Origin: Sandaracinus amylolyticus
Lineage (GTDB): Bacteria > Myxococcota_A > Polyangia > Polyangiales > Sandaracinaceae
Assembly: GCF_021631985.1 (NCBI RefSeq)
Contig: NZ_CP070225.1
Location: forward strand, 8,556,001-8,620,000
Length of the DNA: 64,000 bases
Direction: 5' to 3'
Shown here: positions 1 through 64,000 of the stretch, piece by piece
Numbering within the stretch: the stretch's first letter is position 1
Layout: each line of letters starts with the position of its first letter
Position numbers and translations under genes: made by a program
The notes under the pieces: model-generated
What the model was told of the DNA's origin: nothing
Seen by the model: the letters and a program-made list of their open reading frames with translations, nothing else
The model's database searches: none

Positions 1-477
1 GCGTCCGAGCGTGAGCGCGCCCGAGGGATCGACGATCACGCCCTCGGAGTTCGTCCCGTCGGGCGCCCATCCGCCGGGCCCGGGGATCGTCTCGACGTCG
101 CACGAGGGACTGCACGAGCCGCCGCAGATCTCCACGAGCCCTTCGTCGGTGCGGGTGTCGCAGTCGTTGTCGACTCCGTCGCAGCGCTCGGGCCCGCCGC
201 GCGTCTCGTCCGTGTCGTCGCAGTCGACGTCGGAGCAGCGCCCGTCGCCGTCGAAGTCGACGCAGGTGCCGCCGCCGGAGTCGCCCCCATCGAGCCCGGG
301 GCGCGCGCCGTCGGTGCGCGAGACGCACGTGCCGTCGATGCACTCCTGCGTGCTGCGGCAGTCGCTCGCGCTCTCGCAGGCCGCGCCGGGCGGATCACCA
401 CCGCAGTCGCACCCCACCAGCAGCGAGCACATCAGCGAAATGGTTGCGAGCGCACGGAGCGCGGGACTGCGATGCAT
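1..477 (-). CDS. Cys-rich lipoprotein with MopE-type metal-binding repeat (partial)
   Basis: The reading frame is open to the left edge, so only the first 159 residues are visible. It begins MHRSPALRAL with a signal peptide ending in LLVGC, a lipobox placing the lipidated Cys near residue 23. Two short Cys-rich segments (CESASDCRSTQECIDGTC) follow, then an Asp-rich region with DFDGDGRCSDVDCDD and CDGVDNDCDTRTDEG. That pattern is the putative metal-binding (MopE) repeat common in myxobacterial surface proteins. ATG at 477 is the first start in frame; I see no strong ribosome binding site. It is divergent from the next gene. The family assignment is firm; substrate and role are unknown. Confidence 0.8.
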   Translation of the reverse strand, partial: MHRSPALRALATISLMCSLLVGCDCGGDPPGAACESASDCRSTQECIDGTCVSRTDGARPGLDGGDSGGGTCVDFDGDGRCSDVDCDDTDETRGGPERCDGVDNDCDTRTDEGLVEICGGSCSPSCDVETIPGPGGWAPDGTNSEGVIVDPSGALTLGR

Positions 478-561
478 GAGGAAAACGGTACCAGAACGCG
501 CGCGCTCGCTGTGAAGACGGAGCGCGCTTTTCGTCGGGCGATCCCCGTATAGTCGCCGGCG

Positions 562-1782
562 ATGCACGGCTCGCGCTTCGACACACGGACGCTCGGATGG
601 ATGGTCCTCGGCGGAGCGCTCTCGCTCCTCGGATGCGGTGACGACGACGACGGCACCACCGAGGTCGACGCGTCGACACCGATCGACGCATGGACCGCGC
701 CCGTCGATGCGCCGATGGTCGACGCCGGCGGCGAGACGTGCACACCGTTCCCCGGCGACTACACCCCGCGCGTCTCGATGTCGTCGACCGACGAGTGGCC
801 GCCCTGCGTGTCCGACGTCGGCACCTACGCGCGCATCGAGCCGACGATCTCGACCATCGCGCGCGTCGAGGCGTACGACACGATCTTCGCGCCGAGCGGT
901 CTGCTCGTGGGCGATCCGAGCGCGAGCGCGTTCACCGACGCGCGCACCGTCTACGAGACCAGCGAGGGCCTCGGCTCGCGCGTCATCCGCCGCACCGACG
1001 AGCACGTCACCGCGCCCGATCCCAACGACTGCCGCATGGGCTCGGTGATCGCGGCGGCGCCCGAGTACTGCGTGGGCCCGACGCAGCTCGCGCCGATCGT
1101 GCGTGAGGGCTTCGCGGCGGGCATGACCGGCGGCGCGGGCGAGCCGCTGCGGGTGCACGCCGCGCGCATCGACGCCGCGCTCACCTGGTTCCTCTACGTC
1201 TCGCCGTACAAGGAGAGCCTCACCTGCACGAGCACCGCGCGCGACTGCGACTCGGCGTGGGCGTACTACACGGGTGGCGTCGAGGAGCGCAGCGGCGGGC
1301 TCGGCATGGCGCGCCTGGTGCGCGGGCTCGACGAGGAGACCCACGATCGCATCTGGGACGCGCTGCTCGCGGTGCGCTGCTGGCGCGACCTCGATCCCGA
1401 GCCGGTCTCGAGCGAGCGGCTCGACCTGCGGGATCGCGCGCGCGCCCAGCTCGATCGCGCGATGGATCGCGGCATGGCGCTGGTGATCGCGGATCGCCTG
1501 CGGCGCATGGAGGCGAGCACGGGCGACGAGCAGCTCGCGCACTTCGCGTGGGCGCGCGTGATCCTCGGATCGCTCGCGCAGCGCACGATCCCGAGCCCCG
1601 ATCCCGGCGGCACCGACATCGTGGTGCCGGCGCGGGCGTCGCTCGCGGATCGCATGCTGCGCGCGCGCAGCGCGGATCTCGCGGACCTCGTCGCGAGCGA
1701 GATCGACGGCGCGAGCGCGCCCGGCGACGTCGACGTCGACGCGATCGTGGAGATGCTCGAGTCCGCGTTCCCGTGCGCGTGA
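562..1782 (+). CDS. Lipoprotein of unknown function upstream of a TonB-dependent receptor
   Basis: A 406-residue protein with a signal peptide ending LSLLGC followed by DDDDG, typical of an outer-membrane lipoprotein in this lineage. The mature part is helical-looking, with several Cys residues spread along it (for example in CTSTARDCDS and the terminal FPCA). I recognise no catalytic motif. Its stop overlaps the start of the TonB-dependent receptor, so the two are almost certainly co-transcribed. A surface lipoprotein that captures or presents the receptor's ligand is a reasonable inference. Imelysin-like proteins occupy this position beside metal receptors in other bacteria, but I could not find the imelysin GxHxxE signature here. 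Confidence 0.75.
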   Translation: MHGSRFDTRTLGWMVLGGALSLLGCGDDDDGTTEVDASTPIDAWTAPVDAPMVDAGGETCTPFPGDYTPRVSMSSTDEWPPCVSDVGTYARIEPTISTIARVEAYDTIFAPSGLLVGDPSASAFTDARTVYETSEGLGSRVIRRTDEHVTAPDPNDCRMGSVIAAAPEYCVGPTQLAPIVREGFAAGMTGGAGEPLRVHAARIDAALTWFLYVSPYKESLTCTSTARDCDSAWAYYTGGVEERSGGLGMARLVRGLDEETHDRIWDALLAVRCWRDLDPEPVSSERLDLRDRARAQLDRAMDRGMALVIADRLRRMEASTGDEQLAHFAWARVILGSLAQRTIPSPDPGGTDIVVPARASLADRMLRARSADLADLVASEIDGASAPGDVDVDAIVEMLESAFPCA

Positions 1783-3971
1783 TCGCGCGGATCGCGGCGA
1801 TCGTGATGATCGCGATCGTCGCGATCCCGGCGCGCGCGCAGGACACGACCTTCCGGGCGCGGGCGCGCACCGCGCCCGACGACGTGCGCGGCCGCGCGAG
1901 CGACTCGGTGTCCGAGGAGGAGATCGAAGAGCGCGTGGTGCGATCGGCGCCCGACGCGCTGCGCCTGATGCCGGGCGTGTCGATCCAGCAGACCGCGCAC
2001 GGCCAGGCGAGCCCCTACGTGCGCGGCGTCACCGGGCAACAAGTGCTGCTCCTCTTCGACGGAGTGCGGCTCAACAACGGCATCTTCCGGCAGGGGCCCA
2101 ACCAGTACTTCTTCACGGTCGACGTCGAGAGCCTCGCGACGCTCCACGTGGTGCGCGGCAGCGCGTCGACGCGCTTCGGCGCCGATGCGCTCGGCGGTGC
2201 GATCATCGCGCTCCCGCGCGAGCCGACCATCGATCCGAGACGCGACGGATTCGTGATCCATCCGCGCTTGATCGGTCGTTACGGAATGCAGGACGTCGAC
2301 GGGGGCGCGCGCGCCGAGCTCGATCTGCAGCTCGGTCGATCGCTCGGGTTCCTCGGGGGGGTGCGGTATCGCGAGGCGGGGCCGCTGCAGGCGGCGGGCA
2401 TCGTGTGCCCGCTCTCGACGGTCGAGCCGTGTGTGCCGGCGCGCGATCCCGCGATGCGCCGCAACGTCCCGATGATCCCGTTCATCGAGGACGACGGTCG
2501 CACCCAGCGCGGCACCGGGTTCCGCGTGCTGAGCTGGGACGAGCGCCTGGTGTGGCGCGCGTCGGACGAGCTCCGCGTGACGCTCGCAGGCTACGGCTGG
2601 CACCAGTTCGACAGCCCGCGCACCGATCAGTGCCCCGCGCCCTATGCGCCCGGCAACGACTGCCTCACCTACCTGCAGCAGACGCGCGCGCTCGGCCTCC
2701 TCGCGATCGACGTGCGACCGCAGGGCTCCGAGCTCGCCGAGATGCGCATCGCGCTGAGCTGGCAGCGCACCCACGAGCATCGACTGCGCGATCGTCCGAC
2801 CGCGTTCGTGCAGAACCGCTTCCTCGACACGATCGACACCTACGGGCTCACGATGCGCGGCCGGACGCGCGGCTTCCTGCTCGCGCCCGAGCTCGCGATC
2901 GCGCTGCACTTCGGCGCCGAGGCCTACTCCGACGTCGTGCGCTCCGAGGCGAGCACCGCGTTCACCGACGTCGGCCTCACGGTGCGCGAGCCGCGCGGTC
3001 AATACGTCGACGGCGCGCGCTTCACGCAGCTCTCGGCGTGGAGCGAGGTGCAGGCGGCGATCGCGACGTGGCTGATCGCGCGCGGCGGTGCGCGCGTGCT
3101 CTACGCCGGCGCGCGCGCGAGCGCCGATCCCAGCTCGGGCACTGCGCGTGTCGATCTCGACGTCGCGGGGGTCGCGGCGCGCGCCGGTCTCGAAGCGCGC
3201 GTCGCGCCCGAGCTCACGCTGCACCTCAACGTCGATCAGGGAGTGCGCCCGCCGAACCTCGACGATCTCACCTCGCGCCAGCAGGCGGGCCCGGGCTTCC
3301 AGTTCGAGAACCCCGCGCTTCGCGAGGAGCGCTCGACCACGTTCGAGCTCGGCGCGCGCATCGAGGCGTGGGACGTGCTGCGCCTCGATGCATGGGCGTA
3401 CGCGATGATCCTCGACGGCGCGATGACCCGCGTGCCGCGCGAAGCGTCGGCGTGTCCGCCCGCGACCCCGCAGTGCCGCGCATCGTGGTCGCGCTATCAG
3501 CTGGTCAACGCCGACGACCTCTCGCTGATCCTCGGCACCGAGCTCGCGCTGACGTTCGAGCTGCGCGACATCGGGGTCGTCGCGCTCAGCACGCTCTCGA
3601 TCGCGTGGGGCGAGGGCCCGAGCCCGACCGACGCGAACGTGCGCGTCCCGCTCTCGCGCGTCCCGCCGTTCGGCGGCGCGGTCGACGTGCGATGGCAACC
3701 CGCGCCGCGCGGTCTCGCGCTGGGCGCGACGCTGCGCTGGGCGCTCGATCAGGATCGTCTCGCGCCCGCGGACGCGAGCGACGCGCGCATCCTCGCGGGC
3801 GGCACCCCGGGATACGCCGTCGTCGACGTGCGAGCCGCGTGGCGCTTCGATCCGTATCTCTCGCTCTCGGTCGTGCTCGAGAACGTGCTCGACACCGCAT
3901 ATCGAGTGCACGGATCGAGCATCAATGGGCCCGGACGAGGGCTGATGGCGAGGGTGGAGGCGGGGTTCTGA
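1773..3971 (+). CDS. TonB-dependent outer-membrane receptor
   Basis: A 732-residue protein with a signal peptide cut after PARA-Q. The plug domain (about residues 45-160) shows the family motifs LRLMPGVSIQ, SPYVRGVTGQQ, LLLFDGVRLNN and VVRGSASTRFGADALGG. The rest is a long beta-barrel ending in an aromatic residue (EAGF), the usual signal for barrel assembly. No amino-terminal TonB-box motif is certain. GTG at 1773 is chosen because it gives a complete signal peptide and overlaps the upstream stop; GTG 1779 and ATG 1806 are alternatives. The family takes up metal chelates, cobalamin or glycans with TonB energy; which one applies here cannot be read from the sequence. Confidence 0.88.
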   Translation: MRVIARIAAIVMIAIVAIPARAQDTTFRARARTAPDDVRGRASDSVSEEEIEERVVRSAPDALRLMPGVSIQQTAHGQASPYVRGVTGQQVLLLFDGVRLNNGIFRQGPNQYFFTVDVESLATLHVVRGSASTRFGADALGGAIIALPREPTIDPRRDGFVIHPRLIGRYGMQDVDGGARAELDLQLGRSLGFLGGVRYREAGPLQAAGIVCPLSTVEPCVPARDPAMRRNVPMIPFIEDDGRTQRGTGFRVLSWDERLVWRASDELRVTLAGYGWHQFDSPRTDQCPAPYAPGNDCLTYLQQTRALGLLAIDVRPQGSELAEMRIALSWQRTHEHRLRDRPTAFVQNRFLDTIDTYGLTMRGRTRGFLLAPELAIALHFGAEAYSDVVRSEASTAFTDVGLTVREPRGQYVDGARFTQLSAWSEVQAAIATWLIARGGARVLYAGARASADPSSGTARVDLDVAGVAARAGLEARVAPELTLHLNVDQGVRPPNLDDLTSRQQAGPGFQFENPALREERSTTFELGARIEAWDVLRLDAWAYAMILDGAMTRVPREASACPPATPQCRASWSRYQLVNADDLSLILGTELALTFELRDIGVVALSTLSIAWGEGPSPTDANVRVPLSRVPPFGGAVDVRWQPAPRGLALGATLRWALDQDRLAPADASDARILAGGTPGYAVVDVRAAWRFDPYLSLSVVLENVLDTAYRVHGSSINGPGRGLMARVEAGF

Positions 3972-3977
3972 GGGCGG

Positions 3978-4009
3978 GGCCCCGCGAGGCGCGATGCGCC
4001 CGCGGGGCC
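3978..4009. terminator. Bidirectional hairpin between convergent genes
   Basis: GGCCCCGCG (3978-3986) pairs with CGCGGGGCC (4001-4009), and inside it GGCGC (3988-3992) pairs with GCGCC (3996-4000) around a GAT loop, leaving one bulged A. The 14-bp stem lies between the converging ends of the receptor and the MocR gene. There is no clear T-run on either side, so termination is inferred from position and stability. Confidence 0.55.
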
Positions 4010-4041
4010 GAGACTCGCTCATCAGTCACCGCGACCGCCAG

Positions 4042-5589
4042 CTACACGACGCCCAGCGGATCCGTCCCGGTCCGCTTCACCACCGCGCGCCGCCCGATCG
4101 ACACCGCATCCATTGCCGCGCCGAGCCGCTTCGCGCCTTCCACCAAGCGCGCCGGCGACTCGCCACCGAACACCAAGCGCAGCCCCGACGGGCCGCCCAC
4201 CGCGCGATCCACGCGATACAGCGTCCCCGGCGACACCAGCACGCCGCGGCGGCGCGCCTCCTCGAACACGGCCTCGGAATCGAGATCGTCGGGCAGCTCG
4301 ATCCACATCGTCGTTCCGCGCGTCGGCGCACGGAACCGCACGCTCGGCGGCAGGTACTTCTTGAGCGCGACGCAGAGCGCATCACGACGCTCGCGATACT
4401 GACCGCGGATCCGATTGAGGTGCGCCGCGAGATAACCGCGCTCCAGGAACTCCGCGAGCGCGTGCTGCAGCAACCCCGACGTGCCGAGATCGGTCGCGTG
4501 CTTCAGCGCGACGAGCTGCGGCGCGAGCGAGGGCGGGCACAGCAGGAACCCGATGCGCAGCGCCGGGATCAGCTTCTTGCTGAACGTGCTCAGGTAGATC
4601 ACGTCGCCGTCGAGCGCGCGCATCGCGGGCGGCGGCGCCGCTCCGTCGAGCTCGAGATCCGCGACGAAGTCGTCCTCGATCACCGCGGTGCCGGTCTCGC
4701 GCGCCCACGCGATCAGCGCCTCGCGCCGCGGGCCCGAGATGCACTCGCCCGTCGGGTTGCACGAGTTCGGCATCAGGTAGAGCGCCTTCGCGCGCCCCGC
4801 ATGACGCAGCCACGCCATGTCGGGCCCTTCCGCGTCCGCCGGCACGCCCATCAGTCGCGCGCCGTTCGCGCCGAAGATCTGGATCGCGCCGGTGTACGTC
4901 GCGGCCTGCGAGATCACGACGTCGCCGGGATCGACCAGCGCGCGCGCGACCACGTCGAGGCCCTGCTGGCTGCCCGACGTCACGAGCACGTCGTCGGCGC
5001 GCGCCGGAACGCCCTGCCGCACCAGGTCCGCGGCGATGCGCTCACGGAGCCGCGGCACACCCTCGTGCGGCGCGTAGCCCAGCGCGCGCGTGCCGGTCGT
5101 GCGCATCACGTGCTCGAGGCAGCGGCGGAAGAGCTCGTCGGGCAGCAGGTCGGGGCCCGGCTCCATCTTCGTGAGGTTCACGAGCTCGCCGCGCCCGACC
5201 CGCGCGATGCGCTGCACCCGGGCGACCCGCGCGAAGCCCTCGGTGCGCGCGCGCTCGCTGATCATCGAGCTCCACGGGATCGGCGCTCGCTCGGCCGCGG
5301 CGACCGGCGCGCGTCCGACCGGCAGCGCGACCGCCGCGGGCTGCGCGCGCACGAAGGTGCCGCGCCCGACGGTCGAGCTCAGGAAGCCGCTGCGCTCGAG
5401 CTCGGTGTAGGCGCGCACGACCGTGTTGCGGTGCGTGCCGAGCTCGTCGGCGAGCTTTCGCGATGGCGGCAGGCGAAAGCCTGCGGGGAACGCGCCGCTG
5501 CGGATCCGCTCCGCGATGCGATCGAAGAGCTGTTGGTACAGCGGCACATCGAGCGCGTGGTCGAGGACCAATCCGAGGCTGCGTTCCAC
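4042..5589 (-). CDS. MocR/PdxR-type GntR regulator with aminotransferase domain
   Basis: A 515-residue fusion. Residues about 15-80 are a GntR winged helix (VPLYQQLFDRIAERI, then RLPPSRKLADELGTHRNTVV). The rest is a fold-type I aminotransferase with LGYAPHEGVPRLRERIA, the cofactor-contacting MPNSCNPTG and EDDF, and the PLP lysine in TFSKKLIPALR. MocR proteins use PLP or its adducts as an effector and usually control vitamin B6, GABA or taurine genes. GTG at 5589 is preceded by a strong AAAGGGGG site, which decides the start. Four operator-like repeats lie just upstream, suggesting autoregulation. The regulated metabolite is not evident from the neighbours. Confidence 0.9.
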   Translation of the reverse strand: MERSLGLVLDHALDVPLYQQLFDRIAERIRSGAFPAGFRLPPSRKLADELGTHRNTVVRAYTELERSGFLSSTVGRGTFVRAQPAAVALPVGRAPVAAAERAPIPWSSMISERARTEGFARVARVQRIARVGRGELVNLTKMEPGPDLLPDELFRRCLEHVMRTTGTRALGYAPHEGVPRLRERIAADLVRQGVPARADDVLVTSGSQQGLDVVARALVDPGDVVISQAATYTGAIQIFGANGARLMGVPADAEGPDMAWLRHAGRAKALYLMPNSCNPTGECISGPRREALIAWARETGTAVIEDDFVADLELDGAAPPPAMRALDGDVIYLSTFSKKLIPALRIGFLLCPPSLAPQLVALKHATDLGTSGLLQHALAEFLERGYLAAHLNRIRGQYRERRDALCVALKKYLPPSVRFRAPTRGTTMWIELPDDLDSEAVFEEARRRGVLVSPGTLYRVDRAVGGPSGLRLVFGGESPARLVEGAKRLGAAMDAVSIGRRAVVKRTGTDPLGVV

Positions 5590-5621
5590 CTGGACCCCCT
5601 TTCGCGGCCGCGTCCGCCGCG

Positions 5622-5776
5622 ATTGGTCCAGGTAATCCCCCGCAATCTCGAGGGCCGCAACGGAACGACCTAGGCGATCGTGCAGTGCCAGGATGGACCA
5701 ATGTTGCCCGGGAGCATGGTCCAATTCTCGGTCCGGCGCCGCTCCGTGCCGCGGAGGTGGCCTAGCCTGGTCCGAA
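5622..5776. promoter_or_regulatory. Cluster of TGGWCC repeats upstream of mocR, probable operators
   Basis: ATTGGTCCA (5622-5630), TGGACCAAT (5694-5702), TGGTCCAAT (5717-5725) and TGGTCCGAA (5768-5776) fill the 200-bp gap in front of the MocR gene. The first and second are reverse complements of each other; the second and third face each other 14 bp apart. MocR proteins bind repeated short half-sites next to their own genes, so this is the likely recognition element. Confidence 0.6.
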
Positions 5777-5789
5777 ACGATCGCGCTCG

Positions 5790-7958
5790 CTAGCGATAGG
5801 TCCGTTCGCCCGGGCCCGGCTCCGCGAGCGCGCCGAGCGGCGCGGTGTCGAGGCGATCGCTGCGCTCGGTCGCCCCCTCCGCCGACGCTTCGTGCACCGT
5901 GCTCCACGGCCCGACCCGCACTCGCAGCGCCTCGTCGCGCGCGCTCACCTCGACCTCGCGCTGCGCGACGTACGAGCGTGATCCGGTCCCGCGATCGTCG
6001 AACGCGACGTCGTCGGCCTCGGCTCGTTCCTCTTCGTCGGCGATGCGATCGAGCGCGAGCCGCGTGAGGTGCGCCGGCTGCTCGGGGCACATGCCTCGCC
6101 AGCAGTACGGCCCGTGATCTTCGTGCTGCGCGACGATGCGATCGAGCGTCCCGCGCGCGATGTCGGCGACGATCAGCACGCGGCTGTGGAGCTCCTGCTG
6201 CGCGTAGAGATCGATCGGCTCGAGCGCGGCCTCGGCCCACCACGCGAGGATCGGCGCGCGATCTCCGGGCTCCATGCGCGCCGCCTCGTGCAGCTCGAAG
6301 GTGTCGATCGCGGGGAACCGCTCGGGGCCGATCGACGCGCCGAGCGAGCAGAGCGCGAGCCATCCCTCGGCCTCGTCGTCGCGCGCGATCTCGTAGGGCG
6401 CGACGAGCCAGTACACGTCGCCGCGCTCGTAGACCAGCGCGTCGCAGGGCGCGTCCTGGCCGCACATCGCGCCGGAGATCCACTCGCGCTCGGGCATCAC
6501 GCGCCCCGCGGGCACGCCCGCGACGTCGGGCACGCGCCGGCAGATCGACGTCGTGCTCGCCGGCGCCGCCGCGGCCCTCGCCCCGCCCGCGCATCCGGTG
6601 CGGCACACGCGGGGATCGCCCAGCAGCTGCGCGATGGCGTAGACGCCCGGAGGCAGCGGCGATGCGTCGGGCTCGCAGCGCTCGGTCTCGCCGCTCGACG
6701 CGCCGTAGTCGTACGCGTCCTCGACCTCGCGCTGCTCGCGCGCCTGTGCGCAGATCGGCGCGCCGACCTCGAGCGCGCCCGCATCGTCGAGCACGAACGA
6801 TCCCGCGATCACCGTGTCCCGCGCCTCGCCTTCGATCGGGCCGCCCGAGTCGTCCTCGGCGCCCAGCGAGAGCGCGCGCTCGCGCGAGAACGTGGCCCAC
6901 GCGGCGCATCGGAGCGTCGCCTCGATCGAGCACACCATCGTCGACGTCGTGATCGACGAGCTCGACTCCTCGCCGTCCTCGTAGGGCAGATAGAGCTCGT
7001 CCTGCTGCTCGAACGCGACGACGAGCTCCGCGCGCCCGCCCGGGATCAGCGGGGCCCACTGCGCGCGCGCCGCACCGAAGCGCGACGATCCGACCTCCGC
7101 GGTCGGGCGATCGATCGTGTACAGCGCGACGACGTCGACGCGTCCATCGTGCGCCACCCAGAGCTCGCCCGAGCCCTCTGGTCCGGGGCACGGCTCGATC
7201 AACATCGCGCGCACGTCCCCGCGCACCCACACCGGCGGGAGCTCCTCGAGGTCCTCGCACGCGCGCTCGCGGAACGTCGCGCGGAACGCGGTGTGCTCTT
7301 CGCCGAGCAGCGCATCGAGGGCCGCGTCGGAGATCGTGCTCGCCGGCAGCGCGGGCTCGTCGGGCGGAGCATCGGTCGCGGGCCCGAGCTCGCCGAGCGC
7401 GCGCTCGACGCTCGGATGCGGCCGCAGCGCGAGCGAGCGCGTGAACGCGGCGCGCGCGCCCGCCGCATCACCCAGCTCGCGGCGCACCAGGCCCGCGTTG
7501 TAGAGGCACATCGCGAGGGGCACGCGCAGGCGCTCGGGCACCTCCGCTTCGCGCGGCAGCTCGCGCAGCGCGGCCTCGATCATCGCGCGCGCGCGCTCGT
7601 GATCGCCGGCGCGGAACGCGATGTAGCCCGCCTCGCATCGGGCGCGAGGCTCGGGCAGCGCGGCGAGCGCCTCGTCCATCCGAGCGAGCGCGGTCGTGTG
7701 ATCGCCCTCGCGCACGGCGCGCCTCGCCTCGCGCAGCGCGCGGGTGAACGCGCGACGCTTCGTGCGCAGCGCCGCGCGGTTCTCCTCGGTCCGCTCGTGC
7801 ACCGACGAGATCGCGATGCGCTCGCTCGTCGGCTCCGGGCTCGCGGGTGGCTCGACCGGGCGCGCGGCTGGAGGCGCGCTCTCGCTCGACGCCCCTCCGC
7901 ACTCGCATCCTGCGAGCATCGCGAGCACACAGCCCCACGCGAGCCAACGAGCGGTCAT
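5790..7958 (-). CDS. Large TPR-containing lipoprotein, function unknown
   Basis: A 722-residue lipoprotein: the signal peptide ends AMLAGC, followed by a Pro/Ser-rich linker. Residues about 60-200 are helical repeats (RALREARRAVREGDHTTALARMDEAL, listed here by its ends RALRE and MDEAL, then AGYIAFRAGDHERARAMIEA and AGLVRRELGDAAGARAAFTR) that fit tetratricopeptide repeats. The remaining 500 residues are acidic with scattered Cys and match nothing I know. ATG at 7958 follows GGAGG with good spacing. The gene precedes the MocR gene on the same strand with a 200-bp gap. A scaffold role at the outer membrane is only a guess. Confidence 0.72.
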   Translation of the reverse strand: MTARWLAWGCVLAMLAGCECGGASSESAPPAARPVEPPASPEPTSERIAISSVHERTEENRAALRTKRRAFTRALREARRAVREGDHTTALARMDEALAALPEPRARCEAGYIAFRAGDHERARAMIEAALRELPREAEVPERLRVPLAMCLYNAGLVRRELGDAAGARAAFTRSLALRPHPSVERALGELGPATDAPPDEPALPASTISDAALDALLGEEHTAFRATFRERACEDLEELPPVWVRGDVRAMLIEPCPGPEGSGELWVAHDGRVDVVALYTIDRPTAEVGSSRFGAARAQWAPLIPGGRAELVVAFEQQDELYLPYEDGEESSSSITTSTMVCSIEATLRCAAWATFSRERALSLGAEDDSGGPIEGEARDTVIAGSFVLDDAGALEVGAPICAQAREQREVEDAYDYGASSGETERCEPDASPLPPGVYAIAQLLGDPRVCRTGCAGGARAAAAPASTTSICRRVPDVAGVPAGRVMPEREWISGAMCGQDAPCDALVYERGDVYWLVAPYEIARDDEAEGWLALCSLGASIGPERFPAIDTFELHEAARMEPGDRAPILAWWAEAALEPIDLYAQQELHSRVLIVADIARGTLDRIVAQHEDHGPYCWRGMCPEQPAHLTRLALDRIADEEERAEADDVAFDDRGTGSRSYVAQREVEVSARDEALRVRVGPWSTVHEASAEGATERSDRLDTAPLGALAEPGPGERTYR

Positions 7959-8010
7959 CGGGGTCCTCCGCGCGCACGAACCGCGCCCGCTCGCGCCGCG
8001 ATTCCCGCGC

Positions 8011-9480
8011 TCAACAGAGACGATTGAGCCCGTTCAGCGCGGCGACGCGATAGGCCTCGGCCATCGTCGGGTAGTTGAACGTCGTGTTCACGAAGTAGCG
8101 CAGCGTGTTCGCCTCGCCCTTCTGCGACATGATCGCCTGCCCGATGTGCACGATCTCGGCGGCCTGATCGCCGAAGCAGTGGATGCCGAGGATCTGCAGC
8201 GTCTCGCGGTGGAAGAGCAGCTTCAGCATGCCCACCGTCTGCCCGGTGATCTGGGCGCGCGCGAGCGAGCGGAAGAGCGAGTGACCGACCTCGTAGGGCA
8301 CGCCCTCCGCGGTGAGCTCGCGCTCGTTGCGACCGAGGCTGCTGATCTCCGGCGACGTGTAGATCCCGGTCGGGATGTCCTGCACGAGCTTCTCGTCGGT
8401 CACGCCCAGCACCGCGTGCCCCGCGGCGAAGCGGCCCTGGTCGTAGCTCGCGCTCGCGAGGCTCGGATAGCCCACCACGTCGCCCACCGCGTAGATGTGC
8501 GGCTGTCCGGTGCGGTAGAGCGCGTCGACCTTGAGCTGACCGCGCGAGTCCGCGACGAGCCCGACGGTCTCGAGCCCGAGATCGTGCGTGTTGCCGGTGC
8601 GGCCCTGCGCCCACAGCAGCACGTCGCTCTTGATCTTCTTGCCGCTCTTGAGGTGGACGACGACGCCGTCGTCGACCGGCTCGACCTTCTCGTACTCCTC
8701 GCCGTGGCGGATGAGCACGCCTTGATCGCGCAGGTGGTAGGCGAGCGCGTCGATGATCTCGTCGTCGAGGAACGCGAGCAGCTTCTCGCGCGAGTTGACG
8801 AGGTTCACCTTCACGCCGAGGTTGCGGAACATCGACGCGTACTCGCACCCGACGACGCCCGCGCCGTAGATCGTGATCGAGTCCGGCGTGTGATCGAGGC
8901 GCAGGATCGTGTCGCTGTCGCGGATCCGCGGGTGCGAGAAGTCGACGTCGGCGGGGCGATAGGGGCGCGAGCCGGTCGCGACGATGAACTGCTTCGCGCG
9001 GAGGCGACGCCTCGCGGCGCCCACCTCGTCGGTGTCGACCTCGATCGTGTGCGGATCGACGAACGACGCGTGGCCGTGGACCACCTCGACGTGGTTGCGC
9101 ACGTAGAAGCCGCGGCGCATCTCGACCTGCTTGCCGATCACGCCCTCGGCCTGGCGCAGCAGCTTGGGGAACGTGAGCTCGACGTTCATCGCCGCCGACG
9201 CGAAGATCGGGTTGCGGCGGAAGCGCAGCGTCTCGTTGATCGCGTGGCGCAGCGCCTTGCTGGGGATCGTCGCCCAGTGGGTGCAGCCACCGCCGACGTC
9301 GCGATAGCGCTCGACCATCACCACGCTGGCGCCGGACTTCGCGGCGCGCATCGTCGCGCCCTCGCCGGCAGGCCCGCTGCCGATCACCACGACGTCGTGC
9401 TCTTTGTCCCAGGGCACTGCTCGAAGGTCCTCCAGTCGCGGCGAGTTGTAGGGCCTCGAGACCACGAATGCGAGAAGCAT
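8011..9480 (-). CDS. sthA: Soluble pyridine nucleotide transhydrogenase
   Basis: A 489-residue flavoprotein of the dihydrolipoamide-dehydrogenase fold. It shows the FAD motif [12 protein letters not shown], the SthA signature [17 protein letters not shown] (the second redox Cys of ordinary disulfide reductases is replaced, as in E. coli SthA), an NAD(P) site [12 protein letters not shown], the second FAD motif [14 protein letters not shown] and a carboxy-terminal dimer domain. It exchanges reducing equivalents between NADPH and NADH in the cytoplasm. ATG 9480 is preferred over a TTG at 9498. The upstream region carries palindromes shared with the PHA genes, linking redox balance to polymer metabolism by inference. 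Confidence 0.93.
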
Positions 9481-9492
9481 GATCTTCACGCG

Positions 9493-9503
9493 CTGCAACG
9501 CAG
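9493..9503. promoter_or_regulatory. PhaR-type operator in the sthA leader
   Basis: CTGC-AAC-GCAG, exactly the CTGC-N3-GCAG form described for PhaR binding in alphaproteobacteria. It ends 13 bp from the sthA ATG and would act as a roadblock or repressor site. Confidence 0.5.
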
Positions 9504-9555
9504 GGCTCGCGCCCTGCGGGCCAGGCCTCGCCGTGGAGTTCCCTCACGCTCGGGT

Positions 9556-9570
9556 TGTTGCGACGCAACA
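9556..9570. promoter_or_regulatory. PhaR-type operator upstream of sthA
   Basis: TGTTGC-GAC-GCAACA, arms perfectly complementary over 15 bp. The same arms recur at 17666-17680 in front of the depolymerase gene. It sits about 75 bp upstream of the sthA start. Confidence 0.65.
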
Positions 9571-9683
9571 TCCAGCGCGTTTCCGATCTAAGCTGGCTCG
9601 GATGGCGCGGATGACCCTCGGTCATCACACGGATGATCGTCGCGGCGGCGGTGATCGCGAGGGTGTCTCCGTGCTCATCCGTT

Positions 9684-9700
9684 CTGCTGCAATGCAGCAG
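9684..9700. promoter_or_regulatory. PhaR-type operator between sthA and lipase gene
   Basis: CTGCTGC-AAT-GCAGCAG, arms perfectly complementary over 17 bp, with the CTGC-N3-GCAG core at its centre. It lies in the divergent gap, 152 bp before the lipase ATG. Confidence 0.6.
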
Positions 9701-9795
9701 AAAATCGCTCTCCGTGCCCCCGAAGGCGCGGTCAGCACACGCTAGATCCCGAGAAATCGCGGCTGCTCACTGGAAACCGGCGAGCACTCGCTGTA

Positions 9796-9810
9796 TTGTG
9801 CGATGCACAA
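9796..9810. promoter_or_regulatory. PhaR-type operator upstream of the lipase-like lipoprotein
   Basis: TTGTGC-GAT-GCACAA, arms perfectly complementary over 15 bp, 41 bp before the ATG at 9852. The core matches the other eight sites in this region. Confidence 0.6.
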
Positions 9811-9851
9811 CAGAAACGCGCACGACACGCAGCGCGGACAACGAGGTAGTC

Positions 9852-11246
9852 ATGATGCGACGGGGTACGGGGCGCGCGCTCCTCTTGATGGCGGCGCTCG
9901 GGGCGGTGGGTTGCGGCGACGACGACGGCTCGGATCCGATCGACAGCGGTGTGCTCGACGCGGGTGGCGGTGACGCCGGGCCACCGTCGGACGGCGGCCA
10001 GATCGACCCGCGCGTGATGGCGTGCCGCGAGGCGATCGCCGCGCGCGAGGCCGCGGTCGGCGCGATGCTCCCGTGGTCGTTCGAGGACGCGACCGAGATG
10101 GTGCGCACCGGCGGCGATCAGGCGCGCGAGGCCGACTACGCAGGCCGCTATCGCGACGACCTCGCGACCCATCCGGGCTGCGTCGTGCGCGCGAGCTACG
10201 GCAACAACGTCGAGTTCCTGGTGACGGACAACCAGGCCGAGGTCGCGGCCGGCGCGCCCGCGTCGATCGAGGGTTATCCCTGCGCCGCGAAGGAGTACGA
10301 GCAGCCCGCCGAGGACACGACCAAGCCGATCGTGATCCTCGTGCACGGCAACTCGTCGAGCGTCACGACGTTCGAGGAGTACGCCAACGCCGAGCGCGCG
10401 GGCGACACCATCACCAACGTCGCGGGCTTCGAGATCGTCGTCGACACCGAGACCCGCGAGCAGCTCGCGACGCGCCTCGTCGGCGCGGGCTACCGCGTGA
10501 TCGCGTTCGACGCGCGCACCGATCTCGTCAACACGCTCGCCGACTACGACATGACGAGCGCGACCGGCAACGCGTTCCGCAACATCGATCACGGCTGGGC
10601 GGTGCCGATGCTCCAGGCGCTCGTGCGCGCGGTGCTCACCGAGAACCCGACGCGCCGCGTCTCGCTGATCGGCCACTCGCTCGGTGTGAGCGTGATCCGC
10701 GACGCGCTGCGCCGGCTCTACGTCGAGCACCGCGCGGGCGAGGCGGGCGCGGTGAACCCGTTCGCGCGGATCCAGGACGTGATCCTGCTCTCGGGCTCGA
10801 ACCACGGCGTCAACGCGGGCCAGACGCTGTGCGACAGCTTCGATCACATGCGCGGCACCGTCGGCTGCGAGATGGGTGATCGCGGCACGTTCGTGCCGAC
10901 GCACTTCACGCGCCCGCTCAACGGGCCGAACGATCTCTTCGCCGCGCCCTGCGCCGACGGCAGCTACGCGTACGGCGAGCGCGATCGGTGCGAGGGCAAC
11001 GTGGTCGAGTACACGACCGTGACGATGGAGGACATCCCGAGCGGCGAGCTGCAGGACGAGTTCGTCTCGGAGGCGTCCTCGCAGCTCGATCTCGAGCCCT
11101 GCGTCGAGAACGTGCTGATCACGCTGTCGGACTACGACACGAGCGGGTACTTCTTCACCGGCGCGCCCGGGTTCTTCGCGAACCACTTCGGGAGCGCGCG
11201 CTCGGACGCCGGGATCGATCTGATCCTCGAGAAGCTCGCGGACTGA
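9852..11246 (+). CDS. Alpha/beta-hydrolase (lipase-like) lipoprotein
   Basis: A 464-residue lipoprotein with signal peptide ending GAVGC (Cys21) and a Gly/Asp linker to about residue 55. The catalytic domain shows the oxyanion segment VILVHGNSS (about 161-169) and the nucleophile elbow GHSLG with Ser276, both standard for lipases and esterases. The sequence LSGSNHGVNAG fits the family of secreted triacylglycerol or polymer esterases. ATG 9852 directly precedes the signal peptide. The operator-like palindrome at 9796-9810 places it with the PHA genes. It might release fatty acids or hydroxyacids outside the cell for polymer synthesis, but the substrate is not shown by the sequence. Confidence 0.82.
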   Translation: MMRRGTGRALLLMAALGAVGCGDDDGSDPIDSGVLDAGGGDAGPPSDGGQIDPRVMACREAIAAREAAVGAMLPWSFEDATEMVRTGGDQAREADYAGRYRDDLATHPGCVVRASYGNNVEFLVTDNQAEVAAGAPASIEGYPCAAKEYEQPAEDTTKPIVILVHGNSSSVTTFEEYANAERAGDTITNVAGFEIVVDTETREQLATRLVGAGYRVIAFDARTDLVNTLADYDMTSATGNAFRNIDHGWAVPMLQALVRAVLTENPTRRVSLIGHSLGVSVIRDALRRLYVEHRAGEAGAVNPFARIQDVILLSGSNHGVNAGQTLCDSFDHMRGTVGCEMGDRGTFVPTHFTRPLNGPNDLFAAPCADGSYAYGERDRCEGNVVEYTTVTMEDIPSGELQDEFVSEASSQLDLEPCVENVLITLSDYDTSGYFFTGAPGFFANHFGSARSDAGIDLILEKLAD

Positions 11247-11333
11247 TCGAGAGAAACGGAGGGCGCGGTGGCCGTCGTGGCGACACGGCGGGCGCCGCGC
11301 TCTCGCGCGTGGACAGCTCGAAGGGGATGGACG

Positions 11334-12809
11334 ATGTACGGGCTTCGCAAGACGAGTGGGCTCGCGGTGATCGCGGCCATCGCGATGGGCAGCTGGGTGA
11401 GCGCGGCGCGCGCGCAGACCGACGCGCCAGCGCCGAGCGACGAGACCGCCGCGGAGGAAGCGCCGCCCGCCGAGGCAGCGCCGCCTGCCGAAGCAGCGCC
11501 GCTCGAAGAAGCCACGACACCATCTCCCGAGAGCGAGAGCGCGCCCGTCGACGCGCCGCCCGAGCCCGTCGACGCGAGCGAAGAAGACGCCGCGCCCGCC
11601 GACGCGCCGCTCCCCGATGCGCCGCCCGATCAGGCCGAGGCCGCGACCCGCACGCTGAGCACGACGATGCTCCCGGCGCGTCCCGCGTTCACGTTCTGGC
11701 GCGACGGCGACGACTTCATCAAGCCCGTCATCCAGCTCTCCGCGATGCTGGTCGGGTACCTGCCGCACAGCGACACGACCGAAGGGCTCGCGGCGCGCGT
11801 CAGCACGCTCGCGCTCGCGCGCTTCGGCCTCGAGGGTCAGCTCTTCGGGTTCGTCACGTTCCGCAGCGTGTTCGAGCGCAACTTCGGGTTCAGCCTCGCG
11901 CGCAACGGTCCGGTGGGCACGAGCGTGTGGGAGGGCACCGCGTCGCTCCAGGCGCGCGAGAACTACCTGCGCCTGTCGCGCTGGGGGCTCTCGCTCACCG
12001 GCGGCATCTTCCCGGATCCGGCGAGCCTCGACTTCATCTCGAGCAACGTGCTCGACGGCTTCGGCATGGACCCCTACGTGCGCGATCCGCTGCTCGTCAG
12101 CGGCTTCGCGCAGGGGCAGGGCGTGATGCTGCGCTACGGGTGGGAGTGGCTCGACTTCGGCCTCTCGTACACCGGCGGCAACCCGCTCACGACGAGCCTC
12201 GCGTTCGGGTTCGGCGGCGACGTGAGCTCGCTCGGCACGCTCTTCACCGCGCCGCTGCGCGCGCTCGCGAACGGCATCCCGGGATCGGACATCCACCTCA
12301 ACACGATCACGCCGTCGTTCACGTTCTCGCACGAGATCGTCGATCTGCGGCTCGCGGCGCAGCTCTACTTCGTCGACATCGACGTCACGACCGACGCCGA
12401 CGCTTCGCTCTTCGGATACAACCTGCGCGCGACCGCGCAGGTGAAGATCCTCGGCGACATGCTGCGGTTCAACGGGACCTTCGCGTATCGGCGCAACGAG
12501 CAGGTCGCGATCCCTGACGTGACGATGCGCTCGCAGCGCGACTACGAGGGCTTCGTGGGCGCGGGTGGCGTCGACTTCACGTGGGAGATGCTGAGCGTCG
12601 GCGCGCAGTACTACTTCCTCACGTCGTCGATCACCGACATGTCGTCGCTGACGAACCACTACATCAACGTCGCGGCGACGCTGTGGCTGATGGAGCCCTA
12701 CGTCTCGATCGGCGCGCGCTGGGCGCGCTCGATGGCGGAAGCGACGCCGACGGAGCCCCGCGTGAACGCCACCGACAGCTTCATCGTCTCGATGCGCCTG
12801 CTGATCTGA
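11334..12809 (+). CDS. Outer-membrane porin-like beta-barrel with acidic Pro-rich linker
   Basis: A 491-residue protein with signal peptide cut after ARA-Q. Residues about 25-105 are low-complexity Ala/Pro/Glu with tandem PPAEAA units. The rest alternates hydrophobic and polar residues as in a beta-barrel (phrases such as RFGLEGQLFGFVTFRSVF, YYFLTSSITDMSSL) and ends near SMRLLI. It resembles porins of the OprO/P or DcaP kind but I cannot fix the family. ATG 11334 follows AAGGGG at suitable distance. It sits one base before the KAS III gene, so the two may be co-transcribed. The same kind of acidic linker occurs in the phosphate porin at 51303. Confidence 0.72.
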   Translation: MYGLRKTSGLAVIAAIAMGSWVSAARAQTDAPAPSDETAAEEAPPAEAAPPAEAAPLEEATTPSPESESAPVDAPPEPVDASEEDAAPADAPLPDAPPDQAEAATRTLSTTMLPARPAFTFWRDGDDFIKPVIQLSAMLVGYLPHSDTTEGLAARVSTLALARFGLEGQLFGFVTFRSVFERNFGFSLARNGPVGTSVWEGTASLQARENYLRLSRWGLSLTGGIFPDPASLDFISSNVLDGFGMDPYVRDPLLVSGFAQGQGVMLRYGWEWLDFGLSYTGGNPLTTSLAFGFGGDVSSLGTLFTAPLRALANGIPGSDIHLNTITPSFTFSHEIVDLRLAAQLYFVDIDVTTDADASLFGYNLRATAQVKILGDMLRFNGTFAYRRNEQVAIPDVTMRSQRDYEGFVGAGGVDFTWEMLSVGAQYYFLTSSITDMSSLTNHYINVAATLWLMEPYVSIGARWARSMAEATPTEPRVNATDSFIVSMRLLI

Positions 12810-12810
12810 G

Positions 12811-13827
12811 ATGCGCACGTTCCACCATGCCGCGCTGGCGTCGACCGGCGTGTACGTTCCCGAGATCGAGCTCTCGAACGAGGCGCTGATCGCGCGGCTC
12901 GGCGAGGGGCATCGCGAGACGATCGAGAAGCTCGAGCAGGGCTCGGGGATCACCCGGCGCTTCGTCGCGCCCGACGGATGGGCGACCTCGGATCTCGCGG
13001 TCGCCGCAGGACGCGACGCGCTGCAGCGCGCCGGGCTCGCGCCGAGTGATCTCGACCTGATCCTCGTCGGCACCGACAGCCCCGACTACGTCACGCCCGC
13101 GACCTCGGTGATCGTGCAGCACAAGCTCGGCGCGCACCGCGCCGGCACGTTCGACGTGGGATGCGCGTGCGCGTCGTTCCCCACCGCGATCGCCGCGGCC
13201 GCAGGGATGATCGCGAGCTCGCCCGGCATCGAGCGCGTGCTCGTGATCGGCGCGTATCTCATGCGCCGCCTCGCCGATCCCCACGATCCGATCTCGTTCT
13301 TCTACGGAGACGGCGCGGGCGCCGCGGTGCTGGTGCGCAGCGACGAGCCGGGCTTCCTCGCGTCGGCGTTCCGCGCCGACGGCCGCTACGCGCGCTCGTG
13401 GATGATCGCGAGCGGCGGCACCGTCGAGCCCGCGAGCGAGGCCTCGGTCCGCGAGGGCCGCACCCAGGTGCGCCTGCTCGAGCCCTATCCGCGCAGCGTG
13501 AACGACGAGGGCTGGCCCGCGATCGTGCGCGACGTGACCGCGCGCGCGTCGCTGTCGATCGCCGAGGTCGACTGCTTCGTGTTCACGCAGGTGCGACGCG
13601 GCACGATCGAGACCGTGATGCGCGAGCTCGGCGCGCCGATCGAGAAGGCGCCGAGGATCATGGACCGCTGGGGCTACACCGGCTCGGCGTGCATCCCGAT
13701 GGCGCTCCACGACGCGGTGATCACCGGGCACGTCGCGATCGGTGATCACGTGGTGCTCGTGGGATCGGGCGTCGGATACAACCAGGCCGGCGTCGCGCTG
13801 CGCGTCACGCCGGCCCTCGCGCGCTAG
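12811..13827 (+). CDS. KAS III-like thiolase-fold protein lacking the usual His and Asn
   Basis: A 338-residue protein of the 3-oxoacyl-ACP synthase III family, with the expected length and motifs (GVYVPEIELSNEAL, GITRRF, LVGTDSPDY, SFFYGDGAGAAVL). The nucleophile is Cys120 in CACASF. The place of the catalytic His (VPHQAN in FabH) reads VFTQVR, and the place of the Asn (GNTS) reads GYTGS, so both appear substituted. It may be an acyltransferase or a condensing enzyme with altered chemistry instead of the fatty-acid initiating FabH. It starts right after the porin stop and converges on phaR with no gap. A role beside PHA metabolism is inferred only from position. Confidence 0.82.
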   Translation: MRTFHHAALASTGVYVPEIELSNEALIARLGEGHRETIEKLEQGSGITRRFVAPDGWATSDLAVAAGRDALQRAGLAPSDLDLILVGTDSPDYVTPATSVIVQHKLGAHRAGTFDVGCACASFPTAIAAAAGMIASSPGIERVLVIGAYLMRRLADPHDPISFFYGDGAGAAVLVRSDEPGFLASAFRADGRYARSWMIASGGTVEPASEASVREGRTQVRLLEPYPRSVNDEGWPAIVRDVTARASLSIAEVDCFVFTQVRRGTIETVMRELGAPIEKAPRIMDRWGYTGSACIPMALHDAVITGHVAIGDHVVLVGSGVGYNQAGVALRVTPALAR

Positions 13828-14412
13828 TCAGGTCTTGCGCTTGTTGCCGCGCAGCAGTGTCTTGAGCTCGTCGAGCTCGCGCCGCAGCGCGGCGACCTCG
13901 ACCGCCGTGGTGTCGGGCGGCGGAGCGGGCGGCGGCGCTGCGGGCGAGGTCGTCGCGGGCGGGACGTACTGCGGCTCGGGCGCGATCGCTTGACCCGCGC
14001 CCAGCCACATCCGCGCGATCGCGTTCGCCGCCTGGAAGGGCATCGTCGCCATCGGCAGGAACGGCGAGACCGTCTGCGCGCCGCGCTTGGCCTCGAGGTA
14101 CATCTCGAGCGTCGCCGAGAGATAGCGGCCCATGAACTCCGCGAGCGACTCGTCGTCCATGCGGATCAGCTGCTGCAGCAGTGTCACGGGCAGGAGGCGC
14201 GCCGCGCGACCGCTCTCGAGGATGATCTGCGTCAGCGTCGCTTGGGTGAGATCCTCCGACGTCTTCGCGTCGATCACCCGCACGTCGTCGCCGCGGCGGA
14301 TGATCGCCTCGAGCTGATCGAGCGTGATGTACGAGCTCGCCCGGGTGTCGTAGAGACGGCGGTTCCCGTACTTCTTGATCAGGATCGGCTCGCTGCTGCT
14401 GCGGAGGCGCAT
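13828..14412 (-). CDS. phaR: PHA synthesis repressor PhaR
   Basis: A 194-residue protein starting MRLRSSSEP. Residues about 8-70 match the PHB/PHA accumulation regulator DNA-binding domain (KKYGNRRLYDT, SYITLDQL, DDVRVIDAKTSEDLT), and about 75-130 the PHB accumulation regulatory domain (FMGRYLSATLEMYLEAK). A Pro/Ala linker leads to a basic coiled-coil end (LRRELDELKTLL). PhaR binds both DNA and nascent PHA granules, repressing granule-protein and PHA genes until polymer titrates it away. ATG 14412 is the start nearest the conserved domain. It is divergent from the small granule-type gene, and the shared promoter region holds the proposed operators. Assignment is strong. Confidence 0.93.
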   Translation of the reverse strand: MRLRSSSEPILIKKYGNRRLYDTRASSYITLDQLEAIIRRGDDVRVIDAKTSEDLTQATLTQIILESGRAARLLPVTLLQQLIRMDDESLAEFMGRYLSATLEMYLEAKRGAQTVSPFLPMATMPFQAANAIARMWLGAGQAIAPEPQYVPPATTSPAAPPPAPPPDTTAVEVAALRRELDELKTLLRGNKRKT

Positions 14413-14474
14413 ACCGCGCGCAGACTGCGCGGCCTCCGCTCGCGATGCAACATTCGGGAGCGGCGCTGGTGTTT

Positions 14475-14488
14475 TGTGCGTCGCAACA
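14475..14488. promoter_or_regulatory. PhaR-type operator upstream of the -35 box
   Basis: TGTGC-GTC-GCAACA: a TGC-N3-GCA core with imperfect outer arms. It ends 9 bp before the TTGACG box, the same arrangement as 19719-19730. Confidence 0.5.
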
Positions 14489-14497
14489 CGACGTGTA

Positions 14498-14526
14498 TTG
14501 ACGCCGATTTTGCAGGGTTGTAGAGC
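14498..14526 (+). promoter_or_regulatory. Promoter of the granule-protein operon
   Basis: TTGACG (14498-14503), a 17-bp spacer, then TAGAGC (14521-14526). The -35 box is close to the sigma-70 consensus and the -10 box weaker. A nearly identical block (GTATTGACG ... TGTAGAGC) precedes the PHB depolymerase gene at 19739-19764. Confidence 0.55.
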
Positions 14527-14536
14527 CGATGAGCTT

Positions 14537-14551
14537 TGGTGCGACGCACCA
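14537..14551. promoter_or_regulatory. PhaR-type operator downstream of the transcription start
   Basis: TGGTGC-GAC-GCACCA, arms perfectly complementary over 15 bp. It lies about 10 bp past the -10 box and 19 bp before the ATG at 14571, so bound protein would block elongation. Confidence 0.65.
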
Positions 14552-14570
14552 GAGGGCACGGGGGACGACG

Positions 14571-14885
14571 ATGACGCTCTTCGAGAAGTGGAAGAAGGAG
14601 TTCGACGCGTGGGAGGTCCGCGCCGCCGATCTCTCGAAGAAGGTGCTCGGGAGCCCGGTGGTGCTCGAGCCGACCGGTGCGCTGCTCACCGCTGCGATGC
14701 GGACCAAGGCGCGCACCGATCGTGTGCTCGGCGACGTGTGGAGCGCGGTCGGTCTGCCGAACCGGCGCGATCAGGAGCGCACGCTGCGCCTGCTGACGGT
14801 GCTCGAGCGACGGGTGATCGATCTCGAGGAGAAGCTCGAGGACGCCCACGAGGAGCTGCGCCGCGCGCGCGGCGAGACGCGCTGA
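14571..14885 (+). CDS. Small PHA granule-associated/synthase-partner candidate
   Basis: A 104-residue highly charged helical protein (LFEKWKKEFDAWE at the start, LEEKLEDAHEELRRARGE coiled coil at the end). It has no signal peptide or membrane segment. It is the first gene of the operon with the acyl-CoA ligase and the PHA synthase, behind a promoter flanked by PhaR-type operators, which is how phasins and PhaE/PhaR synthase subunits are usually arranged. ATG 14571 follows GGGGGA; an ATG at 14529 would overlap the operator and lacks a binding site. It is shorter than known PhaE or phasin proteins, so the name stays open. Confidence 0.7.
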   Translation: MTLFEKWKKEFDAWEVRAADLSKKVLGSPVVLEPTGALLTAAMRTKARTDRVLGDVWSAVGLPNRRDQERTLRLLTVLERRVIDLEEKLEDAHEELRRARGETR

Positions 14886-14895
14886 GGAGTCGATC

Positions 14896-16554
14896 ATGGA
14901 CGTGTCGAAGTACCTCGAGATCCGACCTGCTCCGCGCGCGATCTTCGATGCGCTCCCCGAGCGTCGCGATCGCACGCGCTTCGTCGTCGGCGAGCGCGCG
15001 ATCACGTTCGGCGAGGTCGCCCGCGCGATCGAGGACATCGCGCTCTTCCTCGAAGCCGACGGGCACCGCCCCACCGATCGCGGCGCGATCTTCGCGCACA
15101 ACCGCGTGGAGTGGATGAGCGCGGCGCTCGCGATCCAGAGCGCGGGCGGCACGATGGTGCCGGTCTATCCATCGAGCACCGCCGAGCAGGTCGTGTACGT
15201 GCTCGGGCACTCCGATGCGCGCGTCGTGTTCGTCGCGGGCGAGGAGCTCCTGCGCAGCATCCTGCGCGCGCTGCCTTCGCTCCCTGCGCTCGCGCGCATC
15301 GTGCTGCTCGACGATCGCGACGACACGATCCCGAGCGACGTGCGCGAGAAGGTGATCACCTGGTCGGCGGCGCGCGCCCGCGGCCGTGCGATCGCCGACG
15401 CCGATCCGAGCGCGCTCGCGCGGATGCTCGACGCGATCTCGCTCGATGCGCCCGCGATCATGCTCTACACGAGCGGCACCAGCGGCCCGCCCAAGGGCGT
15501 GCCGCTCACGCACCGCAACGTCGGCGTGAACGGTCGCGACTGGCTCGAGGTGCTCGCGCCGCTGATCGACGAGGGCATGACCGATCTGCTGTGGCTCCCG
15601 ATGAGCCACGTGTTCGGCTTCGGCGAGGCGTGCATCGGCAACACGCTCGGCTGGACCAGCCACCTCGCCGATCCCGCGACCGTCGTCGCGCGACTGCCCG
15701 AGGTGAAGCCCTCGGCGTTCATGAGCGTGCCGGTGGTCTGGGAGAAGCTCGCGCAGGCCGCGATGCACAGCGACGATCCCGCGGAGCAAAAGCGCCTCTT
15801 CGACGCCGCGACCGGAGGAAACCTCCGGTTCTGTCTCTCGGGAGGCGCGGGCCTCAAGCGCGAGGTGAAGGAGCTCTTCCTCGCGATGGGCGCGCTCTTG
15901 ATCGAAGGCTACGGCCTCACCGAGGCGTCGCCGACGCTGACGATGAACCGGCCCGACGCGTTCCGGTTCGACTCGGTGGGCAAGCCGTTCCCGAACGTGC
16001 AGCTCCGTCTCGCCGAAGACGGAGAGATCCTCGCGAAGGGCGAGAGCATCTTCGGCGGCTACCACAAGGATCCCGCCGCGACGCGCGAGGCGTTCACCGA
16101 CGACGGCTGGCTCAAGACCGGCGACGTCGGCGTCTTCACCGACGATGGGTTCCTCCGGATCGTCGATCGCAAGAAGGACATCCTCGTCACCTCGGGCGGC
16201 AAGAACGTCCCGCCTGCGAACATCGAGCAGCGCTTCGCCGACGACCCGCTCTTCCAGCACGTCGTCGTCTACGGCGACGGCAAGAAGTACCTCGTCGCCG
16301 GCGTGTGGCTGAACCCGCTCGCGGTCGACGCAGCGCTCGACGGAGCCGGGCTGCACGCGCTCGTCGAAGCGAAGATCGCCGCGGTGAACGCGCAGCTCGC
16401 GAGCTACGAGTCGATCAAGCGCTTCGCGATCCTGGAGCCTGCTCTCTCGGTCGCGAGCGGGCACCTCACGCCCACTCTCAAGGTGAAGCGCAAGGCGGTC
16501 TACGCGACGTACGGCGCGCAGCTCGACGCGCTCTACGAACGGAGCGCGCGATGA
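14896..16554 (+). CDS. Long-chain acyl-CoA ligase (AMP-forming)
   Basis: A 552-residue adenylate-forming enzyme. It carries the P-loop YTSGTSGPPKGVPLTHRN, the A5 motif EGYGLTEASP, the A7/A8 region LKTGDVGVFTDDGFLRIVDRKKDI and the A10 lysine in LTPTLKVKRKAV. This is the FadD15-like branch acting on long-chain fatty acids. It would activate free acids with ATP and CoA; placed between the granule protein and the PHA synthase, it may supply acyl-CoA precursors or salvage released hydroxyacids. ATG 14896 follows GAGGAG. Its stop overlaps the synthase start (ATGA), indicating translational coupling. The substrate range is inferred. Confidence 0.9.
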   Translation: MDVSKYLEIRPAPRAIFDALPERRDRTRFVVGERAITFGEVARAIEDIALFLEADGHRPTDRGAIFAHNRVEWMSAALAIQSAGGTMVPVYPSSTAEQVVYVLGHSDARVVFVAGEELLRSILRALPSLPALARIVLLDDRDDTIPSDVREKVITWSAARARGRAIADADPSALARMLDAISLDAPAIMLYTSGTSGPPKGVPLTHRNVGVNGRDWLEVLAPLIDEGMTDLLWLPMSHVFGFGEACIGNTLGWTSHLADPATVVARLPEVKPSAFMSVPVVWEKLAQAAMHSDDPAEQKRLFDAATGGNLRFCLSGGAGLKREVKELFLAMGALLIEGYGLTEASPTLTMNRPDAFRFDSVGKPFPNVQLRLAEDGEILAKGESIFGGYHKDPAATREAFTDDGWLKTGDVGVFTDDGFLRIVDRKKDILVTSGGKNVPPANIEQRFADDPLFQHVVVYGDGKKYLVAGVWLNPLAVDAALDGAGLHALVEAKIAAVNAQLASYESIKRFAILEPALSVASGHLTPTLKVKRKAVYATYGAQLDALYERSAR

Positions 16555-17633
16555 TCGAGCCGCTCGACGTGATCCGCGGGCTCGCCGCGATGTTCGGTCG
16601 TCCCGCGCCGCGTGTGGGCCAGACCCCCGCCGACGTGGTGCACGAGGAGAACAAGTGGCGGCTCCTCCGCTACGTGCCGCGCCCCGAGGGCATCGCGTTC
16701 CGCACGCCGGTGCTGCTGATCCCGTCGCTGATCAACCGGCACTACGTGCTCGATCTGATGCCGGGCAAGAGCTTCGCCGAGCACCTCGTCGCGCACGGCC
16801 ACGACGTGTACGTGATCGACTGGGGCACGCCCGAGGCCGAGGATCGTTTCGTCTCGTTCGAAGACATCGTGGTCTCGGCGATCGGTCGCGCGCTCCGCGT
16901 CGCGACGCGCACCGCGAAGGCCGAGTCGGCGCACGTGCTCGGCTACTGCCTCGGCGGCACGCTCGCGGTGATCCACGCGGCGCTCGCGCCCGAGCGGGTG
17001 CGCACGCTCATGCTCGTCGCGGCGCCGGTCGACTTCCACGACGACGGCCTGCTCTCGAAGTGGACGCGCACTCGCACCCTCGACACGTCGGCGGTGGTCG
17101 AGGGCGCGGGCAACGTGCCGTGGCCGCTGATGCAGGGCGCCTTCCACCTGCTGCGCCCGACGCTCCCGCTGGTGAAGGCGGTGACGCTCGCGGAGAAGGC
17201 GTGGGACGAGCCCTTCCTCGACGGCTTCTTCGCGATCGAGACCTGGGGCAACGACAACGTCAGCTTCCCGGGCGAGTGCTGGCGCACGTACATCGACGAG
17301 CTCTATCGCAAGAACGCGCTGATGAACGGCTCGCTGCGGCTCGGAGGGCGCGCGGTCGAGCTCTCGTCGCTGCGCTGTCCGCTGCTCTGCGTGACGTTCG
17401 AGCACGACGAGATCGTGCCCCATCGCAGCGCGTCGATCGTGGTCGAGCGCGTGGCGAGCACCGACAAGGAGCACCTGCACGTCGCGGGCGGTCACGTCGG
17501 CGCGATGGTCTCGAAGTCGGCGTCGAAGAAGCTGTGGCCGACGCTGCGCGCGTTCTGGACCGCGCGCGATGAGAACGACCGGCTGCGCGGCGAGCTGATG
17601 TTGCGTCGCGACATGGTTCGTGTCGCGCGATAA
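16551..17633 (+). CDS. phaC: PHA synthase, class III-sized catalytic subunit
   Basis: A 360-residue alpha/beta-hydrolase. The nucleophile elbow GYCLGG carries Cys133 in place of the lipase Ser, and the Asp286 (HDEIVPH) and His315 (GGHVGAM) complete the Cys-Asp-His triad of PHA synthases. Other family phrases are LLIPSLINRHYVLDL and VYVIDWGTPE. The enzyme polymerises 3-hydroxyacyl-CoA on the granule surface. Its length fits class III/IV PhaC, which needs a second subunit (PhaE or PhaR-IV); none of normal size is here, making the 104-residue protein upstream a candidate partner. It overlaps the ligase gene by 4 bases. Confidence 0.9.
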   Translation: MIEPLDVIRGLAAMFGRPAPRVGQTPADVVHEENKWRLLRYVPRPEGIAFRTPVLLIPSLINRHYVLDLMPGKSFAEHLVAHGHDVYVIDWGTPEAEDRFVSFEDIVVSAIGRALRVATRTAKAESAHVLGYCLGGTLAVIHAALAPERVRTLMLVAAPVDFHDDGLLSKWTRTRTLDTSAVVEGAGNVPWPLMQGAFHLLRPTLPLVKAVTLAEKAWDEPFLDGFFAIETWGNDNVSFPGECWRTYIDELYRKNALMNGSLRLGGRAVELSSLRCPLLCVTFEHDEIVPHRSASIVVERVASTDKEHLHVAGGHVGAMVSKSASKKLWPTLRAFWTARDENDRLRGELMLRRDMVRVAR

Positions 17634-17665
17634 CGACGAGCCGCAAAATCAGCCGTCACGATCGT

Positions 17666-17680
17666 TGTTGCGATGCAACA
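17666..17680. promoter_or_regulatory. PhaR-type operator upstream of phaZ
   Basis: TGTTGC-GAT-GCAACA, arms perfectly complementary over 15 bp, 26 bp before the phaZ ATG. It differs from 9556-9570 only in the central triplet. Confidence 0.65.
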
Positions 17681-17705
17681 TGTGGTATGGCATCGTGCCG
17701 ACCGA

Positions 17706-18932
17706 ATGCTGTACGTGCTGCACGATCTCTCCCGTCGCGCGCTCGCTCCGCTGGCGACGACGGCCCGTGCCTCCGCCTATCTGCTGCGCAAGTCGCCGTT
17801 CCTCGGCGCACCGTTCGCCGCCGCGGGTTGGGAGCTGCTCTACCGGCTGACCAAGGACTATCCGCGCCCTTCGTTCGACATCGCGTCGGTGTCGCTCGAC
17901 GGCGAGTCGATCCTGCTGCGCGAAGAGGTCGTCGTCGCGACGCCGTTCTGTCGCCTGGTGCGCTTCGCGCGCCGTGCGTCCGAGGCCACGCAGGCGAAGC
18001 TCGATGCGCAGCCGAAGGTGCTGCTCTGCGCGCCGCTCTCCGGCCACCACGCGACGCTGCTGCGCGACATGGTCCGCGCGCTCGCGCCCGAGCACGACGT
18101 CTACGTGACCGACTGGATCGACGCGAAGCAGATCCCGCTCGATGCCGGGCGCTTCGGGCTCGACGACTACGTCGATCACCTGCTCGCGTTCATGCGCCAC
18201 CTCGGCACCGGCACGCTGAACGTGATCGCGGTGTGTCAGCCCGCGGTGCCCGCGCTCGCGGCGGTGTCGCTGCTCGCGTCGGCGGGCGAGCCCACGCCGC
18301 GCACCCTCGTGCTGATGGGCGGGCCGATCGATGGACGACGATCGCCGACCGACGTGAACCGCCTCGCGACCGAGCACCCGCTCTCGTGGTTCGAGGACAA
18401 CCTCGTGCACCCGGTGCCGCCCGGCTATCCCGGCGCCGGACGTCGTGTGTATCCGGGCTTCCTCCAGCTCACCGCGTTCGTGTCGATGAACCCCGAGCGC
18501 CACTGGAAGTCGTACCGCTCGTACTGGCTCGATCGCATCTCGGGCGAGCGCGAGAGCGCGGCCGCGCACGAGCGCTTCTACGACGAGTACAACGCCGTGC
18601 TCGACATGGACGCCGAGTACTACCTCGAGACCGTGCGCATCGTGTTCCAGGAGTTCGCGCTCGCGCGCGGCGTCTGGTCGGTGCGCGGAAAGAAGGTCGT
18701 TCCCGGCGAGATCCGCGACACCGCGATCCTCACGGTCGAGGGCGCCGAGGACGACATCACCGGCGCGGGCCAGACCCACGCCGCGCTCGAGCTGTGCACC
18801 GGCGTGCCCGCGGCGAACAAGCGCGCGCTCACCGCCGCGGGCTGCGGGCACTACGGCATCTTCTCGGGGCGTCGGTTCCGGGAGTCGATCTTCCCCGAGC
18901 TGCGCGAGCTGATCGCGCGCCATCACCGATGA
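17706..18932 (+). CDS. phaZ: Intracellular PHB depolymerase
   Basis: A 408-residue protein of the PhaZ1-type intracellular depolymerase family. The conserved start MLYVLHDL, the phrases GWELLYRLTKDYPRPSFDI, CAPLSGHHATLLRDMVR and VYVTDWIDAK, and the nucleophile Cys177 in AVCQPAVP all match that family. It hydrolyses polymer in native granules to 3-hydroxybutyrate units. ATG 17706 is chosen because it reproduces the family amino terminus; the in-frame ATG at 17673 lies inside the operator. Its last bases overlap the dehydrogenase gene (ATGA), so mobilised hydroxybutyrate is oxidised by the next product. Confidence 0.92.
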   Translation: MLYVLHDLSRRALAPLATTARASAYLLRKSPFLGAPFAAAGWELLYRLTKDYPRPSFDIASVSLDGESILLREEVVVATPFCRLVRFARRASEATQAKLDAQPKVLLCAPLSGHHATLLRDMVRALAPEHDVYVTDWIDAKQIPLDAGRFGLDDYVDHLLAFMRHLGTGTLNVIAVCQPAVPALAAVSLLASAGEPTPRTLVLMGGPIDGRRSPTDVNRLATEHPLSWFEDNLVHPVPPGYPGAGRRVYPGFLQLTAFVSMNPERHWKSYRSYWLDRISGERESAAAHERFYDEYNAVLDMDAEYYLETVRIVFQEFALARGVWSVRGKKVVPGEIRDTAILTVEGAEDDITGAGQTHAALELCTGVPAANKRALTAAGCGHYGIFSGRRFRESIFPELRELIARHHR

Positions 18933-19717
18933 CGTCGCTGCTCGGCAAGAACGCGCTGGTCACCGGCTCGACCAGCGGCATCGGCCTCGCGATCGCCGAG
19001 GCGCTCGCGGCCGCGGGCGCGAACGTGATGCTGAACGGCTTCGGCGACGTGCAGCGTGCGCGCGCGACGGTGCGCGCCGCGGGCGCGGTGCACGGCGCGC
19101 GCGTCGAGCACCACGGCGCGGACCTCGCGAACGTCGCGGAGGTCGAGGCGATGCATCGCGCGGCGAGCGAGGCGCTCGGCGGGATCGACGTCCTCGTCAA
19201 CAACGCGGGGATCCAGCACGTCGCGAGGGTCGAGGACTTCCCGCCGGAGCGCTGGGACGCGGTGCTCGCGGTGAACCTCACCGCCGCGTACCACACGACG
19301 CGCCTCGTGCTGCCGGGCATGCGCGCGCGGAGCTGGGGACGCATCGTGAACGTCGCGTCGGTGCACGGGCTGGTCGCGTCGGCGGAGAAGTCGGCGTACG
19401 TCGCGTCGAAGCACGGGCTCGTCGGGCTCACGAAGGTCGTCGCGCTGGAGACCGCGCGCACCAACGTGACCTGCAACGCGATCTGCCCGGGCTGGGTCCA
19501 CACCCCGCTCGTCGAGGCCCAGGTGCAGGCGCGCGCGGAGCGCGAAGGATCCGATCTCGTCGCGGCGCGCGAGGCGCTGGTCGGCGAGAAGCAGCCCTCG
19601 GGGGCGTTCGTCTCGCCGGCGTCGCTGGCCGAGCTCGCGCTCTTCCTGTGCAGCGAGGCGGCGCGCGAGGTGCGCGGCGTCGCGTGGAACGTCGACGGCG
19701 GATGGGCCGCTCAATAG
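18929..19717 (+). CDS. bdhA: 3-hydroxybutyrate dehydrogenase
   Basis: A 262-residue classical short-chain dehydrogenase. It has the NAD motif TGSTSGIG (about 12-19), NNAG, the catalytic Ser in NVASVHG, YVASK (Tyr/Lys), and the carboxy-terminal features CPGWVHTPLVEAQ and GEKQPSG seen in D-3-hydroxybutyrate dehydrogenases. It converts 3-hydroxybutyrate and NAD+ to acetoacetate and NADH in the cytoplasm. Coupled translation with phaZ makes a two-gene PHB mobilisation unit. The NADH it yields and the transhydrogenase under the same operator type fit a redox link. Confidence 0.9.
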   Translation: MTSLLGKNALVTGSTSGIGLAIAEALAAAGANVMLNGFGDVQRARATVRAAGAVHGARVEHHGADLANVAEVEAMHRAASEALGGIDVLVNNAGIQHVARVEDFPPERWDAVLAVNLTAAYHTTRLVLPGMRARSWGRIVNVASVHGLVASAEKSAYVASKHGLVGLTKVVALETARTNVTCNAICPGWVHTPLVEAQVQARAEREGSDLVAAREALVGEKQPSGAFVSPASLAELALFLCSEAAREVRGVAWNVDGGWAAQ

Positions 19718-19718
19718 C

Positions 19719-19730
19719 TGCGTCGCAACA
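19719..19730. promoter_or_regulatory. PhaR-type operator upstream of the surface depolymerase promoter
   Basis: TGC-GTC-GCAACA with core TGC-N3-GCA, ending 8 bp before TTGACG. Layout copies that at 14475-14488. Confidence 0.5.
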
Positions 19731-19738
19731 TCGCGGTA

Positions 19739-19764
19739 TTGACGTCGAACGTCTGGTGTAGAGC
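19739..19764 (+). promoter_or_regulatory. Promoter of the surface PHB depolymerase gene
   Basis: TTGACG (19739-19744) and TAGAGC (19759-19764), with the spacer only 14 bp. The strong likeness to 14498-14526 suggests the same regulator and sigma factor act on both, with a compensating shift in the -10 use. Confidence 0.45.
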
Positions 19765-19785
19765 ACGCGAGCCGCACGGTGGTGG

Positions 19786-19797
19786 TGCGGCGCAACA
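19786..19797. promoter_or_regulatory. PhaR-type operator in the depolymerase leader
   Basis: TGC-GGC-GCAACA, with the TGC-N3-GCA core, 14 bp before the ATG at 19811 and partly next to its ribosome binding site. Confidence 0.45.
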
Positions 19798-19810
19798 AGG
19801 GGGATGGGAC

Positions 19811-21037
19811 ATGGAGAAGCTCGTCGCAGCGCTCTGCGTGAGCGCGTGGCTCGTGGGGTGCGAGGCCAGCGAGGACGTGGCGACCAGCGCCGGTGCGCTG
19901 AGCGAGGTGAGCAGCTTCGGCGCGAACCCAGGCGGGCTGCGCATGATGCTCTACGCGCCGTCGAGCGCGCGCGCCGGCGCGCCGATCGTCGTGGTGCTGC
20001 ACGGGTGCCTGCAGGCGGCGGCGGACGCGGAGCGCACCGGATGGAGCACGCTCGCCGACGCGTACGGGTTCCACGTCGTCTATCCGCAGCAGACCTCGTC
20101 GAACAACGGCGCGACGTGCTTCCGCTGGTTCGAGCCGACGCAGGTGCGGCGCGACGCGGGCGAGGTCGCATCGGTGGTCTCGATGGTCCGTCACGTGGTC
20201 GCGACCCGCGGCGCCGACGCCGCGCGGGTGTTCGTCTCGGGCTTCTCGGCGGGTGGTGGTCTCGCGCCGGCGCTGCTCGCGACGTACCCCGACGTGTTCG
20301 CGGCGGGCGCGGCGAACGCCGGTCTTCCCTACGGCTGCGCGAGCGGCGTGAGCGAGGCGTTCACCTGTCAGAACGGCGGCGTCGATCGTTCGCCCTCGGA
20401 GTGGGCGGCGCGGGTGCGCGCGGCCGCGCCGTCGGGATGGAGCGGGCCGTGGCCGCGCCTCGCGATCTGGCAAGGCACGTCGGACTACACGGTGCGGCCG
20501 ATGAACGCGACCGAGCTCGTGGAGCAGTGGACCGCGATCCACGGGATGGACACCACGCCCGAGAGCAGCGAGACGATCGGCGCGCTCCAGCGCACGCGGC
20601 ACGTCGCGGCGGGCCGGGTCGCGGTCGAGCAGGTGATCGTGCCGGGGATGGGCCACGCGGTGGCGATCGATCCTGCGAGCGGGTGCGGCGCGACGGGCTC
20701 GTACACCGCGACGAGCGCGCTCTGCGCGGCGCGCGAGCAGGCGCGGTTCTTCGGGCTGATCGAGCCGGCGATGGAGCTCGACGCGGGCGTCGTCGCGAGC
20801 GATGCGGGATCGCAGCCCGACGCGAGCGCGATCGACGCCGGCACGAGCGCGTGCACGGAGCACACGTCGTCGAACTACGCGCACGAGCGCGCGGGTCGTG
20901 CGACGCGCTGCGGAGCCTACGGGAGCTACGTCTGCGCCGTGGGCTCCGGAGAGCAGATGGGGTTCTGGAACGTCTACCAGTCGACGACGCTGCGCGAGCA
21001 GCCGGCGGGGTACTTCGCGATCGGATCGTGCCCCTGA
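19811..21037 (+). CDS. Surface PHB-depolymerase-family esterase lipoprotein
   Basis: A 408-residue lipoprotein (WLVGC, Cys17). The catalytic domain is that of the PHB depolymerase/feruloyl esterase family: oxyanion region VVLHGCLQ (about 61-68), nucleophile Ser147 in GFSAGG, and a His in GMGHAVAID. An Asp/Ser linker leads to a small Cys-bracketed end domain (TSSNYAHERAGRA ... GFWNVYQSTTL) like the substrate-binding domain of secreted short-chain PHA depolymerases. It would hydrolyse external PHB at the cell surface. ATG 19811 follows GGGGGAT. The promoter copies that of the granule operon. Retention as a lipoprotein instead of free secretion is unusual. Confidence 0.87.
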   Translation: MEKLVAALCVSAWLVGCEASEDVATSAGALSEVSSFGANPGGLRMMLYAPSSARAGAPIVVVLHGCLQAAADAERTGWSTLADAYGFHVVYPQQTSSNNGATCFRWFEPTQVRRDAGEVASVVSMVRHVVATRGADAARVFVSGFSAGGGLAPALLATYPDVFAAGAANAGLPYGCASGVSEAFTCQNGGVDRSPSEWAARVRAAAPSGWSGPWPRLAIWQGTSDYTVRPMNATELVEQWTAIHGMDTTPESSETIGALQRTRHVAAGRVAVEQVIVPGMGHAVAIDPASGCGATGSYTATSALCAAREQARFFGLIEPAMELDAGVVASDAGSQPDASAIDAGTSACTEHTSSNYAHERAGRATRCGAYGSYVCAVGSGEQMGFWNVYQSTTLREQPAGYFAIGSCP

Positions 21038-21040
21038 CGA

Positions 21041-21871
21041 CTACTGCGTGAGCGTCACGGTGATCGTCGCGCGGGTGCTGCGACGTGCGGTGGGGAACCG
21101 CAGCGCGCGCACCGCGCGCATCACGCACTGGATCGTCGTGCCGTCGCGCAGCGTGCCGCGGGTGCGGGTCGCGCTGGGGCGCCCGTCGCGCGCGATGAAC
21201 AGGTTGATCGGGAGCTCACCGCTCGCCGCGGTGCACGCGTCGAACGTGGTCGCGGGGATCGCGCCCGCGATCTGATCGGTGGTGAGCGCGCCGCGCGCGG
21301 TGTCGACGCGCACCGTCGCGCGCGAGCTCGCGGGAGGCGGCGTCGTCGGGGTCGTCGTGGTGACCGGGGGCGTCGGCGTGGTCGGCGGCGCGGCGCTCGG
21401 CGCGGGCACGGTGCTCTCGAACGTCGCGAACACGTCGCCGGGGATCGCGAGCGGCCCTCCGGTGAGCCCGGTGCGCCGGAAATACAGGGTGAAACGCACC
21501 ATCGCGCCGCCCTCCGGCGCGGCGTCGGGCAGACGGAACTCGCGCACTCGGGCGCGCGCGCACTCGTCGAACGTGTCGTCGCCGAGCGTCGACGCCTCTT
21601 CGGTCGCGCGGATCACCTGACGCGCCGAGACCCAGAGCCGCAGCCGCAGCGTGCCCTGCAGCGCCGGCGTCCGCGCGAGGCGCTCGCGATAACACTCGAG
21701 CACCGGCATCAGCGTCGGCCGCAGGCCGGTCGCGAGCAGATCGCGATACCGATCGGGCGGCCGTTGATCGTCGACGGTGAGATCGGCGACCGAGACGCTG
21801 GCCGTGGCCTGCGCGAGCGCGGTGGACGGGAGCGCGAGGAGCAGCGCGAGCGAGACGAGGGTGGAGCGCAC
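21041..21871 (-). CDS. Secreted protein with AgmX/PglI-like carboxy-terminal repeats
   Basis: A 276-residue protein with signal peptide cut after TALA-Q. It contains two similar segments: about 45-135 (ECYRERLARTPALQGTL, then FDECARARVREFRLP) and about 205-276 (TTFDACTAASGELPINLF, then QCVMRAVRALRFPTA). The pattern Cys, extension strand, Cys-x-R-x-R-x-F/L-P is that of the AgmX/PglI C-terminal (TonB-C-like) domain of myxobacteria. A Thr/Pro-rich linker separates them. GTG 21871 is the likely start. It converges on the depolymerase gene three bases away. Function is unknown. Confidence 0.7.
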   Translation of the reverse strand: MRSTLVSLALLLALPSTALAQATASVSVADLTVDDQRPPDRYRDLLATGLRPTLMPVLECYRERLARTPALQGTLRLRLWVSARQVIRATEEASTLGDDTFDECARARVREFRLPDAAPEGGAMVRFTLYFRRTGLTGGPLAIPGDVFATFESTVPAPSAAPPTTPTPPVTTTTPTTPPPASSRATVRVDTARGALTTDQIAGAIPATTFDACTAASGELPINLFIARDGRPSATRTRGTLRDGTTIQCVMRAVRALRFPTARRSTRATITVTLTQ

Positions 21872-21899
21872 GGCGCGGAGCTTATCAGCCCTCGCGCGA

Positions 21900-22559
21900 T
21901 CACTCCTGGCCGCGCGCGAAGAGCGCCGCGCGCACGATGAGCTCGCCGACGCCGCGGATGCCGAGCTTGTTGCGGATGCGCGCGCGGTGCGTCTCGACCG
22001 TCTTCACGCTGACGCCGAGCACCGACGCGATGTCCTTCGTCTCGTGGCCGCGCCCGATCAGGCGGAAGATCTCGACCTCGCGATCGCTGAGGAGCTGCCC
22101 CGAGCGGGTTCGCCAGCGCCGCACCAGGTGCGCCGCGATCGAGGGCCCGAGGTAGACCTCGCCGCGCGCGACCGCGCGCAGCGCGTCGACGAGCGCGACG
22201 TCGTCGGTCTTCGCGACGTACCCCAGCGCGCCGAGATCGATCGCGCGCTGCGCGAGCATCGGGTCGTCGTGCGCGGTGAACACCAGCACGCGCAGCTCGG
22301 GGAACCGACTCTTCAGCACGAGGAGCAGGTCCATGCCCCACTCGCGATCGAGCTCGAGATCGATCAGCACGACGTCGACGCCGTGCGCCTCCGCGAGCTT
22401 GAGCGCGGCGCGCGCGTTGGACGCCTCACCCACCACGACGAACTCGCCGGGAACGCTCAGCTGCGCCCGCAGCGCGGCCCGGATGATCGGATGATCGTCG
22501 ACCAGGAGCAGCCGGTGAGGGCGTGTTTCGTCGGGGGATGATCCCACTACAGCGACCAT
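21900..22559 (-). CDS. NarL/LuxR-type response regulator
   Basis: A 219-residue two-domain regulator. The receiver (about 15-130) has the acidic pocket VDDHP, the phospho-acceptor Asp67 in LIDLEL, the Thr in FTAHDD and the Lys in YVAKTDD. The LuxR helix-turn-helix (about 152-215) reads LLSDREVEIFRLIGRGHETKDIA and VSVKTVETHRARI. No partner kinase is adjacent. It is divergent from the roadblock/GTPase module, with 210 bp between, so it may control that module. ATG 22559 is the only good start. Confidence 0.9.
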   Translation of the reverse strand: MVAVVGSSPDETRPHRLLLVDDHPIIRAALRAQLSVPGEFVVVGEASNARAALKLAEAHGVDVVLIDLELDREWGMDLLLVLKSRFPELRVLVFTAHDDPMLAQRAIDLGALGYVAKTDDVALVDALRAVARGEVYLGPSIAAHLVRRWRTRSGQLLSDREVEIFRLIGRGHETKDIASVLGVSVKTVETHRARIRNKLGIRGVGELIVRAALFARGQE

Positions 22560-22709
22560 ACGCGCGGACGTGCCGCGCAGATCACCGAACCTGGGGTGCG
22601 GGCGGCCGCGCAGCAACGTCGGGGCATCCCCTACGCCGTGAGGGCCGCTCCCGACGCGGATCGCCGGCTTTTCCGACTCCCGTTCGCAGAGCTGCCGCCG
22701 TACGACTGT

Positions 22710-22725
22710 GCAAGAAGAGTCTTGC
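22710..22725. other. Small hairpin in divergent promoter region
   Basis: GCAAGA-AGAG-TCTTGC forms a 6-bp stem with a 4-base loop, 45 bp before the pseudo-receiver gene. It could be an operator or a leader hairpin; no T-run follows. The rest of this 210-bp gap shows nothing I recognise. Confidence 0.3.
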
Positions 22726-22769
22726 GACCTTGTAGTCCGCCTCGCCCCGTCGAGGCAATCGGCGCGGAC

Positions 22770-23918
22770 ATGGCGAGCCACGCGACGGTCCCGATCGAAG
22801 TTGCACACGCGCGTGTGCGCGTGTGTGTGATCGACCTCGACGCGCAGTCGCGGAAGCGGCTCGAGAGGGTCCTCTCGGAGCGCGCCGACGTCGAGCTCGT
22901 GGTCTCGGGCGACGCGGAGATCGTGGTCGCGCCGTTCGACGGGCGCTCCACGCCGTCGCGCGGCGGGCGCGGGTGGGTGCTCGCGGTCGCCGCGAGCAGC
23001 GCGCTCTCGGATGCGCTCGCCCAGGGCGCCGACGACGTGCTGCTGCAGCCGTTCACGGCGGAGGAGGCGCGCGCGCGCATCGCGTTCGCGCTGCGCCACG
23101 TGGATCGCCCGCGGGGCTCGACGCCGCGCGCGGCGCTCGCGGAGGCGCTGGCGCATCCGCGCGGCGGTGAGGTGGTCGTGCGGCTCGGAGACGAGACCAC
23201 GCGCATCCACGTGCACGAAGGGCGCATCGTCTGGGTGCACCGCGCCGGCGAGTCGACCGGGCTCTCCGACGTCTTCCCCGCGCTCGATCGTCGCGAGGCT
23301 GCCGAGCTGACGCGCACGGCGCGCGAGACGCGGCGGCACTTCGCGGACGTGCTCGTCGATCGCGGGCGTCTCGACGCAGCGGAGGTGCGCGAGGGCGTGC
23401 GTCGCTTCGTCGAAGCGCGGCTCGCCCCCACGCTCGACGCCGACGGCGCGGTCGCGCTCTTCGCGCCGGGCGCGCTCGCCTATCACGCGCAGCTCTCGTT
23501 CGATCGCGGCGAGGTCGCGCGGCCGACCCAGCCTCCGCCCCTCGCCACGCGCGCGTCGGGCACGGTCGAGACGGTCGGGCGCGAGGCGTGGATCGGCCTC
23601 GTCGCGGCGCTCCGCGGCAACGGTGCGTGCTCGGTCGCGATCCTCGACTGCGCGACCGGCGTCGCGGTGCTCGACGACGGCGACGACCTCGACACCGCGA
23701 TCGCGTGGGGCCTCGCGCGCCTGATCACGCTCGACGGCGCGGCGCGCTCCGACGTGATGCTCCGCGGCGAGCGCGCCCACGTCGCGCGCGCGCTCCCGGG
23801 CTCCGATCGCTTCGTGGTGTACGTCGCTTACGACGACCCCGCGGTGAACCTCGCCCTCGCGCGGCACGAGCTCGCCGCCGCGCTCGCATCGACCCCTTCC
23901 GCCACGCACGGAGCGTGA
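22770..23918 (+). CDS. Pseudo-receiver-PATAN-roadblock signalling protein
   Basis: A 382-residue cytoplasmic protein with three parts. Residues about 12-110 resemble a receiver (VRVCVIDLDAQSRKRLERVL, DALAQGADDVLLQPFT), but the phospho-acceptor site reads APFDGRS, so it seems degenerate. Residues about 120-240 fit the PATAN (DUF4388) domain (RIHVHEGRIVWVHRAGES, FADVLVDRGRLDAAEV). The end, about 270-372, aligns with the roadblock protein encoded next (ACSVAILDCATGV; NLALARHELAAAL against NLGLARRELESI). ATG 22770 begins just before the first domain. It precedes the roadblock and GTPase genes with 15- and 9-base gaps, suggesting a regulator or extra GTPase partner. Confidence 0.75.
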   Translation: MASHATVPIEVAHARVRVCVIDLDAQSRKRLERVLSERADVELVVSGDAEIVVAPFDGRSTPSRGGRGWVLAVAASSALSDALAQGADDVLLQPFTAEEARARIAFALRHVDRPRGSTPRAALAEALAHPRGGEVVVRLGDETTRIHVHEGRIVWVHRAGESTGLSDVFPALDRREAAELTRTARETRRHFADVLVDRGRLDAAEVREGVRRFVEARLAPTLDADGAVALFAPGALAYHAQLSFDRGEVARPTQPPPLATRASGTVETVGREAWIGLVAALRGNGACSVAILDCATGVAVLDDGDDLDTAIAWGLARLITLDGAARSDVMLRGERAHVARALPGSDRFVVYVAYDDPAVNLALARHELAAALASTPSATHGA

Positions 23919-23933
23919 GCCCCAAGGAGAGAC

Positions 23934-24299
23934 ATGGCCGACATCAAGACCTCGCTCGCGCAGATCCTTCAGATCGACGGCGCCACCGGCGCCGCGCTCG
24001 TCGACTTCCAATCGGGCATGACCCTCGGCACCGCGGGCGCACCGGGCTTCGATCTCGAGCTCGCCGCCGCGGGCAACACCGAGGTCGTGCGCGCCAAGAA
24101 GAAGATCCGCGACAAGCTCGGCGTGCAGCAGCAGATCGAAGACATCCTCATCTCGCTCTCGGGCCAGTACCACCTGATCCGCATGGTCGGGACGAGCCTG
24201 TTCTTCTACGTCGTGCTCGATCGCAGCCGTTCGAACCTCGGCCTCGCGCGCCGCGAGCTCGAGTCGATCGAGAAGGCGCTCCAGATCGACCGCCGCTGA
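23934..24299 (+). CDS. Roadblock/LC7 (MglB-like) protein
   Basis: A 121-residue single roadblock/LC7 domain: ILQIDGATGAALVDFQSG, then ILISLSGQYHLIR and LFFYVVLDRSRSNLGLARREL. Such proteins dimerise and act as GTPase-activating proteins or scaffolds for MglA-type GTPases in cell polarity and motility. The GTPase gene starts 9 bases downstream, supporting that pairing. ATG 23934 follows AAGGAGAG. Whether it has true GAP activity is inferred from the family. Confidence 0.88.
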   Translation: MADIKTSLAQILQIDGATGAALVDFQSGMTLGTAGAPGFDLELAAAGNTEVVRAKKKIRDKLGVQQQIEDILISLSGQYHLIRMVGTSLFFYVVLDRSRSNLGLARRELESIEKALQIDRR

Positions 24300-24308
24300 G
24301 CGATCGCC

Positions 24309-25034
24309 GTGGCGCGCTTCGATCGCGAGACGGGGCAGCTGGTGCTGCGGGTCGTCTACGACGGCCCGTCGCGCGCCGGCAAGACGACGAACGTCCGCTC
24401 GCTCGCGTCGCTGCTGCCGGTCTCGCGCCGATCGATGGTGCGAACACCGGCGGAGACGCCGGGCGGCTCGACGCTGCGCTACGACCTGCTCGAGGTCGAC
24501 GTGGGTCGCGTCGACTCGGCGCGCGGCGAGCACCTCGCGCGATGCGAGGTGTTCAGCGTGCCGGGCCAGCTCTCGCTCGCGTCGCAGCGCGTGGCGCTGC
24601 TCGCCGCGGCCGACGTCGCGGTGCTCGTGCTCGACGCGACACCGGGCGCGCGACGCCGCAACCGCGTGTCGCTCGAGGCGCTGCGCGCGTTCCGCGCGAG
24701 CGGCCTGCTCGAGGACGTGCCGCTCGTGCTCCAGGCGAACAAGCAGGACGTCGCGGGCGCGCTCTCGGGCGCGGCGCTCGCCACGGAGCTCGACATCCCC
24801 GCGCGCCGGGTGATCGACGCGATCGCGGTGCGCGGGGAGGGCGTGCGAGAGACGTTCTTCGCGGCGCTCGAGATCGCGCGTGACGCCGCGCGTCCTTCGC
24901 TCGAAGCGGACGCGGTGCCGATCGACGAGGGCTCCGATCCCGAGCGCACCGCCGGCGAGCTCGAGGCGCGCCTCGGCGGCGCGGTGGATCGCGTGCTGCG
25001 CGCGCTCGAGGACGACGACTTCAGCGCCTCGTGA
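24309..25034 (+). CDS. MglA-like Ras-superfamily GTPase
   Basis: A 241-residue small GTPase. The P-loop is GPSRAGKTTN (about 18-27), the switch II region has VFSVPGQ in place of the usual DxxG, as in bacterial MglA/Rup proteins, and NKQD gives guanine specificity. The start ARFDRETGQLVLRVVYDGP matches this branch. A charged tail of about 50 residues follows the G domain. With the roadblock protein before it, this makes a MglA/MglB-like pair. GTG 24309 is the start. Its last 14 bases overlap the convergent phosphatase gene. Confidence 0.88.
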   Translation: MARFDRETGQLVLRVVYDGPSRAGKTTNVRSLASLLPVSRRSMVRTPAETPGGSTLRYDLLEVDVGRVDSARGEHLARCEVFSVPGQLSLASQRVALLAAADVAVLVLDATPGARRRNRVSLEALRAFRASGLLEDVPLVLQANKQDVAGALSGAALATELDIPARRVIDAIAVRGEGVRETFFAALEIARDAARPSLEADAVPIDEGSDPERTAGELEARLGGAVDRVLRALEDDDFSAS

Positions 25035-26253
25035 GCTCGACTCCGTCGAACTCGCGGCCGGTGCCGTCGATCGCGTGCAGGCGCAGGCGCTCCCGATCCG
25101 CGACGATCGACACGAAGTGGAACGCGGTCGTCGAGAACGCGGTGAACCACGACTTGCCCACGCTGCGCACGCTGCGCCCGCCGCCGCCGGTCACGACGTA
25201 GGTGACGCCCTCGATCGGGCTCGTGCGCTCGTAGTCGTGATCGTCGCCGCTCACCACGAGGTCGACGCCGCCGTCGATGAAGAGCCGCTGGAACGCGTCG
25301 CGCAGGCTGCGATCACCGCCGTGGAAGCCGCTGGAGTAGAGCGGCGTCGAGATCACGACGATCGTCCACGGCGCGTGCGCGTTCTCGGCGAGATCGCGCC
25401 GCAGGAACGTGCGCTGCGGGTCGAGATCGACGTTCGAGTCGAGCACCACCACGTGCGCCGGTCCCCAGTCGAACGAGTACCAGCGCTCGCTGCCGCTCGC
25501 GCGATCGGGCAGCGCGAACGCCTCGAGGTAGGGCCCGGCCGAGCCCGTCGCGTGATCGTGATCGCCGATCGACGGGAAGAACGGGACCGAGGCCATGAGC
25601 TGCCCGTACATCGCGAAGTGCTTCGCCTCGAGCTGGCCCAGCGTGCCGTCCTCGTAGGCGAGATCGCCGGTGTGGAGCACCGCGTCCATCGCGACGGTGC
25701 CGAGCTGCTCGCCGACCGCGACCTGATCGGCGTTCGCGCCCCCCGAGTCGCCGAACACCACGATGCGCGCCGTGCCCTCACCGCGGCGCGGCGCGGTGCG
25801 GAACCCGGTCGGGCCGTACACCACGTCGCCGTCGCGGGTGCGGAGGCGATAGCAGTAGATGCGATCGGGCTCGAGGCCGAGCAGCGGCACGCTCAGCTGT
25901 CGCGCGTCGCGCAGATAACGCGTGTCGTCGAGCGCGGGCTCGGCGACGCTCGGCTCGTCGCCCTCCTGCTGCCACAGCTCGAGCCGCTCGGCGTTCTCCG
26001 CGCTGGTCGTCCACACGACGCGCGCCGACTCGTGCGTGACCGACTGCACGTAGGGCCAGCGCTTCACGTCGCCTCCCGGCTCGACCCACTCGCCGCACTG
26101 CGCGCGGATCTCGGCGAACACGTCGACGCGCTGCGCCGGCGGATCGAGCAGATCCCCGGTCGTCGGTGACGCGAGGATGCCGTTCATGTCGTTGGCGCAG
26201 CCCACGAGCACGAGCAGCGCAATGAAGAAGGAACCAACCGGAATGCGAGTCAT
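25021..26253 (-). CDS. Purple-acid-phosphatase-like metallophosphoesterase lipoprotein
   Basis: A 410-residue lipoprotein (LLVLVGC). An amino-terminal fibronectin-like region (PYVQSVTHESARVVWTT ... YCYRLRTRDG) precedes a metallophosphoesterase domain with GDSG, HTGDLAYEDG, GDHDH, the HxGG-type FHGGD and SGDDHDYER. This order is that of purple acid phosphatases and related phosphodiesterases, which use a dinuclear metal centre. It would act on phosphate esters at the cell surface. ATG 26253 gives the complete signal peptide. It may belong to phosphate scavenging with the pst locus, but I see no Pho box in front of it. Confidence 0.85.
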   Translation of the reverse strand: MTRIPVGSFFIALLVLVGCANDMNGILASPTTGDLLDPPAQRVDVFAEIRAQCGEWVEPGGDVKRWPYVQSVTHESARVVWTTSAENAERLELWQQEGDEPSVAEPALDDTRYLRDARQLSVPLLGLEPDRIYCYRLRTRDGDVVYGPTGFRTAPRRGEGTARIVVFGDSGGANADQVAVGEQLGTVAMDAVLHTGDLAYEDGTLGQLEAKHFAMYGQLMASVPFFPSIGDHDHATGSAGPYLEAFALPDRASGSERWYSFDWGPAHVVVLDSNVDLDPQRTFLRRDLAENAHAPWTIVVISTPLYSSGFHGGDRSLRDAFQRLFIDGGVDLVVSGDDHDYERTSPIEGVTYVVTGGGGRSVRSVGKSWFTAFSTTAFHFVSIVADRERLRLHAIDGTGREFDGVELTRR

Positions 26254-26336
26254 GCGACGCGAGAACGTCGTGCTCGCTCGACGGACGTAAAGTGGGGATG
26301 TTCGTCGCACCGTGCGCGTGGCAGCGCGCCACACGA

Positions 26337-27689
26337 TCAGAACCCCTGTCGACTCCCGAACACGATCTGCACCGAGTCGATCGCCGCGCCGCTCACGAAG
26401 GGAGCGGTGCCCGCGGCGACTGCGACCTCGAGCGCGCCGTCGGGCTCGCCCGCGGTCGCGATGCCGAAGCCGAACGAGAGGCGCAGTCGCTCGAGCGCGA
26501 AGTCCTCGAGGTGCGCGCCGAACGCGTTGCCCACCGACACGTGCAGGCGTCCGTCGAGGCGCGTCCAGATCGGATAGAGATACTCGAGCGTCGTCGCGAC
26601 CGCGCTGCGACCGCGCAGCTGACCGCGCAGGAATCCCTGCATCAGCAGCGCTTCTTCGCCGAGCGCGATCAGATCGGTGAACGGGATCTCCTCGTCGCCG
26701 ATCGGGTCGGCGAAGCGCGCGATGCCCCAGAGCCCGAGCACGCGATGCGCGCCGAGGTCGACGAACGTGCCGACGCCCCCGCCGTAGCGGGCCCATCGTC
26801 GCTCCATCGGATCGTCGAGATCGAACACCAGCTCACCGTGCGCTTCGACGCGCACGCCGTGGCCCGGTGCGGGCTCGGGCTCGCGGGTGTCGATCGCGAA
26901 CGACGCGCGTGATCGCGATACCGAGTACGGCCGATCGAGCCCGGGTGGCGCCTGGATCTCGCCCTGCGCGATGCCCTCCGCGACCGACGGCGAGTTGCTG
27001 GAGAGCGCCGCATATCCGCGCGGATCGAGCCAGTGCCCGTCGACGCCGGTGATCACGTCGATGCGGCTCTCGCGCCAGAATCGATCGGCGCGCAGGCCGA
27101 GCTGCGCCTCGTAGGACGTCTCGCGGAAGCGGTACTGGATCGCGCGCGCGTCCCATCCGATGCCGGAGAACACACGATCGGGCCGGCGTCCGCCCTCGCC
27201 GCGCAGCTCGACGCGAAACCCCGAGCTCGTCGCGATCGCGTACGACGCGCTGCCCTGCAGATAGTCGACGCCGCCGAAGTCGAACGACGCACCGATCGAG
27301 TGGCCGGGCGCGACGTCGTCGTTCGAGAAGAACGAGAGACCGGCCGAGGGCTGGAGCCCATATGCGACGAAGAACGTCGGCACGATGCCGGAGCGACGCT
27401 CGTTCCACGTGAGCACGTCGAGCAGCAGCGTGGGCCAGCGCTCGCGCTCCGCGGTCTCGAGGAGGAGCCCGAGAGGACGGCGGATGCCGTAGTCGAGCAC
27501 CAGCGTGACCGGCGAGAACACGACGCGCGGGACCCAGAGCAGCACTTCGCCGGCGTCGGGGCCCGGCTCGGCGCGACCGTCGTAGTCGGGGCGTGCGCGT
27601 GGCTCGGTGATCGGCGCGTCGTGTGGCTGCGCCTGCGCGGAGGACGCGATCGCGAGCAGCATCGTGACGAGCAGCGCGCGCACGATCAT
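26337..27689 (-). CDS. Omp85/BamA-like outer-membrane barrel protein
   Basis: A 450-residue protein with signal peptide cut after SAQA-Q. The amino-terminal 80 residues contain VLLWVPRVVFSPVTLVLDYGIRRP (given here by its ends), then a barrel with repeated amphipathic strands, ending in QIVFGSRQGF with a terminal Phe. It lacks recognisable POTRA repeats and fits the short surface-antigen (BamA-type barrel) group. It overlaps the upstream kinase-like lipoprotein gene by four bases (ATGA), so the two products are made together and may form a surface complex. Substrate unknown. Confidence 0.75.
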   Translation of the reverse strand: MIVRALLVTMLLAIASSAQAQPHDAPITEPRARPDYDGRAEPGPDAGEVLLWVPRVVFSPVTLVLDYGIRRPLGLLLETAERERWPTLLLDVLTWNERRSGIVPTFFVAYGLQPSAGLSFFSNDDVAPGHSIGASFDFGGVDYLQGSASYAIATSSGFRVELRGEGGRRPDRVFSGIGWDARAIQYRFRETSYEAQLGLRADRFWRESRIDVITGVDGHWLDPRGYAALSSNSPSVAEGIAQGEIQAPPGLDRPYSVSRSRASFAIDTREPEPAPGHGVRVEAHGELVFDLDDPMERRWARYGGGVGTFVDLGAHRVLGLWGIARFADPIGDEEIPFTDLIALGEEALLMQGFLRGQLRGRSAVATTLEYLYPIWTRLDGRLHVSVGNAFGAHLEDFALERLRLSFGFGIATAGEPDGALEVAVAAGTAPFVSGAAIDSVQIVFGSRQGF

Positions 27690-29326
27690 CGCGTCCCCTC
27701 GCGCTCGAGACCCACCACCCGCCACGCATCGCCGCGCTGTGCGAGGTGCACGTCGATCGGCTCCGTCTGCTCGCGATCGATCGTCGCCGAGCGCACCCGC
27801 ACGATCGCGTAGCCGCGCGCCGCGTCCGGCATCGCGACGCACACCCGCGCGCCGTCGCGCTGCACCGGGAGCGCGCCGATCACCCGACCTTCTTCGTCGA
27901 TCCACGCGGCCGCATGTGCCCGCGAACGAACGGTGCGCAGCCCCGACGACACCGCGAGATCGTCGAGACACAGCGCACGATCGCGAACCACCGGCGATGC
28001 GAGCGGAGAGAGGCGCGTGAGCCAGCGCTCGAGCACGCGCTCGCGACGTCCGAGCATCACCTCGAGCAAGCGCTCCTCGACGCGGGGATCGGAGAACCGT
28101 CCCAGCGCGATCGCCGCGCGCAGGTGCGCCTCGCCGAAGCGCGACACGATGCGCGCCATCCACGCGCAGTCGCGCTCGGTGCGCCGCTCGAACGCGCCGT
28201 TCCAGTAGTTGGGCCGCCACTGCTCGGGATCGAAGCGCTCGACGTCGTAGTACCCGAGGATCGGCCACGTCGGTCCGCGCTGCGCGTCGTCCCAGGGCCG
28301 GCGCACGAGCCCGAGCGTGAAGAGATCTTCGACGACGTGCTGTCGATCGACCCACTGCGAGTGCCCGTAGCGCACCTGCTGTCGATGGCTGCCCTGGAGG
28401 TACCCGAGCGCGTCGCCGAAATCGACGAGCCGATGCAGCACCCAGCCGCGCCCGTCGCCGGTCTCTTCCCACGTCGCGAGCGTGTTGTGCTGGCGCGCGT
28501 CCCAGTGATCGAGCCACGCGTTCATCACGAACATGGCGCGCAGCTCGCGGCGATCCTCGTGGGGCACGACGTCGTTGAGATCGACGTCCCAGGTTCCGCG
28601 GTAGTCCCACGGACCGAGCGGAGGCGAGTCGAACACCAGGCTCGCGGTCGCGCGCAGCCCGTGCTCGCCCTCCTGGAACACCGCGACGATCTCCGCGAGA
28701 TCCTCCTCGGTCATCGCGCGATCGTCGCCATCGAGGCGGGCCCGCGGATCGAGCGAGATCGCCGCGCGCTCGAAGTACACGACGCGATTGCACGGCACGT
28801 GGTAGCCGGCCGCGTGATAGAGCGCGGCCACGATCGCGTCGGCGGCGGTCGTCTGCTCGGGCTGGGTCTCGCGATCGGCCTTGAGCACGAAGCGTCGCCC
28901 GCGCGCGTCTTCGATCACGAAGCCGCTCGTCGCGCCGTCGCGTTTGCCCGACACCACGCGCCACGGCAGCACCGGCTCCTCGAAGCCCTCGCCGCACGCG
29001 CCGGCCGCGATCGCCTCGGGGCGCATGCTGGCGCGGTTCTCGAAGAAGCTCGAGTCGGGCACCTCGTCGAGCGCGTTCACGTTCACCGACTCGCCGCTCG
29101 TGTCGAACGCGAGCGCGCGCGCCGCGGGGCGCACCAGCAGGTTGTCGGCGGCATCCCAGATCTCCGGCGCGTGGCGCGCGTCGGGTCGTGGACCGAATGG
29201 ATGTCGATCGTCGTCGCGCCAGACGATCGGCGTCGTCGTCGAGAACGACCGTGGACCGCTCGCACATCCGAGCGCACTCGCCGCGACGAGCGCGACGGCG
29301 ACGCGCGTGAACGACCCCGTACCCAT
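27686..29326 (-). CDS. Lipoprotein with protein/lipid-kinase-like motifs
   Basis: A 546-residue lipoprotein (ALGC, Cys21). It holds a set of kinase-like signatures: RFVLKAD (Lys149), HWDARQHN (Asp276 and Asn281, the catalytic-loop D-x4-N) and LVDFGDALG (Asp302, DFG). The order and spacing recall PI3/4-kinase, HipA and Fam20-like kinases. The amino-terminal 100 residues and the helical end are not recognisable. Being a lipoprotein, it would lie outside the cytoplasm, where ATP is scarce, so activity is uncertain. It overlaps the Omp85-like gene by four bases. I do not know a characterised homologue; the kinase fold is an inference from motifs. Confidence 0.7.
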   Translation of the reverse strand: MGTGSFTRVAVALVAASALGCASGPRSFSTTTPIVWRDDDRHPFGPRPDARHAPEIWDAADNLLVRPAARALAFDTSGESVNVNALDEVPDSSFFENRASMRPEAIAAGACGEGFEEPVLPWRVVSGKRDGATSGFVIEDARGRRFVLKADRETQPEQTTAADAIVAALYHAAGYHVPCNRVVYFERAAISLDPRARLDGDDRAMTEEDLAEIVAVFQEGEHGLRATASLVFDSPPLGPWDYRGTWDVDLNDVVPHEDRRELRAMFVMNAWLDHWDARQHNTLATWEETGDGRGWVLHRLVDFGDALGYLQGSHRQQVRYGHSQWVDRQHVVEDLFTLGLVRRPWDDAQRGPTWPILGYYDVERFDPEQWRPNYWNGAFERRTERDCAWMARIVSRFGEAHLRAAIALGRFSDPRVEERLLEVMLGRRERVLERWLTRLSPLASPVVRDRALCLDDLAVSSGLRTVRSRAHAAAWIDEEGRVIGALPVQRDGARVCVAMPDAARGYAIVRVRSATIDREQTEPIDVHLAQRGDAWRVVGLEREGTR

Positions 29327-29376
29327 GCTCCGGGCCTGAGCACGGGTCGCGCCACCACGGGTCGAAGTTGCGAATT

Positions 29377-29395
29377 TCTCGCGTCTTCTGCGAGA
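29377..29395. terminator. Hairpin downstream of the EamA gene
   Basis: TCTCGC-GTCTTCT-GCGAGA: 6-bp stem, 7-base loop, followed on the minus strand by AATTCG. A second small stem (29407-29420) lies nearer the stop. Position suggests termination of the EamA transcript. Confidence 0.35.
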
Positions 29396-29440
29396 GACGG
29401 AGCGCGTCGCCCTGAGGCGAGATCGCAGCGATGCGCGGCG

Positions 29441-30313
29441 TCACGCCACGCGTCGCATCCCGACCAGCACGCCCGCGATCGTCACCGCGCACCCCGCGAC
29501 GACCAGCGGAGTCGGGGTCTCGGCGAGGATCGGGATCGCGAGCAGCGTCGAGAGCACGGGCTCGGCGCAGGTGGCGAGCCCCACCATCGTGGGCGTGGCG
29601 CGACGCAGCGCGCGCGTGAGCAGCGTGTGGCCGACCGCTTGCGGCACCAGCGCGGACAACGCGATCCATCCCAGCGCCGCGTCGTCGAGGTGCGCGAGGA
29701 CGTCGGCCCCGAGCGCCATCCTCGCCGCGCACACGAGCCCGAGCGCCAGCGCGCCCACACCCGCGGCGAGGCTCGAGAACGCGAGCGGCTCGAGGCGCTC
29801 TCCGAGCTCGCGCGCGACGAGCAGATAGAGCGCCATCGTGAGCGCGCCGATCAGCGCGAGGACGTCGCCGATCAACGCCTCGCGCGAGAGCGACGCGTCG
29901 GCGCCGCCGATCATCGCCACGCCGAGGGTCGTGATCGCGATCGCCCATGCGTGTCCGCGGGTCGGTCGATCGCGCCCTCGCAGCACGCCGATGATCGCGA
30001 GCAGGAGCGGCGTCGCGGTGACGAGCGTGACCGACGCCGCGACCGAGGTGAGCGCGAGCGACGCGACCCAGGTGCCGAAGTGGATCGCGTAGAGCAGCCC
30101 CGCGATGGTCGCGCTGCGGCGCACCGGCGCGTCGAGCGTCCCCGCGCGCGCCGCGCGCACCGCCCACGGCGCGAGCAAGAGCGCCGCGATCGCGAGCCGC
30201 AGCGCCGAGCTCACGAGCGGATCGACCTCGCCCGCGAGCCGCAGGAAGATCGCGGCCCACGCGATGGCGAACGCGCCGATCGCGAGATCGAAGACGACGC
30301 CGCGCTCGTTCAT
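29441..30313 (-). CDS. EamA/DMT-family transporter
   Basis: A 290-residue inner-membrane protein with about ten hydrophobic segments in two EamA repeats. Signs are AIAWAAIFLRLAGEVDP, LALTSVAASVTLVTATPLLLAI and, in the second half, TPTMVGLATCAEPVLSTLLAIPILAE. Members of the drug/metabolite transporter superfamily export amino acids, metabolites or drugs. ATG 30313 overlaps a perfect 14-bp palindrome, which suggests control by a repressor bound at the start codon. Substrate cannot be deduced. Confidence 0.88.
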   Translation of the reverse strand: MNERGVVFDLAIGAFAIAWAAIFLRLAGEVDPLVSSALRLAIAALLLAPWAVRAARAGTLDAPVRRSATIAGLLYAIHFGTWVASLALTSVAASVTLVTATPLLLAIIGVLRGRDRPTRGHAWAIAITTLGVAMIGGADASLSREALIGDVLALIGALTMALYLLVARELGERLEPLAFSSLAAGVGALALGLVCAARMALGADVLAHLDDAALGWIALSALVPQAVGHTLLTRALRRATPTMVGLATCAEPVLSTLLAIPILAETPTPLVVAGCAVTIAGVLVGMRRVA

Positions 30314-30326
30314 GAACGATCGTTCA
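30313..30326. promoter_or_regulatory. Perfect palindrome at the EamA start codon
   Basis: TGAACGATCGTTCA, 14 bp and fully symmetric, overlapping the ATG of the transporter gene. The form is typical of TetR/AcrR operators. No TetR gene is in this window, so the regulator would be elsewhere. Confidence 0.5.
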
Positions 30327-30336
30327 CGAATCAGCT

Positions 30337-30430
30337 CCAGCTGGAGTGCTCGCCGGCGCAGGGCCCGCACCGGAGCGTGCGAGCACGTGGACGGGAGGGC
30401 CCTGAGTCGGCGAGCCGATGTTTCGACTCC
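30337..30430 (+). repeat. Structured intergenic repeat, copy 1 (full length)
   Basis: Conserved ends CTGGAGTGCTCGCCG (30341-30355) and CGGCGAGCCGATGTTTCGAC (30408-30427) pair through CTCGCCG/CGGCGAG. Inside, GGGCCC pairs with GGGCCC, and CGTGC-gag-CACG forms a terminal hairpin. Copy 5 at 53654 has the same shape with different stem bases. It lies between two minus-strand genes. Confidence 0.6.
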
Positions 30431-30433
30431 CTC

Positions 30434-32494
30434 TCAGTCGGTGAGGTGCGCGCTCGCGAAGCGCGTCGCCAGGGCGCGCGCGCCGCGGTGGGCGATCGCC
30501 TCGATCGTGAGCATCGGGTTCACCCCCGACGCGTTGGGGAAGCACGACGCGTCCATCACGAAGAGCCCGGGCGTGCCGTGCACCTCGTTCTCGTCGCCAC
30601 ACGCCGAGAGATGTCGATCGGCGCCCATGCGCGCGGTTCCCATCTGATGGTAGCTGCCGTAGGTCGTCTGGCAGGGCCCGTATCCGACCTCGTCGACGCG
30701 CGAGAGGAACGACGTGATCGGCTCGCCGCTCGCGGGGCGCCACGACACCGGCACCTGCTGCACGCTGCGCACCTCGCGCGCGCCCGCCGCGACGAGCGCC
30801 TCGGTCGCGCGTCGCACACCCTCGCGCACGTTCACGAGATCGTTCGTGCTCGGCGTGTACTCCCACACCGGTGGGCCGAGCGCGCGCGCGCGCACCGTGC
30901 CCCAGCCCTCGTCGCGCAGCAGCACTGCGAACGCCGCCCAGTGTCGATAGCTGCGCAGCAGCGCCTTCACGTCGGACCCGCCGGCCCATCCCTGCAGCAG
31001 CGAGAACTCGAATGGATGCAGCGCGCCCGACTCCAGTCGGAATCCGTATCCGCGCCCGTCGAGGTTCGCGAATTGCGTCGCGATGCGCGCCTGCATCACG
31101 CCGCCCCACGGGTCGGTGCGCTCGTCGAATCGACCCCACGCGCCGGTGACCGGATGCACGCGCAGATAGCGGCCGATCGCCTCGCCGTGGATGCGGCTCT
31201 TCTGGAGCAACACCGGCGTGTAGAGCGCGCCGCACGCGACGACGACCGCGCGACCGAACACCGTGAGCGGCACTCGCGTTCCGTCGCGACGGGTCACCTT
31301 CGCGCGCACGCCGACCGCACGTCCGTTCTCCATCACGATGCGCTCGGCCTCCGCGCAGGTGACGAGGCGCGCGCCGGCGTCCGACGCGTCCTCGAGCCAG
31401 GTGCGCATCGTCGATTGTTTGGCGCCGCTCCGACAGCCGAAGTTGCAGAACCCGCAGCGCTCGTCCTGCGCGCAGCCGCGCACGTCGCGCGGCATCGGCT
31501 CGCAGCTCCATCCGAGGCGCGCACAGGCCTCGTCGAGGAGTCGATCACGCGCCCAGGGACGCGACTCCGAGGTGGTCACTCCGATTCGCTCGCTGACTGC
31601 CTCGATCGAGCGCTGGAGCTCCGCACCTTCGAAGACGTCACGAAATCCGGCGACGCGATCCCACTCGGCGCGCACCGCGGCCGGAGTCGCGAGCGAGGTC
31701 GAGTAATTCACGACGGTGCCGCCACCGAGACAACGACCACTGATGAGCGCAGTGCCGAGATCGCTGGTGAGCACCGTCGCGTACATCGCGCGATCGGCCT
31801 CGCGCGGATCGTGGCTCATGTCGCGCTCGGCGACGTAGGGACCCTTCTCGAGCACCACGACGTCGAGCCCCGCTTTCGCGAGCACGCCCGCGGCGACGCC
31901 GCCCCCGGCGCCCGAGCCGACGATCACGACGTCGCAGGTCCAGGTCGCGGGCCGCTCGACGGAGATCGGCGAGAGACGCCGCGGCACGTCGGGCGGCGGC
32001 GAGAGCGGTCCCGGATACTGCATCGCATCCCAGATCGGAGCGCGCGAATGGCCTGGCTCGGAGCTCGTGATCAGCGCGAACACGAGCTGACGCATCGTCT
32101 TGAACGCCTGTCGCACGAAGAGCCGCGGCGAGCGTCCCATCGCGAGCAACACCGCTTCTCCCTCGAGCGAAGAGAGCGAATCGAACGCACGCGCGCGCCC
32201 GTAGAGCGCATAACCGCCGGTGCGCGATCCGAAGAGCCGCAAGAGCGCTTTGATGGCGAGACGATCGGAGTCGTAGGGCAGCTCCGCGAGGAGCCCGGGC
32301 AGCCGCGCCGCGAGCCCGAGGTCGCGCGGCGAGAGCCGATCCCCGGGGAGCTCGGAGGCGAGCGAGGGGAAGAACGCATCCGCGATCGCCTCGAACGTGC
32401 GCAGCTCCGAGCGATCGAGCCGGACCACGCTGGGCCCCGGCGCAGCAGGCATCGTCGGCGGCTCGGGCGGAATCGAGAAGTGCGATGGGCGCAT
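30434..32494 (-). CDS. GMC-family oxidoreductase (long-chain alcohol oxidase-like)
   Basis: A 686-residue flavoprotein. Residues about 30-150 resemble the gluconate 2-dehydrogenase subunit 3 region (RTFEAIADAFFPSLA). The GMC core follows: FAD motif VVIVGSGAGGGVAAG, GRCLGGGTVVNYS, a Cys-rich insert (CAQDERCGFCNFGC) and the active-site region SYHQMGTARMG with NPMLTIEAIAHRGA at the end. The arrangement is that of long-chain alcohol oxidases and cholesterol-oxidase-like proteins. ATG 32494 is chosen; GTG 32533 and ATG 32452 are possible, none with a strong binding site. It follows the roadblock operon by 51 bases on the same strand. Substrate not known. Confidence 0.85.
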   Translation of the reverse strand: MRPSHFSIPPEPPTMPAAPGPSVVRLDRSELRTFEAIADAFFPSLASELPGDRLSPRDLGLAARLPGLLAELPYDSDRLAIKALLRLFGSRTGGYALYGRARAFDSLSSLEGEAVLLAMGRSPRLFVRQAFKTMRQLVFALITSSEPGHSRAPIWDAMQYPGPLSPPPDVPRRLSPISVERPATWTCDVVIVGSGAGGGVAAGVLAKAGLDVVVLEKGPYVAERDMSHDPREADRAMYATVLTSDLGTALISGRCLGGGTVVNYSTSLATPAAVRAEWDRVAGFRDVFEGAELQRSIEAVSERIGVTTSESRPWARDRLLDEACARLGWSCEPMPRDVRGCAQDERCGFCNFGCRSGAKQSTMRTWLEDASDAGARLVTCAEAERIVMENGRAVGVRAKVTRRDGTRVPLTVFGRAVVVACGALYTPVLLQKSRIHGEAIGRYLRVHPVTGAWGRFDERTDPWGGVMQARIATQFANLDGRGYGFRLESGALHPFEFSLLQGWAGGSDVKALLRSYRHWAAFAVLLRDEGWGTVRARALGPPVWEYTPSTNDLVNVREGVRRATEALVAAGAREVRSVQQVPVSWRPASGEPITSFLSRVDEVGYGPCQTTYGSYHQMGTARMGADRHLSACGDENEVHGTPGLFVMDASCFPNASGVNPMLTIEAIAHRGARALATRFASAHLTD

Positions 32495-32545
32495 CGAGAC
32501 AGAGGATGCCCGAACGCACCGGGCGAGCGACACCCTCGTCCCGAA

Positions 32546-33064
32546 TCACTCCGACAGGCGCGCCACGGCGCGCGCGATCGGATCGAGCACGCGCGACAGC
32601 GCGCTCCGCTCGAACGGCTCGCGCGACACGAGGCACACCACGATCTCGCCGGCGCGACGCGCCGTCCACGCGCGCTCGCGCAGGTCGATGCACACGGTCA
32701 CGCCCTCGCCTTCGTCGAGCTGTGCCGCTTGCTCGAGCGCCATCACGAGGCGCGTCGCGACGACGTCGCTGGCCTCGCCGAACGACGCGACCGGCAGGCC
32801 GTGACGATCGACGACGAACGCGGCTTCCGCCGGCGCGACCTCGCACGCCCACGCGAGCCACGCGTTCCATCCGCGATCGCCCGCGCCGAGATCGATCTCC
32901 GGCTCCGGCACCTCGCGCCGCGGTCGCGCGAGCTTCGCCCACGCGGCCTCGCTCGTGCGCTCCGCGCTCGCGCGATCGCGCGCCGAGACCAGCCGTGCCG
33001 ACGCACGACCCGCCGCCTCGAGATCGTCAGACCAGCGCTCGTTGCTCTCGTGTCTCGATCCCAT
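32546..33064 (-). CDS. Roadblock-like protein, last gene of a signalling operon
   Basis: A 172-residue protein whose first 60 residues are charged and helical and whose remainder looks like a divergent roadblock/LC7 domain (EAAFVVDRHGLPVASFG, then VTVCIDLRERAWTARRAGEIVVCLV listed by its ends VTVCI and VVCLV). ATG 33064 follows the strong GAGGAGGGG and overlaps the end of the ParA-like gene by 38 bases, so translation is coupled. It is probably a partner of the other roadblock protein in this operon. Family assignment is tentative. Confidence 0.65.
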   Translation of the reverse strand: MGSRHESNERWSDDLEAAGRASARLVSARDRASAERTSEAAWAKLARPRREVPEPEIDLGAGDRGWNAWLAWACEVAPAEAAFVVDRHGLPVASFGEASDVVATRLVMALEQAAQLDEGEGVTVCIDLRERAWTARRAGEIVVCLVSREPFERSALSRVLDPIARAVARLSE

Positions 33065-33839
33065 CGCCCCTCCTCGATGCATGGATCACCCCTTCGATCT
33101 CGTCGGCGAGCTGCGCGAAGCGCCGCGCCTCGGGGGGCAGCCGCCCGCCGAGGTACGAGACCGGCACGCCGAGCTGGCTCGCTCGTGCGAGCGCGTCCGA
33201 GCGCGGGATCGCCGCGTCGAGCACGCCCTCGAGCTCGGTCCACAGCGCGACCATCGAGCTCTGCGAGTGCTCCTTCGAGAGCTCGACCATCGTCGGCACG
33301 ATCCCGAGCAACGAGAGCTCCGGTCGCTCGCCCTCGCGCACGTGCTCGATCACCCGCAGCACCTGCTGGATCGATCGCATCGCGAGCGGCTCGGCCTTGA
33401 ACACCACGAGCGCCCAGTCCGCCGCGCCGAGCGCGGCGCGCGTGATCCCACCGAGCCCCGACGGCGTGTCGAGGATCACCCGATCGAACGCGTCCTCGAT
33501 CGGCCGCAGCAGCGCATCGAGCGCGCCGCGGGTGCGCACTGCGTCCTCGAACGACGGCACCTCGATCGGATCGAGCCGACCGCGCGGCAGGATCGCGAGG
33601 CGCGGCTCGTTCGTGCGCACCACCACCTCCGCGCACTGCGCCTCGCCCGCGAGCACGTCGACGAGCCCGCGCCACTCTCCATCGCGCTTCGCGAGTGAGA
33701 GCCCGATGCCGCCCTGCGGATCGAGATCGACGATCAGCGTGCGCATCCCCCGCTCCGCCAGCGCGAGCCCGAGATGCAGCGCGACGGTGGTCTTGCCCAC
33801 GCCGCCCTTCGGGCTCGTCACCACGATCCGTTCGCTCAT
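33027..33839 (-). CDS. ParA/MinD-family ATPase
   Basis: A 270-residue deviant Walker ATPase. Walker A is SPKGGVGKTTVALHL (about 9-23), Walker A' region LIVDLDPQGG, and the Walker B-like ILDTPSGLGG. It lacks a chromosome-partition partner such as ParB or parS. In this operon it is bracketed by a receiver-PATAN protein and a roadblock-like protein, which points to positioning of a signalling complex instead of DNA segregation. ATG 33839 overlaps the upstream stop (ATGA). Confidence 0.87.
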   Translation of the reverse strand: MSERIVVTSPKGGVGKTTVALHLGLALAERGMRTLIVDLDPQGGIGLSLAKRDGEWRGLVDVLAGEAQCAEVVVRTNEPRLAILPRGRLDPIEVPSFEDAVRTRGALDALLRPIEDAFDRVILDTPSGLGGITRAALGAADWALVVFKAEPLAMRSIQQVLRVIEHVREGERPELSLLGIVPTMVELSKEHSQSSMVALWTELEGVLDAAIPRSDALARASQLGVPVSYLGGRLPPEARRFAQLADEIEGVIHASRRGDGIETREQRALV

Positions 33840-34747
33840 GCCGGACCTCCTTCGCTCCCACCGACACCCATCTCGCGCAGCCGCGCGAGGTTCGCCGCGA
33901 CCATCCGATCGCCCGGCTGCAGGCGATCCGCCTCGAGGAACGCCTCGTACGCCGCGGCGTGATCGCGCCGCAGCAGCGCCATCGCGCCGCGATCGCGCGC
34001 CTCGTCGAACGCATCGACCGCGGGCTCGTCGATCGCGATCGTCAGCTCGTCGTCGATCGCGATCGGCGCATCACGTCCGTCCTCGTCGAGCGCGCGTGCC
34101 GCATCGAGCAGCGCCGCTTCCCACGACGTCTCGATCGCGCGCGGCCCCGGCTCGCCCGAGGTCGCGTGGCACTCGATGCTCGCGCCGTGCACGAACGCGA
34201 GCCGCCGGAACGCGTCGATCCCGACGTCCGCGCCGTCGCGCGCCGACCACAGCACGCCCCGGTGCACCACCACGTCACCCACCGCCGCGCCGCCGTGGCC
34301 GCGCACCGTGATCCGCACCGAGTGCCCACCGAGGCACGCGATCTGGAGGTACTCCGCGACCCCGAACGGCGCGGGCGCGCCTCCAGATCGCTCGAGCTCC
34401 GACGACACCAGCTCGCGCAGCTGCTCGAGCGGCACCGGCTTCTCGAGCACCCGCACCCCCGAGTGCCGCGGGATCTGCGCGGAGAACGCGCGCACGTACG
34501 CCGACACGAACGTGATCGGACAGCGCACGCCGCGCCGACCGAGCTCGCCGATCAGCTCGAGCCCCGGACGATCGGGAAGATCGAGATCGCTCACCACGAG
34601 ATCGGGCGCGCCCGCATCGACGATCGCGAGCGCCTCCTGCACCGACGACGCGCCGAGCGCATGCACGCCGGGCAGCTTCGCGAGCCCGCGCACCATCGCG
34701 TGGCGGAGCGTGTCCTCGTCCTCGACGATGAGGACGCGCGCGCTCAC
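33836..34747 (-). CDS. Response regulator with PATAN (DUF4388) output domain
   Basis: A 303-residue protein. The receiver (about 3-120) has IVEDED, phospho-acceptor Asp54 in VVSDLDLPD, a Ser in FVSAY and Lys in VLEKPVP, so it looks active. Residues about 125-215 fit the PATAN domain (APFGVAEYLQIACLGGHS, GDVVVHRGVLWSARDG, AFRRLAFVHGA). The last 60 residues are helical with an AMALLRRDHAAAYEAFLEAD repeat like a TPR. GTG 34747 overlaps the MBL gene stop by four bases. Likely receives phosphate from the operon's kinase and acts by protein binding, not DNA. Confidence 0.82.
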   Translation of the reverse strand: MSARVLIVEDEDTLRHAMVRGLAKLPGVHALGASSVQEALAIVDAGAPDLVVSDLDLPDRPGLELIGELGRRGVRCPITFVSAYVRAFSAQIPRHSGVRVLEKPVPLEQLRELVSSELERSGGAPAPFGVAEYLQIACLGGHSVRITVRGHGGAAVGDVVVHRGVLWSARDGADVGIDAFRRLAFVHGASIECHATSGEPGPRAIETSWEAALLDAARALDEDGRDAPIAIDDELTIAIDEPAVDAFDEARDRGAMALLRRDHAAAYEAFLEADRLQPGDRMVAANLARLREMGVGGSEGGPA

Positions 34748-35508
34748 GTGCGCCTCGGGATGCGATAGCCCTGCGCGCCCATCACGTCGATGCCGACCTC
34801 GAGCGTCTCGAGCCACTCGAAGAAGCGCGCGACCATCTCCTTGCCGACGAACGACGCGCCGTGCTGGGGCGCGACGATCTCCACGTCGAGCTCGCGCGCC
34901 ATGCGCAGCCACGCGCGCAGCGCCGCGTTCGACGCCATGTAGCGGCGATGGAAGCCCTCCATCGCCGGCACGTGCGCGTCGAAGTCGCGCACCACGCGGT
35001 AGTCGCGATCGAGCGACGCGCCGAGATCGCCGGTGTAGAGGATCTTCGAGATCGGATCGTAGACGTGGAAGTTCCCGCACGAGTGCAGGAAGTGCGCGGG
35101 AAGGATCCACAACTCGCTCGCACCGAGCGGCAGGATCATGCCCTCGTCGGGGATCGGGCGAAGCCGCTCGACCACCAGCCGATCGAGCCCGAAATGCGGC
35201 ACGAAGCGCACCCACAGCTTCGAGATCCACGCCTCGGCGTCGGTGGTCATGAGCCACCCGTTCGCCGCCGCGACGATGTCGGGATCCTGATGCGAGAGGA
35301 ACAGGTGCCGCAGCTGCGCGCCGCGCAGCTGCACGTGCGTCTCCGCGAGCACCTTCCCGTAGATCTTGTGCCCGCCGGGATCGAGGATCATGCCCTCGTC
35401 CCCGTCGATGATGACGTGCTGGTTGGACTGCACCGCGGCACCGCCGCCGAAGTCCTCGAGCAACACGTTGCGATGACCGTCGCGCTCGAACAGCGTCTCG
35501 CTCGGCAT
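34744..35508 (-). CDS. MBL-fold protein of the diiron oxygen-sensing (ODP-like) type
   Basis: A 254-residue metallo-beta-lactamase fold protein. The metal motif HxHxDH is altered to LSHQDPDIVAA; other ligands may be HFLHSCGNFHVYD, YTGDLGAS and PQHGASF. This variant is like the ODP (oxygen-binding diiron) domains found beside chemotaxis and kinase genes. It may sense oxygen, reactive oxygen species or redox state for the operon instead of being a hydrolase. ATG 35508 lies 10 bases after the roadblock gene. Enzyme activity is not implied. Confidence 0.78.
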   Translation of the reverse strand: MPSETLFERDGHRNVLLEDFGGGAAVQSNQHVIIDGDEGMILDPGGHKIYGKVLAETHVQLRGAQLRHLFLSHQDPDIVAAANGWLMTTDAEAWISKLWVRFVPHFGLDRLVVERLRPIPDEGMILPLGASELWILPAHFLHSCGNFHVYDPISKILYTGDLGASLDRDYRVVRDFDAHVPAMEGFHRRYMASNAALRAWLRMARELDVEIVAPQHGASFVGKEMVARFFEWLETLEVGIDVMGAQGYRIPRRT

Positions 35509-35518
35509 CTCGCGCGCC

Positions 35519-35911
35519 TCAGATCAGCTTGTTGATCTCGCGGACCGCGCGAGCCATGTCGAGGAACACCAGGCCGAGCTTCGCGTTCGCCGTCGCGAGC
35601 ACGAGCAGCACGGTCCCCGAGCTCGCGGTCTGCAGCACCGCGTAGCCGTGCTCGCCGCGGATGAGCACCTGCTCGGGGCGACCGATCCCGAGCTCGTTGC
35701 CGGCGCGCACGCCGAGCGCGAGCAGCGTCGCGCTCATGCCTCCGACCCGCACTTCCTCGACGTGCTGCGGCATCGCGCTCGCGATCAGCAGACCGTCCTC
35801 CGAGATCAGCGCCGCGGCCTCGACGTCGGGGCTCTCGGCCTGCAGCGTCCGCAGGACGCGGTTGAGCATCTCGGTCCGCGATGCGCGCGGAGCCGTCGTC
35901 ACTTCGACCAT
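35519..35911 (-). CDS. Roadblock/LC7-domain protein
   Basis: A 130-residue roadblock/LC7 domain protein: MLNRVLRTLQAESPDVEAAALISEDG (ends MLNRV and SEDG), GLLIASAMP, then ATLLALGVRAGNELG and VLLVLATANAKLGLVFLDM. In other bacteria such proteins pair with Ras-like GTPases; here no GTPase is in the operon, and a ParA-like ATPase takes that place. Its start overlaps the kinase gene by 13 bases. Probably a dimeric scaffold. Confidence 0.85.
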   Translation of the reverse strand: MVEVTTAPRASRTEMLNRVLRTLQAESPDVEAAALISEDGLLIASAMPQHVEEVRVGGMSATLLALGVRAGNELGIGRPEQVLIRGEHGYAVLQTASSGTVLLVLATANAKLGLVFLDMARAVREINKLI

Positions 35912-36999
35912 CGTTCGACCTCACCTCCGTCCTCGGCGTCGAGCCCGACCGGGACGCGCCACGTCACGTGCGTGCCGCGTCCCAGCGCGCTCTCGACGTG
36001 CAGCGATCCGCCCGCGCTCCGTGCGAGCTGCACGCACAGCGGCAGCCCGAGGCCGCTCCCGCTGCGCTTCGTCGTGAAGAAGATCTCGGTGCACCGCGCG
36101 AGGACCTCGGGGCTCATCCCCGGTCCTTGGTCGCGCACGCCGATGACGAGCTCGTCGCGCTCGAGCCGCGCGATCACGCGCACCCGATCGCCCTCGCGGC
36201 ACGCGTGGAGCGCGTTCATCAGCAGGTTGAACACGACCGCGCGCACCACGCCGCGATCGATGCGCAGCAGCGGCATCGAGGCGATGTCGACCTCGAGCAC
36301 GATCCCGCTCCGCGCCGCGCGCGCGTCGAGCACCACGCAGCACTCGCGCACCGCGTGATCGATCGCGCCGAGCGAGCTCGATCGCACGTCGCGCCCGACG
36401 ACGCCGATCCCATCGAGGCAGAGCAGCGCGCGCCGGATCTCACCGAGGATCCCGTGGAGCTCCGCACCGAGCGCGCCGCCCGCGTGATCTTCGACGAGCA
36501 GCTCGAGCGCGGTCGTCACCGCGGAGAGCGGATTGCGCAGCTCGTGCAGGATCGACGGCAACACCTCGCCGACGGTCGCGAGCTTCATCAACCGATCGCG
36601 CTCTTCCTGCAGGCGCAGCGTCGGCGTGATGTCCTGGAACGCGCAGACCAGGCACCCCGGGTGATCCACCTCGAGGTCGCTCACCGCGAGCCCGACGTCG
36701 ATCTCGCGCCCCGAGGGCAGCGCGATGCGCGCGGTCGAGCGGCTGCGACCGCGCGCTTCGTCGAGATCGGCGCGCGGCACCAGCACGTCGCCCACGTGCG
36801 CACCCTCGAGCACCTCGCGTGGCCGCTCGAGGAGCTCGGCAGCACGTGGGTTCGCGAGCGCGATCGTTCCGTCGGCGCGCACCATCAGCACCGCGGTCGG
36901 GAGCGCGTCGATCACGCGGCAGCAGATCTCGTGTGCTCCGCAGAGTCGCGCCGATGTGCTCGAGTCCACGCCGGCCGCGCAGAGCACGCATCGCGCCAT
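35899..36999 (-). CDS. PAS-domain sensor histidine kinase with Cys-rich start
   Basis: A 366-residue soluble kinase without membrane segments. The first 27 residues contain CVLC and later C...CC, a possible metal site. A PAS domain (about 28-125) with ALPTAVLMVRADGTIALANPRAAELL (ends ALPT and AELL) precedes the kinase core: H-box ILHELRNPLSA (His152), N-box NLLMNALHA, G1 VRDQGPGM and G2 GSGLGLPL. It is the first gene of a compact operon with roadblock, MBL, receiver-PATAN and ParA genes. ATG 36999 is the start. A cytoplasmic redox or metal signal is a plausible input. Confidence 0.9.
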   Translation of the reverse strand: MARCVLCAAGVDSSTSARLCGAHEICCRVIDALPTAVLMVRADGTIALANPRAAELLERPREVLEGAHVGDVLVPRADLDEARGRSRSTARIALPSGREIDVGLAVSDLEVDHPGCLVCAFQDITPTLRLQEERDRLMKLATVGEVLPSILHELRNPLSAVTTALELLVEDHAGGALGAELHGILGEIRRALLCLDGIGVVGRDVRSSSLGAIDHAVRECCVVLDARAARSGIVLEVDIASMPLLRIDRGVVRAVVFNLLMNALHACREGDRVRVIARLERDELVIGVRDQGPGMSPEVLARCTEIFFTTKRSGSGLGLPLCVQLARSAGGSLHVESALGRGTHVTWRVPVGLDAEDGGEVERWSK

Positions 37000-37054
37000 C
37001 CACGATCACGGGCGATCTCACGACGCGCCGCAGGTCACGCGCAAACGCAGCGCA

Positions 37055-37079
37055 GCGCCGCGCAACGCGTGCGCGGCGC
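37055..37079 (-). terminator. Strong hairpin after the RDD gene
   Basis: GCGCCGCGCA (37055-37064) and TGCGCGGCGC (37070-37079), a perfect 10-bp stem with a 5-base loop, starting right after the stop of the RDD gene on the minus strand. It separates that operon from the histidine kinase operon. No long T-run follows. Confidence 0.5.
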
Positions 37080-37080
37080 T

Positions 37081-37584
37081 TCACTCGAACACGCGCGCGA
37101 CGTCCGACGTGCTGCTCGTCGCACCGCGCCGCACGTCGATCACGATCGTGTCCGCGATCCGATCGTGCAGCGTCTGCCGCGACTCCGTGAACACGCAGAG
37201 CACGTCGGCGATCGTGAAGATCGCGCCGAGGAACGGCACTCCCGCCAGCACTCCCGCGAGCACGATGCGCCGGCCGAGGATCGTGCCCAGCGTCGCCGGA
37301 CTTCCGTCGCTGCGCACGATGCGCAGCCCGAGCACGCGCTTGCCCAGCGACTGCCCGTAGCGGTGCAGCAACATCAGGTTCAGCGCGAAGAGCGCGATCG
37401 TCGCGACCACGGTCGCGAGCAGCCCGCCGCGCACCAGCGCGCCCGCATCGAGCGCCGCGCCGAGCGGCACGAACACCAGCGCCGGTGCGAGCGGCAACGC
37501 GACGTCGATCCACCGCGCGACCAGTCGCAGCGCGGGATCGGCCAGCGGCGAGGCGAGGTCGCGCTCGTTCGTCGTCGCGCTCAT
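37081..37584 (-). CDS. RDD-family membrane protein
   Basis: A 167-residue protein with the RDD signature (LVARWIDVALPLAPALVF at the start, then LGKRVLGLRIV and the late DRIADTIVI). Three to four hydrophobic segments are visible. The function of RDD proteins is poorly defined; some are ion antiporters. ATG 37584 overlaps the signal peptidase stop (ATGA), so it is co-translated with lepB. Confidence 0.85.
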   Translation of the reverse strand: MSATTNERDLASPLADPALRLVARWIDVALPLAPALVFVPLGAALDAGALVRGGLLATVVATIALFALNLMLLHRYGQSLGKRVLGLRIVRSDGSPATLGTILGRRIVLAGVLAGVPFLGAIFTIADVLCVFTESRQTLHDRIADTIVIDVRRGATSSTSDVARVFE

Positions 37585-38270
37585 CGCACCGCCTCCCCCA
37601 CGCGCGCCCAGCGTGCGCGGCCCGACTCGCCCACCGACCAGTACACGTGCGACACACGCCCGCGCAGCCGCGACACCGGCACCATGCCGATGACCGGATT
37701 GCGACTGTCGTTGCTGCGGTCGCGATGATCGCCGAGCACGAACACGTGGCCCTCGGGCACCACGGCCTCGGGCATCGACTCCGGCATCGAGAGCGGCGAG
37801 CGCACGATCTCCCACGCGCGATCGCCGACGCGCTCCTCGAATCGCTGGCCTTCCTCGCCGAGGCCGCCGTCCCACGTGCCCACCGCGCGAAGCTCGATGC
37901 GCTCGCCGTTCCGCACCACGACGTCGTGATCGATCGCGATGCGATCGCCGCCGATCGCGACGACGCGCTTGATGAGGTCGAAGCCGTCGGGCGAGCGCAG
38001 CACCACGACGTCACCGACCTCCGGCGCGCCCCACGTGCTCACCGCTTCGTCGTGCATCGGCAGCGCCAGCCCGTACGCGCTCTTGTCGGCGACGAAACGA
38101 TCCCCGTCGAGCAGCGTCGGCTCCATCGACGGGCCCTGCACGTCGAACGCCTCGAGGCCCAGCACGCGAACGCCGAGCGCCCATCCGGCGCTGACGATCG
38201 CGTACACCGGAAAGACCACGCAGATCAGTGCCCAACGCACCGGCAACGCCGGCCGTGTCGTGATGCCCAT
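37581..38270 (-). CDS. lepB: Signal peptidase I
   Basis: A 229-residue type I signal peptidase. One membrane segment (about 14-36) is followed by box B with the catalytic Ser48 (VQGPSMEPTLLDGD), box D with the general-base Lys101 (LIKRVVAIGGD), and box E (FVLGDHRDRSNDSR). It cleaves signal peptides on the outer face of the inner membrane; many preproteins with AxA sites are encoded in this window. ATG 38270 gives the usual short cytoplasmic start. It is shorter than E. coli LepB, which has an extra membrane segment and insert. Confidence 0.92.
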   Translation of the reverse strand: MGITTRPALPVRWALICVVFPVYAIVSAGWALGVRVLGLEAFDVQGPSMEPTLLDGDRFVADKSAYGLALPMHDEAVSTWGAPEVGDVVVLRSPDGFDLIKRVVAIGGDRIAIDHDVVVRNGERIELRAVGTWDGGLGEEGQRFEERVGDRAWEIVRSPLSMPESMPEAVVPEGHVFVLGDHRDRSNDSRNPVIGMVPVSRLRGRVSHVYWSVGESGRARWARVGEAVR

Positions 38271-38311
38271 CGCGGCCGACGATGATCGATCCACGTCGAG
38301 CGTGCACGCTC

Positions 38312-38731
38312 TCACGACGAGCGCTGGCCACAGCGCGGGCACTGCTCGAGCGATGCGTCGATCACCACCCCGCAGTGCGCGCACGTCCGGAAGCGACAGC
38401 GCGCTCGCGGCGCGGACTCACGGCAGCGACGCTCGACGATGCCTCCTGCGACGATCCCGACGAGACCGAACCCGATCACGCCGATGATCGTGACGATCCC
38501 GTAGAGCGAGCCCCCGCTCGAGCCGCCGCCACCGCCGCCGTGGTAGCCGCCGCCGCGATGGCCGCTGCCGCCGTGGTATCCGCCACCGTGATAGCCGCCG
38601 CCGCCGTGGTATCCGCCACCACCGCCGTGCCAGTGGCCGCCACCGAAGCTGCCGCCGCTGTGCTGCGCCATCGCGCTCGAAGCGACGAAGAGACTCGCGG
38701 CGATCGCCGCGATGACGAGAGCTCGAATCAC
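38312..38731 (-). CDS. Gly/His/Tyr-rich exported protein with membrane segment and zinc ribbon
   Basis: A 139-residue protein. A signal peptide (SSAMA-Q) leads to a 50-residue Gly/His/Tyr-rich stretch of GGGYHGG-type tandem repeats, then a membrane segment (GIVTIIGVIGFGLVGIVAG) and a zinc ribbon at the end with CAHC and CPRC. If the first segment is cleaved, the repeats would face the periplasm and the zinc ribbon the cytoplasm. The repeats could bind metal. GTG 38731 follows TGAGGAGG with six-base spacing. I know no function for it. Confidence 0.72.
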   Translation of the reverse strand: MIRALVIAAIAASLFVASSAMAQHSGGSFGGGHWHGGGGGYHGGGGYHGGGYHGGSGHRGGGYHGGGGGGSSGGSLYGIVTIIGVIGFGLVGIVAGGIVERRCRESAPRARCRFRTCAHCGVVIDASLEQCPRCGQRSS

Positions 38732-38742
38732 GATCGACCTCC

Positions 38743-39390
38743 TCACGCGCACAAGAACAAGTGGAAGGGCACCGCGTCCCAGCCCCGCTGCTGGAACGCG
38801 GCGACACGAGCGACGCTGCGCTGCTGCTGCGCGTCGTCGGCCGAGCCGTCCTCGGGCAGCTGCGCCCAGCGTCGTCGTGATGCGAGGTACTCCCACGCGA
38901 TCGCATCGAACGACGGGTACCTCGCCTGGAGCTCACGGCACGCGTGCAGCACCGCGCTGCGGGTGTAGTCGCGCGTCACGTACCCCGCGCGGTTCGCCGC
39001 GATCGCCACGTGGATCGCGCGCACTCGATCCCACGCGCTGCACGGCGTCGCGAGCAGGCCCTGCACGCGCGCGAACGCGTCGTTGCCGTTCGCGATGCGC
39101 CACCACCGCGCGAGCATCACCGCGGCTTCGCCCGGCGGCGACGCGATCCACTCGTCGTCGCCCATGATCGGCACGATCGCGCAGCGCGCCCACGCATCGA
39201 GCGCGCGCGGCAGCGCCGAGCCGTCGTTCGAGATCGTCGCGAGCTCGCCGATCGGCCTCAGCACGTCGAGGCGCGCGACGAGCCAGCGACCGGTGCCCGC
39301 ATACGTGAGCCGAGAGAAGAACGCGATCGCGCCCGCGATGCTCGAGACGACGAGCGCGACTGCGACCTCGACGAAGATCCTGGCGTCCAT
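38743..39390 (-). CDS. Membrane-anchored DUF1266-like protein
   Basis: A 215-residue protein with one amino-terminal membrane segment (VAVALVVSSIAGAIAFF). The segment SAWDRVRAIHVAIAANRAGYV and the end AIAWEYLASRRRW resemble DUF1266 proteins (AWDLVRA ... aGYi ... SW.ey). ATG 39390 starts just before the anchor. The gene precedes the zinc-ribbon gene by 11 bases, so the two are one operon. No function is known for the family. Confidence 0.65.
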   Translation of the reverse strand: MDARIFVEVAVALVVSSIAGAIAFFSRLTYAGTGRWLVARLDVLRPIGELATISNDGSALPRALDAWARCAIVPIMGDDEWIASPPGEAAVMLARWWRIANGNDAFARVQGLLATPCSAWDRVRAIHVAIAANRAGYVTRDYTRSAVLHACRELQARYPSFDAIAWEYLASRRRWAQLPEDGSADDAQQQRSVARVAAFQQRGWDAVPFHLFLCA

Positions 39391-39483
39391 GCAGGGCGCG
39401 GTGTCGGTTCGTCCGCGCCGACGTTGCGCCGTGCGTGGGAGCACGTGGCGAATCGCGCGTCCCTGCTATGGTTCGCGCGTCCC

Positions 39484-40845
39484 GTGACCCACTCGCTCCC
39501 GGCGCTGCTCGGACGCCATCAGGCGCACGACCCCGTCACGACCGGTCCCGAGCCCCGCAGCGCCGCGCGCTTCTGGGGCGACGTGCGCGCGATCGCGGCG
39601 CGCCTGCCCGAGCTCGGGCGCGGTGATCGCGGTGGGCGCAGCGAGCTCGTGCTCGTCTGCCACGACCGCTATCTGTTCGCAGCGTCGATGCTCGCCGCGT
39701 GGGAGCGCGGCTACGTCGTCGCGCTGCCGCCGAACGCCCAGCCTGCGATGGTCACCGCGCTGCGCAAGAGCGGCACCGTGCAGACCGTGCTGCACGACGT
39801 CGACGACATGGCCGGCCTCGACGTGCGCGCGATCGTGGCGTCGCGCCCCGCGCCTTCCGACGAGGTCGAGCCCTACGCGCCGCCCGCGCCGCTCGCGAGC
39901 GATCGACGCATCGTCGTCGTCTACACGTCGGGCACCACCGGCGCGCCCACCGCCTGCCCGAAGACCGCGGGCCAGCTCGTCGGCGAGGCGCGCACGCTCG
40001 CGCGCACCTTCGCGATCGGCCGCGGCGATCGCGTGCTCGCGACGGTGCCGCCGCATCACATCTACGGGCTGCTGTTCGGGGTGCTGGTGCCGCTGGTGTC
40101 GGGCGCGTCGTTCGCGCGCGAGACGGTGCTGCACGCCGAGCCGCTCGCCGAGCTGATCGCGCGCGATCACACGCGCGTGCTGGTCAGCGTGCCCGCGCAC
40201 CTGCGCGCGCTGCGGGTGCTCGAGCAGGGCCGCATCCAGGGCGTCTCGCGGGTGTTCAGCTCCGGCGCGCCGCTGCCTGCCGACACCTCCGAGGATCTGC
40301 GCGAGCGCTTCGGATGGAGCGTCACGGAAGTGCTCGGCTCGAGCGAGACCGGCGGCATCGCGTGGCGCGATCGCGCGGGCACGCCGTGGACGCCGCTCGA
40401 GGGCGTGAAGGTGCGCGAAGGCGAGGGCGGTCGGATGTTGATCGACTCGCCGTTCCTCGATCCCGGCGTGTCGCGTCCCTACGTCGGCGGCGATCGGGTC
40501 GCGGTGCTCGACGAAGGGCGCTTCCACCACCTCGGCCGCGTCGACGGAGTGCTCAAGGTCGGCAGCACGCGCGTGTCGATCGCGGAGCTCGAAGCGCGCC
40601 TGCTCGCGATCCCCGGCGTGCAGGACGCGGCGGCGCTCGCGGTCGAGGTCGGCGGCGCGCGCGGGTGGGAGAGCTGGGCCGCGATCGTCGCCCAGGATCA
40701 CACCGCGCAGACGATCCGCGCCGCGCTGCTGCCGTGGCTCGATCCGGTCGTGATCCCGCGGCGCATCCGCATCGTCGAGGCGCTCCCCCGCGATCCCGGC
40801 ACCGGCAAGCTGCGTCGCGACGCCCTGCGCGCGCTGTTCGACTGA
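39484..40845 (+). CDS. AMP-binding acyl/aryl ligase of a pigment-type cluster
   Basis: A 453-residue adenylate-forming enzyme. It shows VVVYTSGTTGAPTACPKT (P-loop), VPPHHIYGLLFG, TEVLGSSETGGIA, the YVGGDRVAVLDEGRFHHLGRVDGVLK hinge (ends YVGG and GVLK) and a terminal PRDPGTGKLRRDAL Lys loop. It is shorter than normal acyl-CoA ligases, like the ligases of aryl-polyene and flexirubin clusters that load aromatic or fatty acids onto an acyl carrier protein. GTG 39484 is the likely start. It converges on the STAS-like gene of that cluster, separated by a repeat copy. Confidence 0.8.
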   Translation: MTHSLPALLGRHQAHDPVTTGPEPRSAARFWGDVRAIAARLPELGRGDRGGRSELVLVCHDRYLFAASMLAAWERGYVVALPPNAQPAMVTALRKSGTVQTVLHDVDDMAGLDVRAIVASRPAPSDEVEPYAPPAPLASDRRIVVVYTSGTTGAPTACPKTAGQLVGEARTLARTFAIGRGDRVLATVPPHHIYGLLFGVLVPLVSGASFARETVLHAEPLAELIARDHTRVLVSVPAHLRALRVLEQGRIQGVSRVFSSGAPLPADTSEDLRERFGWSVTEVLGSSETGGIAWRDRAGTPWTPLEGVKVREGEGGRMLIDSPFLDPGVSRPYVGGDRVAVLDEGRFHHLGRVDGVLKVGSTRVSIAELEARLLAIPGVQDAAALAVEVGGARGWESWAAIVAQDHTAQTIRAALLPWLDPVVIPRRIRIVEALPRDPGTGKLRRDALRALFD

Positions 40846-40856
40846 CGCCGGCTCAG

Positions 40857-40905
40857 TCCAGCTGGAGTGCTCGCCGGCGGAGCGGGCGAGCCGATCTCGG
40901 ACACT
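40857..40905 (+). repeat. Structured intergenic repeat, copy 2 (short form)
   Basis: CCAGCTGGAGTGCTCGCC followed after eight bases by GGGCGAGCCGATCT. The outer CTCGCC/GGCGAG stem is kept but the inner arm of copies 1 and 5 is missing. It sits between convergent genes and may act as a terminator for both. Confidence 0.5.
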
Positions 40906-40908
40906 GGC

Positions 40909-41334
40909 TCAGCGGCGCGCGCCGCTGCGCGCCTGCTCGAGCGCGCGCTCGAACGACGCGCGCTCGTCGAACACGCTCAACACGCCGCCGACCGCGACGT
41001 TGACCACCGCTGCGCCCATCGCGACCATCCGGTGCGGCGTGTAGACGTTGAGCGATTGCGCGCGGTCCCGCACCGACACGAGGTACTTCGCGATCCGCAG
41101 GCGGAACTCCGAGTCGTAGCCCGACATCTCGGTGCCATCGAAGAAGACGTGCGGAGCGCCGTCGTCGAACATCGCCGTGACCTGTCGCTCGAAGAGCTCG
41201 ACCAGATCGGCCGCGAGGTGACCTCGCGCGCGGAACACGAGCAGCTGCCTCCCGAGGCGCTCGGCGCGCAGCCCGCCGCGCTCGGTGGACCACTCTTCGA
41301 TCGAGGTCCCGACCTGCCGCTTCTGGATCTGCAT
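40909..41334 (-). CDS. STAS-like small protein
   Basis: A 141-residue soluble protein. The pattern RLGRQLLVFRARGHLAADLVELF, then HVFFDGTEMSGYDSEFRLRIAKYL, recalls STAS/anti-sigma-antagonist folds, but the usual DxSG phosphorylation loop is not clear. It is 38 bases downstream of the COG4648 gene and is probably the last gene of that operon. Function unknown. Confidence 0.6.
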   Translation of the reverse strand: MQIQKRQVGTSIEEWSTERGGLRAERLGRQLLVFRARGHLAADLVELFERQVTAMFDDGAPHVFFDGTEMSGYDSEFRLRIAKYLVSVRDRAQSLNVYTPHRMVAMGAAVVNVAVGGVLSVFDERASFERALEQARSGARR

Positions 41335-41372
41335 GGGCCCGTCCCCAGCCTAGGGCCCGTCGAACGTACGCG

Positions 41373-41954
41373 TCAACGGCCACGCCCGAACCGAACGCGA
41401 CGATTCACGTACTCGGCCGCGAACATCAGGCCCATCAGCGCGTAGGCGATGCCGCCGGTGTACACGGTCCACCACCACACCGGCGCGAGCAGCGCGAGGA
41501 TCGCCGCGGTGCTTCCGTTCAGCAGGAAGAACGTGCACCACGCCCACGTCCACTGGCGACAGTGGCGCTGCTTGGGCTCGTCGAGCTCGGGCTCCTGCAG
41601 GCGCGCGAAGCGCTCGATCATCGGGGTCGCGCCGGCGCGCAGCGTGCTGCCGAACTCCACGAGCAGCACCGCGTTGATCATCACCGGCAGCGCGAGCAGG
41701 AAGCGCCGATCGTCGGTCGCGATGCCGCCGAAGATCAGCAGCAGCATCGCGATCGGCACCCGCACCACCGACCAGAACGTCGCGCGATCCGCCTTGCGGA
41801 ACCGCCACGCGAGCCCGGGCACCATCAGCCCGAGCACCATGATCGAGACCGCGCGCGCGCCGAAGTGCGTGAGCCCGTAGAACACCGCGAGCGGGTACGC
41901 GATCACCAGGATCGCGTTGAGCACGACCCCGACGACGCGCAGCGCGCGCTTCAC
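41373..41954 (-). CDS. COG4648-type membrane protein of aryl-polyene clusters
   Basis: A 193-residue protein with five or six hydrophobic segments. It carries phrases close to the COG4648 membrane protein of aryl-polyene gene clusters: LPVMINAVLLVEFGSTLRAG, TPMIERFARLQEPEL and WTWAWCTFFLLNGSTAAILAL (each 21 or fewer residues). In those clusters its role in pigment placement or acyl transfer is not defined. GTG 41954 overlaps the acyl carrier protein stop by four bases. This gene is a strong marker for the cluster type. Confidence 0.8.
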   Translation of the reverse strand: MKRALRVVGVVLNAILVIAYPLAVFYGLTHFGARAVSIMVLGLMVPGLAWRFRKADRATFWSVVRVPIAMLLLIFGGIATDDRRFLLALPVMINAVLLVEFGSTLRAGATPMIERFARLQEPELDEPKQRHCRQWTWAWCTFFLLNGSTAAILALLAPVWWWTVYTGGIAYALMGLMFAAEYVNRRVRFGRGR

Positions 41955-42211
41955 TTCGACTTGTGCTGCTGCACGTAGCCCGCGAGGTTCTTCACGCTCG
42001 CGAAGATGTGCTTGTTCTGCTCGTCGTCGGCGCGGATGCGCACCCCGAACTTCTTGTCGATCGCCATCGCGAGCTCGAGCGCATCGATCGAGTCCAGGCC
42101 GAGGCCCGTCACGAAGAGCGGCGCGTCGCTGTCGATGTCCTCGGGACGCACGTCGTCGAGCATCAGGGCTTCGACGATCAGCTCCTTGATCTGCTGTTCC
42201 AGTTCGCTCAT
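41951..42211 (-). CDS. Acyl carrier protein
   Basis: An 86-residue acyl carrier protein with the phosphopantetheine serine in GLGLDSIDALEL and a second helix region MAIDKKFGVRI. It is of the type found in aryl-polyene clusters and presumably carries the growing polyene or its aryl starter. ATG 42211. It is translationally coupled to the COG4648 gene. It is distinct from a housekeeping AcpP, whose helix II reads differently. Confidence 0.9.
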   Translation of the reverse strand: MSELEQQIKELIVEALMLDDVRPEDIDSDAPLFVTGLGLDSIDALELAMAIDKKFGVRIRADDEQNKHIFASVKNLAGYVQQHKSK

Positions 42212-42275
42212 CTGACGCGTCCCCGACGTGAAAAGCGCGCAACAGTGGCCCCATCGCGGCGCCGTTGCAACTCGT

Positions 42276-42292
42276 GCAGCTGGAGTGCTCCG
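42276..42292 (+). repeat. Structured intergenic repeat, copy 3 (5' fragment)
   Basis: GCAGCTGGAGTGCTCCG: only the left end of the repeat remains, directly against the stop codon of the halogenase-like gene. Confidence 0.4.
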
Positions 42293-42293
42293 C

Positions 42294-43514
42294 TCAGGTG
42301 GTTCCGTTCACCGTGGGCGGCAACGAGATCACGCGACGCTTGCTGCTCATCAGCTTCTGCTGGAACGGATTGTCGTCGCGCCACACGTCGCCCGCGAGCA
42401 CGCTCGTGAGCCCCTTGCGCAGCATCGGGTCCTGCTCGGGCGCGAAGAAGAGCCCGTGCAGCAGACCCGTGTGATAGAAGCTGTTGATCAGCGTCGCGAA
42501 CACGTCGTAGGCGTGCCCCACGTGCTTCGCGTGCGCGTCCATCAGCGCAGGATCGGCCTCGCGCTCTTCGCGCAGCGCGGGGATCAGCGCGTCGACCAGG
42601 TGTGACGCGCCGACCATCCCGAGCGACACGCCGCTCGAGAACACCGGGTCGAGGAAGCACGCTGCATCGCCGGTGCACGACCATCGCGCGCCGTGCTGCT
42701 TCTCGTTGTGGAACGAGAAGCTCGCGATCATCCCGGGACGGCGCGGGCGCGTCGCGCCCTTGGTCACGCGCGAGAGGAACGGCGAGCGCGCGATCGTCTC
42801 GTCGAGCCACGCGCTCTGGATGCCCTTGCGGCGCGAGACGAGCCCGATCGAGATGCGACGACCGCCGAGCGGGATCGCCCAGCACCATCCGTCGTCGACG
42901 AAGAGCACCTTGATGTTCCCGCGCGCGGTCTCGCAGAGCTCGCGATCGATCTCGGGATCGAGCTCTTCGAAGTGCGAGAACGTCGCGGCGAGCCCGAAGT
43001 CGACGAGCTGCTTCGTCGTCTTCGCGCGGCGTCCGAGCACCGCGTCCTGGCCCGTCGCGTCGACGAGATAACGCGCCTCGTAGCTCGCGCGCTCGGTCTT
43101 CACGCGCACCCGATCGCTCTCCATCGCGATCTCGAGCGCGCGCTCGCCCTGGTGCACCTCGGCGCCGACTGCTTCGGCGCGCTGCAGCAGCACGTGATCG
43201 AACTTCGCGCGCTCGACCTGGTACGCGTGATCCGCGGTGCCGGGCAGCGCGTCGGCGAAGAGGTACTCGGTGTGCCCGCCGATGCGCTCGTCGAGGAACT
43301 CGGCGCCCGCCTTGTAGAGGAACCCGTGCTGATCGGGATCGACGCCGAGGCGGCGGAACACCTCGAGGTCGCAGGGCAGGAGGCTCTCGCCGATGTGGAA
43401 GCGCGGGAACACCTCGCGCTCGAGCACCAGCACCCGGAAGCCCGCCTGGGCGAGGAGGTTCGCGGTGGTCGACCCCGAGGGACCCCCGCCGATCACGATG
43501 ACGTCGTGCTGCAT
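42294..43514 (-). CDS. Flavin-dependent halogenase-like enzyme
   Basis: A 406-residue flavoprotein of the tryptophan halogenase family. It has the FAD motif VIGGGPSGS, HIGESLLP, a Lys68 in GFLYKAGAEF that matches the active-site lysine, and the W-x-W-x-I-P motif (Trp210, Trp212, Pro215) of flavin-dependent halogenases. Such enzymes use FADH2, oxygen and halide to make hypohalous acid that reacts through the lysine. In an aryl-polyene-type cluster it could halogenate the aryl head, as in xanthomonadins. A plain oxidoreductase role cannot be excluded. ATG 43514. Confidence 0.8.
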   Translation of the reverse strand: MQHDVIVIGGGPSGSTTANLLAQAGFRVLVLEREVFPRFHIGESLLPCDLEVFRRLGVDPDQHGFLYKAGAEFLDERIGGHTEYLFADALPGTADHAYQVERAKFDHVLLQRAEAVGAEVHQGERALEIAMESDRVRVKTERASYEARYLVDATGQDAVLGRRAKTTKQLVDFGLAATFSHFEELDPEIDRELCETARGNIKVLFVDDGWCWAIPLGGRRISIGLVSRRKGIQSAWLDETIARSPFLSRVTKGATRPRRPGMIASFSFHNEKQHGARWSCTGDAACFLDPVFSSGVSLGMVGASHLVDALIPALREEREADPALMDAHAKHVGHAYDVFATLINSFYHTGLLHGLFFAPEQDPMLRKGLTSVLAGDVWRDDNPFQQKLMSSKRRVISLPPTVNGTT

Positions 43515-43524
43515 CGAATTGCCT

Positions 43525-43571
43525 GAGTGCGCGGACGAAGAAACCGGAGCGGCGAGCCGATTCTTTCTTCG
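43525..43571. repeat. Structured intergenic repeat, copy 4 (diverged), with terminator-like stem
   Basis: Shares GAGTGC and GGCGAGCCGAT with the other copies but is otherwise diverged. It contains CGAAGAAA (43536-43543) paired with TTTCTTCG (43564-43571), an 8-bp stem between the chain-length-factor and halogenase genes. Confidence 0.4.
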
Positions 43572-43581
43572 CGAATTCGTC

Positions 43582-44382
43582 TCACGTACGCACGGCCGCG
43601 AGCGGGCGCACGCGGATCGACCACGGGCGCGCCACGCCGAACGCGAGCGGCACGCGCCCCTCGCGACGCTCGAGCACCGCGTCGATCAGCGGGAGCAGCG
43701 TCGCGACCGGGTTCGTCGCGAGCTCGCGCGAGAGCGCGCGGCCGCGGAACGCCTCGGGCAGCGGGGGCGTCTCGTCGTCCATGCGCAGCCCGTCGAGCAT
43801 CGCGAGCGCGCCTGCTTCGGGCTGCTCGCTCGCGATGCAGAGCCCGATCGCGAGCCCCTCGCGTGCGCACTGCGCATCGAGCGGTGCGGGCAGCGCGTCG
43901 TCGGCGGCGCTGATCACCGCATCGCCGCCGCGCTCGTCGAGCAGCGTCCAGGTCTCGATCATCGCCGCCTCGACGCTGCGATCGCCCGCGGCGATCGCCG
44001 TCGAGAACGCCTGGTTGCCCTGACCGATCGAGCCGAGGCCGCTCGCCGAGTTGTGCACGCTGTTCTTGAAGCGCATCGGTGAGAGCTGTCCGTCGCCCGC
44101 GAAGATCGTCTGCAGCTGGACGATCATCGTCTCGATCTCGCCGTAGCCCGACGTGTAGATCGTCGAGACCGTCCTGGGATCGGCGCCTCCCGCTTCGCAC
44201 GCGCTCGCGGCGGCTTCACCGAGCATGCGCGTGAGGCGCGAGGTCCCGCGCGCCAGCCGCGACGGCACCCAGCGCGCGCTGCAGTCGATCACGCTCGCGT
44301 CGCGCGCATCGTCGACGAACGCCCGCAGATCGCGGAACCCCGGCGACCACAGCGAGATCCCGGTGAGGTAGAGCGGCCTCAC
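43582..44382 (-). CDS. Ketosynthase chain length factor of aryl-polyene type
   Basis: A 266-residue protein starting RPLYLTGISLWSPGF. It matches the short chain length factor family of aryl-polyene clusters: it aligns with a ketosynthase amino-terminal half (MRFKNSVHNSASGLGSIG, AAGDRSVEAAMIE) but has no active-site Cys. It would pair with the following ketosynthase to set polyene length. GTG 44382 overlaps the ketosynthase stop by four bases, so the two are made in equal amounts. Confidence 0.8.
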   Translation of the reverse strand: MRPLYLTGISLWSPGFRDLRAFVDDARDASVIDCSARWVPSRLARGTSRLTRMLGEAAASACEAGGADPRTVSTIYTSGYGEIETMIVQLQTIFAGDGQLSPMRFKNSVHNSASGLGSIGQGNQAFSTAIAAGDRSVEAAMIETWTLLDERGGDAVISAADDALPAPLDAQCAREGLAIGLCIASEQPEAGALAMLDGLRMDDETPPLPEAFRGRALSRELATNPVATLLPLIDAVLERREGRVPLAFGVARPWSIRVRPLAAVRT

Positions 44383-45581
44383 GACGCGCGCTCCATCGGG
44401 ATGCCGAGCGCGAGGCACACGTTGCTGCCGCCGAACGCGAACGAGCTGCTCAGCACGCGCTTGACGCGCCGCTCCGGCCCATCGAGCGGCACCTGGATGC
44501 GGATCTCGGGATCGAGCTCCTCCGAGCCGAGCGCGCGCGGGAGCCGCTGGGTGCGCAGCGCATGGATCGCGAACACGCCCTCGGTCGCGCCCGCGGCGCC
44601 GAGCAGATGGCCGGTGTAGCCCTTGGTCGACACGACCGGCACGCGATCGCCGAAGAGCGACGCGATCGCGATCGACTCCGCCATGTCGTTCTGCTGCGTC
44701 GCGGTGCCGTGCGCGTTGACGTGATCGACGTCCTCGGCGCGCATCCCGGCCTGCTCCATCGCGCGCTCCATCGCCTCGCGCGCGCCGCGCCCCTGCGGCT
44801 CGGGCGAGCTCATGTTGTACGCGTCGCTCGACTCGCCGACGCCCAGCAGGTGCACGCGCAGCGGATCGGGCTCTTGGTGCGCGTCGTCGCGCTCGAGGAG
44901 CATGAGCGCGGCGCCCTCGCCGATGTTGATGCCGTCGCGGCCCTTCGCGAACGGGCGGCACCGCTGCTCGCTGAGGATCCCGAGGCCCTTGAAGCCGTGC
45001 AGCGTCATCCGGCACAGCGAGTCGATGCCGCCGACCAGCGCCGCATCGACGAGGCCCGAGCGGATGAGCCGCGCCGCGGACGCGTGCACCTTGCCGCTCG
45101 ACGAGCACGCGGTGCTCACGACGTAGGTCGGACCTTCGATGCCGGTCACGCGCGCGTAGAGCTCGCCGAGCGCATCGAAGCCGTGCTGGGTGCGCAGCGA
45201 GAAGCTCTCGGGCAGGCGACCTTCCGCGACCCAGTGCCGGAACGCGAGCTCGGTCGCATCGAGACCACCGGTGCTGGTCCCGATCAGGATCGCGACGCGC
45301 CGCGCGCCCCAGCGCGCGATCGAGCGATCGACCGCGTCCTTCACGTCGTGGAGCGCGAGCATGCCGAGCCGCGCGAGGCGGCAGTCGTACGCCTCCTGTC
45401 CAGGCGGGAGCGCGGGGAGCGGGTCCGGCGTGGCGCCCACGTACGTCGTGAACGGCAGCTCGAAGGGCGGCGGCGCCAGACCGGTCCTGCCCGCGTCGAG
45501 GCTGGCCAGCACGTCGCGCGTCGTGGTGCCCAGCGCGTTGACGGCGCTCCAGGCGGTGATGGGGAGAGGCGTGAAGCCCAT
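44379..45581 (-). CDS. Beta-ketoacyl-ACP synthase of a polyene/fatty-acid cluster
   Basis: A 400-residue ketosynthase of the FabF/KS II type. The Cys-His-His triad is Cys159 (VVSTACSSSG), His291 (NAHGTAT) and His325 (TKGYTGHLLGAAG). It condenses malonyl-ACP with the growing chain and probably acts as a heterodimer with the chain length factor. ATG 45581 lies 14 bases after a good -10 box, giving a short leader. It is the first gene of a minus-strand operon that runs through the acyl carrier protein to the STAS-like gene. Confidence 0.9.
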   Translation of the reverse strand: MGFTPLPITAWSAVNALGTTTRDVLASLDAGRTGLAPPPFELPFTTYVGATPDPLPALPPGQEAYDCRLARLGMLALHDVKDAVDRSIARWGARRVAILIGTSTGGLDATELAFRHWVAEGRLPESFSLRTQHGFDALGELYARVTGIEGPTYVVSTACSSSGKVHASAARLIRSGLVDAALVGGIDSLCRMTLHGFKGLGILSEQRCRPFAKGRDGINIGEGAALMLLERDDAHQEPDPLRVHLLGVGESSDAYNMSSPEPQGRGAREAMERAMEQAGMRAEDVDHVNAHGTATQQNDMAESIAIASLFGDRVPVVSTKGYTGHLLGAAGATEGVFAIHALRTQRLPRALGSEELDPEIRIQVPLDGPERRVKRVLSSSFAFGGSNVCLALGIPMERAS

Positions 45582-45594
45582 CGACGGAATGCCC

Positions 45595-45622
45595 CTTATA
45601 TCAGCACGTTGCGGGGGTTCAA
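45595..45622 (-). promoter_or_regulatory. Sigma-70-type promoter of the ketosynthase operon
   Basis: On the minus strand TTGAAC (45622-45617), a 16-bp spacer and TATAAG (45600-45595). Both boxes are close to consensus, rare in this GC-rich window. The leader would be only a few bases long. Confidence 0.55.
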
Positions 45623-45757
45623 GCGCGACACGCCGCGCGCGTCTGCAGCCGGGGAGGACGCGCGCCGAAGGCCGCGTGTTCAAGGGTGCGATGCCGTGGC
45701 GGAATCGCACGCGCGGGGGGCGCGGAGAAAACCCGTCGAATGTTAGGCTCGCGCTTC

Positions 45758-45786
45758 TTGAACGCGAAAACGGCGCTGTGTTACAA
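45758..45786 (+). promoter_or_regulatory. Possible promoter of the lipoprotein gene at 45850
   Basis: TTGAAC (45758-45763), 17-bp spacer and TTACAA (45781-45786). The -35 box equals that of the divergent ketosynthase promoter; the -10 box is weak. Confidence 0.3.
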
Positions 45787-45849
45787 GCGCCGCCGGCTTA
45801 CGGGACCCGATCCCGTGGCGCCGCGTTCGTGGCTCTCATCAGGAGGCAC

Positions 45850-46743
45850 ATGGGGATGGACTGGAAGAAGTTGGCTTGGTGCGCTGCACTCGCGGGCTCG
45901 TCGATGAGCCTGGTCGCCTGCGGTGGTGACGACGGCGGCGACGACACGATGGATCCCGTGACACACACCTACGTGGTCTCGACGATCTCCATCCCGATGA
46001 CGTCCCAGCGCCACAACGAGCCCGCCCCGGGCTTCAACCTCGATGGCGTGGACTCGGATGGCTCGCCGACCGGCGCGACCTGCGTCGACCGCTCGCCCGA
46101 CTACACCTCGTCGAACGACCCCGGCGAGAGCGGCGTCGACAACGCGCTCGGCGGCCTCGTCGACACGATCGGCTCGCTGCTCGGCGACGGCGATCTCGAC
46201 GCGACCCTCGCGGAGCAGATCACCGAGGGCAGCCTCCTGATCATGATGCAGGTCCGCGACGTCAACAGCTACACCAACGACTCGAGCGTCCAGGTGCAGC
46301 TCTACCTCGGCAGCGTGCCCGGCGGCGGCGCGCCGATGGTCTCGGGCTCGGCGCTCGCGCCCGGCCAGACCTTCGAGGGCACGGCGATCGGCAGCGTGCA
46401 GACCGGCTCGATCGTGAACGGCCGCCTGCGCGTGGAGACCGACCTCCTCACGCTCGCGATCAACACGGGCGACGTGTCGCTCGACCTCAACATCCGCGAC
46501 GCGCAGGTCCGCGCGAACATCACCCCGACCGCGCTGGCGAACGGCGCGATCGGTGGCTCGGTGCGCGTGGAGGAGATCGCGGAGGCGGCCGAGGAGATCA
46601 TGGCCGGCCTCGGCGACACGGTCCTCACCGTGCTCGGCGGCGTGGCGGATCTCGAGCCCACCGCGGACGACCCGCTCACCTGCGAGTCGCTCTCGGTCGG
46701 CATCCTCTTCGGTGGCGTCGAGGCGCAGCTCTCGGGCGGCTGA
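45850..46743 (+). CDS. Lipoprotein of unknown function
   Basis: A 297-residue lipoprotein: signal peptide ending SLVACGG, then GDDTMD. The mature part is Asp/Gly/Ser-rich with an amphipathic helical-strand pattern (TEGSLLIMMQVRDVNSY, GRLRVETDLLTLAINTGDVSLDL by its ends) and two Cys. No known domain. AGGAGG stands three bases before ATG 45850 and nine before the in-frame ATG 45856, so the latter may be the real start. It ends in a strong terminator. Genes of this type are common in myxobacteria. Confidence 0.75.
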   Translation: MGMDWKKLAWCAALAGSSMSLVACGGDDGGDDTMDPVTHTYVVSTISIPMTSQRHNEPAPGFNLDGVDSDGSPTGATCVDRSPDYTSSNDPGESGVDNALGGLVDTIGSLLGDGDLDATLAEQITEGSLLIMMQVRDVNSYTNDSSVQVQLYLGSVPGGGAPMVSGSALAPGQTFEGTAIGSVQTGSIVNGRLRVETDLLTLAINTGDVSLDLNIRDAQVRANITPTALANGAIGGSVRVEEIAEAAEEIMAGLGDTVLTVLGGVADLEPTADDPLTCESLSVGILFGGVEAQLSGG

Positions 46744-46777
46744 GCCCGAGCGTCTCGCGAGAGGCGCACGACGAGGC

Positions 46778-46814
46778 GGGGGATCGGCGCGAGCCGGTCC
46801 CCCGTTTCGCTTTT
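46778..46814 (+). terminator. Rho-independent terminator after the lipoprotein gene
   Basis: GGGGGATCGGC (46778-46788) pairs with GCCGGTCCCCC (46793-46803) through 11 positions with one G-U pair, loop GCGA, followed by GTTTCGCTTTT. The best terminator in the window. Confidence 0.8.
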
Positions 46815-46865
46815 CACGGGCGCGCTCGACGCCCGCCCCGCTCTGCTTCACAAACACGGGCTCCC

Positions 46866-47897
46866 ATGTCCGCGCAGTTCGACTTCGACGCCTACTTCCG
46901 GTCCAAGCCCGCCATCCTCGCGCCGATGGAGGACGTGACGGATGCGGTGTTCCGCAAGATCTGTCGCGATCGCGGCGCGGACCTCTGCTTCACGGAGTTC
47001 GTGAACGTCGAGGGGCTGCTCCGCGGGTGCAAGAACGCGGCGCACAAGATCGATCTCGAGCCGCACGATCACCCGACCGTCATCCAGATCTACGGCGCCG
47101 ATGCCGACCGCCTCGCCGAAGCGGCCGAGGTCGCCGAGCGCGCGCAGCCGGTGTGGATCGACGTGAATTGCGGGTGCTGGGTCCCGAAGATCGCGCGTCG
47201 TGGCGCGGGCGCGGGATGGCTGCGCGATCCCGACGCGATGGTCGCGATGGCGAAGATGCTCGTGCAGCGCGTGTCGCTGCCGGTGACCGTGAAGACGCGC
47301 ATCGGGTACGAGGGCGAGGTCCACGCGGGCACCGGGATGATCGTGGGCGACATGCCGATCCTCGATCTCGCGCGTCGATTGGAAGACGTGGGAGTGCGCG
47401 CGCTGACGCTGCACTGCCGCACCGCTCGCATGGGCCACTCGGGCCAGGCGGACTGGAGCTGGGCGCGTCGGGTGCGCGAGGTCGTGTCGATGCCGGTGCT
47501 GGTCAACGGCGACGTGAAGAGCGCGGACGACGCCGAGCGCGCGGTGCGCGACACCGGGTGCGAGGGCGTGATGATCGGTCGTCACGCGATCGACCATCCC
47601 TGGATCTTCCGCGAGGTCCGGGCTCGCCTGGATCGCGGGGAGACCGTGGCGGCCCCCACGATCGACGAGCGTTTCGCGACCTGTCGCGAGCACCTGCTCG
47701 CGATGGTGGCCGAGCGCGGTGAGGCGCGCGCCGTGCGCGCGATGCGGCGTTATTACCCGGGCTACTTGCACGGGGTGCACGGGGGCGCAGTCGCCCGTCG
47801 CGAGCTGAACACCACCGAGACCCTCGAGGGCGTGCTCGCGCTCTTCGAGCGCCTCGAGCAGCGCGCCCGCACCGGCTCGCCGGCCGCGGCCGCCTGA
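46866..47897 (+). CDS. tRNA-dihydrouridine synthase
   Basis: A 343-residue FMN enzyme of the Dus family. It shows APMEDVTDAVFRKICR, FTEFVNVEG, the catalytic Cys region DVNCGCWVPKI, VKTRIG, LTLHCRTARMGHSG and NGDVKSADD with GRHAIDHPW. It reduces uridines of tRNA with NADPH. The Cys is normally followed by Pro (GCP); here it is Trp. ATG 46866. It is a single gene between a terminator and the pst operon. Which Dus subtype it is cannot be decided. Confidence 0.9.
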   Translation: MSAQFDFDAYFRSKPAILAPMEDVTDAVFRKICRDRGADLCFTEFVNVEGLLRGCKNAAHKIDLEPHDHPTVIQIYGADADRLAEAAEVAERAQPVWIDVNCGCWVPKIARRGAGAGWLRDPDAMVAMAKMLVQRVSLPVTVKTRIGYEGEVHAGTGMIVGDMPILDLARRLEDVGVRALTLHCRTARMGHSGQADWSWARRVREVVSMPVLVNGDVKSADDAERAVRDTGCEGVMIGRHAIDHPWIFREVRARLDRGETVAAPTIDERFATCREHLLAMVAERGEARAVRAMRRYYPGYLHGVHGGAVARRELNTTETLEGVLALFERLEQRARTGSPAAAA

Positions 47898-48031
47898 TCC
47901 GGGGGCCAGGCTCGGTGACGTTCCCCGCGTGGGCTCCGCGCGGCGCGGACTAGGCACGACTCGCGCACTCGCGCGGGCTCGAACGCGATGTTCGTCACTT
48001 CCTCCCAGCCCGACACGGGTCGGATCCGGCG

Positions 48032-48049
48032 CTGTCACATGCCTGTCAC
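48032..48049 (+). promoter_or_regulatory. Pho box in front of pstC
   Basis: Two direct CTGTCAC repeats (48032-48038 and 48043-48049) with 11-bp periodicity, the form recognised by PhoB. It lies 78 bp before the pstC start and implies induction by phosphate limitation. Confidence 0.75.
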
Positions 48050-48126
48050 AGAGGTCCGGTAGGAGAGGGCCGCGCGTCGATGTCCACGCCCGCATGCATC
48101 CCCGGCGTCCTCTCGTGGGAGGCCTC

Positions 48127-49218
48127 GTGAGCCAGTCGCGGGACGAGGCGATCGTCGCGACGTCCACCGCCGTGGCGCCGCCGGCACCGCCCGGGGCCAT
48201 CGCCGCTGCGGCCCCGGCGCGCGCGCCCGACGTCGCGACGATGACCCCGAAGCCGCCGCTCGGGCGCGGCTACCGCGCGCCCCTGCTCGACCGCATCGCC
48301 GAGCGCGTGATCCTCGTGCTCGCGACGGTCGCGGTCGCGGCGATCGCGCTGATCTTCATCTTCGTCGCCAAGGAAGCGATCCCGATCTTCTTCGAGCCCG
48401 AGGCCCAGGAAGAGATCTCGGGGCTGCTCTCGCTCTTCGTGCCGCGCCAGTGGCCGGGCTACGAGGAAGCGGTCTACGTGTGGCAGCCGGTCGGCGGGAC
48501 CCCGAAGTACAACATCGTCCCGCTCTTCGTCGGCACGCTGAAGATCACCTTCGTCGGGATGGTCTTCGCGGTGCCGCTCGCGGTGCTCGCGGCGGTGTTC
48601 GTGTCGCAGTACGTCTCGCCGCGCTGGCGCGACGTGCTCAAGCCCGCGGTCGAGCTGCTCGCGAGCGTGCCCTCGGTCGTGCTCGGGTTCTTCGCCCTGA
48701 TGATCCTCGCGACGCTCGTGCAGGACGCGTTCGGGCTCACCTACCGGCTCAACGCGATCGTCGCGGGCATCGCGCTGGGCCTCGCGATCGCACCGGTCGT
48801 GTTCACGGTCGCCGAGGACGCGCTCACGTCGGTGCCCAAGCACTACGAGGCCGCGGCGCTCGCGCTCGGCGCGCGCAAGCACCAGGTCGTGCTGCGGGTC
48901 GTGCTGCCCGCGGCGCTCCCCGGAATCGCGGCCGCGATCATCCTCGGCTTCGGCCGCGCGATCGGCGAGACGATGGTCGTGCTCATGGCGTCGGGCAACG
49001 CCGCGGTCATGGAGATCTTCGACCCGACGACGAGCGCGCGCACCGTGACCGCGACGATCGCGAGCGAGCTCGGCGAGGTCGCCCAGGGCGACGCGCACTG
49101 GCGCGTGCTCTTCCTGCTCGGCGCGATGCTCTTCGTCGTCACGTTCGTGCTCAACCGCTTCGCGGTCGTCGTCGTCGAGCGACTGCACAAGCGCCTCACG
49201 GCGGGCGGCGAGCAATGA
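48127..49218 (+). CDS. pstC: Phosphate ABC transporter permease PstC
   Basis: A 363-residue permease. After a Pro/Ala-rich cytoplasmic start, the protein has about six membrane segments and the PstC features FVGTLKITFVGMVFAVPLAV, LASVPSVVLGFFAL and the loop PKHYEAAALALGARKHQVV with AIGETMVVLMASGN. With PstA it forms the channel of the high-affinity phosphate transporter in the inner membrane. GTG 48127 follows GGGAGG at four bases; ATG 48094 is an alternative. pstA overlaps its end by four bases. Confidence 0.9.
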   Translation: MSQSRDEAIVATSTAVAPPAPPGAIAAAAPARAPDVATMTPKPPLGRGYRAPLLDRIAERVILVLATVAVAAIALIFIFVAKEAIPIFFEPEAQEEISGLLSLFVPRQWPGYEEAVYVWQPVGGTPKYNIVPLFVGTLKITFVGMVFAVPLAVLAAVFVSQYVSPRWRDVLKPAVELLASVPSVVLGFFALMILATLVQDAFGLTYRLNAIVAGIALGLAIAPVVFTVAEDALTSVPKHYEAAALALGARKHQVVLRVVLPAALPGIAAAIILGFGRAIGETMVVLMASGNAAVMEIFDPTTSARTVTATIASELGEVAQGDAHWRVLFLLGAMLFVVTFVLNRFAVVVVERLHKRLTAGGEQ

Positions 49219-50112
49219 GGTACGGCACGGCGGACTGGGTGCTCGCGGGCCTCTCGGCGCTCGCGCTCGCGATCCTGATCGGCGCGCTCCTCGCGATCCT
49301 CGGGCCGGTGATGGTGGAGGGCGTGCCGCGCATCGACGCGGGCTTCCTCAGCGAGGCGCCGAGCTCGGATCTCGTCGGCGGCGGCATCTGGCCCGCGATC
49401 TTCGGCACGATGCTGCTGACGCTGCTGATGACGATCGCGGTGGTGCCGATCGGCGTCGCGACCGGGATCTACCTCTCGGAGTACGCGTCGCGCGCCGGCG
49501 TGCTCGCGAAGATGGTGCGCGCCGCGGTGCACAACCTCGCGGGCGTGCCGTCGATCGTGTTCGGCCTCTTCGGGCTCGGCTTCTTCGTGCTCTTCATCGG
49601 GCGCGGGCTCGACAGCGCGATCTACGGTGACGACGGCGGGCCGCCGGTGTGGGGCCAGCCTGCGGTGATCTGGTCGGCGCTCACGCTCGCGGTGCTCACG
49701 CTGCCGGTCGTGATCGTGACCACCGAGGAAGCGCTGCGCGCGGTGCCCCACGATCTGCGGCTCGCGTCGATGGGCCTCGGCGCGACGCGCTTCCAGACGA
49801 TCTGGCGCGTGGTGCTGCCGAACGCGACGGGCGGCATCCTCACCGGCGTGGTGCTCGCCGTGAGCCGCGGTGCGGGCGAGGTCGCGCCGATCATCTTCAC
49901 GGGCGCGGCGAACTTCCTGCCGTACCTGCCGACCGATCTGCGCGACATGTACATGCACCTCGGCTACCACGTGTTCGCGCTCTCGACGCAGTCGCCGAAC
50001 GTCGATCTCGCGCGGCCCACGCTCTTCGCGACCGTCGCGGTGCTGCTCGCGCTCACGTTCGCGCTCAACCTGATCGCGATCGTGCTGCGCATCCGCACGC
50101 GCTCGAAGACCT

Positions 50113-50120
<8 letters not shown>
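49215..50120 (+). CDS. pstA: Phosphate ABC transporter permease PstA
   Basis: A 301-residue inner-membrane permease with six segments. Signs are [33 protein letters not shown], the cytoplasmic loop [36 protein letters not shown] and [12 protein letters not shown]. It pairs with PstC. ATG 49215 overlaps the pstC stop; its own end overlaps pstB by eight bases, so the three are translationally coupled. Confidence 0.92.
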
Positions 50121-50928
<808 letters not shown>

Positions 50929-50948
50929 GCCGAGCTCGCGGGAGGGAT

Positions 50949-50964
50949 CGGGGCCCCTGCCCCG
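50949..50964 (+). terminator. Short hairpin after pstB
   Basis: CGGGGC-CCCT-GCCCCG, 6-bp stem and 4-base loop, followed by CTTGCT. Possibly a weak terminator or processing site. Confidence 0.35.
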
Positions 50965-51148
50965 CTTGCTCGTGCTCGGCGCGCGTGGTTCGGCTGACGT
51001 TCGGGTGCGGGTGACATCGTCGGCGATGTCTCGAGCCGAGGGCTGTTCCCCCTGCGCGAGGGGCCGACGTCCTACCCCATGCATCGTCGGCTGCACGATC
51101 GTTGCGTCACGAGCCCGACGAAGGGGCGCATCTCGGCGCGCCGATCGC

Positions 51149-51165
51149 GTGACGGCCATGTGACG
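51149..51165 (-). promoter_or_regulatory. Pho-box-like repeat upstream of the phosphate porin
   Basis: On the minus strand CGTCAC repeats at 51165-51160 and 51154-51149 with 11-bp spacing, resembling a Pho box in reverse orientation relative to the porin gene. Its distance from the ATG (about 140 bp) fits an activator site. Confidence 0.45.
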
Positions 51166-51177
51166 CGCGCGCGTCAC
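51160..51177. promoter_or_regulatory. Perfect 18-bp palindrome in the porin promoter region
   Basis: GTGACGCGC-GCGCGTCAC, overlapping the second Pho-box half-site. It could be an operator of a second regulator competing with PhoB. Confidence 0.4.
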
Positions 51178-51302
51178 GAGGGCCATCGGGCACGGTGCGC
51201 GTCACCGATTGTCCGCTCCGTCGCGGCGTCGTCACGTACGCGACACGCAACGCGAGTACGAAGCCGCGCAAACGAGCCCAGCTCGTCGCGGGAGGTTCAC
51301 GG

Positions 51303-52736
51303 ATGTCACGGCAGAGGAGCATGGTGGTCGAGCTCGTCGCGATCGCGGCGATCACGATCCCCTTCGTCGTCGGGATCGCACCGGCAGCGGCGCAAGAGAG
51401 CGACACCGATGTGTCGACCGAGGCCGAGGCCACACCGGTCGCCCCCGACACCGAGCCCCCGCCCGAGGAGATCCCGCCTCCGCCCGAGGGCAGCACCGAG
51501 CCCGTGGAGAGCGCGCCCACCCCCAACGAGCCCACGACGCCGCCCTCGGACGCCGAGGCGCTCGAGGTGGCCGAGGAAGAAGAAGAGTCGCCGCCCGAAG
51601 CGGAGGCGCCCGAGGTCACCGTCACCGCCGAGCTCGGCCGCGGCGTGCAGATCTCGACCGGTGACGCGTTCTCGCTCCAGCTCCGCGCGCGCGTGCAGAT
51701 CCAGACCGCGCTCGCCCACGCGACCCAGACCGCGATCGACGCGGGCGCCGACGAGCACTGGGCGCTCGACTTCCAGATCCGCCGCATGCGCCTGGTGTTC
51801 GCGGGCCACGTGCTGACGCGCGACCTCCGCTACTACATCCAGCTCGGCTTCTCGCCGCGCGACATGGAGCGCGACCTGCTCGTGCCGGTCCGCGACGCGT
51901 ATCTGAACTGGCAGGCGCATCGCGACATCGGCGTGCGCTTCGGCCAGATGAAGGTGCCCTACGGCCTGCAGCGCGTGGTCTCGTCGTCGGCCTTGCAGTT
52001 CGTCGATCGCTCGACCGTCGTCGCCGAGCTGAACCTCGACCGTGACATCGGCGTCACGCTGATCTCGGAGGATTTCCTCGGCCTCAACGGCCTCCTGCAA
52101 TACCAGGCCGGCATCTTCGGTGGTCGCGGCCGCAATCGCTTCGGTGGCCTCGACTCGGCGCTCCTCGCCGGCATGGTGCGCGTGAATCCGTTCGGCTCGT
52201 TCGATCACCTGTCCGAGGGCGACCTCTCGCGCAGCATGCAGCCGCGTCTCTCGATCGGCGCGAGCGCTGCGTACAACATCGACTCGAACCGCGCGCGCAG
52301 CACCCACGAGAACGTGCTGCAGGTCGCGCGCTTCGACTATCTGCACCTCGGCGCCGACATGCACTTCAAGTGGGCGGGCTTCTCGGTCCTCTCGGAGGTC
52401 ATGTACCGCGAGGCGAACCAGCCCTCGGCGACCGGCATCGTCGACGGCGAGGAAGTGACCGAGTACAGCCGCTCGGCGTGGGGTTGGCTCGCGCAGGCCG
52501 GCTACGTGCTCCCGCCGATCCCGCTCGAGCTCGCAGCACGCTACGGCGAGACGCGCCCGCTCGATCAGAACGATCCCGGTGCCAACTTCTTCTTGCTGCG
52601 CGAGGTCGGCGGCGCGGTCAGCTACTACATCGCGCAGCACGCTCTGAAGGTGCAGCTCGACTACTTCTACTACTTCGGCGACGACCCGCGCGCGGAGCGT
52701 CATCAGGTGCGCCTGCAGGCGCAGCTCTTCTTCTGA
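51303..52736 (+). CDS. OprO/OprP-type phosphate-selective porin
   Basis: A 477-residue protein with signal peptide cut after PAAA-Q. Residues about 32-110 are a Pro/Glu/Ser linker. The barrel has the OprP family features: RRMRLVFAGHVLTRDLRYYIQLGF (ends RRMR and LGF), GVRFGQMKVPYGLQ, SSSALQFVDRS and a terminal Phe (QLFF). It would pass phosphate or polyphosphate across the outer membrane. ATG 51303 follows GGGAGG at good spacing. Between pstB and pstS, with a Pho-box-like repeat upstream, a phosphate role is well supported. Confidence 0.85.
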   Translation: MSRQRSMVVELVAIAAITIPFVVGIAPAAAQESDTDVSTEAEATPVAPDTEPPPEEIPPPPEGSTEPVESAPTPNEPTTPPSDAEALEVAEEEEESPPEAEAPEVTVTAELGRGVQISTGDAFSLQLRARVQIQTALAHATQTAIDAGADEHWALDFQIRRMRLVFAGHVLTRDLRYYIQLGFSPRDMERDLLVPVRDAYLNWQAHRDIGVRFGQMKVPYGLQRVVSSSALQFVDRSTVVAELNLDRDIGVTLISEDFLGLNGLLQYQAGIFGGRGRNRFGGLDSALLAGMVRVNPFGSFDHLSEGDLSRSMQPRLSIGASAAYNIDSNRARSTHENVLQVARFDYLHLGADMHFKWAGFSVLSEVMYREANQPSATGIVDGEEVTEYSRSAWGWLAQAGYVLPPIPLELAARYGETRPLDQNDPGANFFLLREVGGAVSYYIAQHALKVQLDYFYYFGDDPRAERHQVRLQAQLFF

Positions 52737-52759
52737 TTGGGCTCGGGAGGATCGAAACG

Positions 52760-53650
52760 ATGCGTGCTCTCAACGTCTCTCTCGCGAGCGCGTGCGTGCT
52801 CGCTCTCGCGCTCTCCGCGTGCAGCGGTGGTCATCGTGATCGCGGTCGCGGCGAAGAAGGCGCGTCCACCGAAGGCACCGGCGCCGGCGCGCGCCTCAGC
52901 CTGAAGGGCTCGGACACGATGGTCGTGCTCGCGCAGCGTTGGGCCGAGGGCTATTCGCGGAGCCATCCGGGCAACGCCGTCGAGGTCTCGGGCGGCGGCA
53001 GCGGCACCGGCATCGCGGCGCTGCTCAACGGCACGACCGACATCGCGAACGCGAGCCGTCCGCTGCGCGAGTCCGAGCGCGCGCAGCTCACGCAGAACGG
53101 CGTGCCTCCGACCGAGACGCGCGTCGCGCTCGACGCGCTCGCGGTCTACGTGCACCAGGACAACCCGGTGCAGTCGCTCACGATGGATCAGCTCGCGCAG
53201 ATCTATCGCGGGCAGATCACGAACTGGTCCGCGGTGGGCGGGCCCGATCGTCCGATCGTGCTCTACAGCCGCGAGAACAACTCGGGCACCTACGCGTACT
53301 TCAAGGAGCACGTGCTCGACGACGCCGACTTCGCGGCGACCGCGCAGACGCTCCCCGGCACCGCCGCGGTGATCAACGCGGTGTCGCGCGACGCCGGTGG
53401 CATCGGCTACGGCGGCATCGGCTACGCATCGGGCGTGCGCACCGTCGCGATCGCGGGCGAGGACGGCCAGCCCGTCGAGCCGACGATGGAGAACGCGACG
53501 TCGGGTCGTTATCCGCTCGCGCGCTTCTTGTTGATGATCACGCGCGGCGAGCCGAGCGGCACGTCGCGCGAATTCCTCGACTGGGTGCGTTCGCCCGACG
53601 GTCAGGCGCTGGTGCAGCAGGCGGGGTTCTATCCGCTGCCCTCGAGCTGA
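52760..53650 (+). CDS. pstS: Phosphate-binding lipoprotein PstS
   Basis: A 296-residue lipoprotein (LALSAC). It matches phosphate-binding proteins: LKGSDTMVVLAQRWAEGY, VSGGGSGTGIAALLNGTTDIANASR by its ends, LTMDQLAQIYRGQITNW, YSRENNSGTYAYFKEHVL and NAVSRDAGGIGYGGIGYA, residues that ligate phosphate. It delivers phosphate to PstCAB. ATG 52760 follows CGGGAGG. It is 23 bases after the porin gene, so they share a transcript. Lipid anchoring replaces the soluble form of E. coli. Confidence 0.92.
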   Translation: MRALNVSLASACVLALALSACSGGHRDRGRGEEGASTEGTGAGARLSLKGSDTMVVLAQRWAEGYSRSHPGNAVEVSGGGSGTGIAALLNGTTDIANASRPLRESERAQLTQNGVPPTETRVALDALAVYVHQDNPVQSLTMDQLAQIYRGQITNWSAVGGPDRPIVLYSRENNSGTYAYFKEHVLDDADFAATAQTLPGTAAVINAVSRDAGGIGYGGIGYASGVRTVAIAGEDGQPVEPTMENATSGRYPLARFLLMITRGEPSGTSREFLDWVRSPDGQALVQQAGFYPLPSS

Positions 53651-53653
53651 CTC

Positions 53654-53744
53654 GTTGCAGGAGTGCTCGTCCCGCAGGTCCCGGACGGGAGCGCGCGAAG
53701 CGCGCGGACGGTAGGGACCGGCGGGCGAGCCGATGTTTCGACAG
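53654..53744 (+). repeat. Structured intergenic repeat, copy 5 (full length)
   Basis: GTTGCAGGAGTGCTCG at the left and CGAGCCGATGTTTCGACA (53726-53743) at the right. Paired segments: CCCGC with GCGGG, GGTCCC with GGGACC, and GCGCGC-gaa-GCGCGC as the end hairpin. The same architecture as copy 1 but with other bases in every stem. It lies after pstS. Confidence 0.6.
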
Positions 53745-53949
53745 TCCTCGAGCGATCTCGAGCATCGAGAGAGAAGGAGCCGACGTGCCGATGGGCGCGT
53801 CGGCTCTTCGCGTTCAATGGCCCACACCCTGACACCGATCTCGCCGGTGCGTTGATCACTTCGCGGCGCGCTCGGCCCCTAGAGGGTCGTCCACAACACG
53901 CCGGGGCTGCGATGCACGAGGCATCGCGCGGGAAGGCGAGGAGGAGCGC

Positions 53950-55628
<1,679 letters not shown>

Positions 55629-55632
<4 letters not shown>

Positions 55633-56264
55633 AGAGCGCGGCCCACGGCGCTCGCATCGTGGCGGCGATCACGCTCGTGATCGCCGCCTCGGCGTGCGAG
55701 AGCGCTGCGCTCTCGGGTGGCTCGCGCCGCGCTGGCGGCGCGCTCGCGTGCGCTCCGATCTGCGACGACGACGCGGCGTGCTCACCGGGCACCCGTTGTG
55801 TCGCGGGGCGCTGCGTCGGATGGGCGCTGCGCGATCGCTGCACCGTCGATCTCGAGTGCGGCACCACGCGCTCGATCTGCGGCAGCGACGACGACTGCGC
55901 GGTGGGCGAGGTCTGCGTCGATCCCGGCGGCGGCGTGGGGCGATGCGCGTGGGTGCAGGACCCGGGCGTCGCCTGCGACGGCTTCGGGATGGAGGTCGAG
56001 CTCGCGCCGATCGCCGGTGGCGCGGCGGTGCGGGTCTGCGTCGAGGGCGGCGCGACGTGCCGCGGCGGATCGTGCAGCGAGGGCTGCGAGAGCGACGTGC
56101 AGTGCACGCGACCGGGCGCGCCGTGGTGCGACGCGGTGCTCGGCGAGTGCGTGTGCCGCGGTGACGAGGACTGCGTGGGGCCGGGGGGCGCGCGCTGCGT
56201 CGACGGCGTGTGCATCGGCGGCGGGGACGGCGGTGAGTGCTCGGAGTCGACACCCACGATGTGA
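55629..56264 (+). CDS. Cys-rich lipoprotein with Myxococcus-type cysteine repeats
   Basis: A 211-residue lipoprotein (ASAC). It contains about 24 Cys in modules such as CDDDAACSPGTRCVAGRC, CGSDDDCAVGEVCVDPGG and CRGDEDCVGPGG, the pattern DxxCxxGxxCxxGxC seen widely in myxobacterial surface proteins. GTG 55629 overlaps the protease stop by four bases, so the two are co-expressed; it could stabilise or anchor the protease. Function unknown. Confidence 0.78.
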
Positions 56265-56272
56265 GGAGGTAC

Positions 56273-57073
56273 ATGGGGATGTACGGCGGTCTCTCACGAA
56301 AAAGCGAGGTCATCCGGCCCCGAGTGATCGCTCGGGCCGGTGTGCATCCCCTAGAGTGTCGCCCCGGGAGCTCCCCGCGGGTGAAGCAGGACGGCGGCAT
56401 GAGCGACTCGGGGCTTCTGCGGGTCATCGACGAGGGCGCGGGCGACGGCGCACGAGAGCGCGCGTTCCCGCCACGCGAGCGCACCGAGTCCGGCATGCGA
56501 GCGCGTGATCCCTCGACGGTGCTCGCGTTCGCGGCGATGGCGGGCGACAGCGACGCCCTCGAGGCGCTGCTCCGCGATCTGGCGCCCACCCTGCTCGCGG
56601 TCGTGCGCGCGGTGCTCGGCGTCGGCCACCCCGACCGCGACGACGCGCTGCAGGAGTCGATGATGGCGGTCGTCGACGCGCTGCCGGCGTTCGAAGGGCG
56701 CAGCAGCATCACCCGCTACGCGAGCCGCATCGCGCTGCGCCTCTGCCTCGAGCGCCGCAAGCGCGCGCAGCGCTACCGCCAGCAGGTCGCGCTCGTCGAG
56801 GAGATCGACGCGCTCGCCGCGATCGGCGAGGACGACGGCGAGGCCTCGCGCCGTCGCGAGGCGCTGCGCGGGCTGCTCGAGCAGCTGCCCGAGGTGCAGG
56901 CCGAGACGCTCGCGCTGCGGGTGTGCCTCGGCTTCTCGCTCGAAGAGGTCGCCGAGGTCACCGGCGCGCCGCTCAACACCGTGCGCAGCCGGGTGCGGCT
57001 CGCGCGCGAGTCGCTGCGGCACCGCATCGAGTCGGATCCCGCGCTGGCGGAGCTGCTCGGAGGCGCGCGATGA
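56273..57073 (+). CDS. ECF-type RNA polymerase sigma factor
   Basis: A 266-residue sigma-70 family protein. After an unusual 85-residue extension, region 2 (about 90-150; DALEALLRDLAPTLLAVVRAVLG by its ends, DRDDALQESMMAVVDAL) and region 4 (about 205-260; QLPEVQAETLALRVCLGFS, EEVAEVTGAPLNTVRSRVR) are clear. ATG 56273 stands three bases after AGGAGG; the in-frame ATG 56279 has better spacing, and ATG 56399 is a shorter choice. The stop overlaps the next gene, whose product is probably its membrane-bound regulator. Confidence 0.87.
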   Translation: MGMYGGLSRKSEVIRPRVIARAGVHPLECRPGSSPRVKQDGGMSDSGLLRVIDEGAGDGARERAFPPRERTESGMRARDPSTVLAFAAMAGDSDALEALLRDLAPTLLAVVRAVLGVGHPDRDDALQESMMAVVDALPAFEGRSSITRYASRIALRLCLERRKRAQRYRQQVALVEEIDALAAIGEDDGEASRRREALRGLLEQLPEVQAETLALRVCLGFSLEEVAEVTGAPLNTVRSRVRLARESLRHRIESDPALAELLGGAR

Positions 57074-58065
57074 AGCCCACGGATCGCGGAAACAGCACGC
57101 CGTCGCCCGAGCGCAGCACGGTCGAGAGCTGGGTCGACGTGGCGCGGCGCGGTGATCCCGATGCCGCCGAGACCCGCCGCGCGCGCATGCTGGTCGCGTC
57201 GCATCGCGAGGCGAAGCTCGAGTCGACGCTGATGGCCGACTTCGATGCGGCGCGCGCGCCGCGCGAAGGCGACGAGAAGATCGTCGACGACGTGGTCGCG
57301 AAGGTCATGGTGGCGCGCATGCGCCGCAGCAGCGAGCGACTGCGCCCGCCCTCGGCCGCCGATCGGCTGCGCGTCGAGACCGAGCGCGCCGAGGCCGAGG
57401 CGCGCCGCCGTGCCGAGGAAGAGCGCGCCCTCGCCGAGGGGCCGCGGGTCGCGAACGCGATCGCGACCCCGGGGCCGCAGCAGGCGCTGCAGATCGAGCG
57501 CAAGCCGCTGCGCGGCGTCGGCCTCGCGCGCGTCGCGGGCACGCTCAGCGCGGGCATCGCGCTCGGCGCGCTGATCGCGTTCGTCGCGGTCGAGGGCTTC
57601 GGGGTACGCATCGCGCGCGATCCCGATCACGGCGCGACCCCGCGCAGCGCGGCGATCGATGCGCGGCGCGAGCCTCGCGAGGCCCCGCCGCCGCCCCGCG
57701 ATCCGCGCGAGGTCGCGGTCGAGGAAGCGCTCGCGATCCTCGAGGTCGAGTCGGGTGATCACGCGTCGTCGCGCCGGCTCGAGGGCGCGCGCCGTCTGAT
57801 CGAGCGCGGTGAGCTCGCGCGCGCCACGCGCGTGCTGCGCTCGGTGTCGCGCCGCTGGCCGCGCCGCAGCGAGGCGAACGCCGCGACGCTCGCCCTCGGC
57901 CACGTGTACCTGGCGCTGGGCTGGCCGCGCTCGGCGGAGCGCGTGTGGAGCCGCTGGGTCCGCCAGCATCCGCACGAGCGCCACGCGCTCGACATCCGCG
58001 CCCGGCTCACCGAGCTGGCGTCGACGAGCTCGAGCGCGATCGAAGGCGACGACGAAGGGCGCTGA
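57070..58065 (+). CDS. Membrane protein downstream of ECF sigma factor, probable anti-sigma or partner
   Basis: A 331-residue protein. The first 155 residues are charged, cytoplasmic and helical (ERAEAEARRRAEEERALAE coiled coil). One membrane segment (LSAGIALGALIAFVAVEGF) is followed by a Pro/Arg linker and a TPR-like end (ARRLIERGELARATRVLRS, VYLALGWPRSAERVWSRWV). This architecture and the ATGA overlap with the sigma gene fit an anti-sigma factor, though no zinc-binding HxxxCxxC motif is present. Assignment is by context. Confidence 0.68.
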   Translation: MKPTDRGNSTPSPERSTVESWVDVARRGDPDAAETRRARMLVASHREAKLESTLMADFDAARAPREGDEKIVDDVVAKVMVARMRRSSERLRPPSAADRLRVETERAEAEARRRAEEERALAEGPRVANAIATPGPQQALQIERKPLRGVGLARVAGTLSAGIALGALIAFVAVEGFGVRIARDPDHGATPRSAAIDARREPREAPPPPRDPREVAVEEALAILEVESGDHASSRRLEGARRLIERGELARATRVLRSVSRRWPRRSEANAATLALGHVYLALGWPRSAERVWSRWVRQHPHERHALDIRARLTELASTSSSAIEGDDEGR

Positions 58066-58515
58066 TCAGAACACGCCGGCGACTCGGATGCCTCCGAGCG
58101 TCGGCGTGATCGCGAGCGCGAGGTTCGGGGGCTCGCCGTGGATCGCGTCGCGCAGCGCGACGATCGCGTGCACCAGATGGAACGTGCCCGCGGCCGCGAA
58201 CCCGAGCACGTAGGTCACGTCGAAGTACGGATCCTGGTGGTCCGACGTGGCGGCCATCGCCGCGTAGGTGCCGGCCCACGCGAGCTCCAGCGAGGCCCAG
58301 CCGATCTCGGCGAACGCCCATCCCTCGGGCATCGACTGGCCCTCGGCGGCGTACACGATGTCGGCGATCAGGAACGTGACCTCGCCGGGTGCGATCGGGA
58401 TGAGCACGAGCGCCGACGGGAGCTGTGGGCCCGCGACGCCGCCATCGGCGCGCGCGAGGCTCGGGGTGATCGCGACGAAGAGCGCGAGCGTCGTCGCGAG
58501 AATCGTGGCCTTCAC
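58066..58515 (-). CDS. Small exported membrane-like protein
   Basis: A 149-residue protein with signal peptide (PSLARA-D) and three or four further hydrophobic stretches (ALVLIPIAPGEVTFLIADIVY by its ends, AGTYAAMAA, YVLGFAAAGTFHLVHAIVAL). No family recognised. GTG 58515 overlaps the SMP-30 gene stop by four bases. It converges on the anti-sigma-like gene. Confidence 0.65.
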   Translation of the reverse strand: MKATILATTLALFVAITPSLARADGGVAGPQLPSALVLIPIAPGEVTFLIADIVYAAEGQSMPEGWAFAEIGWASLELAWAGTYAAMAATSDHQDPYFDVTYVLGFAAAGTFHLVHAIVALRDAIHGEPPNLALAITPTLGGIRVAGVF

Positions 58516-59543
58516 AGGAGCCCCTCGATCGCGAGACCGGTGACGCGATAGAGGCCGGTGCGCGCGGTGACGTAGAGCGTGCGGCGATCGGCGTCGCCGA
58601 ACGCGCAGTTCGCGGGCTGCTCGTCGATCTCGATCGCGCCCCACTCGCTGCCGTCGGGGCGCAGCACGAGCACGCCTCGGCTGCTCGTCACGTAGAGGTT
58701 CCCCGCGACGTCGATCGCCAGGCCGTCGCTGCCCGGCGTCTCGTCGGTGAGCACCCGCGGCGGCGAGAGCGAGCCGTCGTCCTCGACGTCGAAGACGCGG
58801 ATGCGCCCGTGCTGGCTGTCGGCGACGTAGAGCAGCGACCCGTCGGGCGAGAGCGCGATGCCGTTGGGGCGGGTGTCGAGCGCGCCGCGATCCTCGACGT
58901 GCAGCGTGCCGCTCGGATCGATGCGGTAGACGCCGTGGAAGTCGGTCTCCTGGGCGCGCCCCTCGAGCCCGTAGGGCGGATCGGTGAAGTAGATCGTGCC
59001 GTCGCGCGCGACGATCAGATCGTTCGGCGAGCTCAGTGCGTCGCCTTCGATCTCGGTCGCGAGCGGGACCCAGGTGGTGCTGCCCACGCTCTCCTCGCGC
59101 GCGACGCGACGTCCGACGTGCTCGGCGCGCACCACGCGTCCTTCGCCGTCGATCGCGAGCCCGTTCGAGCCGCCGCTCGGCATGACGAACACGGTGATCG
59201 TCGACGGGGGCGCGAGCTGATGGATGCGATTGCGCGGGATGTCGCTGAAGATCAGCACGCCGCGCTCGGGGAGCCACTGCGGGCCTTCGACGAACCCGAA
59301 GCCGCCCTGGACGCGCGTGGCCTCGACCGTTCCGCCGAGCGGATCGACCGGCGGGCCCGCGTCGAGCGGCGTGAACGCGTCGATCGGCGGGACGAACGCG
59401 TCGATCGGTAGGGTCGCGTCGATCGGCGCCGATCCGTCCTGGCGTGGACCGCCATCGAGCGCGAGCGGTCCGTCGTCGTCGCTGCAGCCGAGCATCACGC
59501 TGCCGATCGCCGCGAGGGCGAGCTGTGCTTTCCAGTCGAGCAT
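58512..59543 (-). CDS. SMP-30/gluconolactonase-like lipoprotein
   Basis: A 343-residue lipoprotein (SVMLGC) with an Asp/Pro linker. From about residue 90 it is a six-bladed propeller of the SMP-30/gluconolactonase/LRE family: EGPQWLPERGVLIFSDIP, NGLAIDGEGRVVRAEH, SSPNDLIVARDGTIYFTDPPYG (by its ends), RPNGIALSPDGSLLYVADS and GSDGLAIDVAGNLYVTSS. The conserved Glu, Asn and Asp metal ligands are visible. It probably hydrolyses a sugar lactone or similar compound outside the cytoplasm. ATG 59543. Confidence 0.87.
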   Translation of the reverse strand: MLDWKAQLALAAIGSVMLGCSDDDGPLALDGGPRQDGSAPIDATLPIDAFVPPIDAFTPLDAGPPVDPLGGTVEATRVQGGFGFVEGPQWLPERGVLIFSDIPRNRIHQLAPPSTITVFVMPSGGSNGLAIDGEGRVVRAEHVGRRVAREESVGSTTWVPLATEIEGDALSSPNDLIVARDGTIYFTDPPYGLEGRAQETDFHGVYRIDPSGTLHVEDRGALDTRPNGIALSPDGSLLYVADSQHGRIRVFDVEDDGSLSPPRVLTDETPGSDGLAIDVAGNLYVTSSRGVLVLRPDGSEWGAIEIDEQPANCAFGDADRRTLYVTARTGLYRVTGLAIEGLL

Positions 59544-59597
59544 GGACGAGAGTCTAGCGGTGCGCGCCAGTGCCAGCGTTGGCACCGGGAACGTGCG

Positions 59598-60944
59598 TCA
59601 CTGCCCGCGCGCGGAGCGCAGCGCGGCCTCGACCTCTTCGAGATCCGAGCTCTCGGGGTCGAGCTCGCGCGCCCGCGCCAGCTCGCGCTCCGCGTCGTCG
59701 AAGCGCCGCCGCTCGAGGTGATCGCGCGCGCGATCGATCGCGTCCTTCGCCGCGTCCTCGCGCTCGAACCGCGTCATCCCCGCGATGCCCGAGTCGCGCC
59801 CGGTCGCGCCTGCGTCGATCGTCGCGCCCGCATCGATCACCACGATGCCCGCGTCGACATCGAGCTCCGAGCCCGCCTCGCGCGCGGCGCGCACCACGAT
59901 GCCGCCACCCGGGCCCGCGTCCTCGTCCTCGATCGCCGCGTCGCCCTCGTCCTCGCCGACCCCGAGCGCCGGCAGCCCGCCGAGCCCGAGCACCAGCGCG
60001 ATGCCGATCACCGCGCCGCCGATCAGCACGCCGCCGAACACCCACGCGCCGCCGCCGCGACGCGCCGGGCGCGCCGGCATCGTCGCGCTGCCCTCTTCGA
60101 TCAGCCCCGCCTCGACGAACGCGTGATCGAGCGCCTCGATCATCTCGATCGCCGAGCCGAAGCGGGCCTCGGGATCCTTCGCGAGCCCGCGCAGCACGAC
60201 CGCGTCGACCTGCTTGGGCAGCGAGCGCGTGCCCGCTTCGCTCGGTGGCGGCGGCGTCTCGTGCACCACCGCGTGCGCGACCGAGATCGCATCGTCGCCG
60301 GGGAACGCGCGTACGCCGCTGACCAGCTCGTAGATGACCGCCGCGAACGAGAAGAGATCGCTGCGCGCCGAGTAGCTGCCCTTCGCGAGCGTCTCGGGCG
60401 CCGCGTAACACGGCGTGCCGAGGAACTGACCTTCCTTCGTGAGCGCGGCATCGGGCACCCGCGCCACGCCGAAGTCCGCGAGCTTCGCGCGCCCGTCCTC
60501 GGCGACGAGGATGTTGTCGGGCTTCACGTCGCGATGGATGATCCCGGCCGCGTGCGCGACGTCGATCGCGCCCGCGATCTGCGCCGCGACGTCGATCACC
60601 TCGGCGGGCGGCAGCGCGCCGCGGCTGCGCAGGATGTGCTTGAGGGTCGAGCCCGGGACGTACTCGAGCACCAGGAAGGGCCCGACCCCGTCCTCCTCGC
60701 CCACGTCGTAGACCGCGACGATCGACGGGTGCGAGAGCCGCGCTGCGGCGCGCGCCTCGTTCTTGAAGCGCTCGAGGAAGCTCTTCTTGTGCTTCTCGTC
60801 GAGATCGAGGTCGCGGACCGTCTTGATCGCGACCTTGCGATCGAGCGCGGGATCGCGCCCGAGGTAGACGGAGCCCATCGCGCCCTGCCCGAGCAGGCGG
60901 TCCACGATGTAGCGTCCGATCTTCTCCGGGATCTTCCCGTTCAT
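59598..60944 (-). CDS. Ser/Thr protein kinase with transmembrane segment
   Basis: A 448-residue Hanks-type kinase. The catalytic domain (about 11-275) has GQGAMGSVYLG, Lys41 (VAIK), HRDVKPDN (Asp139), DFG (Asp157) and GTPCYAAPE. A membrane segment (VFGGVLIGGAVIGIALVLGL) is followed by an Asp/Ala-rich periplasmic part and a helical end (DHLERRRFDDAERELARARE) like a TPR. It would sense an external signal or bind a partner outside. ATG 60944. Single gene, between the SMP-30 gene and the pyruvate kinase gene on the same strand. Confidence 0.93.
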   Translation of the reverse strand: MNGKIPEKIGRYIVDRLLGQGAMGSVYLGRDPALDRKVAIKTVRDLDLDEKHKKSFLERFKNEARAAARLSHPSIVAVYDVGEEDGVGPFLVLEYVPGSTLKHILRSRGALPPAEVIDVAAQIAGAIDVAHAAGIIHRDVKPDNILVAEDGRAKLADFGVARVPDAALTKEGQFLGTPCYAAPETLAKGSYSARSDLFSFAAVIYELVSGVRAFPGDDAISVAHAVVHETPPPPSEAGTRSLPKQVDAVVLRGLAKDPEARFGSAIEMIEALDHAFVEAGLIEEGSATMPARPARRGGGAWVFGGVLIGGAVIGIALVLGLGGLPALGVGEDEGDAAIEDEDAGPGGGIVVRAAREAGSELDVDAGIVVIDAGATIDAGATGRDSGIAGMTRFEREDAAKDAIDRARDHLERRRFDDAERELARARELDPESSDLEEVEAALRSARGQ

Positions 60945-61103
60945 CCTGAGGGCGGGGAGAGTGTCGCGGATTCCGGTCCCGCGCCAAAGCTCTGTCTTCG
61001 CGTCGCCGTGGCCGCGACGGCGCGGTCCGATCCGACCTGAAAAGCGCCGACGAACGAGCGCAAGCGGGGCTGGGGCCCCGCGCGCAGCGTTCGGGGTGGG
61101 GGG

Positions 61104-61129
61104 CCCCGATCCGGCTTTGCCGGTCGGGG
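61104..61129 (-). terminator. Hairpins downstream of pyk
   Basis: CCCCGA-T-CCGGC (61104-61115) pairs with GCCGGTCGGGG (61119-61129) with one bulged T and loop TTT. A second palindrome GGGGTCTT-CC-AAGACCCC (61133-61150) is nearer the pyk stop. The rest of this 209-bp gap shows no gene. Confidence 0.55.
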
Positions 61130-61153
61130 GGAGGGGTCTTCCAAGACCCCCTC

Positions 61154-62557
61154 CTACAAGCGGTGCAGCTTGATCGTGTTGGTCCCGCCCGAGAGCGGCC
61201 ATCCCGTGACCAGCGCGAACTCCCCGCCCTGCTTGCACATCTTCTCGCGGACCAGCAGCGACGTCGCGATGCGCAGCGTCTCCTCGAGATCGTCGGGCGG
61301 GATCTCGACGCGCGGGAACACGCCCCACTCGAGCGCGAGGCGCGTGGCGACCTCGGGCCGCGACGTCACCGCGATCACCGGCGCGCGCGGGCGCTGCTCG
61401 CTGAGCACCCGCGCAGTGCGTCCGTCGCGCGTGAACACGACGATCGCCTCGAGCGGCATGATGTAGCTGAGGCGCGCCGCGGCGCGCGCCGCGGCCTCGG
61501 TGAACGTCCACTTCTCCGTGACCGTCGGCAGGTCGATGACGCCGCGCTGCTCCTTCAGCGACTCGCGCTCCACCTCGCGCACGATCGCGTCCATCATCTG
61601 CACCGACTCGACCGGGTACTTGCCGCTCGCGCTCTCGCCGCTGAGCATCACCGCGTCGGTTCCGTCGAGCACCGCGTTCGCGACGTCGGCCGCTTCGGCG
61701 CGGGTCGGGCGCGGATTGCGGATCATCGAGTCGAGCATCTGCGTCGCGGTGATGACGACCTTCCCGCGCTTGTTCACCTCGCGGATGATCCGCTTCTGCA
61801 TCAGCGGCACGAACTCCGCGCCGACCTCCACGCCGAGATCGCCGCGCGCGACCATCGCGCCGTCGGACACGTCGAGGATCGCCTCGAGGTTCTCCATCGC
61901 CTCGGGCTTCTCGATCTTCGCGATCAGCGGGGTGCCGCGCGCGAGCGCCTTCGCGTCGAGCACGTCCTCGGCGCGGCGCACGAACGAGAGCGCGACGTAG
62001 TCGACCTTCAGCGTCTCGACCGCGAACTCGAGATCCTTGCGATCCTTGTCGGTGACCGCGGGCGTCGAGAGCGCGGCGCCGGGCACGTTGAGGCCCTTGC
62101 GATCGCTGAGCTCGCCGCCGATCTCGACCTCGGTGACCACGTCGGTGTCGGTCGTCTCGATCACCCGCAGACGCAGCAAACCGTCGTCGAGCAGGATGTG
62201 CGTGCCCGGTCCGACGTCGCGCGGGAGCGGCTCGTAGATCTGGTTGACGATCTCCTTCGTGCCCGGGACGTCGCGCGTCGTCAGGGTGAAGCGCTGCCCC
62301 GGCTCGAGGAAGATCTTGCCCTCGACGAAGCGCCCGATGCGCATCTTCGGGCCGCAGAGATCGGCGAGGATCGCGAGCGGTCGCCCGGCGCGGGCCGCGG
62401 CCTCGCGGACCATCTGCGCGCTCTTGGCGTGGTTCTCGTGCGAGCCGTGCGAGAAGTTCAGCCGCGCGCAGTCCATGCCCGCCGCCACGAGCTTGTCGAT
62501 CATCTCGGGCGTGCTCGAGGCGGGGCCGAGCGTGCACACGATCTTGGCGCGTCGCAT
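61154..62557 (-). CDS. pyk: Pyruvate kinase
   Basis: A 467-residue glycolytic enzyme. Landmarks are KIVCTLGPASSTPEMIDKLV, LNFSHGSHENH, ILADLCGPKMRIG, the catalytic Lys region LIAKIEKPEAMENL, VARGDLGVEVG and VITATQMLDSMIRNPRPTRAE (by its ends). It converts phosphoenolpyruvate and ADP to pyruvate and ATP. LADLCGPK replaces the more common LDTKGPE/LaDLqGPk, within family variation. ATG 62557. A single gene. Confidence 0.95.
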   Translation of the reverse strand: MRRAKIVCTLGPASSTPEMIDKLVAAGMDCARLNFSHGSHENHAKSAQMVREAAARAGRPLAILADLCGPKMRIGRFVEGKIFLEPGQRFTLTTRDVPGTKEIVNQIYEPLPRDVGPGTHILLDDGLLRLRVIETTDTDVVTEVEIGGELSDRKGLNVPGAALSTPAVTDKDRKDLEFAVETLKVDYVALSFVRRAEDVLDAKALARGTPLIAKIEKPEAMENLEAILDVSDGAMVARGDLGVEVGAEFVPLMQKRIIREVNKRGKVVITATQMLDSMIRNPRPTRAEAADVANAVLDGTDAVMLSGESASGKYPVESVQMMDAIVREVERESLKEQRGVIDLPTVTEKWTFTEAAARAAARLSYIMPLEAIVVFTRDGRTARVLSEQRPRAPVIAVTSRPEVATRLALEWGVFPRVEIPPDDLEETLRIATSLLVREKMCKQGGEFALVTGWPLSGGTNTIKLHRL

Positions 62558-62682
62558 ACGAGGCTCCTACCACGACCGACCCGGTGCCGACGAGGGGCGA
62601 CACGCAGAGCGTCGTGACGCACCGTTCCATGGACGCGAGAGCTGGCGAGGGTGCCGAGGATCGGACTACCCTCGCGCTGGAG

Positions 62683-63450
62683 ATGCGACCTCGTCTCTTC
62701 CTCGCTTTCTTGCTCCTCCTGGCCGTCGGGTGCGCGTATCCGCGCCGCACCACCTCGCTCTCGCCGGTGCGCAGCACGGTCACCTCGACCAGCAGCCCGA
62801 GCGACGTGTGGGCGCTGACGGTCGCCAGCGCGAGCGTGCCTCCGCGCAGCCGCGGCGCGCTCGCGTGGGACGGCACCGATGGATTGCCCGATCCCTTCGT
62901 GCGCATCTATCGCAACGACGTGTTGATCTACGAGTCGGAGACCCGGAACGACACGCTCACGCCCGAGTGGAACGTGGTGCTGCCGCGCAATCTCTACGCG
63001 CCGAGCGACGCGACGTTCCGCTTCGAGGTTTGGGATCGCGACGAGGTCGGGGCGGATCCGATCGGGATCTTCCGGCACCGTGGGCTGCCGCCGAACGTGC
63101 TGCCGGGCGCCGACGCGCGCGTGCTGCTCGACAGCGGCGCGCAGCTCGCGCTGCGTCTCGCATCGCCCCAGGCCCATCACGGCGTCGGCGTGAGGCTCTA
63201 CGAGGTGCGTGGCGACGCGCTGGTGGTGGTCGAGGTCGAGACCCACTCGCCCGCGGGCCGCGCGGGGCTGCGTCCCGGCGATGCGATCGTCGCGATCGGC
63301 GGGCAGAGCGTGTCGGGCCTCGGCTCGCAGCGCGCGCCTGGCGCGCTCTCGATGGCGGCCGAGCGTCGAGAGCGACTGCGGGTGCGCGGCGAGCGCGGCG
63401 ACACGCGCGAGGTGGAGCTCGATCAGGGCTTCACCTGGCTGACCATGTGA
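62683..63450 (+). CDS. C2-PDZ domain lipoprotein
   Basis: A 255-residue lipoprotein (LAVGCAYP). Residues about 40-150 look like a C2 domain (LTVASASVPPRSRG, DPFVRIYRNDVLIYESETRND by its ends, TLTPEWN, FRFEVWDRD), and about 175-250 like a PDZ domain (VRLYEVRGDALVVVEVETHSPAGRAGLRPGDAIVAIGGQSV by its ends). No protease domain is present. ATG 62683 follows GGAG; the region before it is not coding. GTG of the next gene overlaps its stop. A scaffold at the membrane is likely. Confidence 0.8.
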   Translation: MRPRLFLAFLLLLAVGCAYPRRTTSLSPVRSTVTSTSSPSDVWALTVASASVPPRSRGALAWDGTDGLPDPFVRIYRNDVLIYESETRNDTLTPEWNVVLPRNLYAPSDATFRFEVWDRDEVGADPIGIFRHRGLPPNVLPGADARVLLDSGAQLALRLASPQAHHGVGVRLYEVRGDALVVVEVETHSPAGRAGLRPGDAIVAIGGQSVSGLGSQRAPGALSMAAERRERLRVRGERGDTREVELDQGFTWLTM

Positions 63451-64000
63451 TCCGCGGCGCGCTGATCGGGGCGCTCGTCATCGGCATCGCGGGGCGCGCC
63501 GAGGCGCAGCCGGAGGTGCAGATCTCGTCGCGGCTCGCGCTCGGAGGAGGCGCGGAATTCGCGCAGACCGAGGGCGCCGATCCCGGTGCGCTGTTCGAGC
63601 TCGCGCTGCGCGCCGAGGTGCTCTTCGGCGACGCGTTCGCGGATCGGGTGCGGGTCGGCCCCGCGATCGACGTGCGCGCCGCGAATTTCCGGACGATCGA
63701 GCTCGCGGGCGGCGCGATGGTGCTCCTGCCGATCGGGAGCGACTTCGGGATCACGGTGATGGCGGGCGCGGGGTACGCGCTGCGCGATCCCTACGAGCCC
63801 GTGCAGGATCGGAGCGGTGCGATCGCGCTGGGGACGCTGGCGCTCGCGTATCGCCCCTACGATCACTTCGACGTCTACGGGCACGGCGTCGCGCTCTATG
63901 CGAGCGGGCGCGCCGCGTTCGCGGGGTGGGAGTCGTGGGAGGCGGTGATCGGGCTCGAGGTCGATCTCGAATTCGTGGTGTGGAGCCCGATCGCGTTCGT
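63447..64000 (+). CDS. Exported beta-barrel-like protein (partial)
   Basis: The frame is open to the right edge, with 184 residues visible. A signal peptide cut after AEA-Q begins at GTG 63447, overlapping the previous stop. The mature part alternates strands (ISSRLALGGGAEFAQ, TVMAGAGYALRDPYEPV, FDVYGHGVALYASGR) like a small outer-membrane barrel. Co-translated with the C2-PDZ lipoprotein. No further assignment possible. Confidence 0.7.
   Translation, partial: MIRGALIGALVIGIAGRAEAQPEVQISSRLALGGGAEFAQTEGADPGALFELALRAEVLFGDAFADRVRVGPAIDVRAANFRTIELAGGAMVLLPIGSDFGITVMAGAGYALRDPYEPVQDRSGAIALGTLALAYRPYDHFDVYGHGVALYASGRAAFAGWESWEAVIGLEVDLEFVVWSPIAF

Follow-up and report, generated by a model that had tools for sequence, protein, structure and literature searches.

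A kinase-fold lipoprotein paired with a POTRA-less Omp85 barrel in Sandaracinus amylolyticus, and the ATP/ADP carrier-like genes found near its relatives

A 64,000-nucleotide stretch of the Sandaracinus amylolyticus genome (the window) carries a gene for a lipoprotein, K, the end of which overlaps the start of a gene for a predicted outer-membrane barrel, B, by four bases (ATGA, 27686-27689). K displays the sequences FVLK, HWDARQHN and VDFGD in the order expected of a kinase and begins with a lipoprotein signal (lipobox LGC, ending at C21, followed by A at +2), and the pair raises the question of what an enzyme of this kind would do beside a barrel. The motifs, the lipobox and the overlap had all been pointed out in a preliminary description of this DNA, and each was found as described. 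The three-motif pattern, which was defined post hoc with the K sequence already in view, occurs in order in 67 of 77 homologues and in none of 20,000 shuffles of K. Features of the locus and of related loci are collected in Table 1.

Table 1. Features of the K-B locus and of neighboring genes at other pairs in the Sandaracinus genome. Positions are those of the window unless a locus (L) is named.
Feature	Position	Strand	Length or residues	Remarks
K (lipoprotein)	27686-29326, including stop	minus	546 aa	
B (Omp85-type barrel)	26337-27689, including stop	minus	450 aa	
FVLK codons (K)	28880..28891	minus	residues 146-149	beta-3 lysine K149
HWDARQHN codons (K)	28484..28507	minus	residues 274-281	catalytic-loop D276 and N281
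VDFGD codons (K)	28412..28426	minus	residues 301-305	presumed metal-binding D302
K kinase-fold domain			residues 112-440	HipA/Fam20/PI4K-like
K C-terminal domain			residues 442-544	probable Ig-like
Lipoprotein metallophosphoesterase	25021..26253	minus		PF00149, purple-acid-phosphatase-like; just downstream of B
PAP2 phosphatase	L171:5619-6620			near pair 2; likely signal peptide
PAP2 phosphatase	L173:11201-12403			near pair 4
NTT-HEAT-like protein	L171:7356-9656		766 aa	begins some 26 bases past the B gene of pair 2, on its downstream side

Searches of K against Pfam, NCBIfam and the sequences of the PDB assigned it to no family, and the PDB profile matches that were returned, mostly to designed armadillo repeats (residues 394-459), were judged to be chance. 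The AlphaFold model, for which the window protein and 76 homologues were the input, has a mean pLDDT of 94.3 and a pTM of 0.93. Structure comparison with VIA-align matched residues 112-440 to CtkA (Z 14.6 over 234 residues, 4.0 A), and the same region to Fam20 (Z 13.3), PI4KII (13.1), CotH (11.8), HipT (11.6) and HipA (10.9); the best 36 rows were kinase-fold proteins without exception. Residues 442-544 bear a weak likeness to Ig-like domains of small size (Z about 7). Foldseek returned weak scores and low TM values for the whole model, perhaps because K is a multi-domain protein. At the profile level there is a modest match to the HipA_2 kinases (E 7e-5, probability 63%), in which K149, D276 and D302 face the K, D and D of HipA_2, and the Pfam model of that family (PF20613) has no match above its gathering cut-off in the window K and matches two of 77 homologues (best E 0.18). 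The model of K combines a two-lobed fold with a beta-3 lysine, a catalytic aspartate followed by an asparagine at +5 and a DFG-type aspartate. The spacing of five between D276 and N281 is that of classical kinase catalytic loops. By predicted fold and residues K appears to belong to the protein/lipid kinase-like superfamily (HipA/PI4K/Fam20-like), with phosphotransfer as its predicted activity, and the kinase-like fold, absence of which was to have refuted the earlier proposal, withstood the AlphaFold and structure-search test.

The motifs are also conserved, as the proposal demanded: K149, D276 and N281 are present in 77 of 77 homologues and D302 in 76. Two further stretches of K, around VNxxDEVPxSSW and DDPNDxxxHxxRRxxR, are strongly conserved. 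A divergent subfamily from 13 loci (L048, L049, L196-L206) has lost the catalytic residues, largely retains the lipobox and both of these stretches, and adjoins an Omp85 barrel in all 13 cases. Because these pseudokinases keep the two stretches while losing the catalytic residues, we infer that the stretches serve structure or contact with the barrel, and catalysis in K would then be selected separately from them. One active-type K (L050:887-1905) is broken over two reading frames, and its genome, G092, also carries a pseudokinase (L206). An ORF in which barrel and kinase are apparently fused (L046:178-2925) consists of a truncated barrel and a K without its first 60 residues, and was set aside as a probable deletion or misassembly.

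At the +2 position of the lipobox, K homologues mostly have A, G or S, with D or K in none of the 75 that were read. In Myxococcus xanthus, a lysine at +2 has been linked to the retention of lipoproteins in the inner membrane (PMC3222651). K has a lipobox and no inner-membrane retention residue, consistent with an outer-membrane lipoprotein. The lipoprotein signal is the single indication that K is extracytoplasmic; of the new system originally envisaged, an extracytoplasmic kinase-fold enzyme paired with a barrel, the fold and the conserved pairing are supported and the location is predicted.

The model of B (pLDDT 90.5) is a barrel of 16 strands (residues 100-447) preceded by a helical N-terminal part (46-82 and 85-93), and contains no POTRA domain. 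In structure comparison it matches BamA, Sam50 and TamA with Z 21-23.5. The Omp85 profile PF01103 has no match in the window B itself and matches 45 of 60 B homologues (best 6.7e-15). Together with the 16-strand model this upholds the reading of B as a BamA-type barrel and, by the barrel itself, places the modelled protein in the Omp85 superfamily, of which 'noNterm' forms without POTRA domains have been described (PMC4104836).

K and B are each present four times in the Sandaracinus genome, and every K lies beside a B, two in the order K-B and two in the order B-K. Conserved pairing was one of the checks proposed for this locus, and the pair was found to recur in both Myxococcota and Acidobacteriota. 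B lies within 1.5 kb of K in 50 of the 64 named loci whose flanks both extend to 1.5 kb or more; the loci were retrieved via K and so do not sample genomes at random. Among 80 extracted pairs, 70 are arranged B-K and eight K-B on one strand, and two, both from Sorangium cellulosum (L093 and L102), have the genes on opposite strands. Matches to K are found in 45 of 247 Acidobacteriota genomes, a few weak partial matches included, and the barrel is upstream of K in 18 of the 19 loci fetched from that phylum. An Acidobacteria MAG has two tandem barrel matches upstream of its K (L129:2881-4965). The distances among K and among B proteins are correlated (0.84), which shared ancestry alone may explain.

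A protein of the ATP/ADP carrier (NTT) family, PF03219, is a recurrent neighbor of the pairs, an association that goes beyond the preliminary description. The PF03219 gathering cut-off is passed at several loci (e.g., 54.6 vs 21 bits), some members with the NTT-HEAT architecture score below it, and the neighbor can be matched to NTT structures along almost all of its length (9j3n, E 1e-25; 9j3j, 1.3e-19). It misses the cut-off of TIGR00769, the NCBIfam model for NTP/NDP exchangers, by a wide margin (at most 47 vs 387.2 bits), and forms a distant subfamily of the NTT family, with nucleotides as putative substrate. Of 41 loci, 20 have an NTT gene no more than 5 kb from K, or 22 when NTT-HEAT members are counted, and in several genomes of both phyla the gap is 30-105 bases. 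Using cut-offs for a 'strong' NTT that were set once the scores had been seen, such a gene is found in 23 of the 27 genomes of the order that carry K (14 of them within 10 kb of it) and in six of the 70 that do not (Fisher p 5e-13 over 97 genomes), and in Acidobacteriota in 13 of 40 genomes with K and 11 of 207 others (p 6e-6), kinship being ignored in both tests. Strong NTT genes are absent from the remaining 27 Acidobacteriota genomes with K; in that phylum an NTT gene lies 10 kb or less from K in 13 genomes, and 105 bases or less from it in several. The 23 of 27 genomes with active K compare with none of six that have pseudokinases only, a small comparison drawn from a single family (f12). 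NTT genes lie beside many active K-B pairs; within the Sandaracinus genome they are near pairs 2 and 3, whereas pair 4 and the pair in the window have none nearby. NTT-HEAT forms are known in free-living bacteria, the NTT proteins of which are largely uncharacterised (PMC5381601).

Phosphatase genes are the other neighbors of note. The order K-B-phosphatase seen in the window is preserved in a sister genome (G008, L187:11767-12999), and the metallophosphoesterase is likely an operon partner of the window pair. At 11 of 41 loci a PAP2 phosphatase is encoded no more than 5 kb away. Antisense ORFs, histidine kinases, GGDEF proteins and Ser/Thr kinases also appeared in the neighbor survey and were dismissed as generic myxobacterial neighbors.

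The reading we prefer, to which we give even credence, is that K is a periplasmic kinase anchored in the outer membrane, with B as its Omp85 partner and ATP supplied through exchange by the NTT protein. K would be secreted and lipid-anchored, a phosphotransferase of the HipA/PI4K/Fam20/CotH-like superfamily. The POTRA-less B would hold it, or adjoin it, on the periplasmic side of the outer membrane, and K would probably phosphorylate an outer-membrane lipid, glycan or lipoprotein. The nearby phosphatases (the metallophosphoesterase here, PAP2 elsewhere) may reverse or process this phosphorylation. An NTT-family carrier in the inner membrane would swap cytoplasmic ATP for ADP, a role as supplier that suggests itself because no source of ATP within the periplasm is known; how cytoplasmic ATP might reach the periplasm of Gram-negative bacteria has been described as an open question (PMC7432876). 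There is a precedent for the arrangement in PlpD, whose enzyme acts next to an Omp85 barrel, at the inner leaflet (PMC11116518). The kinase fold, the conserved catalytic residues, the Omp85 barrel, the conserved pairing and the NTT linkage are computed support for this reading, from which we infer the location of K in the outer membrane and on its periplasmic side, catalysis by K, its substrate, physical contact between K and B, and the substrate and direction of the NTT protein.

The main rival is the scavenging of nucleotides or phosphate, as by predatory or soil bacteria, with B as the uptake pore, the phosphatases trimming prey nucleotides, the NTT protein importing them and K binding or salvaging them. 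This would explain the phosphatase and NTT genes near the pairs but not the invariant catalytic loop, since D276 and N281 are needless for mere binding, and we know of no role for Omp85 barrels as nutrient porins; scavenging is considered unlikely. In its favor, the characterised NTTs are mostly nucleotide importers (PMC5381601). If B, as channel or as carrier, brought K to the cell surface in the manner of two-partner systems, there to use external ATP on extracellular substrates, this would agree with the conserved pairing and with the ability of some Omp85/TpsB members to translocate proteins (PMC4104836). However, the enzyme domain of the related PlpD stays periplasmic (PMC11116518), B lacks POTRA domains and an inner-membrane NTT would be of no direct use to a surface enzyme, making this route improbable.

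Kinase folds with other activities exist, and K might perform another chemistry, such as AMP transfer, or be a nucleotide sensor that controls B. That a subfamily without catalytic residues retains the barrel fits such a role, but every core catalytic residue is conserved in the subfamily of the window K, and we hold this to be rather unlikely. The same pseudokinases, paired with a barrel at each of their loci, speak for a K that serves B as a plug or structural partner and whose kinase fold is a relic. A pseudokinase plug was among the earlier suggestions and does not suit the window protein: its catalytic residues are intact, they are invariant throughout its subfamily, the subfamily that lost them is a separate one, and NTT genes co-occur with the pairs. 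We consider a plug very improbable.

All parts of the preferred system, a kinase, a barrel and a carrier, come from known superfamilies. HipA, HipT, CtkA and HipA_2 (PF20613) share the kinase fold (Z 10-15) and the aligned K-D-D residues with K; unlike K, to our knowledge, they are not lipid-anchored outer-membrane partners. Fam20 and CotH have the fold in common with K (Z 12-13) and are described as acting outside the cytosol (PMC7948968, PMC7821199), but they do so in the Golgi or spore coat and have no barrel partner, and no sequence relation to K was detected in this analysis. In PlpD (patatin-Omp85) and the metallo-Omp85 proteins (PF00149), an enzyme is joined to a 16-strand Omp85 barrel (PMC11116518, PMC4104836); there it is a fused lipase or PF00149 domain, whereas K is a separate kinase-fold lipoprotein, and B differs from those barrels in being POTRA-less. 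The neighbor gene is related to the NTT carriers, NTT-HEAT forms included, by its near full-length profile matches, and differs in falling so far below the TIGR00769 cut-off. A literature search, mainly of open-access papers, found no Omp85-kinase system in which these parts are combined, and because no such bacterial system has been described there, the combination is judged to be new, on computational evidence.

Tentatively, and with rather less than even confidence, the system may be seen as a bacterial counterpart of the secretory-pathway kinases of eukaryotes, in which a kinase anchored in the outer membrane has its own Omp85 partner and an ATP/ADP exchanger in the inner membrane energises the periplasm. 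If the NTT link is functional, it would constitute a dedicated route for ATP into the periplasm, where the kinase K would use it and the Omp85 barrel would position K, and would suggest what POTRA-less Omp85 proteins, and the NTT proteins that free-living bacteria encode, may do.
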